NCBI GenBank assembly: GCA_026709935.1 | Contig: JAPOSC010000065.1 | Span: 62,001 to 126,000, forward strand | DNA length: 64,000 nt | Direction: 5' to 3' | Source: Thiotrichales bacterium | GTDB taxonomy: Bacteria; Pseudomonadota; Gammaproteobacteria; HK1 | Shown: one piece after another, positions 1 to 64,000 of the stretch | How positions within the stretch are numbered: the first letter of the stretch is position 1 | How the letters are laid out: the number at the start of each line of letters is the position of its first letter | Program-made: the position numbers and the translations under genes | The notes under the pieces: model-generated | What the model saw: only the letters and a program-made list of their open reading frames with translations | Told to the model about the DNA's origin: nothing | Database searches by the model: none

Positions 1-1656
1 TCGCTCGCGGTCATCGACCGTCTGGAGCTCGAATGCGCGTCGGGGATGACCGCGCTGACCGGGGAGACAGGCGCGGGCAAGTCGATCCTGGTCGATGCGC
101 TGGCCTTGCTCCTCGGGGCGCGAGCCGACTCCGGCATGATTCGGGACGGCGCGGAGCGGGCCGAAGTCTGCGGCGTATTCGAAGTCGCCTCGAACGCATC
201 GGCGCGGGCGTGGCTCGCAGATCGGGATCTGGACGCGGACGCGGACGCGGACGAGTGCATCGTGCGGCGCGTGGTCGGTCCGGGGAGCCGATCCCGCTCG
301 TTCGTCAACCACCGTCCGGTGCCCGCGCACCTGTTGCGCGAGCTCGGGTCGCACCTCGTCGACATCCACGGCCAGCACGAGCACCACCTGCTGCTCGATC
401 GCGACCGGCAACGGACCATCGTCGACGACTTCGGGGACCACCACGCGCTGCTCGAACAGGTCGCGCAAACCTCCGGACGCTGGCACGAACTGCAGCGCGA
501 ACTCGCCAGCATCGCCGCGGCGGACGAAGATCGGGATTCGAGGCTCGACTTCCTGCGTTTTCAGCTCGACGAGCTCGAAGGACTGCAGCTCGACCCGGAA
601 GAGCCCGAACGGCTCGCGGACGAGTTGCGCCGGCTCGCGAACGCCGAGACCATTCTCGAAGGTTGCCGCCGTGCGCTCGATCGGCTCGGCGGCGACCACG
701 ACGGCTCGGTGGCGGCCGCATGCGCCGCCGCCCGCCGCGACCTCGATCCGGTGTCGCGCCACGACGCGCGCGCGCCGGGAATACTCGACCTGCTCGACGC
801 GGCCGAGGTCAACCTGACGGAGGCCGCGGCCTCGCTGCGAACGGTGGCAGAGTCGCTCGACCTCGATCCCGAACGTCTCGCCGAAGTGGAGCGCCGCCTC
901 GGGACCATTCACGATTTCGCCCGCAAACATCGGGTCTCGCCCCGGGAGCTGCCGGCGCAAATCGATCGGCTGCGCAAGCGGGTCGCCTCGCTCGCGGCAA
1001 GCGAGGAACGCGCGACAGAGCTTGCACGCGAGGTGGAAAGAACCGAGGAAGCACACCGCGCACTGTGCGGGAAGCTCACCGCGCAGCGCCGGGAGGCCGG
1101 GAGCGGGCTTGCGCAAAGGGTCACGCGGAACATGCAGGAACTTGGAATGCCGGGAGGCGACTTCATGGTCGACGTTCGGCCCCGGGACGGTTCCGCGCCC
1201 TCCCCGAGCGGCGCCGATCAGGTGGAGCTCTTCGTGAGCACGGGGCTCGGCCAGCCTCCGCGTCCCCTCTCGAAGGTCGCATCGGGAGGCGAGCTGTCGC
1301 GCATCTCCCTGGCCATCCAGGTCTCGTGCGTGGGCGGATCGGTCGTCCCCACCCTCGTCTTCGACGAGGCCGACGTCGGAATCGGAGGACGCGTGGCGGA
1401 AATCGTGGGGCGGCGGCTGCGCGCACTCGGGGAGTCGCATCAGATACTATGCGTCACCCACCTCGCGCAGGTCGCATCCCGGGCGCACCACCACGCGGTG
1501 ATCCGGAAACTCCTCGACCGGGAGGGCGCCCTTGGCGTCTGTGTGGCGGCGGTGAGCGACGAGGACCGAATCGAGGAGATCGCCCGGATGCTCGGAGGAG
1601 AAAGGATCACGCCGAAGACGCTCGCGCACGCGAGGGAGATGCTGGATGGATCATGA
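1..1656 (+). CDS. recN: DNA repair protein RecN (5' end outside window)
   Basis: Frame open from base 1 (SLAVIDRLELECASGMTALTGETGAGKSILVDAL); Walker A GETGAGKS; C-terminal ABC signature LSRISLAIQ and DEADVGIGG; followed by bamE. Confidence 0.95.
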   Translation, partial: SLAVIDRLELECASGMTALTGETGAGKSILVDALALLLGARADSGMIRDGAERAEVCGVFEVASNASARAWLADRDLDADADADECIVRRVVGPGSRSRSFVNHRPVPAHLLRELGSHLVDIHGQHEHHLLLDRDRQRTIVDDFGDHHALLEQVAQTSGRWHELQRELASIAAADEDRDSRLDFLRFQLDELEGLQLDPEEPERLADELRRLANAETILEGCRRALDRLGGDHDGSVAAACAAARRDLDPVSRHDARAPGILDLLDAAEVNLTEAAASLRTVAESLDLDPERLAEVERRLGTIHDFARKHRVSPRELPAQIDRLRKRVASLAASEERATELAREVERTEEAHRALCGKLTAQRREAGSGLAQRVTRNMQELGMPGGDFMVDVRPRDGSAPSPSGADQVELFVSTGLGQPPRPLSKVASGGELSRISLAIQVSCVGGSVVPTLVFDEADVGIGGRVAEIVGRRLRALGESHQILCVTHLAQVASRAHHHAVIRKLLDREGALGVCVAAVSDEDRIEEIARMLGGERITPKTLAHAREMLDGS

Positions 1657-2209
1657 TCAAGACCGCGCCTCGCGAACGAGGCGGCTCCCCCGAAAGATCG
1701 CTGCGTTGTGTCTGGCGGCGGTCGGCCTCGGTGGTTGCGAGATGCCGACGCTGCCGGGACTGCCCGCATTGCCGGACCTTCCGGCGATCCCCGGGGTCTA
1801 TCGCATCGACATCCAGCAGGGAAACGTGGTCGAGCAGCAAATGCTGGACCGGCTGGAAATCGGCATGGAGCGGGGCAAGGTGCGCTTCATCATGGGAACG
1901 CCGCTTCTGGTCGACCCGTTCAATCAGGATCGATGGGACTATGTCTACCGCATACGTCGAGGGTCGGGGGAGGAGATCGGCCAGCGCGTATCCTTGCACT
2001 TCGCCGATGACCGGCTCGCCCGGGTCGACGGCAACCTTTCGCCCGAAGCGATTCCGGAGGCGACGGCGGAGCGGGTCCAGACGCGGGTGAAGGTTCCGAA
2101 ACGCCCGCCCTCCGAGGGATTCCTGGAGCGACTGGTGCCGGACTTCCTGTCCGGGGACGACGAACCGTCGAGTCGCGAGGCGGAGGACAGTGCGCCGCCG
2201 GCGTCCTGA
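1646..2209 (+). CDS. bamE: Outer membrane protein assembly factor BamE (SmpA/OmlA)
   Basis: Lipobox-like LGGCEMP; YRIDIQQGNVVEQQMLDRLEIGMERGKVRFIMGTPLLVDPF; recN-bamE synteny. Confidence 0.93.
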   Translation: MDHDQDRASRTRRLPRKIAALCLAAVGLGGCEMPTLPGLPALPDLPAIPGVYRIDIQQGNVVEQQMLDRLEIGMERGKVRFIMGTPLLVDPFNQDRWDYVYRIRRGSGEEIGQRVSLHFADDRLARVDGNLSPEAIPEATAERVQTRVKVPKRPPSEGFLERLVPDFLSGDDEPSSREAEDSAPPAS

Positions 2210-2251
2210 ACGCCTCAAGCCGCGTCAATCCTCGCCTTTCAATCGTCTACC

Positions 2252-2321
2252 CACTGACGCCTGAGCGCTGACGCCTGACCACTGACGCCTGACCACTGAC
2301 GCCTGACCGCTGACGTCTGAC
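2252..2321. repeat. 14-bp tandem repeat, 5 units (cactgacgcctgac)
   Basis: Units at 2252, 2266, 2280, 2294, 2308 differing at 1-3 positions. Confidence 0.9.
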
Positions 2322-2424
2322 CGCAGAATCCGACCGATATCGACTTCGAGCGCAGTCTGCGCGCCGCTTGACCCTCCGTGGACGAACGATCGCCACCGGA
2401 CGCAGACCGTGGCTCCATGGTCGC

Positions 2425-2721
2425 TCACCGACTCGCGGACGGTCGGTCGGCGCCGGTGCGACGCGCACGCCGGCGGCGCGCCTCCTTGGGGTCGATCTCC
2501 AGTCGCCGCAGCACCTCGATCCGATCGCCCTTCGAAGCCGCGGTCGCCGGCTCCACGCGGCGACCGAACACCGCGAAGCCGACCTCGGCGTCGCGCAGTT
2601 CCGGCACCAACTGGAGCAGGCCGGAAGCCTCCACGCACTCGAGCACCGTGCTGCCGGAACGCACCTCCAGGCCCATGAGGATCTCACGGCCCGGATCTGC
2701 GTAAGCCAGCTCGACTCGCAT
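2425..2721 (-). CDS. rnfH: RnfH/RatB family ubiquitin-like protein
   Basis: MRVELAYADPGREILMGLEVRSGSTVLECVEASGLL...VGFAVFGRRVEPATAASKGDRIEVLRRLEIDPKEARRRRA; next to ratA. Confidence 0.9.
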   Translation of the reverse strand: MRVELAYADPGREILMGLEVRSGSTVLECVEASGLLQLVPELRDAEVGFAVFGRRVEPATAASKGDRIEVLRRLEIDPKEARRRRARRTGADRPSASR

Positions 2722-2728
2722 CGTCCCG

Positions 2729-3166
2729 TTATCGCGCGCCGTACACCTGGTGGGCGCGCCGGCAGAATGCATCGACCGCGGTCTTCGCAATCTCCTCGAA
2801 CAGCGGCGACAGCACCCGGGCGAGCATCCGGCTCGATATCTCGAACCGCATCTCGAGCCCCACCGTGCAGCTTCGCGCCGCCGTTGCATCGAACGACCAG
2901 CGTCCGTCGAGCCGGGAGAACGGACCATCGACCAACTCGAGGTCGATTCGTTCCGCGCCCACCATCCGATTGCGGGTGGTGAACGACGTCCTGAACGGTC
3001 CGCGCGCGACTTCGAGACTCGCGGTCACTTCGGCCGGGGTGCGCGCATGGACCGTTGCGGAACGGCACCAGGGAAGGAATCGAGGGTAACGCTCGATGTC
3101 GGCGACGAGACCGAACATGTCCGCGGCGGAGTACGGGACATCAAGAGAGCGGGCGATTCGAGGCAT
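2729..3166 (-). CDS. ratA: RatA / coenzyme Q-binding START-like protein
   Basis: MPRIARSLDVPYSAADMFGLVADIERYPRFLPWCRSATV; ratA-rnfH-smpB synteny. Confidence 0.92.
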   Translation of the reverse strand: MPRIARSLDVPYSAADMFGLVADIERYPRFLPWCRSATVHARTPAEVTASLEVARGPFRTSFTTRNRMVGAERIDLELVDGPFSRLDGRWSFDATAARSCTVGLEMRFEISSRMLARVLSPLFEEIAKTAVDAFCRRAHQVYGAR

Positions 3167-3220
3167 CTTCGGCGGAGGTGTCGTACTCGAAAATGGGCCG
3201 GAAGCGCAGGCGGCCGGCAG

Positions 3221-3285
3221 GTTAACCCGAAAATTTCACCGATTCACGCTCTCGCTTCGCGCATCGGTGAAATTTCCGGATCAAC
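3221..3285. repeat. Dispersed palindromic repeat, copy A
   Basis: Perfect 13-bp inverted arms aaatttcaccgat (3231-3243) / atcggtgaaattt (3263-3275). Confidence 0.75.
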
Positions 3286-3388
3286 ACAACGTCGCGAGTC
3301 TCCCGGCGCCGGTGTCGCTACCGGCGATCGACCGCCGCGCCCCGGATGGGGGTTACCATATCGGCCCCTTGCACCGGACTGCGGGATC

Positions 3389-3871
3389 ATGGCCCGATCG
3401 AAGAGCGCACCGTCCAATGTCATTGCCCGGGTCATTGCCCGCAACCGCAAGGCCCGGCACGACTACGCGATCGAGGATACCGTCGAGGCAGGGATCGCGC
3501 TGGAGGGATGGGAGGTGAAGAGCCTCCGTGACGGGCGACTCCAGCTTCGCGACAGCTATGCGGCGGTGCGTGACGGGGAGATCTGGCTCCTGGGCGCACA
3601 CATCACGCCGCTCGCCACCGTCTCCACCCACGTCACTGCGAAGCCGCTGCGCGATCGGAAGCTGTTGCTCAAGCGGAGCGAGATCTCCCGACTCGCCGGG
3701 GCCGTCGAACGCCGCGGTCACACCCTCGTCGCTCTCGACATGCACTGGACGCGGGGTCGAGCCAAGGTTCTTCTCGCTACCGCCCGGGGCCGAAAGCAGC
3801 ACGACAAGCGCGCGGCCGATCGCAACCGCGACTGGGAGCGCGAGCGGGCGCGGTTACTGCGCGCGCGCTGA
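3389..3871 (+). CDS. smpB: SsrA-binding protein SmpB
   Basis: IARNRKARHDYAIEDTVEAGIALEGWEVKSLRDGRLQLRDSYA; GRKQHDKR C-terminus. Confidence 0.96.
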   Translation: MARSKSAPSNVIARVIARNRKARHDYAIEDTVEAGIALEGWEVKSLRDGRLQLRDSYAAVRDGEIWLLGAHITPLATVSTHVTAKPLRDRKLLLKRSEISRLAGAVERRGHTLVALDMHWTRGRAKVLLATARGRKQHDKRAADRNRDWERERARLLRAR

Positions 3872-6576
3872 TGTATGCAGCGGCTCGACCACTCCGCGCT
3901 GGTGAACGATCGTACGTCGCGATGAGCGTCCACCCGCCCGACGCCGACGGGTCGCCCACCGACGCCGTCCCCGAGCCGGTCCTCGCCCCGATCGACCCCA
4001 ATGTGCCCCTGCCCGATGTTCGTGATGCCGTCGCCGCGATGCGGACGTGCCTGGAGACCCGTTTCCGCCAGGGCGAGCCGGTGATCACGCTGGTCGAAGC
4101 CCGGTCGCAGTTCATCGACCATGTCCTTGCGCTCGCGTGGCGCCGCTTCGGCCTCGACGATGACGAACGCCGCGCACTCGTCGCGGTCGGTGGCTATGGC
4201 CGAGGAGAGTTGCACCCGGGCTCGGACATCGACCTGCTCATCCTCACCCGCCGTGCGATGCGTGGTGACGAGCGCGAGCGCGTCAACGGCCTCCTCGCGT
4301 TCTTGTGGGACATCGGGCTCGCGGTGGGGAGCAGCGTGAGGACCGTGCGCGAGTGCGTGAACGAGGCGAGAAGCGACGTCACGGTCGCCACCAATCTCAT
4401 GGACAGCCGGCTCGTGTGCGGGTCCGAAAGCCTGTGCGCGCGGATGCAGGAGCGCACCGGCCCGCCGCACATCTGGTCGAGCCGGAGGTTCTTCGAGGCG
4501 AAAATGGCGGAGCAGCGCGCGCGCCATCATCGGTTCGACGACACCGGCTACAACCTGGAGCCGAACGTCAAGGAGGGTCCGGGCGGCCTGCGCGACATCC
4601 AGACCATCGCCTGGGTCACGAAGCGCCATTTCGGGGCGGTGACGCTGGCGGAGCTGGTCGATCGCGGGTTTCTCACCACCGAGGAACTCGACACCCTGGA
4701 GTCGGGCCGACGGTTCCTGTGGCGGGTGCGGTTCGCGCTGCATGTGCTGACGCGGCGGCCCGAGGACCGGCTCCTGTTCGACCATCAGCGGCGGCTCGCC
4801 GAGATGCTGGGGTTCGAGGACGACGCGGAGCGACTCGGCGTGGAGCGTCTGATGAAGCGCTACTACCGTGAAGTGATGGAGCTTTCGCGTCTGAACGAGA
4901 TGCTCCTCGAGCACTTCGAGGAGGCGATCCTCCACGCGCGACACCGTGATCGCATCAAGCCGCTGAACCGGCGCTTCCAGGCGGTGAACGGCTATCTGGA
5001 GGTGACCCGCAAGGATGTCTTCCACCGCTATCCGTTCGCCCTCCTCGAGGTATTTCTCCTGCTGCAGCAGCATCCCGACCTGGAAGGGGTGCGCGCGTCC
5101 ACGATCCGGCTCATTCGCGCAAACCGACACCGGATCGATGACCGGTTCCGGGCCGATCTGCGCGCCCGCAGCCTCTTCCTGGAGATCCTGCGCCAGCCCC
5201 GGGGCATCAACCACGAGCTGCGCCGGATGCATCGGTACGGGATCCTGGGCGCCTACCTTCCCGTCTTCGGCCAGGTGGCGGGTCAGATGCAGTACGACCT
5301 GTTCCATGTCTACACCGTCGACGAGCACAGTCTGTTCGTGGTCCGCAACCTGCGGAGGTTCGCCGACCCCGCCCGCCACCACGAGTTCCCCCACTGCGCC
5401 GATGTCTTCGCGCGCCTGCCCAAGCCGGAACTCATCTACGTCGCGGGCCTCTTCCACGACATCGCCAAGGGCCGCAACGGCGACCACTCGGAGCTGGGCT
5501 CGGATCTCGTCCGGGAGTTCTGCGTCCTGCACGGATTCGGCCGGTACGACACCGACCTCGTTGCATGGCTGGTCCAGCACCATCTGCTGATGTCGATCAC
5601 CGCGCAGCGTCGCGACATCAGCGACCCCGAAGTGGTGTCGGAGTTCGCCCGGACCGTCGGCGATCACGTCCACCTCGACTATCTCTACCTCCTCACCATC
5701 GCCGACATCCGCGGCACGAACCCCGGATTGTGGAACGACTGGAAGGACGCCCTGCTGCACGATCTCTACCGGGCCGCAGTGCGGGCGCTGCTGCGCGGGC
5801 TGGAGAACCCCATCGAGCGGGCCGATCTGGTGCGCGAGACCCGCGATGCGGCGGCCCGTCTGGTGGTGAACGCCGGAGTCGATGCCGAGGCGGCGGCACG
5901 ACTGTGGGACAACTTCGGCGACGACTACTTCCTGCGCCACTCCGCCGACGAGATTCGGTGGCATACATCGAACATCCTCGACGCGGCGGCCGCCGACATC
6001 CCGCTGGTTCTGGTCCGCGATGGACGCGGCGGTATCGAGATCTTCGTCTACGCGCCGGATCGGGAACTCCTGTTCGCGGCCAGCGCCTCGATCCTGGGAC
6101 GCCTGGGGCTGACGGTGCTCGACTCGAGGATCATCACCGGGAACAACGGCATGACGCTCGATTCGTACGTTGTCGAGGACATCACGGCCTCGCCGGCGGG
6201 AGATCGCCGCCACGAGGAGATCCGGACCGCCCTGCGGCTCGGACTGCGCCGGCCCGCCGGGGTGTCGAGGCGCGTGCATCGACTCGCGCGGCGTCAGCTC
6301 AAGCACTTCACGATCCCGGTGGAGGTGAGCTTCACGCAGGATCCATCGAACCGGCACACCGTCATGGAGGTCATCGCCGCCGATCGGCCGGGACTGCTCG
6401 CGCGCATCGGCTGGACGCTCGCCGACGCCCGGGTCCGCATCCGCAACGCGAAGATCGCCACCTTCGGTGAGCGCGCGGAGGACGTGTTCTACGTCACCGA
6501 CGAGCATAACCGGCCCTTGGCCGACGACCGCATCCACAGTGTGTATCACTGCGTCCGATCGGTGCTCGACACCTGA
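3871..6576 (+). CDS. glnD: [Protein-PII] uridylyltransferase / UMP-removing enzyme GlnD (start may be 3922)
   Basis: NTase motif [21 protein letters not shown] motif [17 protein letters not shown]-terminal ACT domains. Confidence 0.95.
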
Positions 6577-6601
6577 CGCACCGGGTGATTGGGAAGGCGG
6601 T

Positions 6602-6835
6602 TCAGCCGCCGGTGACCGGTGGGAAGAACGCGATCTCGTCGCCGTCGCGGATCGGCACTCGGGGATGCGTGTACTCCAGGTTCAGGGCCACGAGCACGTC
6701 GTCGGGGAGCCGCCGCCCCCCGGTGGCGAGATGCCACGCATCCGCAGCGGTCTCCGCGCGGGAGGCGTCGATCTCGACGGCGCGCAGGCCCGTCGACTCG
6801 CGCAGACTGGCGAAAAACTTCACCTTGATCGTCAT
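6602..6835 (-). CDS. moaD: Molybdopterin synthase sulfur carrier subunit MoaD
   Basis: [16 protein letters not shown]...[27 protein letters not shown] with C-terminal GG. Confidence 0.93.
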
Positions 6836-6920
6836 TCGCAGTCCACCATCGAACGGGTCAGGGCTGATACCAGGGTCGGCATCAGGGCCGGTATTATCCC
6901 CGCCCGGCCGAAAACGACCA

Positions 6921-6980
6921 CCACCTGGAGCCATCCGGGGCCATCCAGAGTCATTTGCGGCCATTTGGGGTCGCCGATGG
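6921..6980. repeat. 10-bp-period degenerate tandem array
   Basis: ccacctggag/ccatccgggg/ccatccagag/tcatttgcgg/ccatttgggg/tcgccgatgg. Confidence 0.65.
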
Positions 6981-7021
6981 AACCGGCCATGGATCGACAC
7001 CGGCGAGGCGGAGCGACGACG

Positions 7022-7771
7022 ATGACCACGAACACTCCCGGCGAGAAGTCCGCGCTGTACACGACGAAGCATGTCGCGGCGGCGCTGGGCGTGTCCACGC
7101 AGACCCTCCGGCGGCATTTGCGCAAGCTCGGCCTGCGCGCCGGAACCGGGGGGCGGCATGCCTGGGGTGCGGACGAATTCGGCCGGATCGTGAAGCAGGT
7201 CCGTGCATCCATGAACGAGGCGGAGATCAGGAGAGCCGACGGACACGCGCCGGAGACGGACCCTCGCGGCGGTTCCGAGGACGGGACCAGCGGCGCCCTG
7301 ACCCACTTCGATGCGCAGGGTCGTGCCCGGATGGTGGACGTCGCGTCGAAGCCTGCCACCCACCGCGTCGCGGTGGCGCGGGGCGCCATCCGCATGCAGG
7401 CGGACACCCTGCGCCTCATCGTCGCCGGGGGTCATCGCAAGGGCGATGTCATCGGCGTGGCCCGGCTCGCCGGCATCATGGCCGCCAAGCGCACCTCCGA
7501 TCTCGTTCCCCTGTGCCACCCGCTCGCGCTGACCCGCGTGGAGGTCGAACTGTGGCCCGACGAGTCGCGCCCGCGTGTGGAGTGCCGCACCCGGATCGAG
7601 ACGGTCGGTCCGACCGGAGTCGAGATGGAGGCGCTCACCGCGACGCAGGTGGCCCTGCTCACGGTCTACGACATGTGCAAGGCGGTGGACCGGATGATGA
7701 CCATCGAATCGGTCCGTCTCGTCGAGAAGCGTGGTGGCAGGTCCGGCAACTGGGTCCGGCCCGACTCCTGA
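7022..7771 (+). CDS. moaC: Cyclic pyranopterin monophosphate synthase MoaC with N-terminal HTH-like extension
   Basis: N-term [46 protein letters not shown] (HTH-like) in one ORF with [29 protein letters not shown]...[10 protein letters not shown]...[11 protein letters not shown]-type MoaC. Confidence 0.9.
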
Positions 7772-7862
7772 CCTCCAAGGCGTGCCCTGCGACCCGGATG
7801 ATAGACTGCCGGGGCACCTGTCCCACCGATTCGCGTCTGCCCTCTGTACAGGAGCGTCTTCC

Positions 7863-9461
7863 ATGCCGGCCGCGTCCGCTTCCATCGAGCAACGCATCTC
7901 CACGCTCGAAGCCCATCTGGAACAGGAGAACCCCCTGCTCCTCGACGCCGTGAAGAGCTTTCGCGAGCTCGACAAGGTGGCGTATCGGCTCGGAGTCCTT
8001 GCGCCCGAGGAATCGTTCACCACGCAGGTGCCGTGGTGGCCGATGGTCGCGGTGCTCGGGACCTTCTCGTCGGGGAAGTCGTCGTTCATCAACCACTTTC
8101 TGCAGGCTCGGCTCCAGTCGACCGGGAACCAAGCCGTCGACGATCGATTCACCGTCATCTGCTTCGGAGCCGACGAAACGCCCCGAACCCTGCCCGGCCT
8201 TGCCCTTGACGCCGATCCGCGCTTCCCGTTCTACCAGGTCAGCCGGGACATCGAGAGCGTGGCCGCCGGCGAAGGGAGCCGCATCGATGCCTATCTCCAG
8301 TTGCGCACGTGCCGGAGCGAAGCGCTGCGCGGCAGGATTTTCATCGACTCGCCGGGATTCGATGCCGATGCGCAGCGCACCGCGACGTTGCGCATCACCG
8401 ACCACATCGTCGATCTCTCCGACCTCGTGCTGGTGTTCTTCGATGCCCGGCATCCCGAGCCGGGCGCGATGCAGGACACGCTGAGTCACCTGGTGGGAAA
8501 CACCATCCACCGGTCCGATTCGAGCAAGTTCCTCTACATACTCAACCAGATCGACAACGCGGCGCGTGAGGACAACCCCGAGGATGTCTTCGCGGCCTGG
8601 CAACGCGCGCTTGCCCAGGTCGGTCTCACCGCGGGCCGGTTCTACTGCATCTACAACCCGGATGCCGCCATGCCGATCGAGGATCCGGAGCTGCGCCGCC
8701 GCTTCGAGACCAAGCGGGCGGAGGACGTCACCGAGATCTACGAGCGCATCCATCAGGTCGAGGTCGAACGCGCCTACCGAATCGTCGGCGTGCTGGAGAA
8801 GACGGCGAAGGCGATCGAGCAGCGCGTAGTGCCGGCGGCGACCGCGGCGAAGGCGTCATGGAAGCGTGGGGTGCTGTGGCTCGATGGCGCAATCTTCGGC
8901 ACGCTGGCCCTCCTGCTCGCGGTGTGGACCATCTCGGCGGGGTACTGGACCGGCCTGCGGTTCTCCGCTCCGTGGTTCGACGCCATCGCCTCGACGCCGT
9001 GGCTGACGTTGCCGGTGGTGGTCCTGGTGGCGGCAGGCGCCGGATACCTCCACTTCCTCGTGCGTCGCCTCTCGGCGCGGTTCATCGCCCGCCGCATCGC
9101 GCAAGACCCGGAGCTCGACGGCGTACGGACATGGGTGTCACGCGTGTTCGTCCGCAACACGAAGGCGTGGCGGTCCGTCGCCACCGCGGCTCCGGTCGGC
9201 TGGGGTCGCGGCGCCCGCCGGCGAATCGCGCGGGTGGCTGCGGACGCGGATCGGCTCGTGCAGGGTCTCAACGATCGCTTCGCCGACCCTTCGGGCGGGG
9301 TGAAGGCGATCGGAGGATCGGAAGAAGACTCCATCGCGGCACCGGAAGCACTTCCGGCGGTGGCGAGTGACCTGGTTACGGCGGGTGATGACTCGGCCGA
9401 TCCGCTGCCGGTGACCACCCCGCCCTCCGGCATCGATGATGAGCGAGGGCCGCGGGTCTGA
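7863..9461 (+). CDS. Dynamin/EHD-like GTPase with C-terminal transmembrane hairpin
   Basis: P-loop GTFSSGKSSFIN; DRFTVICFG; IDSPGFDADAQR; LNQIDN; two hydrophobic segments (GTLALLLAVWTISAGYW, WLTLPVVVLVAAGAGYLHFL). Confidence 0.8.
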   Translation: MPAASASIEQRISTLEAHLEQENPLLLDAVKSFRELDKVAYRLGVLAPEESFTTQVPWWPMVAVLGTFSSGKSSFINHFLQARLQSTGNQAVDDRFTVICFGADETPRTLPGLALDADPRFPFYQVSRDIESVAAGEGSRIDAYLQLRTCRSEALRGRIFIDSPGFDADAQRTATLRITDHIVDLSDLVLVFFDARHPEPGAMQDTLSHLVGNTIHRSDSSKFLYILNQIDNAAREDNPEDVFAAWQRALAQVGLTAGRFYCIYNPDAAMPIEDPELRRRFETKRAEDVTEIYERIHQVEVERAYRIVGVLEKTAKAIEQRVVPAATAAKASWKRGVLWLDGAIFGTLALLLAVWTISAGYWTGLRFSAPWFDAIASTPWLTLPVVVLVAAGAGYLHFLVRRLSARFIARRIAQDPELDGVRTWVSRVFVRNTKAWRSVATAAPVGWGRGARRRIARVAADADRLVQGLNDRFADPSGGVKAIGGSEEDSIAAPEALPAVASDLVTAGDDSADPLPVTTPPSGIDDERGPRV

Positions 9462-9517
9462 GCGCCATGCGCGGCGTATACTGCCGGGCGGCGAGAGCGG
9501 GACGGACGGGATCGACG

Positions 9518-10171
9518 ATGGACTTCGAGCGCGCACGCTTCAACATGGTGGAGCAGCAGATCCGCCCGTGGGATGTGCTCGATCGCACCGTGCTCACGCT
9601 GATGGAGTGTGCCCCGCGCGACGCGTTCGTGCCCGCAGAATACCGACGCCTCGCCTACGCCGATGTCGCGGTGCCCATCGGCGAGGGAGAGGTGATGTTG
9701 CCTCCACGGGTCGAGGGTCGATTGCTGCAGGCCCTGGATCTCGATGCCGACGATCGGGTGCTCGAGATCGGCACCGGAACCGGGTTCCTCACCTTTCTGC
9801 TCGCCCAGCGGGCCGCCCACGTGACCAGCGTCGAGATCAGACCCGGGTTCGCCGATCGGGCCCGCGCCAACCTCGAGGCGCAGCGCGTGGGGAATGTCAC
9901 GGTCGAGGTGGGCGACGGCCGTCGGGGCCTGGAGGGCGGAGCACCGTACGACGCGATCGTGGTCGGCGGCTCCCTGCCGGTGCCGGAACCGGCGTTCGAG
10001 GCGCAACTTGCGATCGGGGGCCGGCTCTTCGTCGTGATCGGCTCCGCCCCCGCGATGGAAGCGATGCTCGTGCGCCGCACGGGGCAGAACGAATGGGTTC
10101 GGGAAAGTCTGTTCGAGACGACGCTGCCACCGCTCGCGGGATCGGAAGCGCCGCGTCGGTTCGTGCTGTGA
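9518..10171 (+). CDS. pcm: Protein-L-isoaspartate O-methyltransferase
   Basis: MDFERARFNMVEQQIRPWDVLD...VLEIGTGTGFLTFLLAQRAAHVTSVEI. Confidence 0.88.
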   Translation: MDFERARFNMVEQQIRPWDVLDRTVLTLMECAPRDAFVPAEYRRLAYADVAVPIGEGEVMLPPRVEGRLLQALDLDADDRVLEIGTGTGFLTFLLAQRAAHVTSVEIRPGFADRARANLEAQRVGNVTVEVGDGRRGLEGGAPYDAIVVGGSLPVPEPAFEAQLAIGGRLFVVIGSAPAMEAMLVRRTGQNEWVRESLFETTLPPLAGSEAPRRFVL

Positions 10172-11469
10172 AGGCCGGCGTCCGGCGGCTGGCGCGGGCC
10201 CTGGGTGCCGGCGCGGTTCTGGTGGTGGCGTCCGTGGCCGCATCGGCCTCGGATCTGGTCGAGATCTTCGAACTCGCGCTCACGAGCGATCCCGAATTCC
10301 TCGCCGCCGGCGCCGATCACCGCGCCGCCCGGGAAATCCTCCCGCAGGCGCTGGCGGAACTTCGACCAAGAGTCCGCGCCACGTTCGACACGAGGTGGAA
10401 CGAACGACAGCACGGCACCGACTACCGGTCCGACCACCTGACTCTCGGCATCGAGCATCCGATTTACCGTCGTGACCGGCGCATCGCGATCGATCAGGCC
10501 GACCGCCGCATCGCCCGGGCCGACGCGCTCTACGCCGCGGTGCGTCAGGATCTTGCGTTACGGGTGGCCGAGCGGTACTTCGGGGTACTGGAGGCAGAGG
10601 ACGAACTCGGGTTCGCACAGGCGACCCTCGAAGCGTTCGAGCAGCAGCTCGCGCAGAGCCGACAGCGGTTCGAGGTCGGGCTGATCGCGATCACCGACGT
10701 CGAGGAGGCCAAGGCGGGGTTCGACCTCTCGCGCGCCCAGCTCCTCGCCGCCCAGAACGCGCTCGACATTGCCCGGGAGGCGCTGCGCGAGATGACCGGC
10801 GCCTACCAGGAGCGGCTCGCGCCGCTGCGAGAGACACACCTTGTAATGCCCGAGCCGGCGGACATCGACCAATGGACGGCGATTGCGTTGGAGAAGAACC
10901 TGCGGCTCCTGGCCGCAAGGCGCGACATGGAGACGGCCCGCCAGGAGATCGCACGCATTCGGGCCGGCCACGCCCCCACCCTCGACGCCGTCGGGTCGTT
11001 CGGGCTGAACGACGGCGATTCCGGGGGGGCGCTGCGTGAAACCCGGCGCGCGGATGTCGGCCTGCGCCTGAGCTTCCCCCTCTATTCCGGCGGCTCGATC
11101 CTGTCCCGGACCCGCCAGAGCCGGCACCGCTATCAGCGCAGCCTCGATCTGCTCGAACGGGAGCGGCGCCGCGTCCAGCGTGAGACGCGGGACGCCTATC
11201 TCGGGGTCGATTCCGGCATCTCCCGAGTGCAGGCGCTGGAACAGGCGGTGCGATCGAGCCAGACCGCGGCGGAGGCGATCGAAGCGGGATTTCAGGTCGG
11301 AACCCGTACCTCGGTCGACGTGCTGAATGCCCAGCGCGACCTGTTCCGCGCGCGCCGCGACCTCTCCGAGGCGCGGTATCGCTACGTCCTCGACGTGCTT
11401 CGGCTCAAGCGCGCCGCGGGGACCCTCTCGGAAGACGATCTGCAGCTTGTCTCGATCTGGCTGGGCTGA
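10168..11469 (+). CDS. tolC: TolC family outer membrane efflux protein (GTG start overlapping pcm stop)
   Basis: DLVEIFELALTSDPEFLAAGADHRAAREILPQALAELRP; repeated coiled-coil OEP domains; pcm-tolC synteny. Confidence 0.92.
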   Translation: MKAGVRRLARALGAGAVLVVASVAASASDLVEIFELALTSDPEFLAAGADHRAAREILPQALAELRPRVRATFDTRWNERQHGTDYRSDHLTLGIEHPIYRRDRRIAIDQADRRIARADALYAAVRQDLALRVAERYFGVLEAEDELGFAQATLEAFEQQLAQSRQRFEVGLIAITDVEEAKAGFDLSRAQLLAAQNALDIAREALREMTGAYQERLAPLRETHLVMPEPADIDQWTAIALEKNLRLLAARRDMETARQEIARIRAGHAPTLDAVGSFGLNDGDSGGALRETRRADVGLRLSFPLYSGGSILSRTRQSRHRYQRSLDLLERERRRVQRETRDAYLGVDSGISRVQALEQAVRSSQTAAEAIEAGFQVGTRTSVDVLNAQRDLFRARRDLSEARYRYVLDVLRLKRAAGTLSEDDLQLVSIWLG

Positions 11470-11517
11470 GTGTGGATGGCTAAGGGCCCGGACCGAACCC
11501 CGTCTGCGCACGCCGCC

Positions 11518-11567
11518 TGACCCGGAAATTTAACCGCTTCGCGAACTGGTGAAATTTCCGGGCTAAG
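11518..11567. repeat. Dispersed palindromic repeat, copy B, between convergent tolC and csaA
   Basis: cccggaaattt (11521-11531) / aaatttccggg (11552-11562), perfect 11-bp arms. Confidence 0.75.
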
Positions 11568-11919
11568 CAATCCGCGCCCCGTTCTCGACCGGGAACGACG
11601 GCTCCAGCAGCACGACCCCGTGATCTTCGGACATCGCGCCCAGGACCAGGACTTCGGACTTCACGCCGGCGACCCGCTTCGGCGGGAAATTCGCCACCGC
11701 GACGATCTGCTTGCCGACGAGCGATTCGGCCGTGTAGTTCCGCGTGAGCTGAGCCGAACTCCTCTTTCGCCCGAGGTCCCCGAAGTCGATCTCGAGCACG
11801 AACGCCGGGACGCGTGCCTTGGGATTGAGCACGGCTTCGACAATGGTGCCGGTGACAATCCGTACCTTGAGAAAATCCTCGAACGAGATCTCTCCCTTCG
11901 CTTGCGTTTCCACGCTCAT
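11563..11919 (-). CDS. csaA: CsaA-like tRNA-binding protein
   Basis: [52 protein letters not shown]. Confidence 0.88.
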
Positions 11920-12692
11920 GCCGTCGTGCTCCGTCTGTCGCCGCCACGATCCGCCCTGCTCTGCGCGGCGACGGATTCCATGGCGCGGGCAATTTCCTCG
12001 GGGTCCCCGAGGTACTCGCGGGAGACAGGGTTCAGGTCGTCGTCGAGGCGGTACACGAGCGGAACCCCGGTGGGGATGTTCAGGCCGACGATATCATCGT
12101 CGGACGTACTGTCGAGGTGCTTGACCAGGGCGCGCAGCGAATTGCCGTGCGCCGCAATCAGCACCTTCTTCCCGGATCTCAGCTCCGGCACCAGCCGCCC
12201 GTGCCAGAACGGCAGGAACCTCTCCACCACGTCGTGCAGACATTCCGTCAGGGGCAGCTCGTCGTCGGTGAGGTCGGCGTAACGCGGGTCGGGGCGCGGG
12301 TTCCGTTGGTCATCGGGCTCCAGGGCGGGAGGTGGAGTGGTGTAGCTGCGCCGCCACGCGAGCACCTGCGCATCCCCGAACTGTGCCGCCGTCTGTGCCT
12401 TGTCGAGGCCCTGGAGGGCACCGTAGTGCCGTTCGTTGAGGCGCCAGCTCCGATGCACCGGTATCCACATCAGATCCATCTCGTCGAGCACCAGCCACAG
12501 AGTGCGTATCGCTCGTTTCAGCCGCGACGTATACGCGACGTCGAACCCATGGCCCGCTTCGGCGAGCAGGCGGCCGGCACGCCGCGCCTCCTCCACCCCC
12601 CGCGTGGTGAGATCGACGTCGGTCCATCCCGTGAACCGGTTCTCCCGGTTCCAGATGCTCTCTCCGTGTCTCAGCAGCACCAGGTCGATCAT
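11916..12692 (-). CDS. gpmA: 2,3-bisphosphoglycerate-dependent phosphoglycerate mutase
   Basis: [40 protein letters not shown]. Confidence 0.96.
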
Positions 12693-12719
12693 GTTCTTCT
12701 CCGGACACTTCGAACCACG

Positions 12720-14663
12720 TCATTCTCCCAGCAGTGCCCACTTCGCGCGCCCCCAGGCTCGCAGCGAGTACTCGGGAAGCTGGCTCTCGCGGAGATCGAA
12801 GCCGAATGCGCGCTTGCTCAGCACGATGATCGGCGGCGCCTGGATCCGCTTGAAGCAGTTCACGCGCACCTGCCGTTCGACCCACTCCAGATCCTCGACA
12901 AAGGCCCGGGGTTCCGGGAACCAGTGCCGGAACCGCACCGTGTCATCCCAGCCGATGCGCTCCAGCAGCTCGCCGGAACGGTACCACGCGAGGATGTCGA
13001 GAGGATGACGTCGGTATTCGATCATCTGGCGCAGCAGGGCATCGTGGTATCCGTACTTGATCGGATCTCCAAGCCCTCTCGTCACGTCCTGGGCGTTCGA
13101 GAGCTCCGCGCTCGGCACCGTCACGCCGTCGACGAGGTTGCGGGGGATCACCTCGCGCCCGAACACCGCCTCGTTCAGGTGCCGCGCGAGGTCGAACACC
13201 TGGGTCTTGTAGAGGTCCGCGATCGGCGCCACCGCGCCGTTCACGTCGCCGTAGAGGGTGGCGTAGCCAAGCGCGACCTCGGTCTTGTTGCCGTTGTTGG
13301 TGAAGACAAGGCCGAATTTCGCCGCGATCCCCGCCAGCAGGTCGGAACCCCGGATCCGGGCCTGAAGGTTCTCGTCCACGAGTCTTGTGTAGTCACCGCT
13401 CTCGCGCGTGAACTCGACATCGCGGATGCGGGCCGAAAGCGCGCAGTAGAGATCCTCGATCGGACAGCTCAGGTAGTCCACGCCGAGCGCGCCGCACAGA
13501 GCGCGGGCGTTCTCGCGGGTCACGTCGGCGTTGAAGCGGGTGGGCATGTTGACCGCGAAGACGCGCTCGGGCCCGAACGCGATGCGCAGCATGCAGGCGA
13601 TGACGCTTGAATCGATGCCGCCGCTGACCCCGATGAGATAGCGGTTGTCGTGCCCGCGCACGTGGTCGAGGTGCCGGAGCCCGATCATGATCGCGTCGTG
13701 GATCGTCTCGATCTCCGTCGGGGTGGCGCCGGCGTCGGCTCGATGGCTCGCGCTGTCGGCCGACGCCCGGCCGGCCAGCGTCCCGGAGCATCCGTCGAAC
13801 ACCAGCAGCGTCTCGCGCCAGGGTGGCGCCCGACCGGCGATGGAGCCGTCGGTGCGGTATCCGCAGGTATCGCCGTCGAACACCAGGATGTTCTTGCCGT
13901 TGTTCTGCGCCCCCACCTTGTTCACGTAGAAGAACGGCACCGGCGCCCGCGCCATCGCCTCGCGTACCACGCGGTTGCGCTTGTCGTTCTTCTGCCAGGT
14001 CCACGGAGACGCAGACAGGTTGACGACAAGGTCGGCCCCGGCTCGATGCCAGGCGCGGAGGGTGTCGAGCGGCCCGTCGCGGTCGCGATAATCCTGATGC
14101 CAGATATCCTCGCAGAGCTGCACCCCGAGCCGTACGACGCCGCCCCCGGTCCGAATCTCGTACGGGACCATCCAGTCGCGGATCCGGGTGCCGGTCTCTG
14201 CGGCGATCTTGCGCAGGGAGTGGAAGTGGCGGTCGTCATCGAAGAATCGGTAGTTCGGGTGCAGGGTCTTCGGATGCACGCCATGCGGCAGCGGGACGGG
14301 CAGCCCCGGCCGCTTCACGAAGCGCCCGTCGTGGCACACCCACGCCGCGTTGAGCTTCCTGATCCGGCCGTCCTCGCCGATGGCGCCACGGTCGAGGGCG
14401 ACATTGCCGAACACGACCGCGATCCCGTCGCTCGCGTCGCGGATATCCGCGCTCCAGCCCTCGCAGTCCTCGACGAGTGCATCGATCTCCCAGGCGTCGC
14501 CCAGGATGTAGCCGGGGATGCACATCTCGGGAAACGCAACGATCGACGCTCCCGCCTCCCGCGCCCGCTCGATGAACCCCAGCATGGACCGGACATTGAG
14601 ATCCGGCCTCCCCGCGCGCACCTCCATCTGCGCGAGCGCGACGATGGGGATGTCAGCGGTCAT
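12720..14663 (-). CDS. nadE: Glutamine-dependent NAD+ synthetase
   Basis: N-terminal nitrilase-type amidase domain plus SGGIDSS synthetase motif and LYKTQVFDLARHLN. Confidence 0.93.
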   Translation of the reverse strand: MTADIPIVALAQMEVRAGRPDLNVRSMLGFIERAREAGASIVAFPEMCIPGYILGDAWEIDALVEDCEGWSADIRDASDGIAVVFGNVALDRGAIGEDGRIRKLNAAWVCHDGRFVKRPGLPVPLPHGVHPKTLHPNYRFFDDDRHFHSLRKIAAETGTRIRDWMVPYEIRTGGGVVRLGVQLCEDIWHQDYRDRDGPLDTLRAWHRAGADLVVNLSASPWTWQKNDKRNRVVREAMARAPVPFFYVNKVGAQNNGKNILVFDGDTCGYRTDGSIAGRAPPWRETLLVFDGCSGTLAGRASADSASHRADAGATPTEIETIHDAIMIGLRHLDHVRGHDNRYLIGVSGGIDSSVIACMLRIAFGPERVFAVNMPTRFNADVTRENARALCGALGVDYLSCPIEDLYCALSARIRDVEFTRESGDYTRLVDENLQARIRGSDLLAGIAAKFGLVFTNNGNKTEVALGYATLYGDVNGAVAPIADLYKTQVFDLARHLNEAVFGREVIPRNLVDGVTVPSAELSNAQDVTRGLGDPIKYGYHDALLRQMIEYRRHPLDILAWYRSGELLERIGWDDTVRFRHWFPEPRAFVEDLEWVERQVRVNCFKRIQAPPIIVLSKRAFGFDLRESQLPEYSLRAWGRAKWALLGE

Positions 14664-14908
14664 GACGGCACGCCTCGGCGGCTGGGATCGCGTCTGTCTC
14701 CCGCCACCGCCCGGCCCCGCGGAGCGTGGGCGAGAACCCGTCCACGGTCGTCTTCTCGCGCGAGGATGACCTGGCCCCATGGAGTACGGGAGGCAGCGGT
14801 CGATTCAGCGGGAATGGCCGATTCCGGGTCGGGCGCGGTGAGCGGCGGGATGATGCGGGATACACTGCCGGTAGCGAGCGCAACCTGAGCGGGGCCGGGG
14901 TGAATGTG

Positions 14909-16042
14909 ATGAAGGGGGTGAACGGAGCGATCGGGAGATCGAGGGCGGCGTCGGTGCTGCTGACGGCGGCGGCGTTCGTGGTGATCGTGGCCGGAATGCG
15001 GGCGGCGGAGGCGATCGTGGTGCCCTTCCTGCTCTCCGTGTTCATCGCCATCATCAGTGCGCCGTCCCTGTTCTGGCTGGAGCGCAAGGGGCTGCCGAGA
15101 TGGCTCGCCATGCTTGTCGTCATCGGCACCATTATAGGGGTGGGCGTCGGAGTGACGGTGCTCGTGGGCACCTCCATTCGGGAGTTTTCCCGGGACCTGC
15201 CGGAGTACCGGGCGCGCATCAACGCCGAGATCCTGCCTCTGCTCGAATGGTTGCGGGCCAGAGGCATGGACCTCCCGGCCAGCGGGTACATGGGCCACTT
15301 CGAACCCGGGGCGGCGGTGCAGCTTGTCGCCGACCTTCTCAACGGATTCGGCCGGGTGCTCGGAAACGCGTTCCTCATCTTCCTGACAGTGATGTTCATC
15401 CTGTTCGAGACCGCGAGCTTCCCGCGCAAGTTCCGGGCGGTGGCCGACGACCCCGAGCACGCTCTCGACCGGTTCGCGGCCTTCCGGGAGAACATGAAGC
15501 GCTATCTCGTCATCAAGACCGTCGCGAGCCTGGGCACGGGGGTCGCGATCGGGCTGTGGCTCGCAGTGCTCGGCGTGGATTACCCCATTCTGTGGGGGCT
15601 GCTCGCGTTCCTGCTGAACTACGTGCCCAACATCGGCTCCATCATCGCTGCGGTGCCGGCAGTGCTGTTCGCGGCGATCCAGCTCGGGCCGGGAGCCGCG
15701 CTGTGGTCGGCGGTCGGCTACCTCGCAGTGAACGTGATCGTCGGCAGCATCATCGAGCCGCGGTTCATGGGGCGCGGCCTCGGCCTGTCGGCGCTGGTGG
15801 TATTCCTGTCGCTCGTGTTCTGGGGATGGGTGCTCGGCCCGGTTGGCATGTTCCTGTCCGTCCCGCTCACCATGATGATCAAGATCGCGCTCGACTCTCG
15901 CCCCGACACCCACTGGATCGCGGTGCTGCTCGGCCCGGAGGGCGCAGCGGCGGAGGAGCTCCAGGCGCGGACGTCGGAGTCGGTCGCTTACGCTCCCCAC
16001 AGCGTTACCGGCCGCCCGTCGAGCGACTCCTCGCGTCGGTAA
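14909..16042 (+). CDS. AI-2E family transporter (PerM/YhhT-like)
   Basis: Multiple TM segments; LLAFLLNYVPNIGSIIAAVPAVLFA; SLVFWGWVLGPVGMFLSVPL. Confidence 0.9.
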   Translation: MKGVNGAIGRSRAASVLLTAAAFVVIVAGMRAAEAIVVPFLLSVFIAIISAPSLFWLERKGLPRWLAMLVVIGTIIGVGVGVTVLVGTSIREFSRDLPEYRARINAEILPLLEWLRARGMDLPASGYMGHFEPGAAVQLVADLLNGFGRVLGNAFLIFLTVMFILFETASFPRKFRAVADDPEHALDRFAAFRENMKRYLVIKTVASLGTGVAIGLWLAVLGVDYPILWGLLAFLLNYVPNIGSIIAAVPAVLFAAIQLGPGAALWSAVGYLAVNVIVGSIIEPRFMGRGLGLSALVVFLSLVFWGWVLGPVGMFLSVPLTMMIKIALDSRPDTHWIAVLLGPEGAAAEELQARTSESVAYAPHSVTGRPSSDSSRR

Positions 16043-16311
16043 ACCTTCTCCTCCCACCGCTTCGATTCGTCCCGGTCGGAGATCACCAGGTGACCCGGCT
16101 CGCCCCGATACCGGTCCATACAGGTCATCGTCCCGGTCGGGTTTCTGGAGTACGCCGCCCGGCATTATCACCGATAGAATTTCAGACCGACCCACTACCG
16201 GCAACCTTTCCGGTAATCTTTTCCGGCAGGATTTGGTAGTGCCGATTCGAAGCCACAGCGCTTCCGCACTCCACCACTTCGCCGGTGGCATCGACGACCG
16301 AGAGAACACCC

Positions 16312-17502
16312 ATGACTCCCACGATCGACCCGTACACCCTGACCGGCAACTGGCACTATCCCACCTCGATCCGTTTCGGGCCGGGGCGGATCGGCGAGCT
16401 CGCGCGGATCTGTCGCGAATTCGGGCTCGAACGGCCGTTGCTCGTCACCGATCCGGGGCTGGCCTCGATGGCGATGGTGTCCGATGCGGCCGAGATGTGC
16501 CGCGCCGCCGGTCTCGCCTGCGAGATCTTCTCCGACGTGCAGGCGAATCCGGTGGAGGCGAATGTGGCGGAGGGTGTGCGCGCCTTCCGCGACGGCGGCC
16601 ACGACGGGGTGATCGGATTCGGCGGGGGCAGCGCCCTCGATGCCGCCAAGGCGGTGGCCCTGATGTCGGGTCAGAACCGCCCGATCTGGGATTTCGAGGA
16701 TCGCGAGGACTGGTGGACCCGCGCCGACCCCGCAGGGATCGCGCCGGTGGTGGCGGCGCCGACCACATCCGGCACCGGCTCCGAGGTCGGGCGGGCGTCG
16801 GTGATCACCGACCGGCGCGACCACACCAAGAAGATCATCTTCCATCCGAAGATGATGCCGGTGGCGGTGATCGCCGACCCGGAGCTGACCGTCGGACTGC
16901 CGGCGCCCGTCACCGCCGCGGTGGGGATGGACGCCCTCTCGCACAACCTCGAAGCCTTCTGCTCGCCGGTATTCCATCCGATGGCGCAGGGCATCGCGCT
17001 CGAAGGGATCCGCCTCGTGAAGGAGTGGCTGCCGGCGGCCTGCGCCGACGGCAACGATCTTGCCGCCCGCGCCTGCATGCAGGTGGCGTCGACGATGGGA
17101 GCGACCGCGTTCCAGAAGGGACTCGGCGCGATGCACTCGATGAGCCATCCGTGCGGCTCGGTGTACGGCACTCACCACGGGCTCACCAATGCGGTGGTGA
17201 TGCCCTATGTGCTGGAATTCAACCGTCCATCCATCGAGGGGAAGATGACCGGACTCGCCCGCGGCCTCGGGCTCGACGAGACGAGCTTCGAAGGTGTGGT
17301 GAGCTGGGTTCTGGATCTCCGCGAGAGGATCGGCATTCCCCGTACCCTCGTCGACATCGGAGTCCCCGCCGACGCGGCGTCGCGGCTCGCGCCCATGGCC
17401 CTCGTCGACCCTTCGTCCGCGACGAATCCGATCGGGCTGACGACGCCGGCCCTGGAGTCGCTCTACGAGAATGCGCTCGAAGGCCGAATCGAACTCGGCT
17501 GA
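16312..17502 (+). CDS. Iron-containing alcohol dehydrogenase
   Basis: GGGSALDAAKAVALM; APTTSGTGSEVG; MHSMSHPCGSVYGTHHGLTNAV. Confidence 0.93.
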   Translation: MTPTIDPYTLTGNWHYPTSIRFGPGRIGELARICREFGLERPLLVTDPGLASMAMVSDAAEMCRAAGLACEIFSDVQANPVEANVAEGVRAFRDGGHDGVIGFGGGSALDAAKAVALMSGQNRPIWDFEDREDWWTRADPAGIAPVVAAPTTSGTGSEVGRASVITDRRDHTKKIIFHPKMMPVAVIADPELTVGLPAPVTAAVGMDALSHNLEAFCSPVFHPMAQGIALEGIRLVKEWLPAACADGNDLAARACMQVASTMGATAFQKGLGAMHSMSHPCGSVYGTHHGLTNAVVMPYVLEFNRPSIEGKMTGLARGLGLDETSFEGVVSWVLDLRERIGIPRTLVDIGVPADAASRLAPMALVDPSSATNPIGLTTPALESLYENALEGRIELG

Positions 17503-17578
17503 GTGCGTCCCGATCGACCGGCGCTGCATCCGCCACCAAGCCCCGACTCAACCCTCTGCCCACAGGAGAACGCACCCC

Positions 17579-19084
17579 ATGGCAAGCACGATGCCCGTCA
17601 CCGAAACCCTCGAGAAGCTGGACATGTACATCGACGGCGCGTTCGTCGCGCCGGCGTCCGGTGAGTACTTCGAGAGCTTCGATCCCTTCACCGCAAAGCC
17701 CTGGTCCCTGGTGGCGCGCGGCAACGCGGAAGATGCCGACCGCGCGGTGCGGGCCGCGCACCGGGCGTTCCAGTCCCCGGGATGGGGAGGGATGCACCCG
17801 TCGCAGCGCGGCGCGCTGCTCCGCCGTCTGGCGGACCTCGTGGCGGAGAACGCCGACCGGCTCGGCGCGCTGGAGGTGCGCGACAACGGCAAGCTGCTGA
17901 GCGAGATGGCGGCGCAACTTCGTTACGCCCCGAGCATCTACCACTACTACGCCGGACTCGCGGACAAGATCGAGGGCTCCGTCATCCACGCCGACAAGCC
18001 CGCCTTCACCTTCACCCGTCACGAGCCGCTCGGGGTGTGCGTCGGCATCATTCCCTGGAATTCGCCGCTGATGCTCGTGGCATGGAAGCTCGGGCCGGCG
18101 TTGGCGGCCGGCAACACGGTGGTGTTGAAACCGTCGGAGTACACCTCGGCCTCGTTGCTGGAGTTCGTGAAGCTGGTCGAGCAGGCAGGGTTCCCGAACG
18201 GGGTGGTGAACGTGGTGACGGGGTTCGGGGCGGAAGCGGGACAGCCGCTGGTCGAGCATCCGCTGGTCCGGAAGGTTGCGTTCACGGGCTCCGACCGCAC
18301 CGGCGCCCACCTCTATTCGACCGCGGCCCGGGACATCAAGCGGGTGAGCCTGGAGCTCGGGGGCAAGTCGCCCAACATCGTGTTCGAGGACGCGAACCTC
18401 GACAACGCGGTCAAGGGCGCAGTGGCGGGAATCTTCGCCGCCACCGGTCAGACCTGCATCGCCGGATCGCGGCTCCTCGTCCAGCGGTCGATTCACGACG
18501 AGTTCGTCGACCGCCTGGTGGCGTTCGCGAAGACCGCGAAGATGGGCAATCCCATGCTTCTCGACACCCAGGTGGGGCCGGTCACGAATCTGCCGCAGTT
18601 CGAGAAAGTGCTCGGCTACATTGATGTGGCCAGAGACGAGGGCGTCGAGACGGTGCTCGGCGGCGGCCGGGCGCAACGTCCGGAGTGCGGGGACGGATGG
18701 TTCGTCGAGCCCACCATCTTCACCGGGGTGCGCAACGACATGCGGATCGCGCAGGAGGAGGTGTTCGGCCCGGTGCTCTCCATCATCCCCTTCGAGGACG
18801 ACGACGACGCGGTGGCGATCGGGAACGATGTCGTCTTCGGCCTCGCGGCCGGGGTGTGGACCGAGAACATGCGGCGCGCCATCACGATGTCGGAGCGTCT
18901 CCAGGCCGGCACGGTGTGGGTCAACATGTACCGGGCGGTCAGCTACACCATGCCCTTCGGCGGCTACAAGCGCAGCGGTCTCGGTCGGGAGCTGGGGCAG
19001 CAGGCGATCCTGGAGTACATGCAGACCAAGAGCGTGTGGATCTCGACCGCGGAGGAGATGGCGAACCCCTTTGTGATCGGTTGA
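17579..19084 (+). CDS. Aldehyde dehydrogenase family protein
   Basis: LELGGKSPNIVFEDANLD; FAATGQTCIAGSR catalytic Cys; PFGGYKRSGLGRE. Confidence 0.94.
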   Translation: MASTMPVTETLEKLDMYIDGAFVAPASGEYFESFDPFTAKPWSLVARGNAEDADRAVRAAHRAFQSPGWGGMHPSQRGALLRRLADLVAENADRLGALEVRDNGKLLSEMAAQLRYAPSIYHYYAGLADKIEGSVIHADKPAFTFTRHEPLGVCVGIIPWNSPLMLVAWKLGPALAAGNTVVLKPSEYTSASLLEFVKLVEQAGFPNGVVNVVTGFGAEAGQPLVEHPLVRKVAFTGSDRTGAHLYSTAARDIKRVSLELGGKSPNIVFEDANLDNAVKGAVAGIFAATGQTCIAGSRLLVQRSIHDEFVDRLVAFAKTAKMGNPMLLDTQVGPVTNLPQFEKVLGYIDVARDEGVETVLGGGRAQRPECGDGWFVEPTIFTGVRNDMRIAQEEVFGPVLSIIPFEDDDDAVAIGNDVVFGLAAGVWTENMRRAITMSERLQAGTVWVNMYRAVSYTMPFGGYKRSGLGRELGQQAILEYMQTKSVWISTAEEMANPFVIG

Positions 19085-19115
19085 ACAGCCGTGGCTGGGC
19101 CTTGGCTACGGCCCA

Positions 19116-19163
19116 GTCACAACCCCGGTCACAACCCCGGTCACAACCCCGGTCACAACCTTG
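19116..19163. repeat. 12-bp tandem repeat, 4 units (gtcacaaccccg)
   Basis: Units begin at 19116, 19128, 19140, 19152. Confidence 0.9.
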
Positions 19164-19212
19164 GACCCGAGTTCTCAGGCCACCCGAATCCGGAACCCAT
19201 CGGACGCAACCC

Positions 19213-19986
19213 ATGACCACACGCCGCGCGCTCATTGTCGAGGACAACCGCGAGATCGCGGCGCTGGTCAGTTTGCACCTGCGGGACGTGCAGTGCGAAG
19301 CGGATGTCGCCCACGACGGGAAGCGGGGTCTGGAGCTCGTGTCGAGCCGCCGCTACGATCTGGTGGTACTCGATCTGATGCTCCCGGAGATGGACGGCCT
19401 CGCGCTGTGCCGGGAGATCCGCACCCGGCCGGGCTATGTCCCCATCCTGATGCTGACCGCCAAGTCGAGCGAACTCGACCGGGTGCTCGGCCTGGAGATG
19501 GGCGCGGACGATTATCTGGTCAAGCCGTTCAGCGTGCGCGAGCTTCAGGCCCGGGTCCGGGCGCTGTTCCGGCGGGTCGAGGCCCTCACCGTCCCGGCCG
19601 GCGCGATCGACGCGGACGAGGTCATTGAACGCGGCGCGCTCCGGATCGAGACCGACAAGCGGCGCGTCAGCATCGACGGCGCGGAGGTCTCTCTCACCGC
19701 CCGCGAATTCGACCTGCTGCTGCACTTCGCGCGTCATCCGGGACAGGTGTTCAACCGCCCGCGGCTGCTCGACCAGATCTGGGGCTACAACCATGAAGGG
19801 TACGAGCACACCGTGAACTCGCACATCAACCGCCTGCGGGCGAAGATCGAGCGCGATCCCTCCAGCCCACGCTACATCCTCACAGTGTGGGGGGTGGGGT
19901 ACAAGTTCTCCGACCGCCTCGACGCTGGCGACCATTCCGAACCGGCGAGCGAGCCACGCGCGGACGATACCCCGCCGGAACTCTGA
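19213..19986 (+). CDS. OmpR-family response regulator
   Basis: ALIVEDNREIAALV; VVLDLMLPEMDGL; MLTAKS; LVKPF; winged-helix C-terminus. Confidence 0.93.
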   Translation: MTTRRALIVEDNREIAALVSLHLRDVQCEADVAHDGKRGLELVSSRRYDLVVLDLMLPEMDGLALCREIRTRPGYVPILMLTAKSSELDRVLGLEMGADDYLVKPFSVRELQARVRALFRRVEALTVPAGAIDADEVIERGALRIETDKRRVSIDGAEVSLTAREFDLLLHFARHPGQVFNRPRLLDQIWGYNHEGYEHTVNSHINRLRAKIERDPSSPRYILTVWGVGYKFSDRLDAGDHSEPASEPRADDTPPEL

Positions 19987-19999
19987 TCCGCCGCACCAC

Positions 20000-21517
20000 A
20001 TGTTCCGCACCCTCTACGGCAAACTCTCGGTCGCGCTGGTGGCGATCGTGTTCGCGATCGCTGCCCTCTACGCGGCGCTGACCCTGTTCGCGACCCGACA
20101 CCATCTGCAGGCGACCGAACAACGCCTCAACCGCGATCTCGCTCGCGACCTGGTGGCGGATCGCAATCTCGTCGAGGCGGGACGCATCAACGAGTCGGCC
20201 CTGAAGGGCATGTTTCACGATTACATGATAATCAACCCGAGCATAGAGATTTATTTGATTGATCTGAAAGGGAAAATACTCTCATTCTCCGCCGATCCAG
20301 GGGTCGTGAAGCGCAAGCGGATCTCGCTCGAACCGGTGCGCGCGTTCCTCTCCGGCGACGCCGCCTATCCTCTGCTCGGCGACGATCCGCGCAGCCACGA
20401 CGGCCGGAAGGCCTTCTCCGTCACCCCGGTGCCGAGCGACGAGAATCCGCAGGGGTACCTCTACGTGGTGCTCCTGGGAGAGCGCGTCGACTCCATCGCC
20501 GCGCTGCTGCATACCAGCTTCATCGCGCGCTACAGCGCCCTCGCTCTGATCGTGAGCGTGGTGGTGGGGTCGCTGGCGGGGCTCGTGGTGCTGCGCGCGA
20601 TGACCCGCCGACTCCGTCGTCTCACCCACCACATCGATCGGTTTCGAGCGGCGGGGTTTCGGGCCTCCGAACCCTTCACCACCGGCGGCCCGGGCAATGA
20701 CGATGGCAATGGGGATGGCGACGGCGACGAAATCGCCCAGCTCGGACGCACGTACGACGAAATGGCGGCGCGCATCGGCGAGCAGCTCGACGCGCTGGAG
20801 AAGACGGACGCCCTGCGGCGCGAGATGGTGGCGCATGTCTCGCACGATCTCCGCACCCCGCTGGCGACGCTGCACGGCTACCTGGAGACATTGAAGCTCA
20901 AGGACGTGGAGCTCGACCCGGCCGAGCGGGAGCGCTACCTGGCGGTGGCGCTCGATCAGAGCGAGCGGCTGCGCCGGCTCGTGGGTGATCTCTTCGAACT
21001 CGCGAAGCTCGATGCGCACGAGCAGGCGCCGGTATGCGAGCCGATCTCGCTCGCCGAGCTTGCCAGTGACATCGCGCAGAAATTCCAGCTCGAAGCACGC
21101 CACCGGGGATCGACCATCGACATCGACGCCGCGGACGGGCTGCCGATGGTCGACGCGGACATCGCCCTGGTCGAACGGGTGCTGGAGAATCTGATCGACA
21201 ACGCGCTGTCGCATTCACCGGACGGCGGGGCGATCCGCATCCCCATCGCCGCCGAAGGAGATGCGGTGCGGGTGATGGTGTCCGACAGTGGACCGGGCAT
21301 CGCGCCCGAGCACCTTCCCCGCGTGTTCGACCGCTTCTACCAGGCCGACAACGCGCATCGGGGAACCGCCCACGCCGGCCTCGGCCTGGCCATCGCGAAA
21401 CGGATCGTGGAGCTTCACGGCGCCCGGCTGGAGGTCGAGAGCGCCCTGGGGCGGGGTACCACGTTCAGCTTTCGCCTTCCGGCCTACGCCCCGGCCAGCC
21501 CGTCTTCCGCCACCTGA
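20000..21517 (+). CDS. Sensor histidine kinase
   Basis: HAMP-like region; HVSHDLRTPLATLHGYLE; NLIDNALSHSPDGG; GPGIAPEHL; GLGLAIAKRIVELH. Confidence 0.93.
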   Translation: MFRTLYGKLSVALVAIVFAIAALYAALTLFATRHHLQATEQRLNRDLARDLVADRNLVEAGRINESALKGMFHDYMIINPSIEIYLIDLKGKILSFSADPGVVKRKRISLEPVRAFLSGDAAYPLLGDDPRSHDGRKAFSVTPVPSDENPQGYLYVVLLGERVDSIAALLHTSFIARYSALALIVSVVVGSLAGLVVLRAMTRRLRRLTHHIDRFRAAGFRASEPFTTGGPGNDDGNGDGDGDEIAQLGRTYDEMAARIGEQLDALEKTDALRREMVAHVSHDLRTPLATLHGYLETLKLKDVELDPAERERYLAVALDQSERLRRLVGDLFELAKLDAHEQAPVCEPISLAELASDIAQKFQLEARHRGSTIDIDAADGLPMVDADIALVERVLENLIDNALSHSPDGGAIRIPIAAEGDAVRVMVSDSGPGIAPEHLPRVFDRFYQADNAHRGTAHAGLGLAIAKRIVELHGARLEVESALGRGTTFSFRLPAYAPASPSSAT

Positions 21518-21663
21518 CGGTGACCCAGGTGTGGCCTGCGGTGTAGCTCGGGTATTTCGCCGGCCGGGCTTGTAGCGCATGATCCGTATTCCTGCGCCAT
21601 GCGGCGCCTGCAATCCCCCAAAATCCCGACCAAACCCTCAATCAACCTCTAACCAAACCCTGA

Positions 21664-22692
21664 ATGGAGCCCCTCGTGCAGCCAGTCGATCTGAGAAGCG
21701 ACACCGTCACCCGTCCCACACCGGCCATGCGCGCCGCGATGGCGGAAGCGGAGGTGGGTGACGACGTCTTCGGGGAGGACCCGACCGTCAACCGGTTGGA
21801 GGCCATGTCGGCGGAGCGGTTCGGCCACGAAGCCGCGCTCCTGGTCGCGAGCGGCACCCAGGGCAACCTCCTCGCGCTGCTCACCCACTGCGGCCGCGGC
21901 GACGAGTACATCTGCGGTCAACGCGCCCACAACTACCGCACCGAAGGCGGGGGCGCGGCCGCGCTCGGGGGCATCCAGCCCCAGCCGGTGGAGGTCGAGG
22001 CGGACGGCACTCTCGATCTCGATCGGGTCGCCGCCGCCATCAAGCCGGACGACTTCCACTACGCCCGCACCCGCCTGCTGAGTCTGGAGAACACCATTTC
22101 GGGCCGGGTGCTGCCGCTCGACTACATGCGCGCGGCGCGCGCCCTGTGTGACCGTCACGGCCTCGCCCTGCACCTCGATGGGGCGCGGGTGTTCAACGCC
22201 GCGGTGGCCCTCGGGGTGGAGCCGGTCGAGATCATGTCGCTGTTCGACAGCGTGTCGATCTGCCTCTCCAAGGGGCTCGGCTGCCCCGCCGGCACCGTGC
22301 TGGTCGGCGCGCGGGATTTCATCGCCGAGGCGAGACGATGGCGCAAGGTGGTGGGCGGCGGCATGCGTCAGGTCGGGTTCATCGCGGCGGCCGGAATCCA
22401 CGCCCTCGACCACCACGTCGAGCGGCTCGAAGCGGACCACGCCAACGCCCGGCGGCTGGCCGATGGCCTCGCCCACGTCGACGGCATCGACGTCGATCAC
22501 AACGCGGTCCGGACCAACATGGTGTTCGCGAAAGTGGCGCCGGACCGGGTCGAGGACTTCGTCTCCCACTGCGAGCAGCACCAGGTGCTCATCCGGCCCA
22601 TCAATCCGAACCGCCTGGTGACCCATCTCGACATCGACGCCGACGGGATCGACCACGCCGTCGGCGTGATGCGGAAATTCTTCGACGCCTGA
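21664..22692 (+). CDS. ltaE: Low-specificity L-threonine aldolase
   Basis: DLRSDTVTRPTPAMRAAMAEAEVGDDVFGEDPTVNRLE; SKGLGCPAGTVLVG. Confidence 0.94.
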   Translation: MEPLVQPVDLRSDTVTRPTPAMRAAMAEAEVGDDVFGEDPTVNRLEAMSAERFGHEAALLVASGTQGNLLALLTHCGRGDEYICGQRAHNYRTEGGGAAALGGIQPQPVEVEADGTLDLDRVAAAIKPDDFHYARTRLLSLENTISGRVLPLDYMRAARALCDRHGLALHLDGARVFNAAVALGVEPVEIMSLFDSVSICLSKGLGCPAGTVLVGARDFIAEARRWRKVVGGGMRQVGFIAAAGIHALDHHVERLEADHANARRLADGLAHVDGIDVDHNAVRTNMVFAKVAPDRVEDFVSHCEQHQVLIRPINPNRLVTHLDIDADGIDHAVGVMRKFFDA

Positions 22693-22706
22693 GACCGGGA
22701 GCGATC

Positions 22707-23489
22707 ATGATCCGCGCCATCACCTTCGACCTGTGGGACACCGTCATCCACGACGATTCGGACGAGCCGAAGCGAGCCGCGGCCGGCTTGCCCTCCAAAC
22801 GCGAGGCGCGTCGGGCGCTGGTGCGGGAAGCGCTCGTCGATCACGGAACGGTTCCGGCTGGCGTCGTCGACGCCGCCTACGACGTGGCCGACGCCGCCTT
22901 CAACAAGGTGTGGCACGATCAGCACGTCACATGGTCCGTCGGCGAGCGGCTCTCGGTGCTGCTCCGCGGCCTCGACCGCGCGCTGCCCGATGCAGTCCTG
23001 GCCGATGTCACCGCGCGGATCGAGGAGATGGAGATCGACGTGATGCCGGATCCGGTGCCGGGGATCGGCGACGCCATCGAGGCGCTCGCCGCCCGCTATC
23101 CTCTCGCGGTGGTGTCCGACGCGATCCACTCCCCCGGCCGGTGCCTGCGTGAGTGGTTGAATCGCCAAGGACTGCTGCGCCATTTCGGCGCGTTCGCATT
23201 CTCCGACGAGGTCGGCCGCTCGAAGCCGCATCCCCACATGTTCCGGCAGGCGGCGGAGGGATTGGGCGTTGAAGTGAGCGAAATGCTCCACATCGGCGAC
23301 CGCGAGCACAACGATGTCCGTGGCCCGCATGCGCTCGGCATGCGGGCGATCCTGTTCACCGCCACCCGCGATCGCGACCGGGCGGGCAGCACTGCGGATG
23401 CGATCTGCGCGCAGGCCGCCGACCTGCCGGCTGCGGTCGAGCGCCTCGTCGGCGCCGGCCCCGGCCGCCGTATCGGCGCCGGTCGGTAA
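22707..23489 (+). CDS. HAD family hydrolase
   Basis: ITFDLWDTVI; VVSDA; GRSKPHPHMF; HIGDREHNDVRG. Confidence 0.9.
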   Translation: MIRAITFDLWDTVIHDDSDEPKRAAAGLPSKREARRALVREALVDHGTVPAGVVDAAYDVADAAFNKVWHDQHVTWSVGERLSVLLRGLDRALPDAVLADVTARIEEMEIDVMPDPVPGIGDAIEALAARYPLAVVSDAIHSPGRCLREWLNRQGLLRHFGAFAFSDEVGRSKPHPHMFRQAAEGLGVEVSEMLHIGDREHNDVRGPHALGMRAILFTATRDRDRAGSTADAICAQAADLPAAVERLVGAGPGRRIGAGR

Positions 23490-23496
23490 TCCTGTG

Positions 23497-24354
23497 ATGG
23501 CGTCCCTGCACTTCCTGGTCATCGACGGATACCGCCGCGACGGGCGCGAAGGCCTCGTTGCCGCCGGTGCCACCAGCGCGGGAAAGCTCTACGAGCGCAT
23601 GCTGCTCGGCTGCCACCCGGACGCGACGGTCGACATCTTGTATCCCGCAGACCCGGGCGCCGCCCTGCCCCACGGCGCCGCCCTCGCCGCCTACGACGGC
23701 ATTGCGTGGACCGGATCGAGCCTCACGGTGTACGACGGCGACGATCCGGCGGTGCACCCGCAGGTCGAGTTCGCCCACGCCGCCTTCGAGGCGGGAGTTC
23801 CGAGTTTCGGGAGCTGCTGGGCGGCCCAGATCGCGGTGGTGGCGGCGGGGGGCCGGTGCGCGGCGAATCCGCGCGGACGCGAGATGGGCATCGCGCGCAA
23901 GATCGCCCTCACCGACGACGGACGCGCCCATCCCCTCTACCTCGGCAAACCGCGGGTATTCGACGCGTTCATCTCCCACGAGGACGAGATCACACATCTC
24001 CCGAGCGGGGCGCTCAACCTCGCCGGAAACGCCTTCTCCAGCGTGCAGGCGGTGTGCGTGACCCATCGCCGCGGCACGTTCTGGGCGGTGCAGTACCACC
24101 CCGAGTACGACCTGCACGAGCTGGCGCGGTTGACGTACGCACGCCGGGAGCGGTTGACCGGCATGGGATTCTTCGCCGATGTCGAGGCCGCCTGCGATTA
24201 CGTGAACACGCTGGAAACCCTGCACCAGAACCCGTCCCGGCGCGACCTGGCGTGGCGGCTGGGCATCGACGAGGACATCATGAACGAGGATGTGCGCCAG
24301 GCCGAGGTCCGGAACTGGATCGAGCACCTGGTACTGCCGCGCAAGCGGGCGTGA
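23497..24354 (+). CDS. Class I glutamine amidotransferase
   Basis: PSFGSCWAAQIAVVAAGG nucleophile elbow; VQYHPEYD. Confidence 0.87.
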   Translation: MASLHFLVIDGYRRDGREGLVAAGATSAGKLYERMLLGCHPDATVDILYPADPGAALPHGAALAAYDGIAWTGSSLTVYDGDDPAVHPQVEFAHAAFEAGVPSFGSCWAAQIAVVAAGGRCAANPRGREMGIARKIALTDDGRAHPLYLGKPRVFDAFISHEDEITHLPSGALNLAGNAFSSVQAVCVTHRRGTFWAVQYHPEYDLHELARLTYARRERLTGMGFFADVEAACDYVNTLETLHQNPSRRDLAWRLGIDEDIMNEDVRQAEVRNWIEHLVLPRKRA

Positions 24355-24465
24355 GGGGCGGGGCGCGCGGAAGCCGCAGCCCTCCCCTCGAATGTCCGCG
24401 AAGCTCCGCCCCCCGGTCGCATCGGGAACGGTTCGGGCCGAAGCAAATAGAATGTCCGGACATCG

Positions 24466-25335
24466 ATGCCCCCGACACCGGCAAACCGAGAACACTTGAC
24501 CGTGTACAAGAAACCCGCGCGGTGGGCGGACCCCGCCAACCGGCTGTTCCCATACCAGGTGGGCTTCACCGCGCCACCGCACGATTTCGACGCCGCCCCC
24601 ACCGACTTCCTGCGCATGGCTCCGGAAGGGGTCGGCGTGCACGGGCGGATGCTGCACGTTCCGGGGTACGCTCACGAGCTCGCGCAGCGGGCCGACAACT
24701 TCCACCTGCTGGAGGAATTCGTCGAGTGCATGGCGAACAACGGTGCCGATGTGGCGGGGCAGGTCGGTACGAACTGGGTGCACTGCAACGGGACGACGCC
24801 GGAGGATATCCGAGTGTTCTGCGCCCGGTTGAGCGAGACCTGCGAGACGCCGTTTCACATGGCCGGATACTGTCTGGTGGAGGGGCTGCGGGAGCTTGGG
24901 GTGGAGAAGATCGCGCTCAACTCGGTGTACTACTGGCCCGACTGGCGCGACGGCATCGCCCGATTCCTTCGCCAAGCCGGCTTCGACCTGCTCTATGCAG
25001 GCAACTTCGTCGATCTCGGTCTCTACGACGCGCAGGCGACGGTCAACGCCCGGCACTGGATCTTCCCCGGCGAGATGGCCTCGAAGTCGATGCAGCGCAC
25101 CGCGGAGCGCGCCCCCGGGGCGGAGGCGATCGTCGTCAACGGCATGCCCAACTTCCGTCGTCCAGACGGGCTGCCGCAGCGTATCGCTTCCCTGGAAACC
25201 GAACTGGAGGCGCTGGTCGGCCTGCCCATCGTGTCCTCCGACACCGCCCTCTACTGGCGGATCTTCAAGACCCTGAGCCTCGCTCCGACCGGATCGCGCG
25301 GGCGGCTGCTCTCTACCCTCACTCCAGCGGCATGA
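24466..25335 (+). CDS. Asp/Glu racemase / maleate isomerase / arylmalonate decarboxylase superfamily protein (start ambiguous)
   Basis: ANNGADVAGQVGTNWVHCNG...LGVEKIALNSVYYWPDWRDG...AIVVNGMPNFRR...LGLPIVSSDTALYWRIFK-like fold. Confidence 0.72.
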   Translation: MPPTPANREHLTVYKKPARWADPANRLFPYQVGFTAPPHDFDAAPTDFLRMAPEGVGVHGRMLHVPGYAHELAQRADNFHLLEEFVECMANNGADVAGQVGTNWVHCNGTTPEDIRVFCARLSETCETPFHMAGYCLVEGLRELGVEKIALNSVYYWPDWRDGIARFLRQAGFDLLYAGNFVDLGLYDAQATVNARHWIFPGEMASKSMQRTAERAPGAEAIVVNGMPNFRRPDGLPQRIASLETELEALVGLPIVSSDTALYWRIFKTLSLAPTGSRGRLLSTLTPAA

Positions 25336-26090
25336 TGCCCATGCACCGGATCCTCGCGCTGTGGGCCGTCCCGCGTTCCACCTCGACCGCGTTCGAGTGG
25401 ATGATGCGCATGCGCGGCGATCTGACCTGCTTCCACGAGCCGTTCGGCGAAGCCTGGTACCAGGGGGAGGCGCCGCTGTGGCCCCGAGTGCGGGCGGACA
25501 GCGTGCGCACCTCCGGACTGACGCTGGAGAGCGTGTGGGAAACCCTGCGCGAGGCGGCCGCGAAGGGGCCGGTGTTCTCCAAGGACTTCCCCCACTACGT
25601 CGCCCACATGTGGAACGACGAACGCCTCGGCATGTTCAACCACAGCTTCCTCATTCGGGACCCCGCGAAGACCATTTCGTCGATGTTCAGGCACTGGCCG
25701 GACTTTCATCCCGGAGAGGTGGGCGTGGTGGAGCAGCGGGCGCTGTTCGACCGCATCGCGGGCCGCCACGGCGAGGCGCCGCCGGTCCTCGACAGCGACG
25801 ACCTGCTGTCCGATCCGGCCCGGATGGTGGAGGTGTACTGCGATGCGGTCGGGATCCGGTTCATCCCCAAGGCGCTGTGCTGGGAGCCCGGCGCGCGCGA
25901 CGAGGTGAGCTGGTGGGACAGCGGCTCGTTTCACGAGAACCTGAGAAACTCCGACGGACTGAAACCACAGAAGACCCGCCACGTCGACATCACCCAGGCG
26001 CCCGACCGGGTCAGGACCGCCTACGAGGCGGTCATCGGACACTACGAGCACATGTACGCGCATCGGCTCCAGGCGCCCGGGACCGCATAG
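25332..26090 (+). CDS. Sulfotransferase family protein
   Basis: ILALWAVPRSTSTAFEWMMRMRGDLTCFHEPFGEAW; HSFLIRDPAKTISSMF. Confidence 0.82.
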   Translation: MMPMHRILALWAVPRSTSTAFEWMMRMRGDLTCFHEPFGEAWYQGEAPLWPRVRADSVRTSGLTLESVWETLREAAAKGPVFSKDFPHYVAHMWNDERLGMFNHSFLIRDPAKTISSMFRHWPDFHPGEVGVVEQRALFDRIAGRHGEAPPVLDSDDLLSDPARMVEVYCDAVGIRFIPKALCWEPGARDEVSWWDSGSFHENLRNSDGLKPQKTRHVDITQAPDRVRTAYEAVIGHYEHMYAHRLQAPGTA

Positions 26091-26109
26091 GTGATCCGGG
26101 GTTATCGTC

Positions 26110-26394
26110 TTATTCCGCCGCGGCGTGGCGCATGCATTTCTCGGGGCGCCCGAAGACGAATCTTCCGTCCTCGTCCTGATAGAACATCGCGGCCGGAGCG
26201 ATCCCGCCCGGAACTTGCACCGAGTACAGCGTGCATCCGTTCGCATCGGTGCCTCTCGGCGTGTAGATCATCCCCCCTCGTGTTTCCGGTTCAGCCGGCG
26301 GGACGATGTCCGCTTCCCGGTCTTTCGGGGTCGGGTCGCCGCCGCATCCTGCGAACAGGGACAGCACGGCTACAACCAATGCGTGAACCAACAC
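26110..26394 (-). CDS. Small predicted lipoprotein (GTG start proposed)
   Basis: VLVHALVVAVLSLFAGCGGD signal peptide plus lipobox; downstream of S8 gene. Confidence 0.6.
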   Translation of the reverse strand: MLVHALVVAVLSLFAGCGGDPTPKDREADIVPPAEPETRGGMIYTPRGTDANGCTLYSVQVPGGIAPAAMFYQDEDGRFVFGRPEKCMRHAAAE

Positions 26395-26418
26395 ATGCCC
26401 GGGCGTGGGCCCGGGCAT
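26395..26418 (-). terminator. Perfect 10-bp stem / 4-nt loop hairpin downstream of S8 peptidase gene
   Basis: atgcccgggc-gtgg-gcccgggcat; no long T-run. Confidence 0.45.
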
Positions 26419-26438
26419 TCTTCCGAGTCGTGGGCCAT

Positions 26439-28790
26439 TCACCACGTGACGTTCCACGCCAGGCCGATGCGCCCTTCGCGCGCGCCCGCCGTGTGGCCCG
26501 CGTCGTGCGCGACCGAGCCTTCAACGGCGATCCGGCCGGCGACGGCCAGGGGGGTGTCGTGGCGAAGGGTCGCGCGGAGTTCGCGGCCGTCGGGACGAAG
26601 CCCGACGCGGACGGTCTCGCGTTGACGCACGCCGTCTTCGACATGGCCGGTCTCGAGGCGGAAGGTGCCGGTGCCCGATTCCGCCCGCATCGGCGATTCG
26701 AGCGTGAGCGAGGTCCCGCGGCTCGCAACGCGCACGCTCGCCGCAGACATCAGCGACGGCGTCGCCTCGAACATCGCGTCGCTCTCGTAGTCGGCGCGGC
26801 CGGCCGCGAGGGTCACGCCGGCGTGGAAGGTCACGCCGCGCCCGAGTTCACGGTTGAACGACCGGCTCGCCCACACCATCCCCGAGCGCAGGTCATGGCC
26901 GAATGCGCCTGAGGCCCTCGACCCGAGGTAGCTGCCGTCGGCGAAGCTCGCGCCCCATCCCCATCGGTTGCCGTCCGAGGTCCGCGCGACGCTGGCCGAC
27001 CCCGGACCGAATCCGAAGGTGAAGCCCTCCCCGAGGGGGCTGTTCGTGTCGGTGGTGTGCTCCGACCAGGCCAGAGACAACGTCTCCAGACCAGCGCCCG
27101 GGGCTTCGCCCATCGGATCGTCGAAGGCAGGGATGGCCGACCCCGAGGTCCCGCTCGCACTGACGAGATCCGAGGCGGGGATCCAGAAGGGAAACCCCTG
27201 CGCGTCGAAGGTCGCGACCTCCGCCCCGCCCAGGCGGTCTCCGACCGCTCCGAATGCGCTCGGCGTGGACAGTCGGCTCGACCCGAGCGAGGCCGTGCCC
27301 TGCCCCGCGCTCAAGCCGCCCACCGGCGACAGAGCCGCCTCCAGGTCGAGGTGTCCGGCGCCGTAGATCGCCGAGTTCGCATACACCCCCGTCCGATCGG
27401 CGGTGTCCATCATCCGACGCACGATGGCGGTGTTGCCCTGCGTTCCCCGGAAATGTTCCATCATCAACGCGAGGGCGCCGGAGACGATGGGGGCGGCGTA
27501 GCTTGTGCCCCCATCCACCTCGACACGCCCTTGACCTGGCGTGCGAGCATCGGGTTGGAGGACACGTACAGTGCCGGGCGCGACCAGGCAGAAGTGGCGA
27601 CCATGTCTGGAGCGGTTCCAATTCGAGGGTAGCGGTCCGCAACGATCCGAGTATCTCGCTATACGCTTCGTGCTTGGGTCTGTCGCTGCCACTGCGACAT
27701 GGTGTCCACGCACATCCGGCAGGTAGTACGGGAGTGCCGTTTCCGGATTAGGACGTTCATGCCCTTTATTACCTGCGGCATAAACGATAACGGTTCTATC
27801 GTCCGGGGCGCGATCGAGCTGGACGAACGCCCTTCGTGTGGACGGAAGGTGACGTGTCAAGAACCTGTCGCTGTCGGCCACTGCCGAGGCATCCGCAACA
27901 GGGTTCGGGGGCGTGTCCGGTCCGAACGAGCGGTTGATGATGTCGAACTTCGCATAGTCGTTGCGTAATATGCCGGCGAGTTCCTGATCGAGTCGGGTGC
28001 GCTCCGCTGGCGGCAGCGATATAGCAAGAGACAGCAACTCGGCCGCTACAAGGGATCCGTCTTCCTGATCATCGGTCAAGTTGATGGTAGTCGGGATAAT
28101 GATTGCGTCAGGGGCGATGCCAAGGTTCCGGCCGGCAGCGGTCGAAGCCACGGCCGTGCCGTGAGATCCCTCCCCGTAGGGGGTCGGAACTTCGTACGCT
28201 CGATACAGACGATCAATCGGATCAAATTCGCTGTAATGGTCGTCGACAAGGAAGGTTTCGTCGTCACGGAGCGGCCAGCCATCGCGCCGTACGATTTCCT
28301 CGACTGCTTGGTTATAGGCGTTTTCGTCCCCCTGGCTGTCGATGGTGTATACAACGCATCGTGGATTGAACTGGCATCTCACTGCGTCGTAGGAGTTCTC
28401 CCGCCCCGGCGGCCGCCAATAGACAAGGCTTGCGCCATCGGCCTCACTTGTCCTCACTCGGTTTCCGAATTCCGCCCGCTGCGTATAGTCGACGATCGAA
28501 TCTTCGATTCCGATGCGCACCCCGCTACCGGTCAGATCGCGCGCATAGGCATGGTGCGCCCCCACCTGTTCCAGAACCATCGGCTGGTTGGTCGTGAAGC
28601 GTGCCGTCGAGAGCTGCTGCTCCGCTCGCGCCCCGTAGTTCACGGTCGGTGGCTCGGATGACGGCGGTCGGTTATCCATGTTCGGCCGCACGTTGTCGCC
28701 ACCACCACCCCCGCCACCGCCTCCGCATCCGGCGAGCACGCTCGCCAGCAGTCCCGCGGGAAACATCATCATCAGGTTTCGCAGTTGCAT
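26439..28790 (-). CDS. S8 subtilase-family peptidase, lipoprotein signal, autotransporter-like C-terminus
   Basis: LLASVLAGCGGGGGGGGG lipobox/poly-Gly; IGIEDS, GEGSHGTAVAS, GGTSYAAPIVSG triad blocks; C-terminal beta-barrel-like region ending WNVTW. Confidence 0.85.
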   Translation of the reverse strand: MQLRNLMMMFPAGLLASVLAGCGGGGGGGGGDNVRPNMDNRPPSSEPPTVNYGARAEQQLSTARFTTNQPMVLEQVGAHHAYARDLTGSGVRIGIEDSIVDYTQRAEFGNRVRTSEADGASLVYWRPPGRENSYDAVRCQFNPRCVVYTIDSQGDENAYNQAVEEIVRRDGWPLRDDETFLVDDHYSEFDPIDRLYRAYEVPTPYGEGSHGTAVASTAAGRNLGIAPDAIIIPTTINLTDDQEDGSLVAAELLSLAISLPPAERTRLDQELAGILRNDYAKFDIINRSFGPDTPPNPVADASAVADSDRFLTRHLPSTRRAFVQLDRAPDDRTVIVYAAGNKGHERPNPETALPYYLPDVRGHHVAVAATDPSTKRIARYSDRCGPLPSNWNRSRHGRHFCLVAPGTVRVLQPDARTPGQGRVEVDGGTSYAAPIVSGALALMMEHFRGTQGNTAIVRRMMDTADRTGVYANSAIYGAGHLDLEAALSPVGGLSAGQGTASLGSSRLSTPSAFGAVGDRLGGAEVATFDAQGFPFWIPASDLVSASGTSGSAIPAFDDPMGEAPGAGLETLSLAWSEHTTDTNSPLGEGFTFGFGPGSASVARTSDGNRWGWGASFADGSYLGSRASGAFGHDLRSGMVWASRSFNRELGRGVTFHAGVTLAAGRADYESDAMFEATPSLMSAASVRVASRGTSLTLESPMRAESGTGTFRLETGHVEDGVRQRETVRVGLRPDGRELRATLRHDTPLAVAGRIAVEGSVAHDAGHTAGAREGRIGLAWNVTW

Positions 28791-29164
28791 CTTCGCTTCT
28801 CCTCGGTTGTCGTCGGCGCAGAGTTGCACGCTCTTGCGCCTTTCGAGCCGGATCCCGGAACCGCTGGTGCCACCCCGAGTCCGGCCGCGTCGCCACCGGA
28901 ATGGCTCGGCGGTGCATTCGGCACGACAAGGCCGCTCGCGAGCGCTCCCGCCGCCGTCGGGATGGCGGCGCCGGTGGGCGTGCACGACTCAGCCCCGACC
29001 GAGGGCGGAGCCGGTCCGTACCATCCGGGGATTGGGGCTCGAAAGCGGCCTTTAGGGGAAAGCGCCGGTACTGAAGTCAGCCATGACGATGGCTTTCCCC
29101 GTCGTTGGGTCCGGAGGCGGGATGGTCATGCCCGACCGCCTCGCCTCGCCTCTTGATGCGCCTG

Positions 29165-29210
29165 ACCCGGATTTCCCGGTGTGCCTTGCACGGGCAATTT
29201 CGAAATCCGG
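29165..29210. repeat. Possible diverged palindromic repeat, copy C
   Basis: ccggatttc (29167-29175) / gaaatccgg (29202-29210) with inner cccggtg/cacggg pairing. Confidence 0.45.
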
Positions 29211-29413
29211 AACCAGCCGCTCCGTGATGCGTCCAACAGTCCGACACCCGAAAAGGGCGCCGGGCCGTTGACACCCAGCACGGTGCACGTGACGTGGTTC
29301 CTGCCTATTCACCCGGCTCGGGTGGCCAAACCCGGGCCCCTGATGGCTCTTGTATTGAGCAGGCGGCCCGACAGCGGGCACCTGCTGGATGTCATGCGGG
29401 AGAGGGTGAACCA

Positions 29414-29459
29414 GCCACGCCGGCAATGCAACCCGCATGTGGAGCAATGCCGGCGTGGC
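29414..29459. other. Strong inverted repeat / potential RNA hairpin
   Basis: gccacgccggca (29414-29425) / tgccggcgtggc (29448-29459), perfect 12-bp arms. Confidence 0.6.
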
Positions 29460-29751
29460 CGCGGGCAGTGACCCGCTCCGGTGCCTGCGGATTCGGGCAT
29501 GCGGGATTCCCGATGGCATCCCGTGAGGCTGTCGCGCAGTGCGATTCCGGCGAGATTCGAGCCTCTGGAGCATCGGTTCGGGACGACCTCGCGCGCATGT
29601 TTTGGCCCGGTCGGAATGGCGGAGGAGCAATTCGTCGATTGACGTGATCGCGGGAGGATCGGCACAGTCGGTGCCGGGGCTTGAGTGGCCGTCGAGCCGA
29701 ACCACGGGGCGGCGATGCCGGCCCGCCCGATACGATCGGCCCGGTTAGCCC

Positions 29752-29841
29752 TACCCGGCCTGTTCGGCTTACCCTGCCGATTCGGCCCACCCGACCTGTT
29801 CGGCTCACCCGACCTGTTCGGCCCAACCAGCTTGTTCGACT
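29752..29841. repeat. 18-bp degenerate tandem repeat, 5 units
   Basis: tacccggcctgttcggct/taccctgccgattcggcc/cacccgacctgttcggct/cacccgacctgttcggcc/caaccagcttgttcgact. Confidence 0.85.
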
Positions 29842-29867
29842 TGATCACGCATTCCCCGACACCGGAG

Positions 29868-30725
29868 ATGACGATGAACGACGGAAGGTTCAACGGTACG
29901 GATCGCTACGTCGCCACCGGCGACCTCGCCATTGCGGTGAACGCGGCGGCGACGCTGGGGCGCCCGCTCCTCGTCAAGGGTGAGCCGGGGACCGGGAAGA
30001 CGATGCTGGCGATCGAGGTCGCACGCGCCCTCGACCGACCGCTCATCGAGTGGCACATCAAGTCCACCACCCGTGCGCAGCAGGGACTCTACGAGTACGA
30101 CGCGGTGGCCCGGTTGCGGGATTCGCAGCTCGGCGACGCCCGGGTCCACGACATCGCCAACTACATCGTGCGCGGCAAGCTCTGGGAGGCGTTCGCGTCG
30201 GACACGCAGCCGGTGCTGCTCATCGACGAGATCGACAAGGCGGACATCGAGTTTCCGAACGATCTGCTGCTGGAGCTGGACCGCATGGAGTTCTTCGTCT
30301 ACGAGACGAAGGAGACGGTGCGGGCGCGGACCCGTCCCGTGGTCATCATCACCAGCAACAACGAGAAGGAGCTGCCCGACGCCTTTCTCCGGCGCTGCTT
30401 CTTCCACTACATCCGGTTTCCCGACGCCGACACCATGCGCGAGATCGTCGATGTCCATCACCCGAAGCTGAAGAAGCATCTGCTGGAACGCGCGCTGGAG
30501 GTGTTCTTCGAGATGCGCGAGGTGCCGGGGCTGAAGAAGAAGCCGTCGACCTCGGAGCTGCTCGACTGGATCAAGCTGCTGGTGGCCGAGGACATCCCGC
30601 CCGAAGCGCTGCGCAGCGACGACCACAAGGCCATCCTCCCGCCGCTCTATGGCGCCCTGCTGAAGAACGAGCAGGACGTGCATCTGTTCGAGCAGCTTCT
30701 GTTCCTCGACCGGCGCCGGGGCTGA
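29868..30725 (+). CDS. MoxR-family AAA+ ATPase
   Basis: LLVKGEPGTGKTMLA Walker A; PVLLIDEIDKAD Walker B; upstream of VWA gene. Confidence 0.93.
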   Translation: MTMNDGRFNGTDRYVATGDLAIAVNAAATLGRPLLVKGEPGTGKTMLAIEVARALDRPLIEWHIKSTTRAQQGLYEYDAVARLRDSQLGDARVHDIANYIVRGKLWEAFASDTQPVLLIDEIDKADIEFPNDLLLELDRMEFFVYETKETVRARTRPVVIITSNNEKELPDAFLRRCFFHYIRFPDADTMREIVDVHHPKLKKHLLERALEVFFEMREVPGLKKKPSTSELLDWIKLLVAEDIPPEALRSDDHKAILPPLYGALLKNEQDVHLFEQLLFLDRRRG

Positions 30726-30756
30726 TGGGCGACGGCGACGACGCGGAGACGCAACG

Positions 30757-31935
30757 GTGCTGGTCGAGTTCTTCCTCAGACTCCGGGATGCAGGCATCCC
30801 GGTTTCGATCACCGAGTACCTGGCGCTCCTCGACGCTCTCGACCGCGATGTCTGCGGGCCGGACGTCGAAGACTTCTACCACCTGTCGCGCGCCGCCCTG
30901 GTCAAGGACGAGCGCCACTTCGATCGCTTCGACCTCGTGTTCGGTGCCCACTTCAAGGGCGTGGAGGCGCGGTTCGAGCGCGTAGCGGGCGAGGTTCCGC
31001 TCGAATGGCTGCGCAAGCTCGCCGAGAAGCATCTCACCGAGGAGGAGAAGGCGCGGGTGGAGTCGCTGGGCGGCTGGGAGAAGCTGATGGAGACGCTGCG
31101 CAAGCGCCTGGAAGCGCAACGCGGGCGACACCAGGGCGGCAGCAAGTGGATCGGCACCGCCGGCACCTCGCCGTTCGGCGCGTACGGCTACAACCCCGAG
31201 GGCGTGCGCATCGGCCAGGACGACTCACGCCACCGACACGCGGTCAAGGTCTGGGATCGACGCGAGTACCGCGACTTCGACGACACCGTCGAGCTCGGCA
31301 CCCGCAACCTGAAGGTGGCGCTGCGCCGCCTGCGGCAGTTCGCGCGCGAGGGGGCGGAGGACGAGCTGGACCTCGACGGCACCATCCGGTCCACCGCGCG
31401 CAACGCGGGGCTGCTGGATGTGCGAATGGTCCCGGAGCGGCGCAACGTCGTGAAGGTACTGCTCTTCCTCGATGTCGGCGGCTCGATGAACGATCACGTC
31501 CGCCGGTGCGAGGCGCTGTTCTCGGCCGCGCGGACCGAGTTCCGGCACCTGGAGCACTTCTACTTCCACAACTGCCTCTACGAGTCGGTATGGCGCGACA
31601 ACCGCCGCCGGCACGCCGAACGCATTCCGACCACCGAGGTGCTGCGCACCTACGGCACCGACCACAAGGTCATCTTCGTCGGCGACGCGACGATGAGTCC
31701 GTACGAGATCGCGTATCCGGGCGGCAGCGTCGAGCACTGGAACGAGGAACCCGGCGCGGTGTGGATGGGGCGGATGCTCGCGCGCTACCCGCACGCCGTC
31801 TGGCTCAACCCGGAGCCGGTACGGCGCTGGGAGACCACTCCTTCAATCGACATGCTGAACAAGCTCATGGACGGCAGGATGTACCCACTCACGGTAGCGG
31901 GGATCGACCGCGGGGTCCGGGAGCTTCAGCGCTGA
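30757..31935 (+). CDS. VWA domain-containing protein (CoxE-like)
   Basis: VKVLLFLDVGGSMNDHVRRCEALFSAA MIDAS-like; pairs with MoxR ATPase. Confidence 0.9.
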   Translation: MLVEFFLRLRDAGIPVSITEYLALLDALDRDVCGPDVEDFYHLSRAALVKDERHFDRFDLVFGAHFKGVEARFERVAGEVPLEWLRKLAEKHLTEEEKARVESLGGWEKLMETLRKRLEAQRGRHQGGSKWIGTAGTSPFGAYGYNPEGVRIGQDDSRHRHAVKVWDRREYRDFDDTVELGTRNLKVALRRLRQFAREGAEDELDLDGTIRSTARNAGLLDVRMVPERRNVVKVLLFLDVGGSMNDHVRRCEALFSAARTEFRHLEHFYFHNCLYESVWRDNRRRHAERIPTTEVLRTYGTDHKVIFVGDATMSPYEIAYPGGSVEHWNEEPGAVWMGRMLARYPHAVWLNPEPVRRWETTPSIDMLNKLMDGRMYPLTVAGIDRGVRELQR

Positions 31936-31998
31936 TTCGACCGCCTCGATGCGGCAGCGGCCAAAGGTTGCCTCAGCTTCAGCCGAGGACAGTCGAGA

Positions 31999-33672
31999 TC
32001 AGAACAACCCCTCGATCCGGCCTGCCGCGTTGATGTGTATGCCCTCGGCGGCGGGCTTCTTCGGCAGACCGGGCATCGTCATCATGTCGCCGCAGATCGC
32101 GACCACGAACTCCGCGCCGGCCGACAGTCGCAGTTCGCGGACAGGCACCTCGTGTCCCTCGGGGGCGCCCTTGCGCGACGCATCGGTCGAGAAGCTGTAC
32201 TGGGTCTTCGCCATGCACACCGGGAAGTGGCCATACCCGCCGTCCTGAAGCGCCCGGAACCGGTTGCGCACCGCCGCCGAGGCGGTGATGCCGGAAGCGC
32301 CATAGATCCGCTTCGCCACCGTCTCGACCTTGTCCCACAGCGGCATCTCGTCGGGATACAGGGGCTTGAACGCGCCCTCCCCCGCTTCGACCATCTCCAC
32401 CACGTGGCGCGCGAGCGCCTCCGTGCCGGCGCCGCCGTTCGCCCAGTGAGCGCAGACGATGGCCCGCGCGCCCTGCTGGCTCGCGACATCCACCACCGCC
32501 TGGAGTTCGGCTTCGGTGTCGGCCGAGAACTGGTTGACCGCGACCACGACCGGGACGCCGAACTGCTTGAGGTTCGCAAGATGCCGGGCGAGGTTCGAGC
32601 ACCCCGCCTTCACCGCGTCGACGTTCTCGTGCGCGAGATCCGCGAGCGCCACCCCGCCGTGCATCTTCAGCGCCCGCAGCGTCGCCACCAGCACCACCGC
32701 GTCGGGGGCGATGCCCGCCTTGCGACACTTGATGTCGAAGAACTTCTCGGCCCCGAGGTCCGCCCCGAACCCGGCTTCGGTGACCACGTAGTCCGCGAGC
32801 TTGAGCGACGCGCGGGTCGCGATGACCGAGTTGCACCCGTGGGCGATGTTCGCGAACGGACCCCCGTGGATGATGGCGGGGTTGTTCTCCAGGGTCTGCA
32901 CCAGATTGGGGGCGAGTGCGTCCTTGAGCAGCACCGTCATCGCGCCGTCGGCCTTCAGATCGCGCGCCGTCACGGGCTCGCGCGAGCGCGTCTGCCCGAC
33001 TACGATGTTGCCGAGGCGGCGTTGCAGATCGCTGAGGTCGGAGGCGAGACAGAAGATGGCCATCACCTCGGAGGCGACGGTGATGTCGAAGCCGTCGCTA
33101 CGCGGGAAGCCATTGCCGATGCCGCCGAGCGAACACACGATCTCGCGCAGCGCCCGGTCGTTCATGTCGACGACCCGCCTCCAGGAAATCCGCCGGGCGT
33201 CCAGGCCAAGGGCGTTCCCCTGGTGGATGTGGTTGTCGACCAACGCGGCGAGCAGGTTGTTCGCGGCGCCGATGGCGTGGAAATCGCCCGTGAAGTGCAG
33301 GTTGATGTCCTCCATCGGCACCACCTGCGCGTAGCCGCCGCCGGCAGCGCCGCCCTTCACCCCGAAGCAGGGTCCGAGACTCGGCTCACGCAGGCAGACC
33401 AGCGTCTCTCGGCCGATGCGGTTCAGGCCGTCGGCGAGCCCCACCGAGGTGGTGGTCTTGCCTTCGCCGGCCGGGGTTGGCGTGATCGCGGTGACCAGCA
33501 CCAGCTTCCCGTCCTTCTTCTCCGAGAGCGAGTCGATGTAGCCGAGATCGATTTTCGCCTTCGTGTGCCCATAGGGCAGCAACGCCTCCGGAGGAATTCC
33601 CAGCCGGCCTCCGATGTCCGCGATCGGTTTCTGCGTCGCTTCCCGGGCAATCTCGATGTCGCTCTTGGCCAA
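31999..33672 (-). CDS. fhs: Formate-tetrahydrofolate ligase (TTG start proposed)
   Basis: [46 protein letters not shown]; 557 aa from TTG. Confidence 0.95.
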
Positions 33673-33769
33673 CGCCTCGTCCTCCGGATTTGTTCCTGGA
33701 TGGGTGAAAGAACTGCGGTTTGCGCGCGAACTCTGGCTCCGCTTCGTCCGCGCGGACCGCAGCGGCGGA

Positions 33770-33856
33770 TAGTGTCTCACTTTGAAATTTCGCCCGGGGT
33801 CTCCCGTCTGTATACGCAGGATTTGTCCAGAGTTCAGGAATCGGAGTGAGACACTA
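33770..33856. mobile_element. Candidate 87-bp MITE-like element (12-bp terminal inverted repeats) in fhs upstream region
   Basis: tagtgtctcact (33770-33781) / agtgagacacta (33845-33856); possible TA target duplication. Confidence 0.45.
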
Positions 33857-34094
33857 CCCGGCGGCGAGAGCATACCGGAATCCATGGGATACTCGAGGAT
33901 ACTCGCCGAACCCGATTCCTGGTGGCGCTCCGGAAGGCCGGTTCACGGTGCGGCGCCGGCGGGAGTTCGGCCTCCATAGCGTCCGTTCGGGGCCGTTTCG
34001 AGCGTGGGTTCCGGGTCCGGTGGCGATCGCTGTCGACCACCAAGCAGTTCCTAACTCACATCAGATAATCGACATATCCAATTGATATATATAT

Positions 34095-34484
34095 ATGAAT
34101 ATTATTCTTCAGAAAACAGGTGAAATCGTTGCCCGATGGTTCGGTCCGGGACGCGAGGCGCATCGGCTCGACCGGGACGCGGCCACGATCATCGAGACCG
34201 CGATGGCTACCGCATCGAGCTCGAAGATCCGCGCGACGGCGCTCCGGGTCCGGGACGACCTCGAGACCGCCCATGCCCGGGGCGGAGAGGATCCTTCGCG
34301 TTACGGCCCGATCATCGTCCACTTCAAGACCCAGCATCGCGAGGCCCGGCGACGACACGACGACACCGCTCTGACCGCGCTGACCCTCATCATCATCTAC
34401 CTGCGCGCGGAGACCATCGGCGTGACCACCGAGCCCGCGCGCACGCGCATCGACGACTTCATCTCCGAATGGACGCAGGTCTGA
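34095..34484 (+). CDS. Hypothetical protein
   Basis: 129-aa ORF MNIILQKTGEIVARWFGPGREAHRLDRD...; follows AT-rich tract at about 34055-34115. Confidence 0.5.
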   Translation: MNIILQKTGEIVARWFGPGREAHRLDRDAATIIETAMATASSSKIRATALRVRDDLETAHARGGEDPSRYGPIIVHFKTQHREARRRHDDTALTALTLIIIYLRAETIGVTTEPARTRIDDFISEWTQV

Positions 34485-34611
34485 ACCGCTGTCACCCCCG
34501 CCATCGACTCCCGCCGTTTCCGCCAACGGCCGTTCACCCCCTTGTTGTCACAGAGCGTTCCCCCGAATGCTTCCGGGTACACTGACGAAGCGAAAGAGGG
34601 AGGCAGCGACA

Positions 34612-36093
34612 ATGAGGACGCGCACAGCCGACAAAGACGGCAGTCAGGGTGAAGAGAGGGGGCAGCGAGCGGCTCTGTTCCCGGCGCTCTCGGAGGGCTC
34701 GAAGGAAAAGCGGGCGGTGTCGATCCTCCTCGCCTGCATGGAACAGGTACCGGAACTGGCGAGGAGCTTGCTCCAGGCACAGGGTGCCCCACTCGGGAAA
34801 AAGAGCCGACTGAGCGCGTGGACCGAGATCGGACCGACCGGCAAGAAGGGGACCAACCGACCGGATGGCCGAATCGAAGTCGAAAGCACACGCGGACAGA
34901 AATGGGTGGCACTGCTGGAGGCAAAAATCGGCAAGGCAAGCCTCGACAGCGAGCAAATCGAATCGTACCTCGCAGAAACCCGCGGGAGCGGGATCGACGC
35001 TCTGATCACCATCTCGAACGACTTCGCGGTACTTGCGAATCACCATCCGACCTACCGCGGGAAGACGCCGAAGGGCGTCACCCTCCTGCACTGGTCCTGG
35101 AGATCAATCCTGACGAATTGCCGACTTCTGACCGATGGCGGTGAGATCGAGGATCGAGATCACCGCTGGGTCATCGAGCATCTGGTGCGCTTCCTCGGTC
35201 ACCCGAGCACTGGTGTGACCCGGTTCGACCGGATGCCTGCAAGCTGGAAGGAGATAACCGAGGCCATTTCCGCCGGAGCCGGGATCAAGAAAGGCAGCGA
35301 AGCGGCCCTTGAGGTCGCCGCAGCGTGGATTCAGGAAACCCGGGATCTCGGCTTGCAACTCACCGAGCTGTTGCATCAGCCCGTACCGGTGAAGCTCAAC
35401 CGGACGGAACGCGACGATCCGGCGGTATTCATCAGCCGCGTGCTCGATGGACTCTGCAAAGAGCAGGGACTGGAAGTCGAATATCTGATCCCGGACGGTG
35501 TATCGAGTCTGAAAGTGTACGCGGACCTTCGGGGCAAGACGCTGACGAGCAGCATGACAATCGGCGCCCCCGAAGACCGCAAGACGGCGAAGGCGCGCGT
35601 GAACTGGCTACTGCGGCAACTCGCCAAGACGCGCGACGATGGCATTTACCTCAAGGCGGCGTACGGGCGACGAGAGGATCTTCAGGCAACCCTTGCCAGA
35701 GTGCGCGAAGACCCGGGCGTCCTGAGCAAGGACGATCCGAAGATTTGCCCGAGGCGATTCGAGGTAAAGCTGATCAGCGATCTGGGCCGAAGAATGGAGG
35801 GACCCAAGACCATCGTGCAAGCGCTCGAGACGCATGTCCCGGAGTTTTACACCCAGGTGGGCCAGTATTTGAGGCCATGGGTACCGAGCGCACCAAGAGT
35901 CGCAGCACAGAAGGACAAGGAGACAACGCACGATGGAGAGTCTGAGATAGCCGCCACCGAATCCGGAGGAGCGAGCACGGAAGATCCTGGAGCGGACGAG
36001 TACCAGCCTCATCCTGGTGGCACTGGGGACAGCACCTCTCGGAACGGCGCCCCGAATGTCGGACGCATGGTGCCAGGCGATCACGTCGCTTGA
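34612..36093 (+). CDS. Orphan protein with PD-(D/E)XK (RecB-type) nuclease motifs (start could be 34567)
   Basis: NRPDGRIEVESTRGQKWVALLEAKIGKASLDSEQIESYL: D ... ExK ... QxxxY motif spacing. Confidence 0.7.
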   Translation: MRTRTADKDGSQGEERGQRAALFPALSEGSKEKRAVSILLACMEQVPELARSLLQAQGAPLGKKSRLSAWTEIGPTGKKGTNRPDGRIEVESTRGQKWVALLEAKIGKASLDSEQIESYLAETRGSGIDALITISNDFAVLANHHPTYRGKTPKGVTLLHWSWRSILTNCRLLTDGGEIEDRDHRWVIEHLVRFLGHPSTGVTRFDRMPASWKEITEAISAGAGIKKGSEAALEVAAAWIQETRDLGLQLTELLHQPVPVKLNRTERDDPAVFISRVLDGLCKEQGLEVEYLIPDGVSSLKVYADLRGKTLTSSMTIGAPEDRKTAKARVNWLLRQLAKTRDDGIYLKAAYGRREDLQATLARVREDPGVLSKDDPKICPRRFEVKLISDLGRRMEGPKTIVQALETHVPEFYTQVGQYLRPWVPSAPRVAAQKDKETTHDGESEIAATESGGASTEDPGADEYQPHPGGTGDSTSRNGAPNVGRMVPGDHVA

Positions 36094-36310
36094 GCTGGGG
36101 ATTCCGAGTGTCTTCACAGCCGAATACCTCCTGCGGTGCTGGATCGTGGAGAAACACCATGCCTGAGGTATCGACTGTCGGACGCCGAGCAAGATAAGTC
36201 TGAAATCTACACAGCAGCCGCTTCAACAAGGCGTCATCAGCACTATCGCCCGGATGCGATGGAGAGCGGCATCCCAAGCTTGGAAGAATACGACTGAAAC
36301 GGAACGTCTC

Positions 36311-36946
36311 TCAGGGTGCTGTGTTTCCGCTCGGGGGAACGTATGTCACGGGTACCAACGAATGTTCACGCGGATTGCTCAACGCGGATCGTGCTAATAC
36401 AGGAACATTGGTACCCCCGGATCTCCGCGCCGATGGGGTCAGAAGCGCGTGCAAACCGATGGAAACAGCTTCATCGCCCAACTGGTTGCAGAACGTGTAG
36501 TTGTTGTTATGGGTCAAGTCAGATCACACTGCTGCCATTGGGCGTAGATCCTTCACATCACCCCGAAAATCACAGCTAAACCGCGAGTACCACCCGGTTC
36601 GAGGGCCACTCGATCTGCCCGCGAAAGTTGCGGAAAACCAGTACTGAATCTCTGCCTTGGCAGTGTCGGCCTCAAGCGAGAAATAGCCTACCGGGAACGA
36701 GTCATCGGAAAACTGTGAGCCGGAAAAATCGATTTTCGACAGTCTCGGCTTCGGCGTGAACAGATCATCAATGAGGTTCTCGAGCGAATCGGACATTCCG
36801 CGTGATTCAAGGAACGCTTTCATCTCCGTGACCTGGCTCGGATCCAGACCCTGATCACGCAGAAAGTCATCGTCACGTCGCCAGCGTTGGAACCGAACCA
36901 CCGTCTGCCGAACATTCCGAGTGGGAAGGGATTCCAGCACGTTCAA
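36311..36946 (-). pseudogene. RES-domain toxin interrupted by in-frame TGA at 36524-36526
   Basis: FSGSQFSDDSFPVGYFSLEADTAKAEIQYWF...GDVKDLRPMAAV*SDLTHNNNYTFCNQLGDEAVSIGLHALLTPSARRSGGTNVPVL; both halves are in the same frame. Confidence 0.72.
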
Positions 36947-37329
36947 CGTCCGGCTGCCGCATCGACATACTCCCGGACAAGAAGCAGATGCTCCATTGAC
37001 CCCTCCAGGATCAGGTCCGTCGGTGAACGTTCATTCAACAGCGTATGGGGCTCACGAAGCCATTCGTTTTCCACAGACTCATCTCGGAACAGTGCCGACA
37101 GTGTCTTGCGGATTTGGTAGAGATAGACAATTCGATCCTTGGCGTCGCGTCCCTTGAGTGGGACCCACCCGGTCAGCACCGCGCTTGCGTAGGACTCGTC
37201 ACCAGGATCCAAGCCGAGCAATACGATCGCTTGCGTGGCCTCCAATTGCCAGGATTCAAGCAGGTTGTTCAGGAACCGGATCAGGCCCACCACGCGGGGG
37301 CGATCATCATTGATCCTGTCGGCCGACAT
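36943..37329 (-). CDS. MbcA/ParS/Xre-type antitoxin (DUF2384 C-terminal set-binding domain)
   Basis: NEWLREPHTLLNERSPTDLILEGSMEHLLLVREYVDAAAGR; 4-nt overlap with RES gene. Confidence 0.78.
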   Translation of the reverse strand: MSADRINDDRPRVVGLIRFLNNLLESWQLEATQAIVLLGLDPGDESYASAVLTGWVPLKGRDAKDRIVYLYQIRKTLSALFRDESVENEWLREPHTLLNERSPTDLILEGSMEHLLLVREYVDAAAGR

Positions 37330-37376
37330 CGATTATCTCCCGTACCGACAAACGAACTGTCGCCTTCAGGTGCAGC

Positions 37377-37592
37377 TCAGCGATCGACCTTCGACAGCAC
37401 CTGGGAGGGGGCGTCGCCGCGGCGGTAGTAGCCGGGGCTGTGCTGCATTGCTTCGAAGGCGTCGTCGCGGGCCTCGCGGGATTCGTACCACCGGAACGCT
37501 TCGAAATGCGGTCCCAGCAGGTGGGTCGCCGACAACGTGTCTCCGGGGGGAAGGGTGATGCGGATTCCGTGTTTCGAGGATGTCTGTTTCAT
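37377..37592 (-). CDS. Hypothetical protein, 71 aa
   Basis: MKQTSSKHGIRITLPPGDTLSATHLLGPHFEAFRWYESREARDDAFEAM; plausible composition. Confidence 0.5.
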   Translation of the reverse strand: MKQTSSKHGIRITLPPGDTLSATHLLGPHFEAFRWYESREARDDAFEAMQHSPGYYRRGDAPSQVLSKVDR

Positions 37593-37610
37593 GATCGACC
37601 GCTCGATGTC

Positions 37611-37690
37611 TGTTCGGCCTGGTTCAGCCTGGCCCAGCCGAGTTTGGCCTGGCTTGGCCTGGTTCGACTTGGTTCGGTCTGGCTCGTGAA
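37611..37690. repeat. 10-bp degenerate tandem array, 8 units
   Basis: tgttcggcct ggttcagcct ggcccagccg agtttggcct ggcttggcct ggttcgactt ggttcggtct ggctcgtgaa. Confidence 0.85.
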
Positions 37691-37716
37691 GGTTTCCGGC
37701 GCCGTGCGTGAGCTGT

Positions 37717-38004
37717 TCACACGCCCTCGACCACGACCATGCGGGTGGTGGTGGACGCCTCGCGCAGGGCCCGGGCCGGGGCGTAGAGGTCGGAATCGTG
37801 CCATGCCTTCGCCCGCGCCGCGTCGTCGAATTCGATGATCACGAGCCGCTTCGGGTGCCATCCACCCTCCCGGCCCTCGATGGCCCCGCCCCGCACCACG
37901 TAGCGACCTCCGAACGCCTCGATCGTCGGGGGGACGAGTCTGCGGTACTCCTCGAATGTCTCGGAGTCGCTGACCTCGATTTCAGCGATGACGTATGCGC
38001 TCAT
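37717..38004 (-). CDS. DUF1330 domain protein
   Basis: MSAYVIAEIEVSDSETFEEYRRLVPPTIEAFGGRYVVRGGAIEGREGGWHPKRLVIIEFDD. Confidence 0.9.
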   Translation of the reverse strand: MSAYVIAEIEVSDSETFEEYRRLVPPTIEAFGGRYVVRGGAIEGREGGWHPKRLVIIEFDDAARAKAWHDSDLYAPARALREASTTTRMVVVEGV

Positions 38005-38630
38005 GCCGCACTCTCCCCGTTTCGCGCTCCGGCGTCATGGATGCGGAAGTGTGCTTCCGTCGGCCGCCCCGCTTTCCCGTTGATGGGCAGGATGTCCTGA
38101 GGACAGGCGGAGAACGCCACCACCGCGTCGAGCTGCGCTTCGAGCGTGATGGAGTCGCCGGGCCGAGTGACGGGTGGGTCGAACGAGAGCGCCCCTCCAC
38201 TCTGCCAGGGGATGTTCATGAACAGATTGAGGGGGCTCGGCGTTTCCGGCGGTGTGAGCCCCAGGCCGTGCATGGCGGCCCACAGGTTGTCGGTGCAGTT
38301 GTCGTGGTACTCGGTGCAGCCGAGCAGACCGTAGCGATAATTGTCGCAGGCGGCCATGAGGGTGTCGTGGATACCGGGGGAGGTGTCTTCCACGATTTTC
38401 AGGATCGGGCGACGGCGCGTCGTGTACAGGTAGTCGCCGACTGTCGGCATGATCTTGACGAGCGTTGCCCGGGTGTGCTCCATCGACATGAATTCCCGCA
38501 GGTCGTGGCGCACGAACGCCCAGGTATCGACGACCTGCTCGCCGTGGGTGTTGACGACGGTCACGTACTGCCCCCTTTGCACGAAAGCAGCGGCTCCCCG
38601 GCGCGCCGGTATGGTTCCAATCTCTTCCAT
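38001..38630 (-). CDS. DUF1989 (urea carboxylase-associated) family protein
   Basis: FVQRGQYVTVVNTHGEQVVDTWAFV...RPILKIVEDTSPGIHDTLMAACDNYRYGLLG...HDNCTDNL; ALSFDPPVTRPGDSITL. Confidence 0.88.
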   Translation of the reverse strand: MEEIGTIPARRGAAAFVQRGQYVTVVNTHGEQVVDTWAFVRHDLREFMSMEHTRATLVKIMPTVGDYLYTTRRRPILKIVEDTSPGIHDTLMAACDNYRYGLLGCTEYHDNCTDNLWAAMHGLGLTPPETPSPLNLFMNIPWQSGGALSFDPPVTRPGDSITLEAQLDAVVAFSACPQDILPINGKAGRPTEAHFRIHDAGARNGESAA

Positions 38631-38710
38631 CGGGAACTCCCCCTTTCGCGGCCACCCGACCGCACCTCTGTTACCCGCAGGATTCTCCTACAGCCCGCGG
38701 CAACGGTCGA

Positions 38711-38770
38711 GCCGCTCAGGGTCGCCTGGAGTCACTTGGGGTCGCCCAAGGTCACCCGGGTTCGGTCGCC
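38711..38770. repeat. 10-bp-period degenerate array upstream of AraC-family gene
   Basis: gccgctcagg gtcgcctgga gtcacttggg gtcgcccaag gtcacccggg ttcggtcgcc. Confidence 0.65.
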
Positions 38771-38858
38771 GGTCGGTCGGCGTTGCCTGCGCGGGCGCGA
38801 TGGGGGATAGTCGCATCGTCGCCCTGTCGTCCGTCCGCATACCGACGAGCTCATTGCG

Positions 38859-39896
38859 ATGCGAAGCTCCGAATCGATCACCCTCCCCCGCATCGGGGCC
38901 CATCCCCGCGAGGTGATCTTCGCCCTGATTCCCGACTATTCCTTCATCGCCTTCAGCAGCGCGGTGGAGCCGTTGCGGATGGCGAACCGGATCCGCGGCG
39001 AGCCGTTGTACCGATGGCGGGTCGTCAGCGCGGGAGGTGCGCCGGTTGCGAGCAGCAACGGTCTCGTGGTGCAGGTCGATGGAGACTTCACCTCGGTCGA
39101 GAACGCCGATCTGGTCTTCGTCTGCGCCGGAGAGCGGATCCACACCCACATCGACCGGAATTGCACTGCCTGGTTGCGCCGGCTTGCCCGGCGCCGCGTG
39201 CCGCTCGGTGCCATCTGCACCGGTACGTACCTGCTCGCCCGGGCCGACGTGCTCAGCGGGTATCACTGCACGATCCACTGGGAGAACCTCGCCAGCCTGC
39301 GCGAGGAATATCCGAACATCACCGTCACCTACAAGCTCTTCGAGATCGACCGGGACCGGTACACCTGCTCCGGAGGTGTCGCCTCCCTCGACATGATGCT
39401 CAATCTGATCGAGGCCGAACACGGCAGTCCACTTGCCGCGGCCATTTCCGAGGAGTTCATCTGCGAGAGGATCCGGGGCAAGAACGATCGGCAACGTATC
39501 CCGCTGACGCATCGCCTCGGCACCAGCCAGCCGAAGCTCGTCGAAGCGATCGCCCTGATGGAGGCCAACGTCGAAGAACCGATGAGCCTCGACGAGCTGT
39601 CCCGACATGTGGGGCTGTCGCGGCGGCAACTGGAACGACTGTTCCAGAAGCACGTGCACTGCGTTCCGACGCGGTACTACCTCGAACTCCGGCTCGGTCG
39701 TGCGCGTCAGCTTCTGCTGCAGACGAGCCGGCCCATCGTGGATATCGCCTTCGCGTGCGGATTCGTCTCCGCACCCCACTTCAGCAAGTGTTACCGTGAC
39801 CGCTACGGTATCCCCCCCCGTGATGAGCGGCGGCGGGGACCGACACTGATCGGCGGCGCACGCGCGGAGTATGTTTCACCCCGCACGACCGACTGA
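38859..39896 (+). CDS. GlxA/GbdR-like AraC-family regulator with N-terminal GATase1-like domain
   Basis: FSSAVEPLRMANRIRGEPLYRWRVVSAGG; AICTGTYLLARADVLSG; C-terminal tandem HTH FACGFVSAPHFSKCYRDRYG. Confidence 0.9.
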   Translation: MRSSESITLPRIGAHPREVIFALIPDYSFIAFSSAVEPLRMANRIRGEPLYRWRVVSAGGAPVASSNGLVVQVDGDFTSVENADLVFVCAGERIHTHIDRNCTAWLRRLARRRVPLGAICTGTYLLARADVLSGYHCTIHWENLASLREEYPNITVTYKLFEIDRDRYTCSGGVASLDMMLNLIEAEHGSPLAAAISEEFICERIRGKNDRQRIPLTHRLGTSQPKLVEAIALMEANVEEPMSLDELSRHVGLSRRQLERLFQKHVHCVPTRYYLELRLGRARQLLLQTSRPIVDIAFACGFVSAPHFSKCYRDRYGIPPRDERRRGPTLIGGARAEYVSPRTTD

Positions 39897-39945
39897 TCCG
39901 GCGGCGCACGCGCGCCGTGCGCACTCCAGGGAAGGAGGAATCCCC

Positions 39946-42900
39946 ATGCAGTCGGTCTCGCCGTGTGTCCCCGAAGTACCGGGGACGGGATCGCGAACCT
40001 GGTGGACATCGCTGCACGGCAGCGCCCGCGGCCTGGCCATCGCAAGTCTCGCGCGGCAGGTCGATGCTCCGGTGCTGGTCATCGCCGCGGACAGCCGGAC
40101 CGCGCACCGTATCGAGTCCGAGCTGGCGTTCTTCCTGGACCGGGAGATTGCGAACCTGCGCTTTCCGGACTGGGAGACCCTGCCCTACGACCTCTTCTCG
40201 CCTCACCAGGATCTCGTCTCGGAACGGCTCGAAACCCTGGGAAGACTTCCCTCGCTCGCTTCGGGGGTGGTGGTCACCGTGGTCAGCACCGCGATGGGGC
40301 GGGTTCCGCCGCGCGGATACGTCGACGGTCACCGGTTTCTCGTCAGGTCCGGCGATCGCCTCGACATCGATACCTTTCGCCAGCGTCTCGATCGCGCCGG
40401 ATATGCCTGTGTCAGCCAGGTGATGGAGCACGGCGAGTACGCGGTGCGCGGCTCGTTGCTCGATCTCTTCCCGATGGGGGCCGACACGCCGCTGCGCATC
40501 GACCTTCTCGATGACGAGATCGAGAGCCTGCGTTTGTTCGATCCCGACAGCCAGCGATCCACGAGCCGGGTCGACCGCATCGAGCTGCTTCCCGCTCGCG
40601 AGTTCCCGGCGTCCCCGGATGCGGTGTCGGCGTTCCGGCGCGCGTGGCGGCGACGGTTCGAAGGGGACCCGTCGCGGTGCCCCATCTACCGTGAGGTCAG
40701 CCAAGGCGCCTGGCCGGCCGGGATCGAGTACTACCTACCGCTGTTCTTTCCGGAAACCGCGGTGCTGACGGACTATCTTCCGCCCGGCGCCATCGTTGTC
40801 CTCGCCGGGGACATCCACGAGGCGGCGACCGCGTTCTGGGCGGACACCGGGGATCGATTCGAGAACCGACGCCACGACCGGGAACGCCCGGTGCTCTCGC
40901 CGGAGGAGATCTTCGTGCCGGTGGAAGACCTGTTCCACCGGCTGGCGGCGTTTCGCGGCGTGCGCCTGCGCCACGGAGCCGAGGCCGGGCGCGGCGCCAA
41001 CGTCGAGTTCGCGACGCGGACACCGCCGCCGCTGCCCATCGACGGGCGGGCGGAGCGGCCCATCGGCCACCTGCAGGACTTCCTCTCCGGGCACCAGGGA
41101 CAATGCCTCATCGTGGCCGAGACTCCCGGACGACGCGAGATCCTGCTGGAGACTCTGCGCGCCCACGATTTGAAGCCGGCGCTCGTCGAGTCATGGGGCG
41201 ACTTCATTGATGGCGACGCTTCCCTGGCCATGACCGTCGCCGAGCTCGAGGATGGCGCGTGCATCGACGATCCGTCCGTCGCGGTGATCACCGAATCCCA
41301 GCTCTTCGGGGCGCGGGCGGCCCAGCGCCGCCGCCGGCGCGGGAGCGGACGGGACCCCGAGGGGTTGGTGCGCGACCTGAACGAACTCCGGATCGGGGCG
41401 CCGGTGGTGCACGAAGCGCATGGGGTCGGGCGCTACGCGGGACTCGAAGTTCTGGTCCTGGGCGGAACCGCCGGCGAGTTTCTCCGCATCGACTACGCCG
41501 ACGACGACAAGCTCTACGTGCCGGTCGGTTCATTGCACCTCGTTTCGCGCTATTCGGGGGTCGATCCGGAAGCGGCGCCGCTGCACAAGCTCGGCAGCCG
41601 CCAGTGGCAGCGCGCCCGGAAGCGGGCGGCGGAGAAGGTCGTCGACGTGGCGGCGGAGTTGCTGGAAGTGCAGGCGCGCCGGGCAAGCCGGCCGGGAGTG
41701 GCGTTCGAGGTCGAATCCGAGCTCCTCCACGGCTTCGAGGCGAGTTTTCCCTTCGAGGAGACCCCGGACCAGACCGACGCGATCCGGAAGGTCGTCGCCG
41801 ACATGCGTCGACCGGCGCCGATGGATCGCCTGGTCTGCGGCGACGTCGGCTTCGGCAAGACCGAGGTGGCGATGCGCGCCGCGTTCATCGCCGTGCAGTC
41901 CGGAAAGCAGGTCGCAGTGCTCGTTCCTACCACCCTGCTCGCGCAGCAGCACCAACAGACATTCGGCGACCGGTTCGCGGACTGGCCGGTACGCATCGAG
42001 CAGCTCTCGCGCTTTCGCGCTCGCGATGACCGGGCCGGGGTGGTGCGCGATCTCGCGGATGGTTCGGTGGACATCGTCATCGGCACCCATCAGCTTCTGG
42101 ACCGAAGCATCCGGTTCAAGCGCCTGGGGCTCGTGGTCATCGACGAGGAGCATCGCTTCGGGGTGCGCCAGAAGGAGCGGTTCAAGGCGCTGCGGGCCGA
42201 GGTCGACGTCCTCACCCTGACCGCGACGCCGATTCCGCGCACTCTCGACATGGCGTTTTCGGGCCTGCGCGATCTCTCGCTCATTGCCACCCCGCCCGCA
42301 AAGCGGTTGTCCATCCAGACCTTCGTTCGCCAGTGGGATGGGAGCATGCTGCGCGAGGCACTCGAACGCGAACTTCGCCGCGGTGGCCAGATCTTCTTCG
42401 TGCACAACCGGGTCGAGGACATCGAGCGTATCGCCGACGATGTGCGCAAGCTCACCCCGGACGCCGAGGTGAGGGTTGCACACGGCCAGATGCGCGAGCG
42501 CGACCTGGAACGCACGATGCTCGACTTCTACCACCGCCGCTTCCAGGTGCTCTTATGCACCACCATCATCGAGACCGGGATCGACATCCCCAACGCCAAC
42601 ACCATCGTGATCAACCGGGCGGATCGGTTCGGGCTCGCGCAGCTCCATCAGTTGCGCGGACGGGTCGGGCGGTCGCACCATCGGGCCTACGCCTACCTCA
42701 TCGTGCCGGACCGGCGGGCGATGACGGCCGACGCGGTGAGGCGGATCGAGGCCATCGAGGCGCTCGGGGATCTCGGAGTGGGCTTCAACCTCGCGACCCA
42801 TGATCTGGAAATCCGCGGCGCCGGGGAAATCCTCGGCGATGAGCAAAGCGGGCAGATTCAGGAGGTCGGCTATGCGCTCTACACGCGGCTGCTCGAACGC

Positions 42901-43404
42901 GCAGTGGCGGCGCTGCGGGCCGGCCGGGCGCCGGTGCTGGACCGCCCCCTCGATACCGGGGCCGAGATCGACGTGCGCGAGCCGGCTCTGATTCCCGAGG
43001 ACTACCTCCCCGACGTGCATGCGCGTCTGCTCATGTACAAGCGGATCGCAAGCGGGGCGGACGAGGAGAGACTCGAGGAGCTCATGGTCGAGATGATCGA
43101 TCGGTTCGGGCCCGCCCCCCCGGCGGCACGCTTGCTCTTCGACCTGACGCGGATCAAGCTCCAGGCCGCACCGTTCGGGGTGAAAAGAATCGAGGCGGGC
43201 GCGAACGGGGGGCGCATCGTGTTCCACCCCGAACCCGATGTCGATCCGGGCAGCGTGATTCGGCTGGTGCAGAGCGATCCGGGGCGGTTCCGTCTCGACG
43301 GGGCGGAACGGCTGCGGTTCGCGGGCGATCTCCCCGATGCGTCGAGCCGGGTGGATGCGGTGCGGCGGCTGCTCGACTCGCTCGAGATCGGGGTCGCCGC
43401 GTGA
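39946..43404 (+). CDS. mfd: Transcription-repair coupling factor
   Basis: MDRLVCGDVGFGKTEVAMRAAF; VVIDEEHRFGVRQKERFKAL; GRVGRSHHRAYAYL; C-terminal TRCF domain. Confidence 0.97.
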   Translation: MQSVSPCVPEVPGTGSRTWWTSLHGSARGLAIASLARQVDAPVLVIAADSRTAHRIESELAFFLDREIANLRFPDWETLPYDLFSPHQDLVSERLETLGRLPSLASGVVVTVVSTAMGRVPPRGYVDGHRFLVRSGDRLDIDTFRQRLDRAGYACVSQVMEHGEYAVRGSLLDLFPMGADTPLRIDLLDDEIESLRLFDPDSQRSTSRVDRIELLPAREFPASPDAVSAFRRAWRRRFEGDPSRCPIYREVSQGAWPAGIEYYLPLFFPETAVLTDYLPPGAIVVLAGDIHEAATAFWADTGDRFENRRHDRERPVLSPEEIFVPVEDLFHRLAAFRGVRLRHGAEAGRGANVEFATRTPPPLPIDGRAERPIGHLQDFLSGHQGQCLIVAETPGRREILLETLRAHDLKPALVESWGDFIDGDASLAMTVAELEDGACIDDPSVAVITESQLFGARAAQRRRRRGSGRDPEGLVRDLNELRIGAPVVHEAHGVGRYAGLEVLVLGGTAGEFLRIDYADDDKLYVPVGSLHLVSRYSGVDPEAAPLHKLGSRQWQRARKRAAEKVVDVAAELLEVQARRASRPGVAFEVESELLHGFEASFPFEETPDQTDAIRKVVADMRRPAPMDRLVCGDVGFGKTEVAMRAAFIAVQSGKQVAVLVPTTLLAQQHQQTFGDRFADWPVRIEQLSRFRARDDRAGVVRDLADGSVDIVIGTHQLLDRSIRFKRLGLVVIDEEHRFGVRQKERFKALRAEVDVLTLTATPIPRTLDMAFSGLRDLSLIATPPAKRLSIQTFVRQWDGSMLREALERELRRGGQIFFVHNRVEDIERIADDVRKLTPDAEVRVAHGQMRERDLERTMLDFYHRRFQVLLCTTIIETGIDIPNANTIVINRADRFGLAQLHQLRGRVGRSHHRAYAYLIVPDRRAMTADAVRRIEAIEALGDLGVGFNLATHDLEIRGAGEILGDEQSGQIQEVGYALYTRLLERAVAALRAGRAPVLDRPLDTGAEIDVREPALIPEDYLPDVHARLLMYKRIASGADEERLEELMVEMIDRFGPAPPAARLLFDLTRIKLQAAPFGVKRIEAGANGGRIVFHPEPDVDPGSVIRLVQSDPGRFRLDGAERLRFAGDLPDASSRVDAVRRLLDSLEIGVAA

Positions 43405-44174
43405 GCGCAAAACTGGAACCCACTGCACTTTTCCGTCGCCGTACCCTCCGCGAAAGAAGGATCATTCCGATGCCGGAGGAACGCTCGATCCGGCCCGCGA
43501 CAGTCCCGGATCGCATGGCATCTCTGCTTGCGCTGGCCGTGATTCTGGTCGGGGCGCTCGCGTTGCCGACAGGGGCTTCGGCTCGGTGGTTCACGGCCGA
43601 GATCATCGTATTTGACGATCTGCGCCGCGAGGGGATTCACGCCGAACACTGGCCCGCGGAGCCCGGAGCGCCCCTGCTTCGGAATGCAATCGACCTTGCG
43701 TCCCGGTCCGGCGATGCATCGGGCGGGGTCGCCCGTGCGTATCGACCCGTAGCGCCCTCTCAGCTCAGGCTCAGGGGCGTCTGGAACAGTTTGCGACGCT
43801 CGGCGCACTATCGTCCATTCCTGCACGCAGGGTGGCGCGTGCCGGGCGTTCCGCGCCGCTCCGCGCGTGCGGTGCGTCTCGGGACCGATCCCGGCGAAGA
43901 CGACGCGAGCGAGGTTGCGGATGGCTTGCGCGCCGGGCACCCCAAGCACCCCAGGCACCCCTTGGTACATGGGACGGTGATGGTTTCCCTCGCGCGCTTC
44001 CTTCAGGTCGAGGTCGATCTGCTCTACCACCGGCCGGCGAACGGTGAACCCGCCTCGCCGGATTTTGCGCCGACCCGGTTCCGTCTCGTGGCGGAGCGCA
44101 GGATGCGTTCCGGGGAGCTGCACTACATCGATCATCCCCTGTTCGGGGTCCTGATCCTGATTACTCCCGCGTAG
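43401..44174 (+). CDS. CsiV family protein
   Basis: Signal-like segment; RWFTAEIIVFDDL...HPLFGVLILITP; directly downstream of mfd. Confidence 0.8.
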   Translation: MSAKLEPTALFRRRTLRERRIIPMPEERSIRPATVPDRMASLLALAVILVGALALPTGASARWFTAEIIVFDDLRREGIHAEHWPAEPGAPLLRNAIDLASRSGDASGGVARAYRPVAPSQLRLRGVWNSLRRSAHYRPFLHAGWRVPGVPRRSARAVRLGTDPGEDDASEVADGLRAGHPKHPRHPLVHGTVMVSLARFLQVEVDLLYHRPANGEPASPDFAPTRFRLVAERRMRSGELHYIDHPLFGVLILITPA

Positions 44175-44251
44175 GTGCAAGGCGTAGTTGCAGCGTGGAT
44201 GCAAGGCTTGACTAATCGCCCCCATCCAGTAGTTTTCCAGACTCGACGGCC

Positions 44252-44791
44252 GTGCAGAGCAACAGGATCTTCACCTACCGGCGGCCGATGCCCCCGAATC
44301 GGCGACCCGGGATCGAAACGGACGCGATGTCGATGACGGTACGAATGGAAACGGCGAGCCCGGCGCGGTTCGGGGATCGCGACATCACCGGCCTCATCCG
44401 CATCTACGAGGCAAGCTACGTCCGGCTCGCCAAGCTCGTTCCCGATCTGTCGACATGTGATCGGGTGATGGTGTCCCGCGTCGCGGGTGCCCTCGACCTT
44501 CACCTCGAAATCGTTGACCGCCAACCGTATACGGCGTCGCTGCGGCTGACGTATCGATTCCCTGATCAAGATGGGTGGGTGCTCGAGCCGAATGCCCGAA
44601 TCAACGTCTACCACGACGTACGAGCGGCCGAAATCGTCTCCCACCGCCGCCGTGCGTCCCGAGCCGTCCACGCCTGGACTCCGGGACGGATGCCGGAGCT
44701 CGATCGCAAGTGGCGGATGAATCGTTTCCTCCTGAAGTGGCTCCGGTTCTGCACGTATCAGGGTCACATCTTCCTGTCCGGCGTACCCTGA
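44252..44791 (+). CDS. DUF1249 (YqiB-like) protein
   Basis: IYEASYVRLAKLVPDLSTCDRVMVSRVAGALDLHLEIVDRQPYTASLRLTYRF; RKWRMNRFLLKWLRFCTYQGH. Confidence 0.82.
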   Translation: MQSNRIFTYRRPMPPNRRPGIETDAMSMTVRMETASPARFGDRDITGLIRIYEASYVRLAKLVPDLSTCDRVMVSRVAGALDLHLEIVDRQPYTASLRLTYRFPDQDGWVLEPNARINVYHDVRAAEIVSHRRRASRAVHAWTPGRMPELDRKWRMNRFLLKWLRFCTYQGHIFLSGVP

Positions 44792-44863
44792 GCCCGACCG
44801 GATCCGGTCTTGACGAGCGTACGGCCCGCGCCCGCCGTGCCGGATGGCGCGCTTCTTCCCGTC

Positions 44864-46798
44864 TCAGGAGTCCGCCCGAGCCGGTATCGGCGGCATGCGT
44901 TCGCTCAGTCGGCTCGGGGTCTGGCCGAGGCGGTGTTCGTAGATGGCACCATAGGCGAGGAACCGTCGGACATAACGGCGGGTTTCGGCGAAGGGGATAT
45001 TGTCGATCCACAGCGCGGCATCGACATCGCCGTTCTCCGGCAGCCACCTTTTGACGCGCTGGGGACCGGCGTTGTAGGACGCCGCGGCCAGAACGAAATT
45101 CCCGTCCGTCTTCCCGAGCAGCGACCGGACGTATCGCGCCCCGAGCGCCACGTTGAGGTCCGGAGCGAGAAGCTGCCCCCTTCCGCGCCACGTCCGGCCT
45201 GCTTCCCGCATGAGCATGCGGCCCGTGCGCGGCATGATCTGCATCAGTCCCAGGGCGCCCGCCGGTGAACGGGCATCCGCAATGAACGCGCTCTCCTGGC
45301 GGATGATCGCGTACACCGTTGCCGGCGGCAGATCCCGGCGGCGCGCTGCCGACTCCACGAACTCCCGGTAGGCCACCGGAAACCTCAGCTCCAGGTCGTC
45401 CCGATCCGGCGTTCGCACGATGGTGAGAATCGCGCGTCCGTGCCAGTCGTTGCACCCCGCAATCCAGGCGGCGGCCTTGAGCTCCTCCTCGTCGAGCCCC
45501 GGGATGAGCGCGTTCCACTCCCGCCGGGCATCGACCCGGCGTTCAAGCGCGTACAGCTCCAGCGCCCGTTGTACGGCGGGCATCGTCGCGACCCGTTCGA
45601 TCGTCGCAGGTGCGATTTCGAGTCGACGATGGTTGAACCGGTAGGGCATTCCCAGCCGGTCGGCGGCCAGAAAACCATAGTAATCCCGTTCCTGCGCGAG
45701 CGATTCGAACGCCTCGCGGGCTTCGTCGAACTGTCCGACTGCTTCCAGGGCCTGCGCTCGCCAGAAACGCCAGCGCTCCCGGGTCCGTTCCGAGTCGGGC
45801 ATCGCGGAGATGCCCTCGATCACTGCATCCCACTGCGAATGGAGCGCCGCTGCGGCAACCCGCCATCGCAGGACGAGGTTGTCGGCGTATGCGGCATCGA
45901 CGCTCTGGAGCCATTCGATCGCGCGCGCATCATGTTCGGTGGCGAACGACAGTCCGATGCGGCGCGCGACCCCGGCCCGCGCCTCGGCGCCGAGCCCGGT
46001 GCGCTTCTCCACCGCCGTGAGTGCTTCCACCGCGGCTTCCGGGTTGAAGCGCGCCAGGCGTTCGAGTCCGTGCGAGAGGACCCCTTCCACCTTCGATGGG
46101 TCTCCGTCGAGTCGCGTCGTGCCGACGCGCTGCGGGTTCTCATGGATCGTGCGCCACGCCGCGGCCAGGCGGCGATCGTCCGGTTCGAGGAATTGCTCGA
46201 GATACCGGGCCAGCCGGACCCGGCCCCGCGCCATCGCGAGCTCCGTCCGGTCCCACGCCGCGGCTGGAGTAAACCGGTCCGATTCGAGCCATGCCTCGAA
46301 CACCGGATCGCACGCCTTCGGGCGCGATTCGCCGGACATCCACAGCGCCTCCGCCTCCGACAGGGCGCCGAGCCGGTCCCCGGTCTCCAGCCGCGCCCGG
46401 GCGTGGAGGCATTGCAGTTCGACCGAAGCGTCTTCGGGATACCATTCGGTGAACTTGCTCCACTCGCGCCGTTCGGCGAGCCGACGCAGCCACTGTCCTC
46501 GCAGCCGGAAGGTCACCGGCTCGCCGCGGTTGTCTCCCAGAAACGCTTCCACCTCGGAGCGAGGAACGCGCGGCCAGCCCACCCGCAACCGCGCGAGCTC
46601 CACGTAGGGGAACAGGGGATGGGCGCCGAGGGTGCGCCGGAGTCGTTCCCACTCGCCGCGACCTCTCGGAGGGGACCGCTCCGCCTGGACGAATGCGGCG
46701 CGATTCGCCGCGTGGTCGGCCTCGGGACACGTCATGCCCGACACGAGTCCAGGCAGGCAGATCATCCACATGCTCACCAGTACCATCAATCCACGCAT
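44864..46798 (-). CDS. slt: Lytic murein transglycosylase (Slt70-like)
   Basis: AIIRQESAFIADARSPAGALGLMQIMPRTGRMLMRE; NVALGARYVRSLLGKTDGNFVLAAASYNAGPQRV. Confidence 0.93.
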   Translation of the reverse strand: MRGLMVLVSMWMICLPGLVSGMTCPEADHAANRAAFVQAERSPPRGRGEWERLRRTLGAHPLFPYVELARLRVGWPRVPRSEVEAFLGDNRGEPVTFRLRGQWLRRLAERREWSKFTEWYPEDASVELQCLHARARLETGDRLGALSEAEALWMSGESRPKACDPVFEAWLESDRFTPAAAWDRTELAMARGRVRLARYLEQFLEPDDRRLAAAWRTIHENPQRVGTTRLDGDPSKVEGVLSHGLERLARFNPEAAVEALTAVEKRTGLGAEARAGVARRIGLSFATEHDARAIEWLQSVDAAYADNLVLRWRVAAAALHSQWDAVIEGISAMPDSERTRERWRFWRAQALEAVGQFDEAREAFESLAQERDYYGFLAADRLGMPYRFNHRRLEIAPATIERVATMPAVQRALELYALERRVDARREWNALIPGLDEEELKAAAWIAGCNDWHGRAILTIVRTPDRDDLELRFPVAYREFVESAARRRDLPPATVYAIIRQESAFIADARSPAGALGLMQIMPRTGRMLMREAGRTWRGRGQLLAPDLNVALGARYVRSLLGKTDGNFVLAAASYNAGPQRVKRWLPENGDVDAALWIDNIPFAETRRYVRRFLAYGAIYEHRLGQTPSRLSERMPPIPARADS

Positions 46799-46836
46799 CA
46801 CCGGTTCCTTCCGGTTCGGGTGAGTCGGTTCGGGAC

Positions 46837-47400
46837 TCACAGGGGTGGAGCCTCCAGCCGGGCGTGCAGGCGCGGCCAGTCGAAGGCCGGCCCGGGGTCG
46901 GTCTTGCGAGCCGGCGCGATGTCGCTGTGTCTCACGATCCGGTGCGGGCCGATCGCGGGCCAGCGGTGCATGAGGGCCAGACACACCCCGCCCAGACGTT
47001 CGTACTGCACATCCTCGTACGGCGTGCGATCCGTGCCTTCGAGCTCGATGCCGATCGAGAAGTCGTTGCAACGGACCCGATCTCCGAAACGGGATTCTCC
47101 GGCGTGCCAGGCCCGCTGCGAGAAGGCGACGAACTGCACGAGATCACCACCGCGACGGATCAGCAGATGCGCCGACACCTTCACCGCGGCGATAGCTCGA
47201 AAGTACTCGTGGGCATGCGGGTCGAGACAGTTGCAGAAGAGCTGCTCGATGTGCGGGCCGCCGAACTCACCGGGCGGCAGGCTGATTCCATGGACGACGA
47301 TCAGATCGATATCACAGCCCGAGGGCCGAGCATCGAAGTTCGGCGACGGGACGCGGCGGGCATCGGCGAACCAGTCGCCCGTCGCATCGAGACTCAGCAC
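46837..47400 (-). CDS. ampD: 1,6-anhydro-N-acetylmuramyl-L-alanine amidase AmpD
   Basis: PSGCDIDLIVVHGISLPPGEFG; VSAHLLIRRGGDLVQFV; HSDIAPARKTDPGPAFDW. Confidence 0.94.
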   Translation of the reverse strand: MLSLDATGDWFADARRVPSPNFDARPSGCDIDLIVVHGISLPPGEFGGPHIEQLFCNCLDPHAHEYFRAIAAVKVSAHLLIRRGGDLVQFVAFSQRAWHAGESRFGDRVRCNDFSIGIELEGTDRTPYEDVQYERLGGVCLALMHRWPAIGPHRIVRHSDIAPARKTDPGPAFDWPRLHARLEAPPL

Positions 47401-47464
47401 GCGGTCATCTCACAACCCTGCCGCCTGAACGACGCCATCGCGCAAAGCACGGCTCCCGGCGCCG

Positions 47465-48223
47465 TCAATCACCGGCCTGCAACTCCTTCCAGATGCCACG
47501 CGCCACCGAGCGGCCCTGCTCAAGCTGTGACGGGGTGAGCAACTGGGCCACCGACTCGCGCAGTTCGGGCCCCATCTCGAACCCGTTTGCCGCCGCCACG
47601 CCGTACCAGGCGTAGGCAAGCACGTAATTCCGAGCCACGCCGTACCCGGCCCGGTACAGATGCCCGATGTTCGCCTGCGCCTCTGCGTTCCCCTGTTCCG
47701 CGGACTGGCGGAACAAGGCCATGGCGCGCGCATGGTCCTGCGATACCCCCCGGCCTTGCGCATGCATGACTCCCAGTCTGACTTGCGCGCCGGAATCGCC
47801 CTGCGCTGCCGCCAGACCGAACCAGTGAGCCGCGAGTGCCTCATCGCGGGGGACACCCGCCCCTTCCGCGTACAACTCGCCGAGATTCTTCTCCGCCGCG
47901 CGCAATCCCTTCGTCGCCGCGGACCGGAACAGCTCGACCGCGCGCTCGACATTCCGCTCAAGACCGTCTCCGCGAAGATACAACACTGCGAGGCCATTCT
48001 CTCCGCGCGGGTCGTCTGCGGCGGCCAGGGCGCTGAACTTGCCGACCGCAGTCTCGAAATCGCCCGCCTCAGCCGCTTGCACCGCCGCGTCGAATTCGTC
48101 GGTGGCCGGATCGGCGGCGATCAGGGACCACGACGCGAGGACGAGAAGCCCGACGACCAGAATCCTCGCGACAGCGGCGGGCGTGAACCACCGTCCCGGG
48201 CGCCGGGCCCCCGCCGTGTTCAC
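47465..48223 (-). CDS. Sel1-like repeat protein with N-terminal membrane anchor/signal (GTG start proposed)
   Basis: AARILVVGLLVLASWSLIA; repeated GLRAAEKNLGELYAEGAGVPRDEALAAHWFGLAAAQGD units. Confidence 0.83.
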   Translation of the reverse strand: MNTAGARRPGRWFTPAAVARILVVGLLVLASWSLIAADPATDEFDAAVQAAEAGDFETAVGKFSALAAADDPRGENGLAVLYLRGDGLERNVERAVELFRSAATKGLRAAEKNLGELYAEGAGVPRDEALAAHWFGLAAAQGDSGAQVRLGVMHAQGRGVSQDHARAMALFRQSAEQGNAEAQANIGHLYRAGYGVARNYVLAYAWYGVAAANGFEMGPELRESVAQLLTPSQLEQGRSVARGIWKELQAGD

Positions 48224-48567
48224 CGCCGGCGACCACCGGCGGCATGCCCCGAGGCGCGCATCGGATCGAGACGATGGGATCGGTTTCCAGCTACAGGGCA
48301 GTGGGCGGGAACAGCGGCGGAGGCATCCGGACGCCTCGGGCGGTGTCGATCCTCGTCGGCAAGACCCTCGTCGACAAGACGAATCCTCGAAGCGGGTTTC
48401 CAGCCGACGGGACGATGTGACGATCGATACCCGGCGTCGCGTCGCCGAACTGGCTCGGGTGATTCGAGCATGTCTCGTTGGTCCGAAGGCAGCCTCGCCA
48501 GCATGTCGATCGGACCTGTCGCGGAACTCCGCCGATTGAGGCCTGCTCAATCGCGCCATGTGCAATC

Positions 48568-48644
<77 letters not shown>

Positions 48645-48666
48645 GTGACGGCAAATTGTAGCTCAC

Positions 48667-49023
48667 TCAACGCTTCAGGATGATCAGAACATCCTCCAGT
48701 TCCACTCGGAGTTGGTGGATGATCTGTCGGCTCTGGCTCACATCGTTCCTGGCTTCCTCGCCGGAGAGTCGCTGGCGCGCGCCTCCGATTGTGAACCCGT
48801 GATCGTAGAGAAGGCTGCGAATCTGTCGGATGAGCATCACGTCATGACGCTGGTAGTAGCGTCGGTTCCCCCGCCGCTTCAGGGGTGCGAGCTGCGGAAA
48901 TTCCTGCTCCCAATAGCGCAGCACATGCGGCTTCACGCCACAGAGGTCGCTGACCTCACCGATGGTGAAGTAGCGTTTCCCCGGTATGGCGGGAAGATCG
49001 CTATTTGTCGACGGGTCCAGCAT
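48667..49023 (-). CDS. MerR family transcriptional regulator
   Basis: [47 protein letters not shown]. Confidence 0.92.
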
Positions 49024-49303
49024 ACGCTTCCACGCGGGCCTTCAGCTTCTGGCCGGGACGAAAGGTCACGACTCGACGGGCGGTGATGGGGATGTCCTCC
49101 CCGGTCTTCGGATTGCGCCCCGGTCGTTCGTTCTTGTCTCTCAGGTCGAAATTGCCGAACCCCGAGAGTTTCACCTGGGTTCCTGCCTCCAGAGCGGCGC
49201 ATACCTCTTCGAAGAACATCTCGACAAGCTCTTTGGCCTCTCGCTTGTTGAGTCCCAGTTCTTCGTAGAGCTTCTCGGCCATGTCGGCTTTTGTGAGCGC
49301 CAT
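49001..49303 (-). CDS. ihfA: Integration host factor alpha subunit
   Basis: [73 protein letters not shown]. Confidence 0.96.
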
Positions 49304-49304
49304 G

Positions 49305-51680
49305 TTACTCCCTCAATGCGATTCCCAGCTTCTCGGTCAGGGAGTGCAGGATCACCCGCAAGGCGGCATTGATATCGTCGTCGCCAAGCGTGCGCGATCG
49401 AGACTGGAAGGTCAAGGCCAGAGAAATGCTTTTCATCCCGGAATCAATACCTTCGCCGACATACACGTCAAACGGCTCCAGGTTTTCCAGCACATCCACG
49501 CCAGCCTGCTCGATGCACTCGCGCACCGTGGAGGCCGAGATTGCTTCCGGGACCAGGAGCGAGAGGTCACGCCGTACGGCCGGAAATCGGGACAACGTCT
49601 CGAGTCCGGGAACGGTGCCGGTGCTGATGGAGTCAAGGCGAAGCTCGAACAGGACCGCGCCGGGGATCTTCAGCTCGGACGCAAGCCGTGGATGGAGCAC
49701 CCCGAGCGTTCCGATGCGTTCGCCGTCGCACATGATCGACGCGGTCTGTCCGGGGTGCAGTGCGGGGTGAGCGTCGTCGGCGATGAACCCGACTTTGCGC
49801 CCCGACCATGCCAGCAGGGACTCGACATCGCCCTTCACATCGTAGAAGTCCACCATTCGGAACGGATGGGCCCACTGTTCGGGTACGACGGGTCCAATCG
49901 CGATGCCGCCGATCATCTTCGGCTGATGGATTCGGTTCTCCTCGGCCATGAAGATCAGTCCGGTCTCGAACAGACGGACTTGCGACTGCTGCCGGTTGAG
50001 GTTGTAGAGCGCGGCGCCGATGAGACCGGGCCACAGGGTGGTGCGCATGACCCCCATGTTCGATGCGATTGGATTGGCGAGAGCAACGCTGTCGAGCGCC
50101 GGGGCGATGCGCGCCTGCAGCGCGGCATCGACGAAGCTGTAGGTCACCGCCTCGTGGTATCCGCGGTCCACAAGCCGGGCGCGGATACGTTCCGGATCGA
50201 CGTTGCGCTCTTCCCGCGCGGAAATGCCAAGGTCGGCCACCGGCAGCATTCCCGGCAGGTTCGCGAATCCGACGACTCGCGCGACCTCCTCGATGAGGTC
50301 CACCTCCATGCCGATGTCGGGCCGGTGGGGCGCCGGGGTCACGGTCCACCCGTCCTGTGTCTCGTCGATCCGCATCCCGAGCCGGATCAGGATGTCGGCC
50401 ACGTCCCCGGCCGGAATCTCCGCGCCGAGCAGGTGGCGGATTCGCTCCCTGCGAAGCGCGATGGGTTCGACGTGCGGGATATGCGCTTCGTCGACGGCTT
50501 CAACGACCGGACCCGGCTTTCCTCCGGTGATGTCCACGAGCAGGGCCGTGGCCCGCTCCATCGCCCGACGCTGCGAATCCGAGGCGACCGTACGTTCGAA
50601 GCGATGGGAAGCATCAGTGTGCATCCCGCGGCGCCGTGCCTCCAGCGCGATGGTGCGCGGATCGAACCATGCGCTTTCGAGAAAGACGTCCGTGGTGGTG
50701 TCGTCGACTCCACTCGCGAGCCCTCCCATCACTCCCGCGAGGGCGAGCGGCCGCGACTCGTCGGCGATCACGAGGGTCTCGTCGTCGAGCTCGACGACGG
50801 TGCCGTCCAGAAGCGTGATTCGTTCACCTCCGCGTCCGTTTCGGACCCGAATTCCGGAGTCGATTCTCGCGCAGTCGAACGCATGCATCGGTTGTCCCAG
50901 CTCGAGCATGACGTAGTTGGTGATGTCGACCACGGGAGACAGAGGCCGCACCCCGCATCGCCGCAAGCGTTCGGCCATCCATCGGGGGGTCCGGACGGCC
51001 GGATCGATGCCGCGGACGATGCGGCCAACATAGCGCGGACAGCGCCGCGGCGCATCGAGCGCGACAGGCAGGACCTCGTCGATCCGGGGTGCGACCGCCG
51101 CCAGGGACTCGTGCGGCCGCATTTCGAGACGGCTCGCGACCGCGACCTCGCGTGCGATTCCGACAATGCTCAGACAGTCACCCCGATTGGGTGTAAGACC
51201 CACCTCGATGACGACATCGTCGAGATCAAGCCATTCGACCAGATCCGTCCCGAGCGGCACCTCAGCCTCGATCTCGATGATTCCGTCCGCGTCCTCCCCG
51301 AGACCCAACTCGCGCTCCGAGCACAACATGCCCTGCGAGAGCTCGCCTCTGATCCTGCTCCGGCGGATCTTCGTGCCGTCGGCGACCCGAGCGCCGACCC
51401 GCGCGAAGGCCGAGCGCAGGCCGGGACGCACGTTGGGCGCACCGCACACCACGCGGTGCGTCTCGCTCCCACCGCCGTTCACCTCGCACAGCGACAGCCG
51501 GTCGGCGCCGGGATGGGGCGTCACACGGACGATCTCGGCGACCGTCACATGCCTGAGCGCTCCGGCCACGGGAGCAACCGATTCGACCTCGAGACCGGCC
51601 GCAGTGAGCCGTTCGGTCAGTTCGTCAGTGTCGATCGGCGGGTCGACCCACTTCCGGATCCAGCGTTCGTTGAACTTCAT
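49305..51680 (-). CDS. pheT: Phenylalanine-tRNA ligase beta subunit
   Basis: [35 protein letters not shown]; tRNA-binding, B3/B4 and FDX-ACB domains. Confidence 0.96.
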
Positions 51681-51698
51681 GCCGGCACGCTCCGCTCG

Positions 51699-53124
<1,426 letters not shown>

Positions 53125-53135
53125 CGAAGCTCTCC

Positions 53136-53333
53136 TCAGCCGTAGGGCAGCATCCGTTCGACACCGGGCGAATCAACCGCGGCCACGGTCTCGTGCGGGC
53201 GCAGGTGGCGCTTTCGCTTGGTGCTCTTCTTCGTCAGGATGTGACGACGGTGGGACTGATTGCGTTTGAATCGGCCGTCGGAGGTGCGCTTGAAGCGCTT
53301 CGCCGCGGCTCGACTTGTCTTGATCTTCGGCAT
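53136..53333 (-). CDS. rpmI: 50S ribosomal protein L35
   Basis: [45 protein letters not shown]. Confidence 0.97.
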
Positions 53334-53551
53334 GTTCCAGCCCGCTCCTGGACGCCTCGAATGGCGTCGATCTTCATGGTCCAGCCAAGGATTCGAAGCG
53401 GGTTCTCGGACGACAGGATCGAGAGCGCAACCGTCGCTGCGGTCAGGGTCTCGCGGGAAGTCGAGTGGCTTCGATACGTGTCTCGTCGATTCCGAGGCAA
53501 CCTCGCCAGATTTTGAGCTGCAGTCGCCTGCGATACGTCATTTCCTCGGGG

Positions 53552-54067
53552 TCACTTCCTCGGAGTCAGCACCATCGACAGGCGCCGGCCTTCCATTCTC
53601 GGATACTGCTCGATCTTCGCCAAATCCTGAAGATCCGCCTCCACCCGCTTGAGGAGTTTCGCTCCGAGATCCTGGTGGCGCATCTCCCGGCCGCGGAACC
53701 AAAGCGTCACCTTCGTCTTGTCTCCGTGCGACAGGAATCGCTTCAGGTTGCGAAGCTTCGTCTGGTAGTCGGCTTCTTCCGTCCCGGGACGGAACTTGAT
53801 CTCCTTGACCTGTACGTTCGCCTGCTTCTTTCTGGCGGCCGTCCGACGTTTGTTCTGCTGGAAAAGGAACTTTCCGAAGTCCATCAGCCGACAGACCGGA
53901 GGCTCCGCGTTGGGCGAGATTTCCACCAAGTCGAGCCCTGCCTCTTCGGCGGCGTTCAGTGCGTCGGCACGGTCAACGATACCGACTTGCTCTCCACCAT
54001 CCGATATGAGACGCACTGTCTCGGCGAGAATTTCGCCGTTGACACGATTTCGTTTTTCCGCGGCGAT
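53552..54067 (-). CDS. infC: Translation initiation factor IF-3 (non-canonical ATC 54067 or ATA 54073 start proposed)
   Basis: [62 protein letters not shown]; conserved N-terminus lies upstream of the first ATG/GTG. Confidence 0.9.
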
Positions 54068-54274
54068 CTCTATCGTCTCCAGAATTGGCTCGCAAGTTCG
54101 GGATGACAGGACATCAAGCGCTCCCGCTCGGACTCTTCACCCGTTCCGCCGACATCCGTCAATGGACGGGACCGGACGTAGCCAAGCCCCGAATCCGGAG
54201 GATTCAATCGGTGAATTCTACGAGGGACAGGGAATGTACTCAAGACTTCCATTCCGAGCGTGCCGTCGTGCAGG

Positions 54275-54349
54275 TGGTAGGCGCGAGTGGGATTGAACCA
54301 CCGACCCCCACGATGTCAACGTGGTGCTCTACCACTGAGCTACGCGCCT
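54275..54349 (-). tRNA. tRNA-Val (GAC)
   Basis: AGGCGCGTAGCTCAGTGGTAGAGCACCACGTTGACATCGTGGGGGTCGGTGGTTCAATCCCACTCGCGCCTACCA. Confidence 0.95.
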
Positions 54350-54434
54350 GTCGAGGCGCGGACGATACCGAGTCGCACCAGTGCCCGCAAGCGTTCCATC
54401 ACCTGCTCCACCACCTGCTCTTTCGACCGTTCCA

Positions 54435-56450
54435 TCAACCATTGGCCGCCAGTCCTCGATCGCGCAGATCCTGCATCCGATCACGCACCAGCGCCGCCTC
54501 CTCGAACTCCAGATTCGCAGCGTGACGGTACATCTGTTGTTCGAGCTTTCGCAGGCGCGCGGCGAACACCGCGGGCGGCATCTTTTCGTACTCGCCAGGC
54601 GATTCCGCGACCCGCGCCGGGCGGCGCGGCGAGCCGCCCCCCCCCGCGCGGGCGCCTTCCATGATGTCCGCGACCGCTTTCCGGATTCCCTTCGGGGTGA
54701 TTCCGTACTTCTGGTTGAACGCAATCTGCCGGTCGCGGCGCCGGTTCGTCTCCTCGATGGCGCGCTGCATCGAGCCGGTCACGTTGTCCGCGTAGAGAAT
54801 CGCGGTGCCGTTGATGTTCCGGGCGGCCCTTCCGATGGTCTGGATCAGCGAGCGCTCGGAACGCAGGAATCCCTCCTTGTCCGCATCCAGAATCGCCACC
54901 AGAGACACTTCCGGCATGTCCAGGCCCTCGCGCAGCAGATTGATTCCCACGAGCACATCGAACTTGCCGAGACGGAGATCGCGGATGATCTCGACTCGCT
55001 CCACGGTGTCGATGTCGGAGTGCAGATATCGCACCCGCACCTCATGCTCGGCCAGGTATTCGGTGAGATCCTCGGCCATCCTCTTCGTCAGCGTCGTCAC
55101 CAGCACCCGGTCACCGGCGCGGGCGCGGCGGTGAATCTCCGAGAGAAGATCGTCGACCTGCGTCGACGCGCCGCGCACCTCCACCCTGGGGTCGATCAGA
55201 CCGGTGGGACGCACGACCTGCTCCACGACCTCGCCGGCATGCGATTCCTCGTACGGCCCGGGCGTTGCCGACACGAAGATGGTCTGCGGAGCCATTCGCT
55301 CGAACTCGTCGAACCGCAGGGGTCGGTTGTCGAGGGCCGAGGGAAGTCGGAAACCATACTCGACCAGGGTTTCCTTGCGCGAGCGGTCGCCGCGGTACAT
55401 TCCGCCGAGCTGGGGCACGGTCACATGGCTTTCGTCGATGAACAGCAGCGCGTCAGCCGGAAGATAGTCGAAGAGGGTCGGGGGCGGTTCTCCCGGCCGG
55501 CGCCCCGAAAGGAAGCGCGAGTAGTTCTCTATCCCCTTGCAGTGGCCAATCTCGGTCATCATCTCGATATCGAACCGGGTCCGCTGTTCGAGTCGCTGCG
55601 CTTCGACGAGACGACTGTCGGCCCGGAGCACGACGAGACGCTCGCGCAGCTCCTCCCTGATCGCTTCGATGGCTTCGAGGACGCGCTCGCGAGGGGTCAC
55701 GTAGTGGCTCTTGGGATACACCGTCAGGCGCGGCACGCGACGGACGACCTCCCCGGTCAGCGGATCGAACCAGCTCAGGTTCTCGATCTCGTCGTCGAAG
55801 AGCTCGATGCGCACGGCATCCCGCTCCGACTCCGCCGGGTACACGTCGATGACCTCGCCGCGAACGCGATACGTACCGCGGCGCAGCTCGACCTCGTTTC
55901 TCGCGTACTGCAAATCCGCGAGCCTGCGCAGGATGAACCGCTGGTCGATCCTCTCCCCGCGTACGAGGTGCAGCACCATCGAGTGGTAGGCGACCGGGTC
56001 GCCGAGACCGTAGATCGAGGACACCGTGGCCACGATGATGCAGTCCCGATGTTCCAGCAGCGCCTTGGTCGCCGACAGCCGCATCTGCTCGATGTGATCG
56101 TTGATCGACGCGTCCTTCTCGATGTACATGTCCGTGGACGGAACGTAGGCCTCGGGCTGGTAGTAGTCATAGTAGGAGACGAAGTACTCGACAGCGTTGT
56201 TCGGGAAAAACTCCCGCATCTCTCCGTAGAGCTGTGCGGCCAGAGTCTTGTTGGGCGCGAGCACCAGCGCGGGCCGCCCTACCCTCTCGATGACTTTCGC
56301 CATCGTGAACGTCTTGCCAGAACCGGTGACGCCGAGCAAAGTCTGGTGAGCGAGCCCGGAATCGATCCCTTCGATGAGCTGTTCGATGGCGGTGGGTTGA
56401 TCGCCGGCCGCAGCGAATTCGGAGACGACCGCGAAGGGATGAGAGATCAT
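54435..56450 (-). CDS. uvrB: Excinuclease ABC subunit UvrB
   Basis: [46 protein letters not shown]-terminal UVR motif. Confidence 0.97.
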
Positions 56451-56534
56451 GCATGTACACTCTGAATCGTGGCTTCGTGTTGGGCGATTCGTTGACCGAC
56501 TTCCACCCGCCGCGTAGCATACGCGCCTTCCCAT

Positions 56535-56610
56535 TCCCCGGTAGCTCAGTCGGTAGAGCGGGTGACTGTTAATCACTAGGTCGGCGGTTCGAGCCCGTCC
56601 CGGGGAGCCA
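56535..56610 (+). tRNA. tRNA-Asn (GTT)
   Basis: tccccggtagctcagtcggtagagcgggtgactgttaatcactaggtcggcggttcgagcccgtcccggggagcca. Confidence 0.95.
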
Positions 56611-56925
56611 AGAAAAACAAGCAGTTACGATCACTTCGGAAATCGTCACCGGTCAACAGAGATCACTCACCTGGCACGCCGGCAAGGACGGCCAGATGCC
56701 TTTCGACACTCCGATGACCTTCGGCGGCCGGCTGGCGGAGATCTCGGGGTTTGCGTTACTGCACTTCCACCTGCGGGTGCTCGGGCAGCTCGCAACCGGG
56801 CACTACACCGACACCATGGAGAGCGTCGCCCTCGCGGGGGAGCTTCGGAAGATGACCCGGAACGCCCGGGTGTTCCTCGCGATCTACGCCGGTATCGGCG
56901 TCGCGGCGGCAACGGCACACCGGAC

Positions 56926-58224
56926 ATGAACCCCGCCGTCGACTACGGACGGCCGTTCCCGGCCCGACCGCGGCCACTGACACTGGAACAGGCGGCCCAA
57001 GTCACGCCGCCGGCGCAGGCCGTCGATACCGAGGGGACGATCGACGTGCCGCGCATGCGCGCGTACCGGCAGCACCGGTTGCGCGAGCAGATCGAGGCTC
57101 AGGGCTTCGATGCCCTGATCCTGGTGGAACCACTCTCGATCCGCTATGCGACCGGGGTGCGCAACTGCGCCCTCTTCCAGATGCACATCCAGGCGGGATA
57201 TCTGTTCGTCCCGGCCGACGGTCCGGTGGTCTACTTCGACAGCAGCCCGGGCCGCGAGACCGGGGCGGAACTCGAAACCATCGACGAGATACGCGACGAC
57301 CTGCTGCCGCTGTCCCGCATGTTCGCCGGTGATCGCCAGCCGGAATGGGCCGATAAGTGGGCGGCCCAGATGGCCGACCTGATACATCGACACTGCGGGT
57401 CTGCGGCGACGGTCGGGCTGGAGCGGGCGGGCGCCAGTGCCCAGCAGGCCCTGGAACGCGAGGGCTTCCGCGTCGTCGATGCGGCCCCCGCGCTCGCGCA
57501 CGCCCGCAAGCTCAAGTCCCCGGAGGAGATCCTGGCCATGAACCTGGTCCAGGCGGTGGCCGAGGACGGGATGACCCGCATGCGCGAACACTTGCGCAGC
57601 GGCGTGAGCGAGCAGGCGCTGTGGGCGCACATGTGGATGGCGCTGATCGAGGGCGGCGGCGAGTGGATCGACTACCGGCTGATGGCCTCGGGCGAGCGCA
57701 CCAATCCCTGGCAGCAGGAAGCCTCTTCGCGCACCGTCCGCGCCGGCGACCTGGTGGTCTTCGACTGCGGGATGGTGGGTCCGTTCAGCTACGGTGCCGA
57801 CGTCTCGCGGGCCTGGCACTGCGGTCCCGGAAAGCCCTCGGACTACCAGAGGAAGCTCTACACCCTGGCGTGGAACGAGGTGATGCACAACACCGAACTC
57901 ATGCAGCCGGGCGCAAGCTTCCGCGAGATCGTCGAGCGCCGCTACATCCAGAAGCAGGGCTTCGGCGACCAGCCCTATCCGTGCCTGGCGCACGGGCTCG
58001 GAATGGCCGACGAGTGGCCGGTGATCTACTACCCGGTGGACGCGAAGTTCGACTACGACGGAACCCTTGAGCCGGGCATGGTGATGTGCGTTGAAAGCTA
58101 TGTGGGGGAAGTCGGCGGCCGGGAGGGAGTAAAGCTTGAGAATCAGTGTCTGGTGACCGAGACCGGCCCTGTCGTGCTGTCACGGTATCCGTTCGAGGAC
58201 GAGCTGCTGAGCCGGGAGATCTGA
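56926..58224 (+). CDS. M24-fold (creatinase/Xaa-Pro peptidase superfamily) protein resembling DddP
   Basis: GGEWIDYRLMASGERTNPWQQEASSRTVRAGDLVVFDCGMVGPFSYGADVSRAW...CLAHGLGMADEWPVIYYP...LEPGMVMCVESYVGEVGGREGVKLENQ. Confidence 0.85.
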   Translation: MNPAVDYGRPFPARPRPLTLEQAAQVTPPAQAVDTEGTIDVPRMRAYRQHRLREQIEAQGFDALILVEPLSIRYATGVRNCALFQMHIQAGYLFVPADGPVVYFDSSPGRETGAELETIDEIRDDLLPLSRMFAGDRQPEWADKWAAQMADLIHRHCGSAATVGLERAGASAQQALEREGFRVVDAAPALAHARKLKSPEEILAMNLVQAVAEDGMTRMREHLRSGVSEQALWAHMWMALIEGGGEWIDYRLMASGERTNPWQQEASSRTVRAGDLVVFDCGMVGPFSYGADVSRAWHCGPGKPSDYQRKLYTLAWNEVMHNTELMQPGASFREIVERRYIQKQGFGDQPYPCLAHGLGMADEWPVIYYPVDAKFDYDGTLEPGMVMCVESYVGEVGGREGVKLENQCLVTETGPVVLSRYPFEDELLSREI

Positions 58225-58351
58225 CAGAGCGCATCATGAGCCCGGCAGGCCGCTCTCGCTGATTCGCGCTCGCGCCCGGCCGTCGGCGAAATGTGCGAGC
58301 CAAGCTCGCGACGGCGTCTCGTCGGTCGCGGGCGAAACAGGGAGGCGAACC

Positions 58352-58435
58352 ATGAACGACTGGATCCGCGTCTGCGCCGCGGACGACATCGACGAAATTG
58401 ACGCGGCAACGGCGGTGCCCCCTCCGATTCCCTGA
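58352..58435 (+). pseudogene. Truncated 5' remnant of a Rieske [2Fe-2S] ferredoxin-like (MocE-type) gene
   Basis: RBS gggagg then MNDWIRVCAADDIDEIDAATAVPPPIP*; resembles N-termini of small Rieske ferredoxins, then diverges and stops. Confidence 0.4.
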
Positions 58436-58464
58436 TTGTCGTCCGCCGGCTCCCGCTCCGGCGG

Positions 58465-61131
58465 TCACCGCGCGTAACGCATTCGCGTGAACCGCTGGCG
58501 GAACCGGATCACCTCCTCGCGCCGCGCCCCCGGATCTGCCGAGTCCGCGGAGTCCGGTTCGCGCAGGATGCTTGCCATGAGCTCCGCGAGTGCCCCGAAG
58601 TCCGCCTCGTTCATGCCGAAGCGGGTCATCTCCTGAGTGCCGAGGCGGATGCCCGAGGCGGCGGCGAAGCTGGCATCGTCGTAAAACGCCTGCGGATTGG
58701 TAATGATGTTGTTCTGCTCGAGCCGCGAGGCCATTTCTCCGCCCGACCCTGGCGCACCGCGCACGAGGACCTGATGGGTGTCGGTGTAGCCGTTGTCCGC
58801 ATCGCCCTCGATCGCGAGTCCACGCTCCGCGAGAGCGACGGCGAAGGCCCTGGCGTTGCGGATGACCTGCGGCTGGTACTCGTCGCGATAGCGGATCATC
58901 TCGTAGGTCGCTCCGAGCAGACCGAGCAGGGTTCCGAGGTGATGGTTGCTGACATGGCCGGGAAACGTCCGCGACCGCACGAACCGCCAGAACTCCTCGA
59001 AGGCGTGGCCGGGCACGATGTTGCTCAGGATCACGCCCCGCTGAGGGCCGAAGAACGTCTTGTGTGTCGAGCCGGTGACCAGATCGGCCCCCTCGGCCAG
59101 CGGATCCTGAAAGTACTCTCCCAGCAGGCCAAGGACATGAGCGCCGTCGTACATCACGAGCGGCCGCTCGGGGTTGTCGACGCCGAACTCGGAGTGGACG
59201 AACTCGACGATCTCCCTCACCGGCTCGGGGTGGATGATCACGCTGCGCCCGAAGACGATGAGGTCCGGCCGGCCTTCGGCGATGAGGGCCATGGTCGCCT
59301 CGGCGTCGATCGCGTGGGGGAGGTCCGCTCTCGGCACGAAGCGGTCCACCGCGGGCGCCTCGGTCCTGGGGTCGTGGGCGATGTAGTTCTTCAGCGCTCC
59401 GCCCACCTGCGCGCTCAGGTGGCCGCCCTTGTTGAGATCGTGGACGAGTAACCGTCGCAGCGGCTGGGGCGTGCGGCGGCCGCGGTGCCGGTTGCGGAAC
59501 TGCTTCAGCGCGTCGTAGACGGTGTCGTTGGCCATCTGTCCGCTGATGACCCGCACCTCGGCGTCCTCGCAGCCGAACAGGGTGCGCAGCGCTGCAACCA
59601 GCTCCTCTTCCTTTTCCATGCTGAAGGCGGTGCCCTTGTAGTACCGCACGTCCTCGGAATTCACCCCGAGGGCCCGGAGGTGGTTGTGCTCGTTGTAGCG
59701 CCCCGCCGGATCGGTCGCGCACAGGCGCTCCACGAACTCTGACACGCAGTTCTCGGAGGGAATGAGGTTGATGCACTCGGTGCGCCGCCAGCGATGGTTG
59801 CGTTCCGCCTGCGCCGCGAGATCCGCCGCCAGCGCCTCGACCTGCGCTGGCACTGTGCGTCCCCGTTCGGCGGGGGGTTCGAAGCCGCGGAACGGCCGCA
59901 CGAATGGCGCAACCGGCCACGTGTTGCGCTCCACGATCTCGGCGGTCATGGCATTGCCCCGGCCGTCGAGTACCTCGACGTGGAGCGGTTCGTCACTGCG
60001 CGGCAAGAGATCCGAACGCAGTAGTGCAAGCCCGATCGGACGCAGCATGTGGTCGCGGCCGGGTGTCGCCGAGATCCCTTCGCCCTCGAATACGGGGTAC
60101 GGCACGGTTGTGCCCGACGTGATCCATCCCGCGTCCTCGCCCCGCCAGGTCACCCGGTAGCCCTGGCGCAACGGCCGGCGGCCGCCGAAGACCGCGACCG
60201 GCTGCACCAGATGCGTCAGGCGCCGCCCGGCCGCCGGGGTGTCGAGCTCCCGCCTGCGAATCAGCTCGTATTCTTCACGCTGCGCCCTCAACGCCGCGCC
60301 CCCGACGAAGTCGCACTCCTCGTCGGTCCGTACCGCGAACCGTGCCAGCGAGTTCGCAAACAGCGGAATATCACCACCGTCGGGGCCCGGACCAAGCTCG
60401 TGCCCGTACAGCGGCAACCCCGCTTCCAGGCGCAGCGAGTCCCGCGCTCCGAGCCCGACCGGAGTGGCGCCGGCCTCGACGAGCCGCTCCCACAGCCGCG
60501 CCGCCACGACGCTCTCCGGAAAAAGCTCGAAGCAGACGGTCTCACCCGTATAGCCGGTTCTCGCGACGGTCAGCGGGCGACCCTCGAAGTCGACAATCGA
60601 GATCCGGTTGCGCTTGTTCTCCGGCAGCGTTCGAGGATCGATCAGGCGCGAGAGCGCGTCTTCGGCGCTCGGACCCTGAAGCGAGATCATCGCGAGTTCC
60701 GCGCTCTCGTCGACCAGACGCAAGCCGCTATCGGGAAGATGTCGTTCGAGCCAGTCCCGGTCCGCAGCACGATTTCCGGCATTGACCACGAGCAGGAAGT
60801 CGTCGCGACCGAGCCGATAGAGGTAGGCGTCGTCGATACACCCGCCGGTCTCGTTCGCGATGAACGTGTACTGCGCCTGCAGAGGGTCGAGACCGGACGC
60901 GTTGTTGGTGAGGGTTCGCAGCAGAAACGCCTCGGCCTGCGCCCCTGTCACCCGGTAGCGCCCCATGTGGCTCACGTCGAACAGACCGGCGCTCCGGCGG
61001 GTCGCGAGATGCTCGGCGATGATTCCTGTCCGGTACTGCACCGGCATGCTCCAGCCGGCGAAGTCCACCATCTTCCCACCGTGGTCCGCGTGCCAGTCGT
61101 GCAGGACGGTCCTGCTCAGTGGCTCATTCAT
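58465..61131 (-). CDS. Fusion: aminomethyltransferase (GcvT) - serine hydroxymethyltransferase (divergent SHMT), 888 aa
   Basis: N-term LHDWHADHGGKMVDFAGWSMPVQYRTGIIAEHLATRRSAGLFDVSHMGR (GcvT); C-term LIPSENCVSEFVE, YDGAHVLGLL, VTGSTHKTFFGPQRG (SHMT PLP-Lys); no stop between. Confidence 0.92.
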   Translation of the reverse strand: MNEPLSRTVLHDWHADHGGKMVDFAGWSMPVQYRTGIIAEHLATRRSAGLFDVSHMGRYRVTGAQAEAFLLRTLTNNASGLDPLQAQYTFIANETGGCIDDAYLYRLGRDDFLLVVNAGNRAADRDWLERHLPDSGLRLVDESAELAMISLQGPSAEDALSRLIDPRTLPENKRNRISIVDFEGRPLTVARTGYTGETVCFELFPESVVAARLWERLVEAGATPVGLGARDSLRLEAGLPLYGHELGPGPDGGDIPLFANSLARFAVRTDEECDFVGGAALRAQREEYELIRRRELDTPAAGRRLTHLVQPVAVFGGRRPLRQGYRVTWRGEDAGWITSGTTVPYPVFEGEGISATPGRDHMLRPIGLALLRSDLLPRSDEPLHVEVLDGRGNAMTAEIVERNTWPVAPFVRPFRGFEPPAERGRTVPAQVEALAADLAAQAERNHRWRRTECINLIPSENCVSEFVERLCATDPAGRYNEHNHLRALGVNSEDVRYYKGTAFSMEKEEELVAALRTLFGCEDAEVRVISGQMANDTVYDALKQFRNRHRGRRTPQPLRRLLVHDLNKGGHLSAQVGGALKNYIAHDPRTEAPAVDRFVPRADLPHAIDAEATMALIAEGRPDLIVFGRSVIIHPEPVREIVEFVHSEFGVDNPERPLVMYDGAHVLGLLGEYFQDPLAEGADLVTGSTHKTFFGPQRGVILSNIVPGHAFEEFWRFVRSRTFPGHVSNHHLGTLLGLLGATYEMIRYRDEYQPQVIRNARAFAVALAERGLAIEGDADNGYTDTHQVLVRGAPGSGGEMASRLEQNNIITNPQAFYDDASFAAASGIRLGTQEMTRFGMNEADFGALAELMASILREPDSADSADPGARREEVIRFRQRFTRMRYAR

Positions 61132-61266
61132 GAGACATCCTCTCGATGTTTGCCTTCGACCGCCGCCGTGTCCCCGACGCCCGGCAGCGTCGGCACGGCC
61201 CGATCGTCGATGGAGGCGCCGGCCGTTCCACCGGCCGACGAGGGGCCGCCGGTCGTGCGACCCTTG

Positions 61267-62229
61267 TCACGATCCGACCCGGCGCCCCCTGCCCACCTCC
61301 AGGGCAATGCCGAGTGCGAGATGTTCCAGCGCAAGCTGCTCATTGGCGCCGGATCGTGCCAACACCCCGCCCCGAACCTCCAGGCAGCGCTCGAGCATCG
61401 CCAGCCAGGGGGCGAAATGCAGGCTTGCTCCACCGCTCCGAGCGCGTTCGGCGCCGCCCTGCGCGCTCCGGCGCAAGCGTTGCGCGAGGATGTCGGCGAG
61501 CCACCGGGTGACCGTCTCGCGTCCGAACCCCTTCCAGCGTGCCGCCACTGTCATCGGATCGCCACCGGCCAGGATCTCGTCGAGATCACGGTCGAGCGTC
61601 GAACGCACCGCGAGCAGACCGCCTTCTGTCATCTCGACGGCCCCGATCGGAGCGCCACGGGCCAGTTCCAGCGCGGTTTCCGGTTCCGACACCCGACCGC
61701 GCAACCACTCCAGCGCGATCGCGGAGTCCGGGACGGGAAAGTCGATCCTCTGGCAACGGCTGCGGATGGTCGGCAAGAGCTGGGCGTGATTCGACGACAC
61801 GAGAATGAACACCGCGGCGCCGGGTGGCTCCTCCAGAGTCTTCAGGAGCGTATTTGCCGCGTGGCGGTTCATCGCGCCGGCCGGATCGATGACGACCACC
61901 TTCCAGCGGCCGAACCGGGCGGTGAGACCGACCGAATCGATCAGTGCGCGGATCTGGTCCACGACGATCTCGCGGCGATCCGGCGCGAGCCCCACGTCGA
62001 TCCGATCCGGATGGCTGCCCGCCGCGCACAGGCGGCACGACGCACACTCGCCACACGGCGCGGCGTCCGACCCGCACAGCAACATCGCGGCGAGTCGGCT
62101 CGCGAACATCGCCTTGCCGCGGCCGCTTGCACCACGCAGCAGCAGGGCATGCGGCATGCGACCGGACCGGATGCTGCGCTCCATCCACCGCCACTGCGAG
62201 TCATGCCAGGGGAGAGGTTGCGGGATCAC
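61267..62229 (-). CDS. holB: DNA polymerase III subunit delta'
   Basis: HALLLRGASGRGKAMFASRLAAMLLC; zinc Cys cluster CGSDAAPCGECASCRL; NTLLKTLEEPPGAAVFILVSS. Confidence 0.94.
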   Translation of the reverse strand: MIPQPLPWHDSQWRWMERSIRSGRMPHALLLRGASGRGKAMFASRLAAMLLCGSDAAPCGECASCRLCAAGSHPDRIDVGLAPDRREIVVDQIRALIDSVGLTARFGRWKVVVIDPAGAMNRHAANTLLKTLEEPPGAAVFILVSSNHAQLLPTIRSRCQRIDFPVPDSAIALEWLRGRVSEPETALELARGAPIGAVEMTEGGLLAVRSTLDRDLDEILAGGDPMTVAARWKGFGRETVTRWLADILAQRLRRSAQGGAERARSGGASLHFAPWLAMLERCLEVRGGVLARSGANEQLALEHLALGIALEVGRGRRVGS

Positions 62230-62906
62230 GGCAGCCGCTCCTCGATTGCGCGGATCAGGTGCTCGGTGACCGTCGCTCCATCGTTGGACGCGTCGATCAC
62301 CGCATAGCGCTCGGGATTCTCGCGGGCCCGTTCGAGGTAGATCTCCCGTACCCGCCGAAAGAACGCCGCGTCCTCACGCTCGAACCGGTCGGCAGCGCCG
62401 GACCCGGCGGCGGTTCCTTGCACGGAGACGGCGCCGTGCCGACGCCGCTCGGCCCGCGCGAGGCCGACCGCGGGCGGGAGATCCAGCACGAGCACCAGAT
62501 CGGGCCGGATGTCGCTCTGCACGATGTCCTGCAACGCCGCAATCGTCGTTCGGTCGACGTCGCGTCCGCCTCCCTGGTAGGCGAACGTCGCATCGGTGAA
62601 CCGCTCGCACAGCACCCAGACGCCATCCTCGATGGCCGGAGCGATCACCTTCGCGAGATGCTCGGCCCGTGCCGCGAACACCGCGAGCAACTCCGCCATC
62701 GGCGACATGCCCGTGAACCGTGGATCCAGCAGCATCGTGCGCAGTGACTCGCCGAGCGGCGTCCCACCCGGCTCCCGGGTGGCGAGTGTCCTGGTTCCGA
62801 CGCTCTGCAACCAGCGTTCGATCCTGGGAAGTTGGGTCGACTTGCCGGCCCCGTCGACGCCTTCGATCGATAGGAACCGGCCTCGATCGGGCTTCGTGCG
62901 CGTCAT
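62226..62906 (-). CDS. tmk: Thymidylate kinase
   Basis: RFLSIEGVDGAGKSTQLPRIERWL; TREPGGTPLGE; ERFTDATFAYQGGGR. Confidence 0.96.
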   Translation of the reverse strand: MTRTKPDRGRFLSIEGVDGAGKSTQLPRIERWLQSVGTRTLATREPGGTPLGESLRTMLLDPRFTGMSPMAELLAVFAARAEHLAKVIAPAIEDGVWVLCERFTDATFAYQGGGRDVDRTTIAALQDIVQSDIRPDLVLVLDLPPAVGLARAERRRHGAVSVQGTAAGSGAADRFEREDAAFFRRVREIYLERARENPERYAVIDASNDGATVTEHLIRAIEERLP

Positions 62907-64000
62907 TCGCTTTCCGACTGCGCCGTGCGTTCGGAGCGGCGGGCCCGAATCTGGTAGTGGTACACCGCCTTGCGGTGGTCATCGTAATTGGAGGAAAACA
63001 CGTGGCGGCCGTCGCCCTTCGACACGAAAAAGAGGGAGCCATCCTCGATCGGCACCGCCACTGCATCGATTGCGGCCGCGCTTGCAATCGCGATCGGAGT
63101 CGGCGGCAGGCCCTTGCGGGTGTAGGTATTGTACGGGGTATCACGCCTCAGATCGGCCTTCGTCAGATCTCCGTCGAAGTCGTCCCCCAATCCGTAGATG
63201 ACGGTCGGATCGGTCTCCAGGCGCATGCCACGCCGCAGTCTGGACACGAACACGCCCGCGATCCGCGCCCGCTCTTCGGCCGCGCCCGTTTCCTTCTCCA
63301 CGATGGATGCGAGCACCAGCGCCTCGTCGGGGGACGAGAGCGGCAGATCCGGGGCGCGTCCTGCCCACGCCGATTCCAGGTAGCCGGCCATCGTGTCGAA
63401 CGCACGGCTCAGGAGCTGCAGATCGGTGGCGCCGGAGGGAAAGTGGTAAGTCTCGGGGAAGAAGCGTCCTTCGGGATGCATCTCCGGATGGCCAAGCTTC
63501 GCCATCACTTCCGCGTCGGAGAGACCCTTGAGGGTCTGGACCAGCTCCTCGGACCCCGCGATTCGGCGACGGAGCTCGCGGAACGTCCACCCCTCGATGA
63601 TCGTGAAGGGATACTGGACGACAACACCCTCGACGAGCAGATCGATCAGTCCGCTCGGAGTCAGGCCGGGCTCCAGGGCGTACTCTCCGGCCTTGATGCG
63701 GCCGGCATCGCCGCTCCAGCGCGCCTCGAGCACCAGACGCAACGGCGACTCGATGATCCCCGCCGCCTCCAGGTCCCGTGCGACACGCGCGATCGAGGCC
63801 CCACTCGGTACGGTGTAGACGAATGGTTCGTCGCCGATGCGCAGCGGACGTTCCATCGCGCTGCGTTGGGTGTGCACCAGCCAGACTCCGCCCGCCGCAC
63901 CCACCAGGAGAAGCACGAATCCGAGCAATGTGATGCGTCGCAGGAGCTTCAACCGTCGTTCCCGGGGGCAGGCGTCTCTCGCTTGCGTCCGGCGGCGCAT
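62903..64000 (-). CDS. mltG: Endolytic murein transglycosylase MltG (start at or near window edge)
   Basis: VWLVHTQRSAMERPL; EGRFFPETYHFPSGATDLQLL; ASIVEKETGAAEERARIAGVFVSRLRRGMRLETDPTVIYGLGD. Confidence 0.93.
   Translation of the reverse strand: MRRRTQARDACPRERRLKLLRRITLLGFVLLLVGAAGGVWLVHTQRSAMERPLRIGDEPFVYTVPSGASIARVARDLEAAGIIESPLRLVLEARWSGDAGRIKAGEYALEPGLTPSGLIDLLVEGVVVQYPFTIIEGWTFRELRRRIAGSEELVQTLKGLSDAEVMAKLGHPEMHPEGRFFPETYHFPSGATDLQLLSRAFDTMAGYLESAWAGRAPDLPLSSPDEALVLASIVEKETGAAEERARIAGVFVSRLRRGMRLETDPTVIYGLGDDFDGDLTKADLRRDTPYNTYTRKGLPPTPIAIASAAAIDAVAVPIEDGSLFFVSKGDGRHVFSSNYDDHRKAVYHYQIRARRSERTAQSESE

Follow-up and report, generated by a model that had tools for sequence, protein, structure and literature searches.

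The T-protein of the glycine cleavage system (GcvT) and serine hydroxymethyltransferase (SHMT) are well-studied enzymes of C1 metabolism, which are normally separate proteins; a metabolic coupling of the two via methylene-THF has long been assumed. Natural fusions of a GcvT domain with a C1-producing enzyme are known among the FAD oxidoreductases (dimethylglycine oxidase, sarcosine oxidase alpha and TMAO demethylase). In these enzymes the GcvT domain is placed C-terminal to the oxidase, without the Asn of GcvT type, and methylene-THF is made but not used. The protein described here is likewise a natural fusion of this general kind, in which the GcvT domain comes first and is followed by a divergent SHMT.

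The window, that is, the whole stretch of DNA that was analysed, comprises 64,000 nucleotides of contig JAPOSC010000065.1 from a Thiotrichales bacterium. A sequence-only reading had pointed there to a single 888-residue frame joining GcvT to SHMT, and this claim holds: the frame at 58465-61131 has an ATG start and zero internal stops. It lies on the minus strand, which had not been stated, and a plus-strand reading of the same interval is ruled out by stops. The gene, its parts and its main catalytic positions are the following:

58465..61131, minus strand: fused gcvT-SHMT gene, 888 codons plus stop (ORF translation, Pfam, NCBIfam)
59926..61131, minus strand: GcvT half, residues 1-402, with the GCV_T folate-binding domain (10-247) and a degenerate C-terminal barrel region
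59812..59925, minus strand: linker, approximately residues 403-440, of variable sequence (dN/dS and inspection for internal starts)
58468..59811, minus strand: SHMT half, residues ~441-888, of a divergent clade on the M. jannaschii SHMT side (Pfam and tree)
60829..60831, minus strand: Asp101, equivalent to D98 of E. coli GcvT and invariant across fused proteins and canonical GcvTs (alignment)
60781..60783, minus strand: Asn117, equivalent to N114 of E. coli GcvT (alignment)
59689..59691, minus strand: Glu481, equivalent to the catalytic E57 of E. coli GlyA (alignment)
59059..59061, minus strand: Lys691, in THKT, equivalent to the Schiff-base K229 of E. coli GlyA (alignment)

Both halves are recognised by Pfam, GCV_T at residues 10-247 (E 1.7e-79) and SHMT at residues 444-851 (E 2.7e-28; 99.2 bits vs a gathering score of 27), values at which a chance match is excluded. 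The GcvT domain seen in the first reading is confirmed by this match and by the NCBIfam gcvT equivalog TIGR00528, whose cut-off is passed (244.5 vs 235.85 bits), and the motifs quoted at that time are found in the protein. The barrel region, degenerate in the window protein, is recognised as GCV_T_C in a homologue from Desulfobacterota (L125). The closest solved structures are 1yx2, a GcvT, for the N-terminal half and 4bhd/4uqv for the C-terminal half, the latter being an SHMT of Methanocaldococcus jannaschii type. Neither Pfam nor NCBIfam detects an FAD oxidoreductase domain at the N-terminus of the window protein, where the domain is GcvT. An AlphaFold model of the fusion, built from six input sequences, was too poor for the arrangement of the domains to be read (mean pLDDT 52.6, pTM 0.40).

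The fusion is not confined to this genome. Full-length copies are present in 9 of the 17 genomes of the window's gammaproteobacterial family (62-82% identity), including the single-contig assemblies G004 and G005, and in one genome of a second family (G071), 369 genomes having been sampled evenly from the class. In Desulfobacterota, a full-length fusion with 46% identity is found in Desulfobacteraceae bacterium RAAP-1, and the same SHMT clade, counted at E < 1e-150, appears in 35 of the 395 genomes sampled. It sits in open frames of ~880 residues or longer in 31 of these 35; two more fusions run off the end of their contig, G460 has a stand-alone gene, and in the last genome (G702) the gene starts at a contig edge, which leaves its fused or stand-alone state unreadable. 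At least 33 of the 395 genomes thus carry the fused form, which recurs in many genomes of sulfate-reducer type. In the candidate division Hyd24-12 phylum the clade is present in 37 of 42 genomes, as a stand-alone protein of ~480 residues wherever it is complete. The idea that assembly or annotation artificially joined two genes can be practically dismissed, given the identical join in independent genomes of two phyla. The two findings that would have overturned the sequence-only reading do not materialise, since an assembly join fails before the single-contig genomes G004 and G005 and no relative has separate overlapping genes. The natural fusion of GcvT and SHMT is real, and its conservation in two phyla is joined as support by the conserved active sites and the gene content presented below.

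Residues were mapped on E. coli GlyA and E. coli GcvT in an alignment of 38 fused proteins. All 38 keep the SHMT residues S35, Y55, E57, Y65, H126, D200, H203, H228, K229 and R363 (GlyA numbering), which in the window protein include K691 (Schiff base), E481 (Glu57), H571 (the PLP-ring His126), D662 (Asp200) and R829 (the carboxylate Arg363). The Schiff-base motif THKT had been correctly picked out from the letters, its Lys being K691; the active-site Glu had been wrongly located in SENCVSEF, which aligns next to S35 of GlyA, and the equivalent of the catalytic Glu57 is found in RYNEH, at E481. As for the GcvT half, the equivalents of D98, N114, Y189, E192 and E196 (E. coli GcvT numbering) are invariant in the aligned fused proteins, and all GcvTs and fused proteins have Asn at the position of N114, whereas the FAD-oxidoreductase GcvT domains used for comparison all lack it. 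The GcvT half resembles described GcvTs (TIGR00528; structures 1yx2, 3a8i and 1woo) in the whole length of the domain, in its catalytic residues and in its score above the gcvT cut-off, whereas it differs from stand-alone GcvTs in being only ~40% identical to them, in forming a clade of its own and in having an SHMT attached at its C-terminus.

The dN/dS values of 0.11-0.19 for the GcvT half, 0.055-0.155 for the SHMT half and 0.28-0.63 for the linker indicate that purifying selection is acting on both halves and less so on the linker. We also considered that a separate SHMT might be produced from an internal start. An ATG with a Shine-Dalgarno-like stretch occurs in the linker of just 2 of the 38 fused genes and no plausible internal start is found in the window sequence, and internal translation is thus rejected as a general mechanism.

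The SHMT half deserves closer attention. In the SHMT tree (like the GcvT tree below, a quick tree in which support is SH-aLRT alone), the fused proteins of Gammaproteobacteria and Desulfobacterota fall together with the stand-alone proteins in one clade (100), on the M. jannaschii side and far from GlyA; the distinct clade that had been proposed from the divergent look of this half is thus recovered, on a long branch from GlyA. With SHMT/GlyA (PF00464, NF000586) and with the M. jannaschii SHMT (4bhd/4uqv) it has in common the fold-family match and all the core PLP and catalytic residues. It differs from GlyA in its low identity (27-31%), in a score under the NCBI SHMT cut-off, in the Gln that replaces Asn347, in extra insertions and in the fused GcvT. 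The stand-alone SHMTs of the clade, in Hyd24-12 (L030, 30+ genomes) and in one genome of Desulfobacterota (L217), are ~50% identical to it and show the same diagnostic residues, differing in that they are unfused and ~480 residues long. Across the whole divergent clade the folate-contacting N347 of GlyA and S99 are both replaced by Gln, and R372 is replaced by Phe or Tyr; in view of the two Gln replacements, the folate or phosphate contacts of the clade may differ from those of GlyA.

These replacements (N347Q, S99Q, R372F/Y), together with the very long branch from GlyA and the missed NCBI cut-off, could be taken to mean that the C-terminal half is in practice not an SHMT, acting instead on another beta-hydroxy amino acid as an aldolase or transaldolase. 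We regard this as very improbable, as the core catalytic residues are all present, among them E57, needed for THF-dependent cleavage, the closest solved relative is the M. jannaschii SHMT, and the fluorothreonine transaldolase model gives 113-159 bits vs a cut-off of 650. The fusion is, moreover, the sole SHMT-family gene in 20 of the 31 Desulfobacterota carriers, a count given without regard to genome completeness, and this also speaks against such a role; the same holds as an observation for the gammaproteobacterial carriers G002, G003 and G071. The SHMT half is, by these comparisons, a divergent SHMT-family member that is not filed as GlyA.

In the GcvT tree the GcvT halves of all fused proteins group together with support of 100, consistent with a single fusion event. 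Nested among the gammaproteobacterial fused GcvTs (99) are the stand-alone GcvTs of genus g6 (L017-L019, 57-59% identical), a position from which the SHMT half was most likely lost in that genus. In all three g6 proteins (L017, L018 and L019) the otherwise invariant Glu236 is Gln. The patchy occurrence of the fusion in Gammaproteobacteria, as opposed to its wide occurrence in Desulfobacterota, suggests that horizontal transfer, of unproven direction, lies behind its spread.

The gene content of the carriers relates the fusion to the glycine cleavage system. As the sequence-only reading had said, GcvH and GcvP are not encoded in the window; both are adjacent on another contig of the same genome (C41), as gcvH-gcvP with no gcvT alongside. 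A search for other copies in this genome found a separate canonical glyA on contig C34. In the window's genus, the remaining GcvT-domain proteins are nearly all frames of 800-1150 residues of the FAD-oxidoreductase type. The 31 Desulfobacterota carriers have essentially no second protein above the gcvT cut-off, the few second GcvT matches sitting in frames of 769-841 residues. A separate ordinary gcvT is retained in G001, G006 and G071, beside gcvH and gcvP in the first two, and several carriers retain a separate glyA.

In Desulfobacterota the fusion, like GcvT, is a genomic partner of gcvH and gcvP. Among the 35 genomes with the SHMT clade, 33 have gcvP. Ten of these 33 have it within 20 kb of the fusion on a shared contig (0.6-1.3 kb in four), against ~1% expected if it were placed at random in a genome of 4 Mb. 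The fusion adjoins gcvH, gcvP, lpd, lipA or lipB in several carriers: L125 belongs to a cluster in one orientation, gcvPB-lipB-lpd-lipA-(patatin-like)-UPF0047-fusion, L136 shows the order fusion-gcvH-lipA-oxidoreductase, and L143 has a divergent cluster gcvH-gcvPA-gcvPB-lipB. A UPF0047 protein recurs upstream of the fusion in such gcv/lip clusters (L125, at 8717-9133, L126, L134, L140 and L141).

Two carriers of the window's family, G007 and G013, both ~94% complete, have no detected gcvH or gcvP, which reflects either assembly gaps or a fusion that also works without the glycine cleavage system. In addition, the window's genome (G000) encodes ~10 large GcvT-domain proteins of the dimethylglycine/sarcosine oxidase type (L002-L008, for example), an unusually expanded set suggesting that methylated glycines are heavily used. 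Both observations would fit a different role in the gammaproteobacterial symbiont-type genomes, in which the GcvT half would act outside glycine cleavage, for instance by demethylating dimethylglycine, sarcosine or a related methylamine in a THF-dependent manner, with serine then made by the SHMT half from the product glycine and the C1 unit. Such a role seems unlikely to us: the residues of the GcvT half are those of canonical GcvTs rather than those of the FAD enzymes, no oxidase domain accompanies it, the fusion adjoins gcv/lip genes in Desulfobacterota, and the five genomes of the window's own genus keep gcvH and gcvP.

The reading that we favor is that the fusion combines an aminomethyltransferase and a serine hydroxymethyltransferase in one polypeptide, with a probability of roughly 0.8. 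The N-terminal half would be the T-protein of the glycine cleavage system (in reverse, glycine synthase), transferring the aminomethyl group on lipoylated GcvH to THF to give 5,10-methylene-THF and ammonia, and the C-terminal half would be a PLP-dependent SHMT interconverting serine plus THF and methylene-THF plus glycine. With GcvP, GcvH and Lpd as partners, the fusion could convert two glycines into serine, CO2 and NH3, or operate in reverse, for the synthesis of glycine from methylene-THF or the breakdown of serine, the shared cofactor being made and consumed on one molecule. We infer both activities, the direction of the flux and a local hand-over of methylene-THF. Counting against this reading are the absence of detected gcvH and gcvP from G007 and G013, the separate gcvT or glyA that some carriers retain, and the replaced GlyA positions N347 and R372. 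The link through methylene-THF proposed earlier stands in its two-glycine form, two glycines to serine and back being the best reading, while nothing points to the methylated glycine that had been offered as an alternative substrate.

A rationale for joining the two enzymes is provided by the lability of methylene-THF and its release of formaldehyde in the glycine cleavage reaction, as one report describes (PMC7227101). True channelling of methylene-THF in the fusion is nevertheless a tentative proposal, somewhat doubtful in our judgement. Still bolder, and unlikely when taken as a whole, is the view that direct channelling from T-protein to SHMT would shield the labile C1 carrier, that the fusion would form the glycine-serine segment in a sizeable fraction of Desulfobacterota and that its SHMT clade would have replaced GlyA. 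A variable linker does not by itself give any argument for channelling, and the linker (dN/dS 0.28-0.63) carries no hint of a conserved interface. These features speak for a bifunctional protein without channelling, in which the fusion would do no more than keep the two activities at 1:1 while methylene-THF is free to diffuse, a reading that falls a little short of even odds. Two further points favor free diffusion: SHMT normally forms dimers or tetramers with surfaces of their own, and genus g6 has kept its GcvT half despite losing the SHMT half. Retention across two phyla suggests a benefit beyond chance, which weighs against this reading, although stoichiometry could be that benefit. Under the bifunctional reading that we favor, a natural fusion found in two phyla offers a direct way to test the hand-over of methylene-THF, and those who engineer the reductive glycine pathway gain a component that already exists in nature.

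Such a protein seems easy to overlook. The NCBIfam SHMT model NF000586 (cut-off 335) is missed by the window protein at 237.8 bits and by 14 other fused proteins at 213-265 bits, and all 15 pass the gcvT cut-off, so that an automatic pipeline would presumably give a name to just the GcvT half, and genomes with the fusion as their sole SHMT would appear to have none. The stand-alone SHMTs of the clade (L030, L099-L123 and L217) are below the NCBI SHMT cut-off in the two of two tested, and are likely missed as well. Work from 2026 on the evolution of the reductive glycine pathway of Desulfobacterota discarded any sequence that differed from the queries in domain structure (PMC12827605), a filter that should drop fusion proteins, and its main text does not mention a GcvT-SHMT fusion; nor does PMC7547702. 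We found no description of a GcvT-SHMT or gcvT-glyA fusion in the open literature that was searched, although a domain-architecture database may list it. Each half belongs to a known family and the architecture is the new part, as far as the open literature shows.

Some other genes of the window touch on the same metabolism. A formate--tetrahydrofolate ligase (FTHFS; 31999-33672, minus strand; 918 bits to NF010030), a C1-folate enzyme, lies ~25 kb from the fusion, and a low-specificity L-threonine aldolase or GntG-family PLP aldolase, another glycine-forming enzyme, is encoded at 21739-22692 on the plus strand. A stand-alone protein at 38001-38630 (minus strand) resembles the urea-amidolyase-associated UAAP2, and also residues 169-365 of trimethylamine N-oxide demethylase, in both cases below cut-off. 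Converging on the fusion is an M24-family protein (56926-58224, plus strand), which scores 292 bits with the model for the DMSP lyase DddP; as this is well under the cut-off of 600, it is probably a peptidase homologue that resembles DddP and has a different function.
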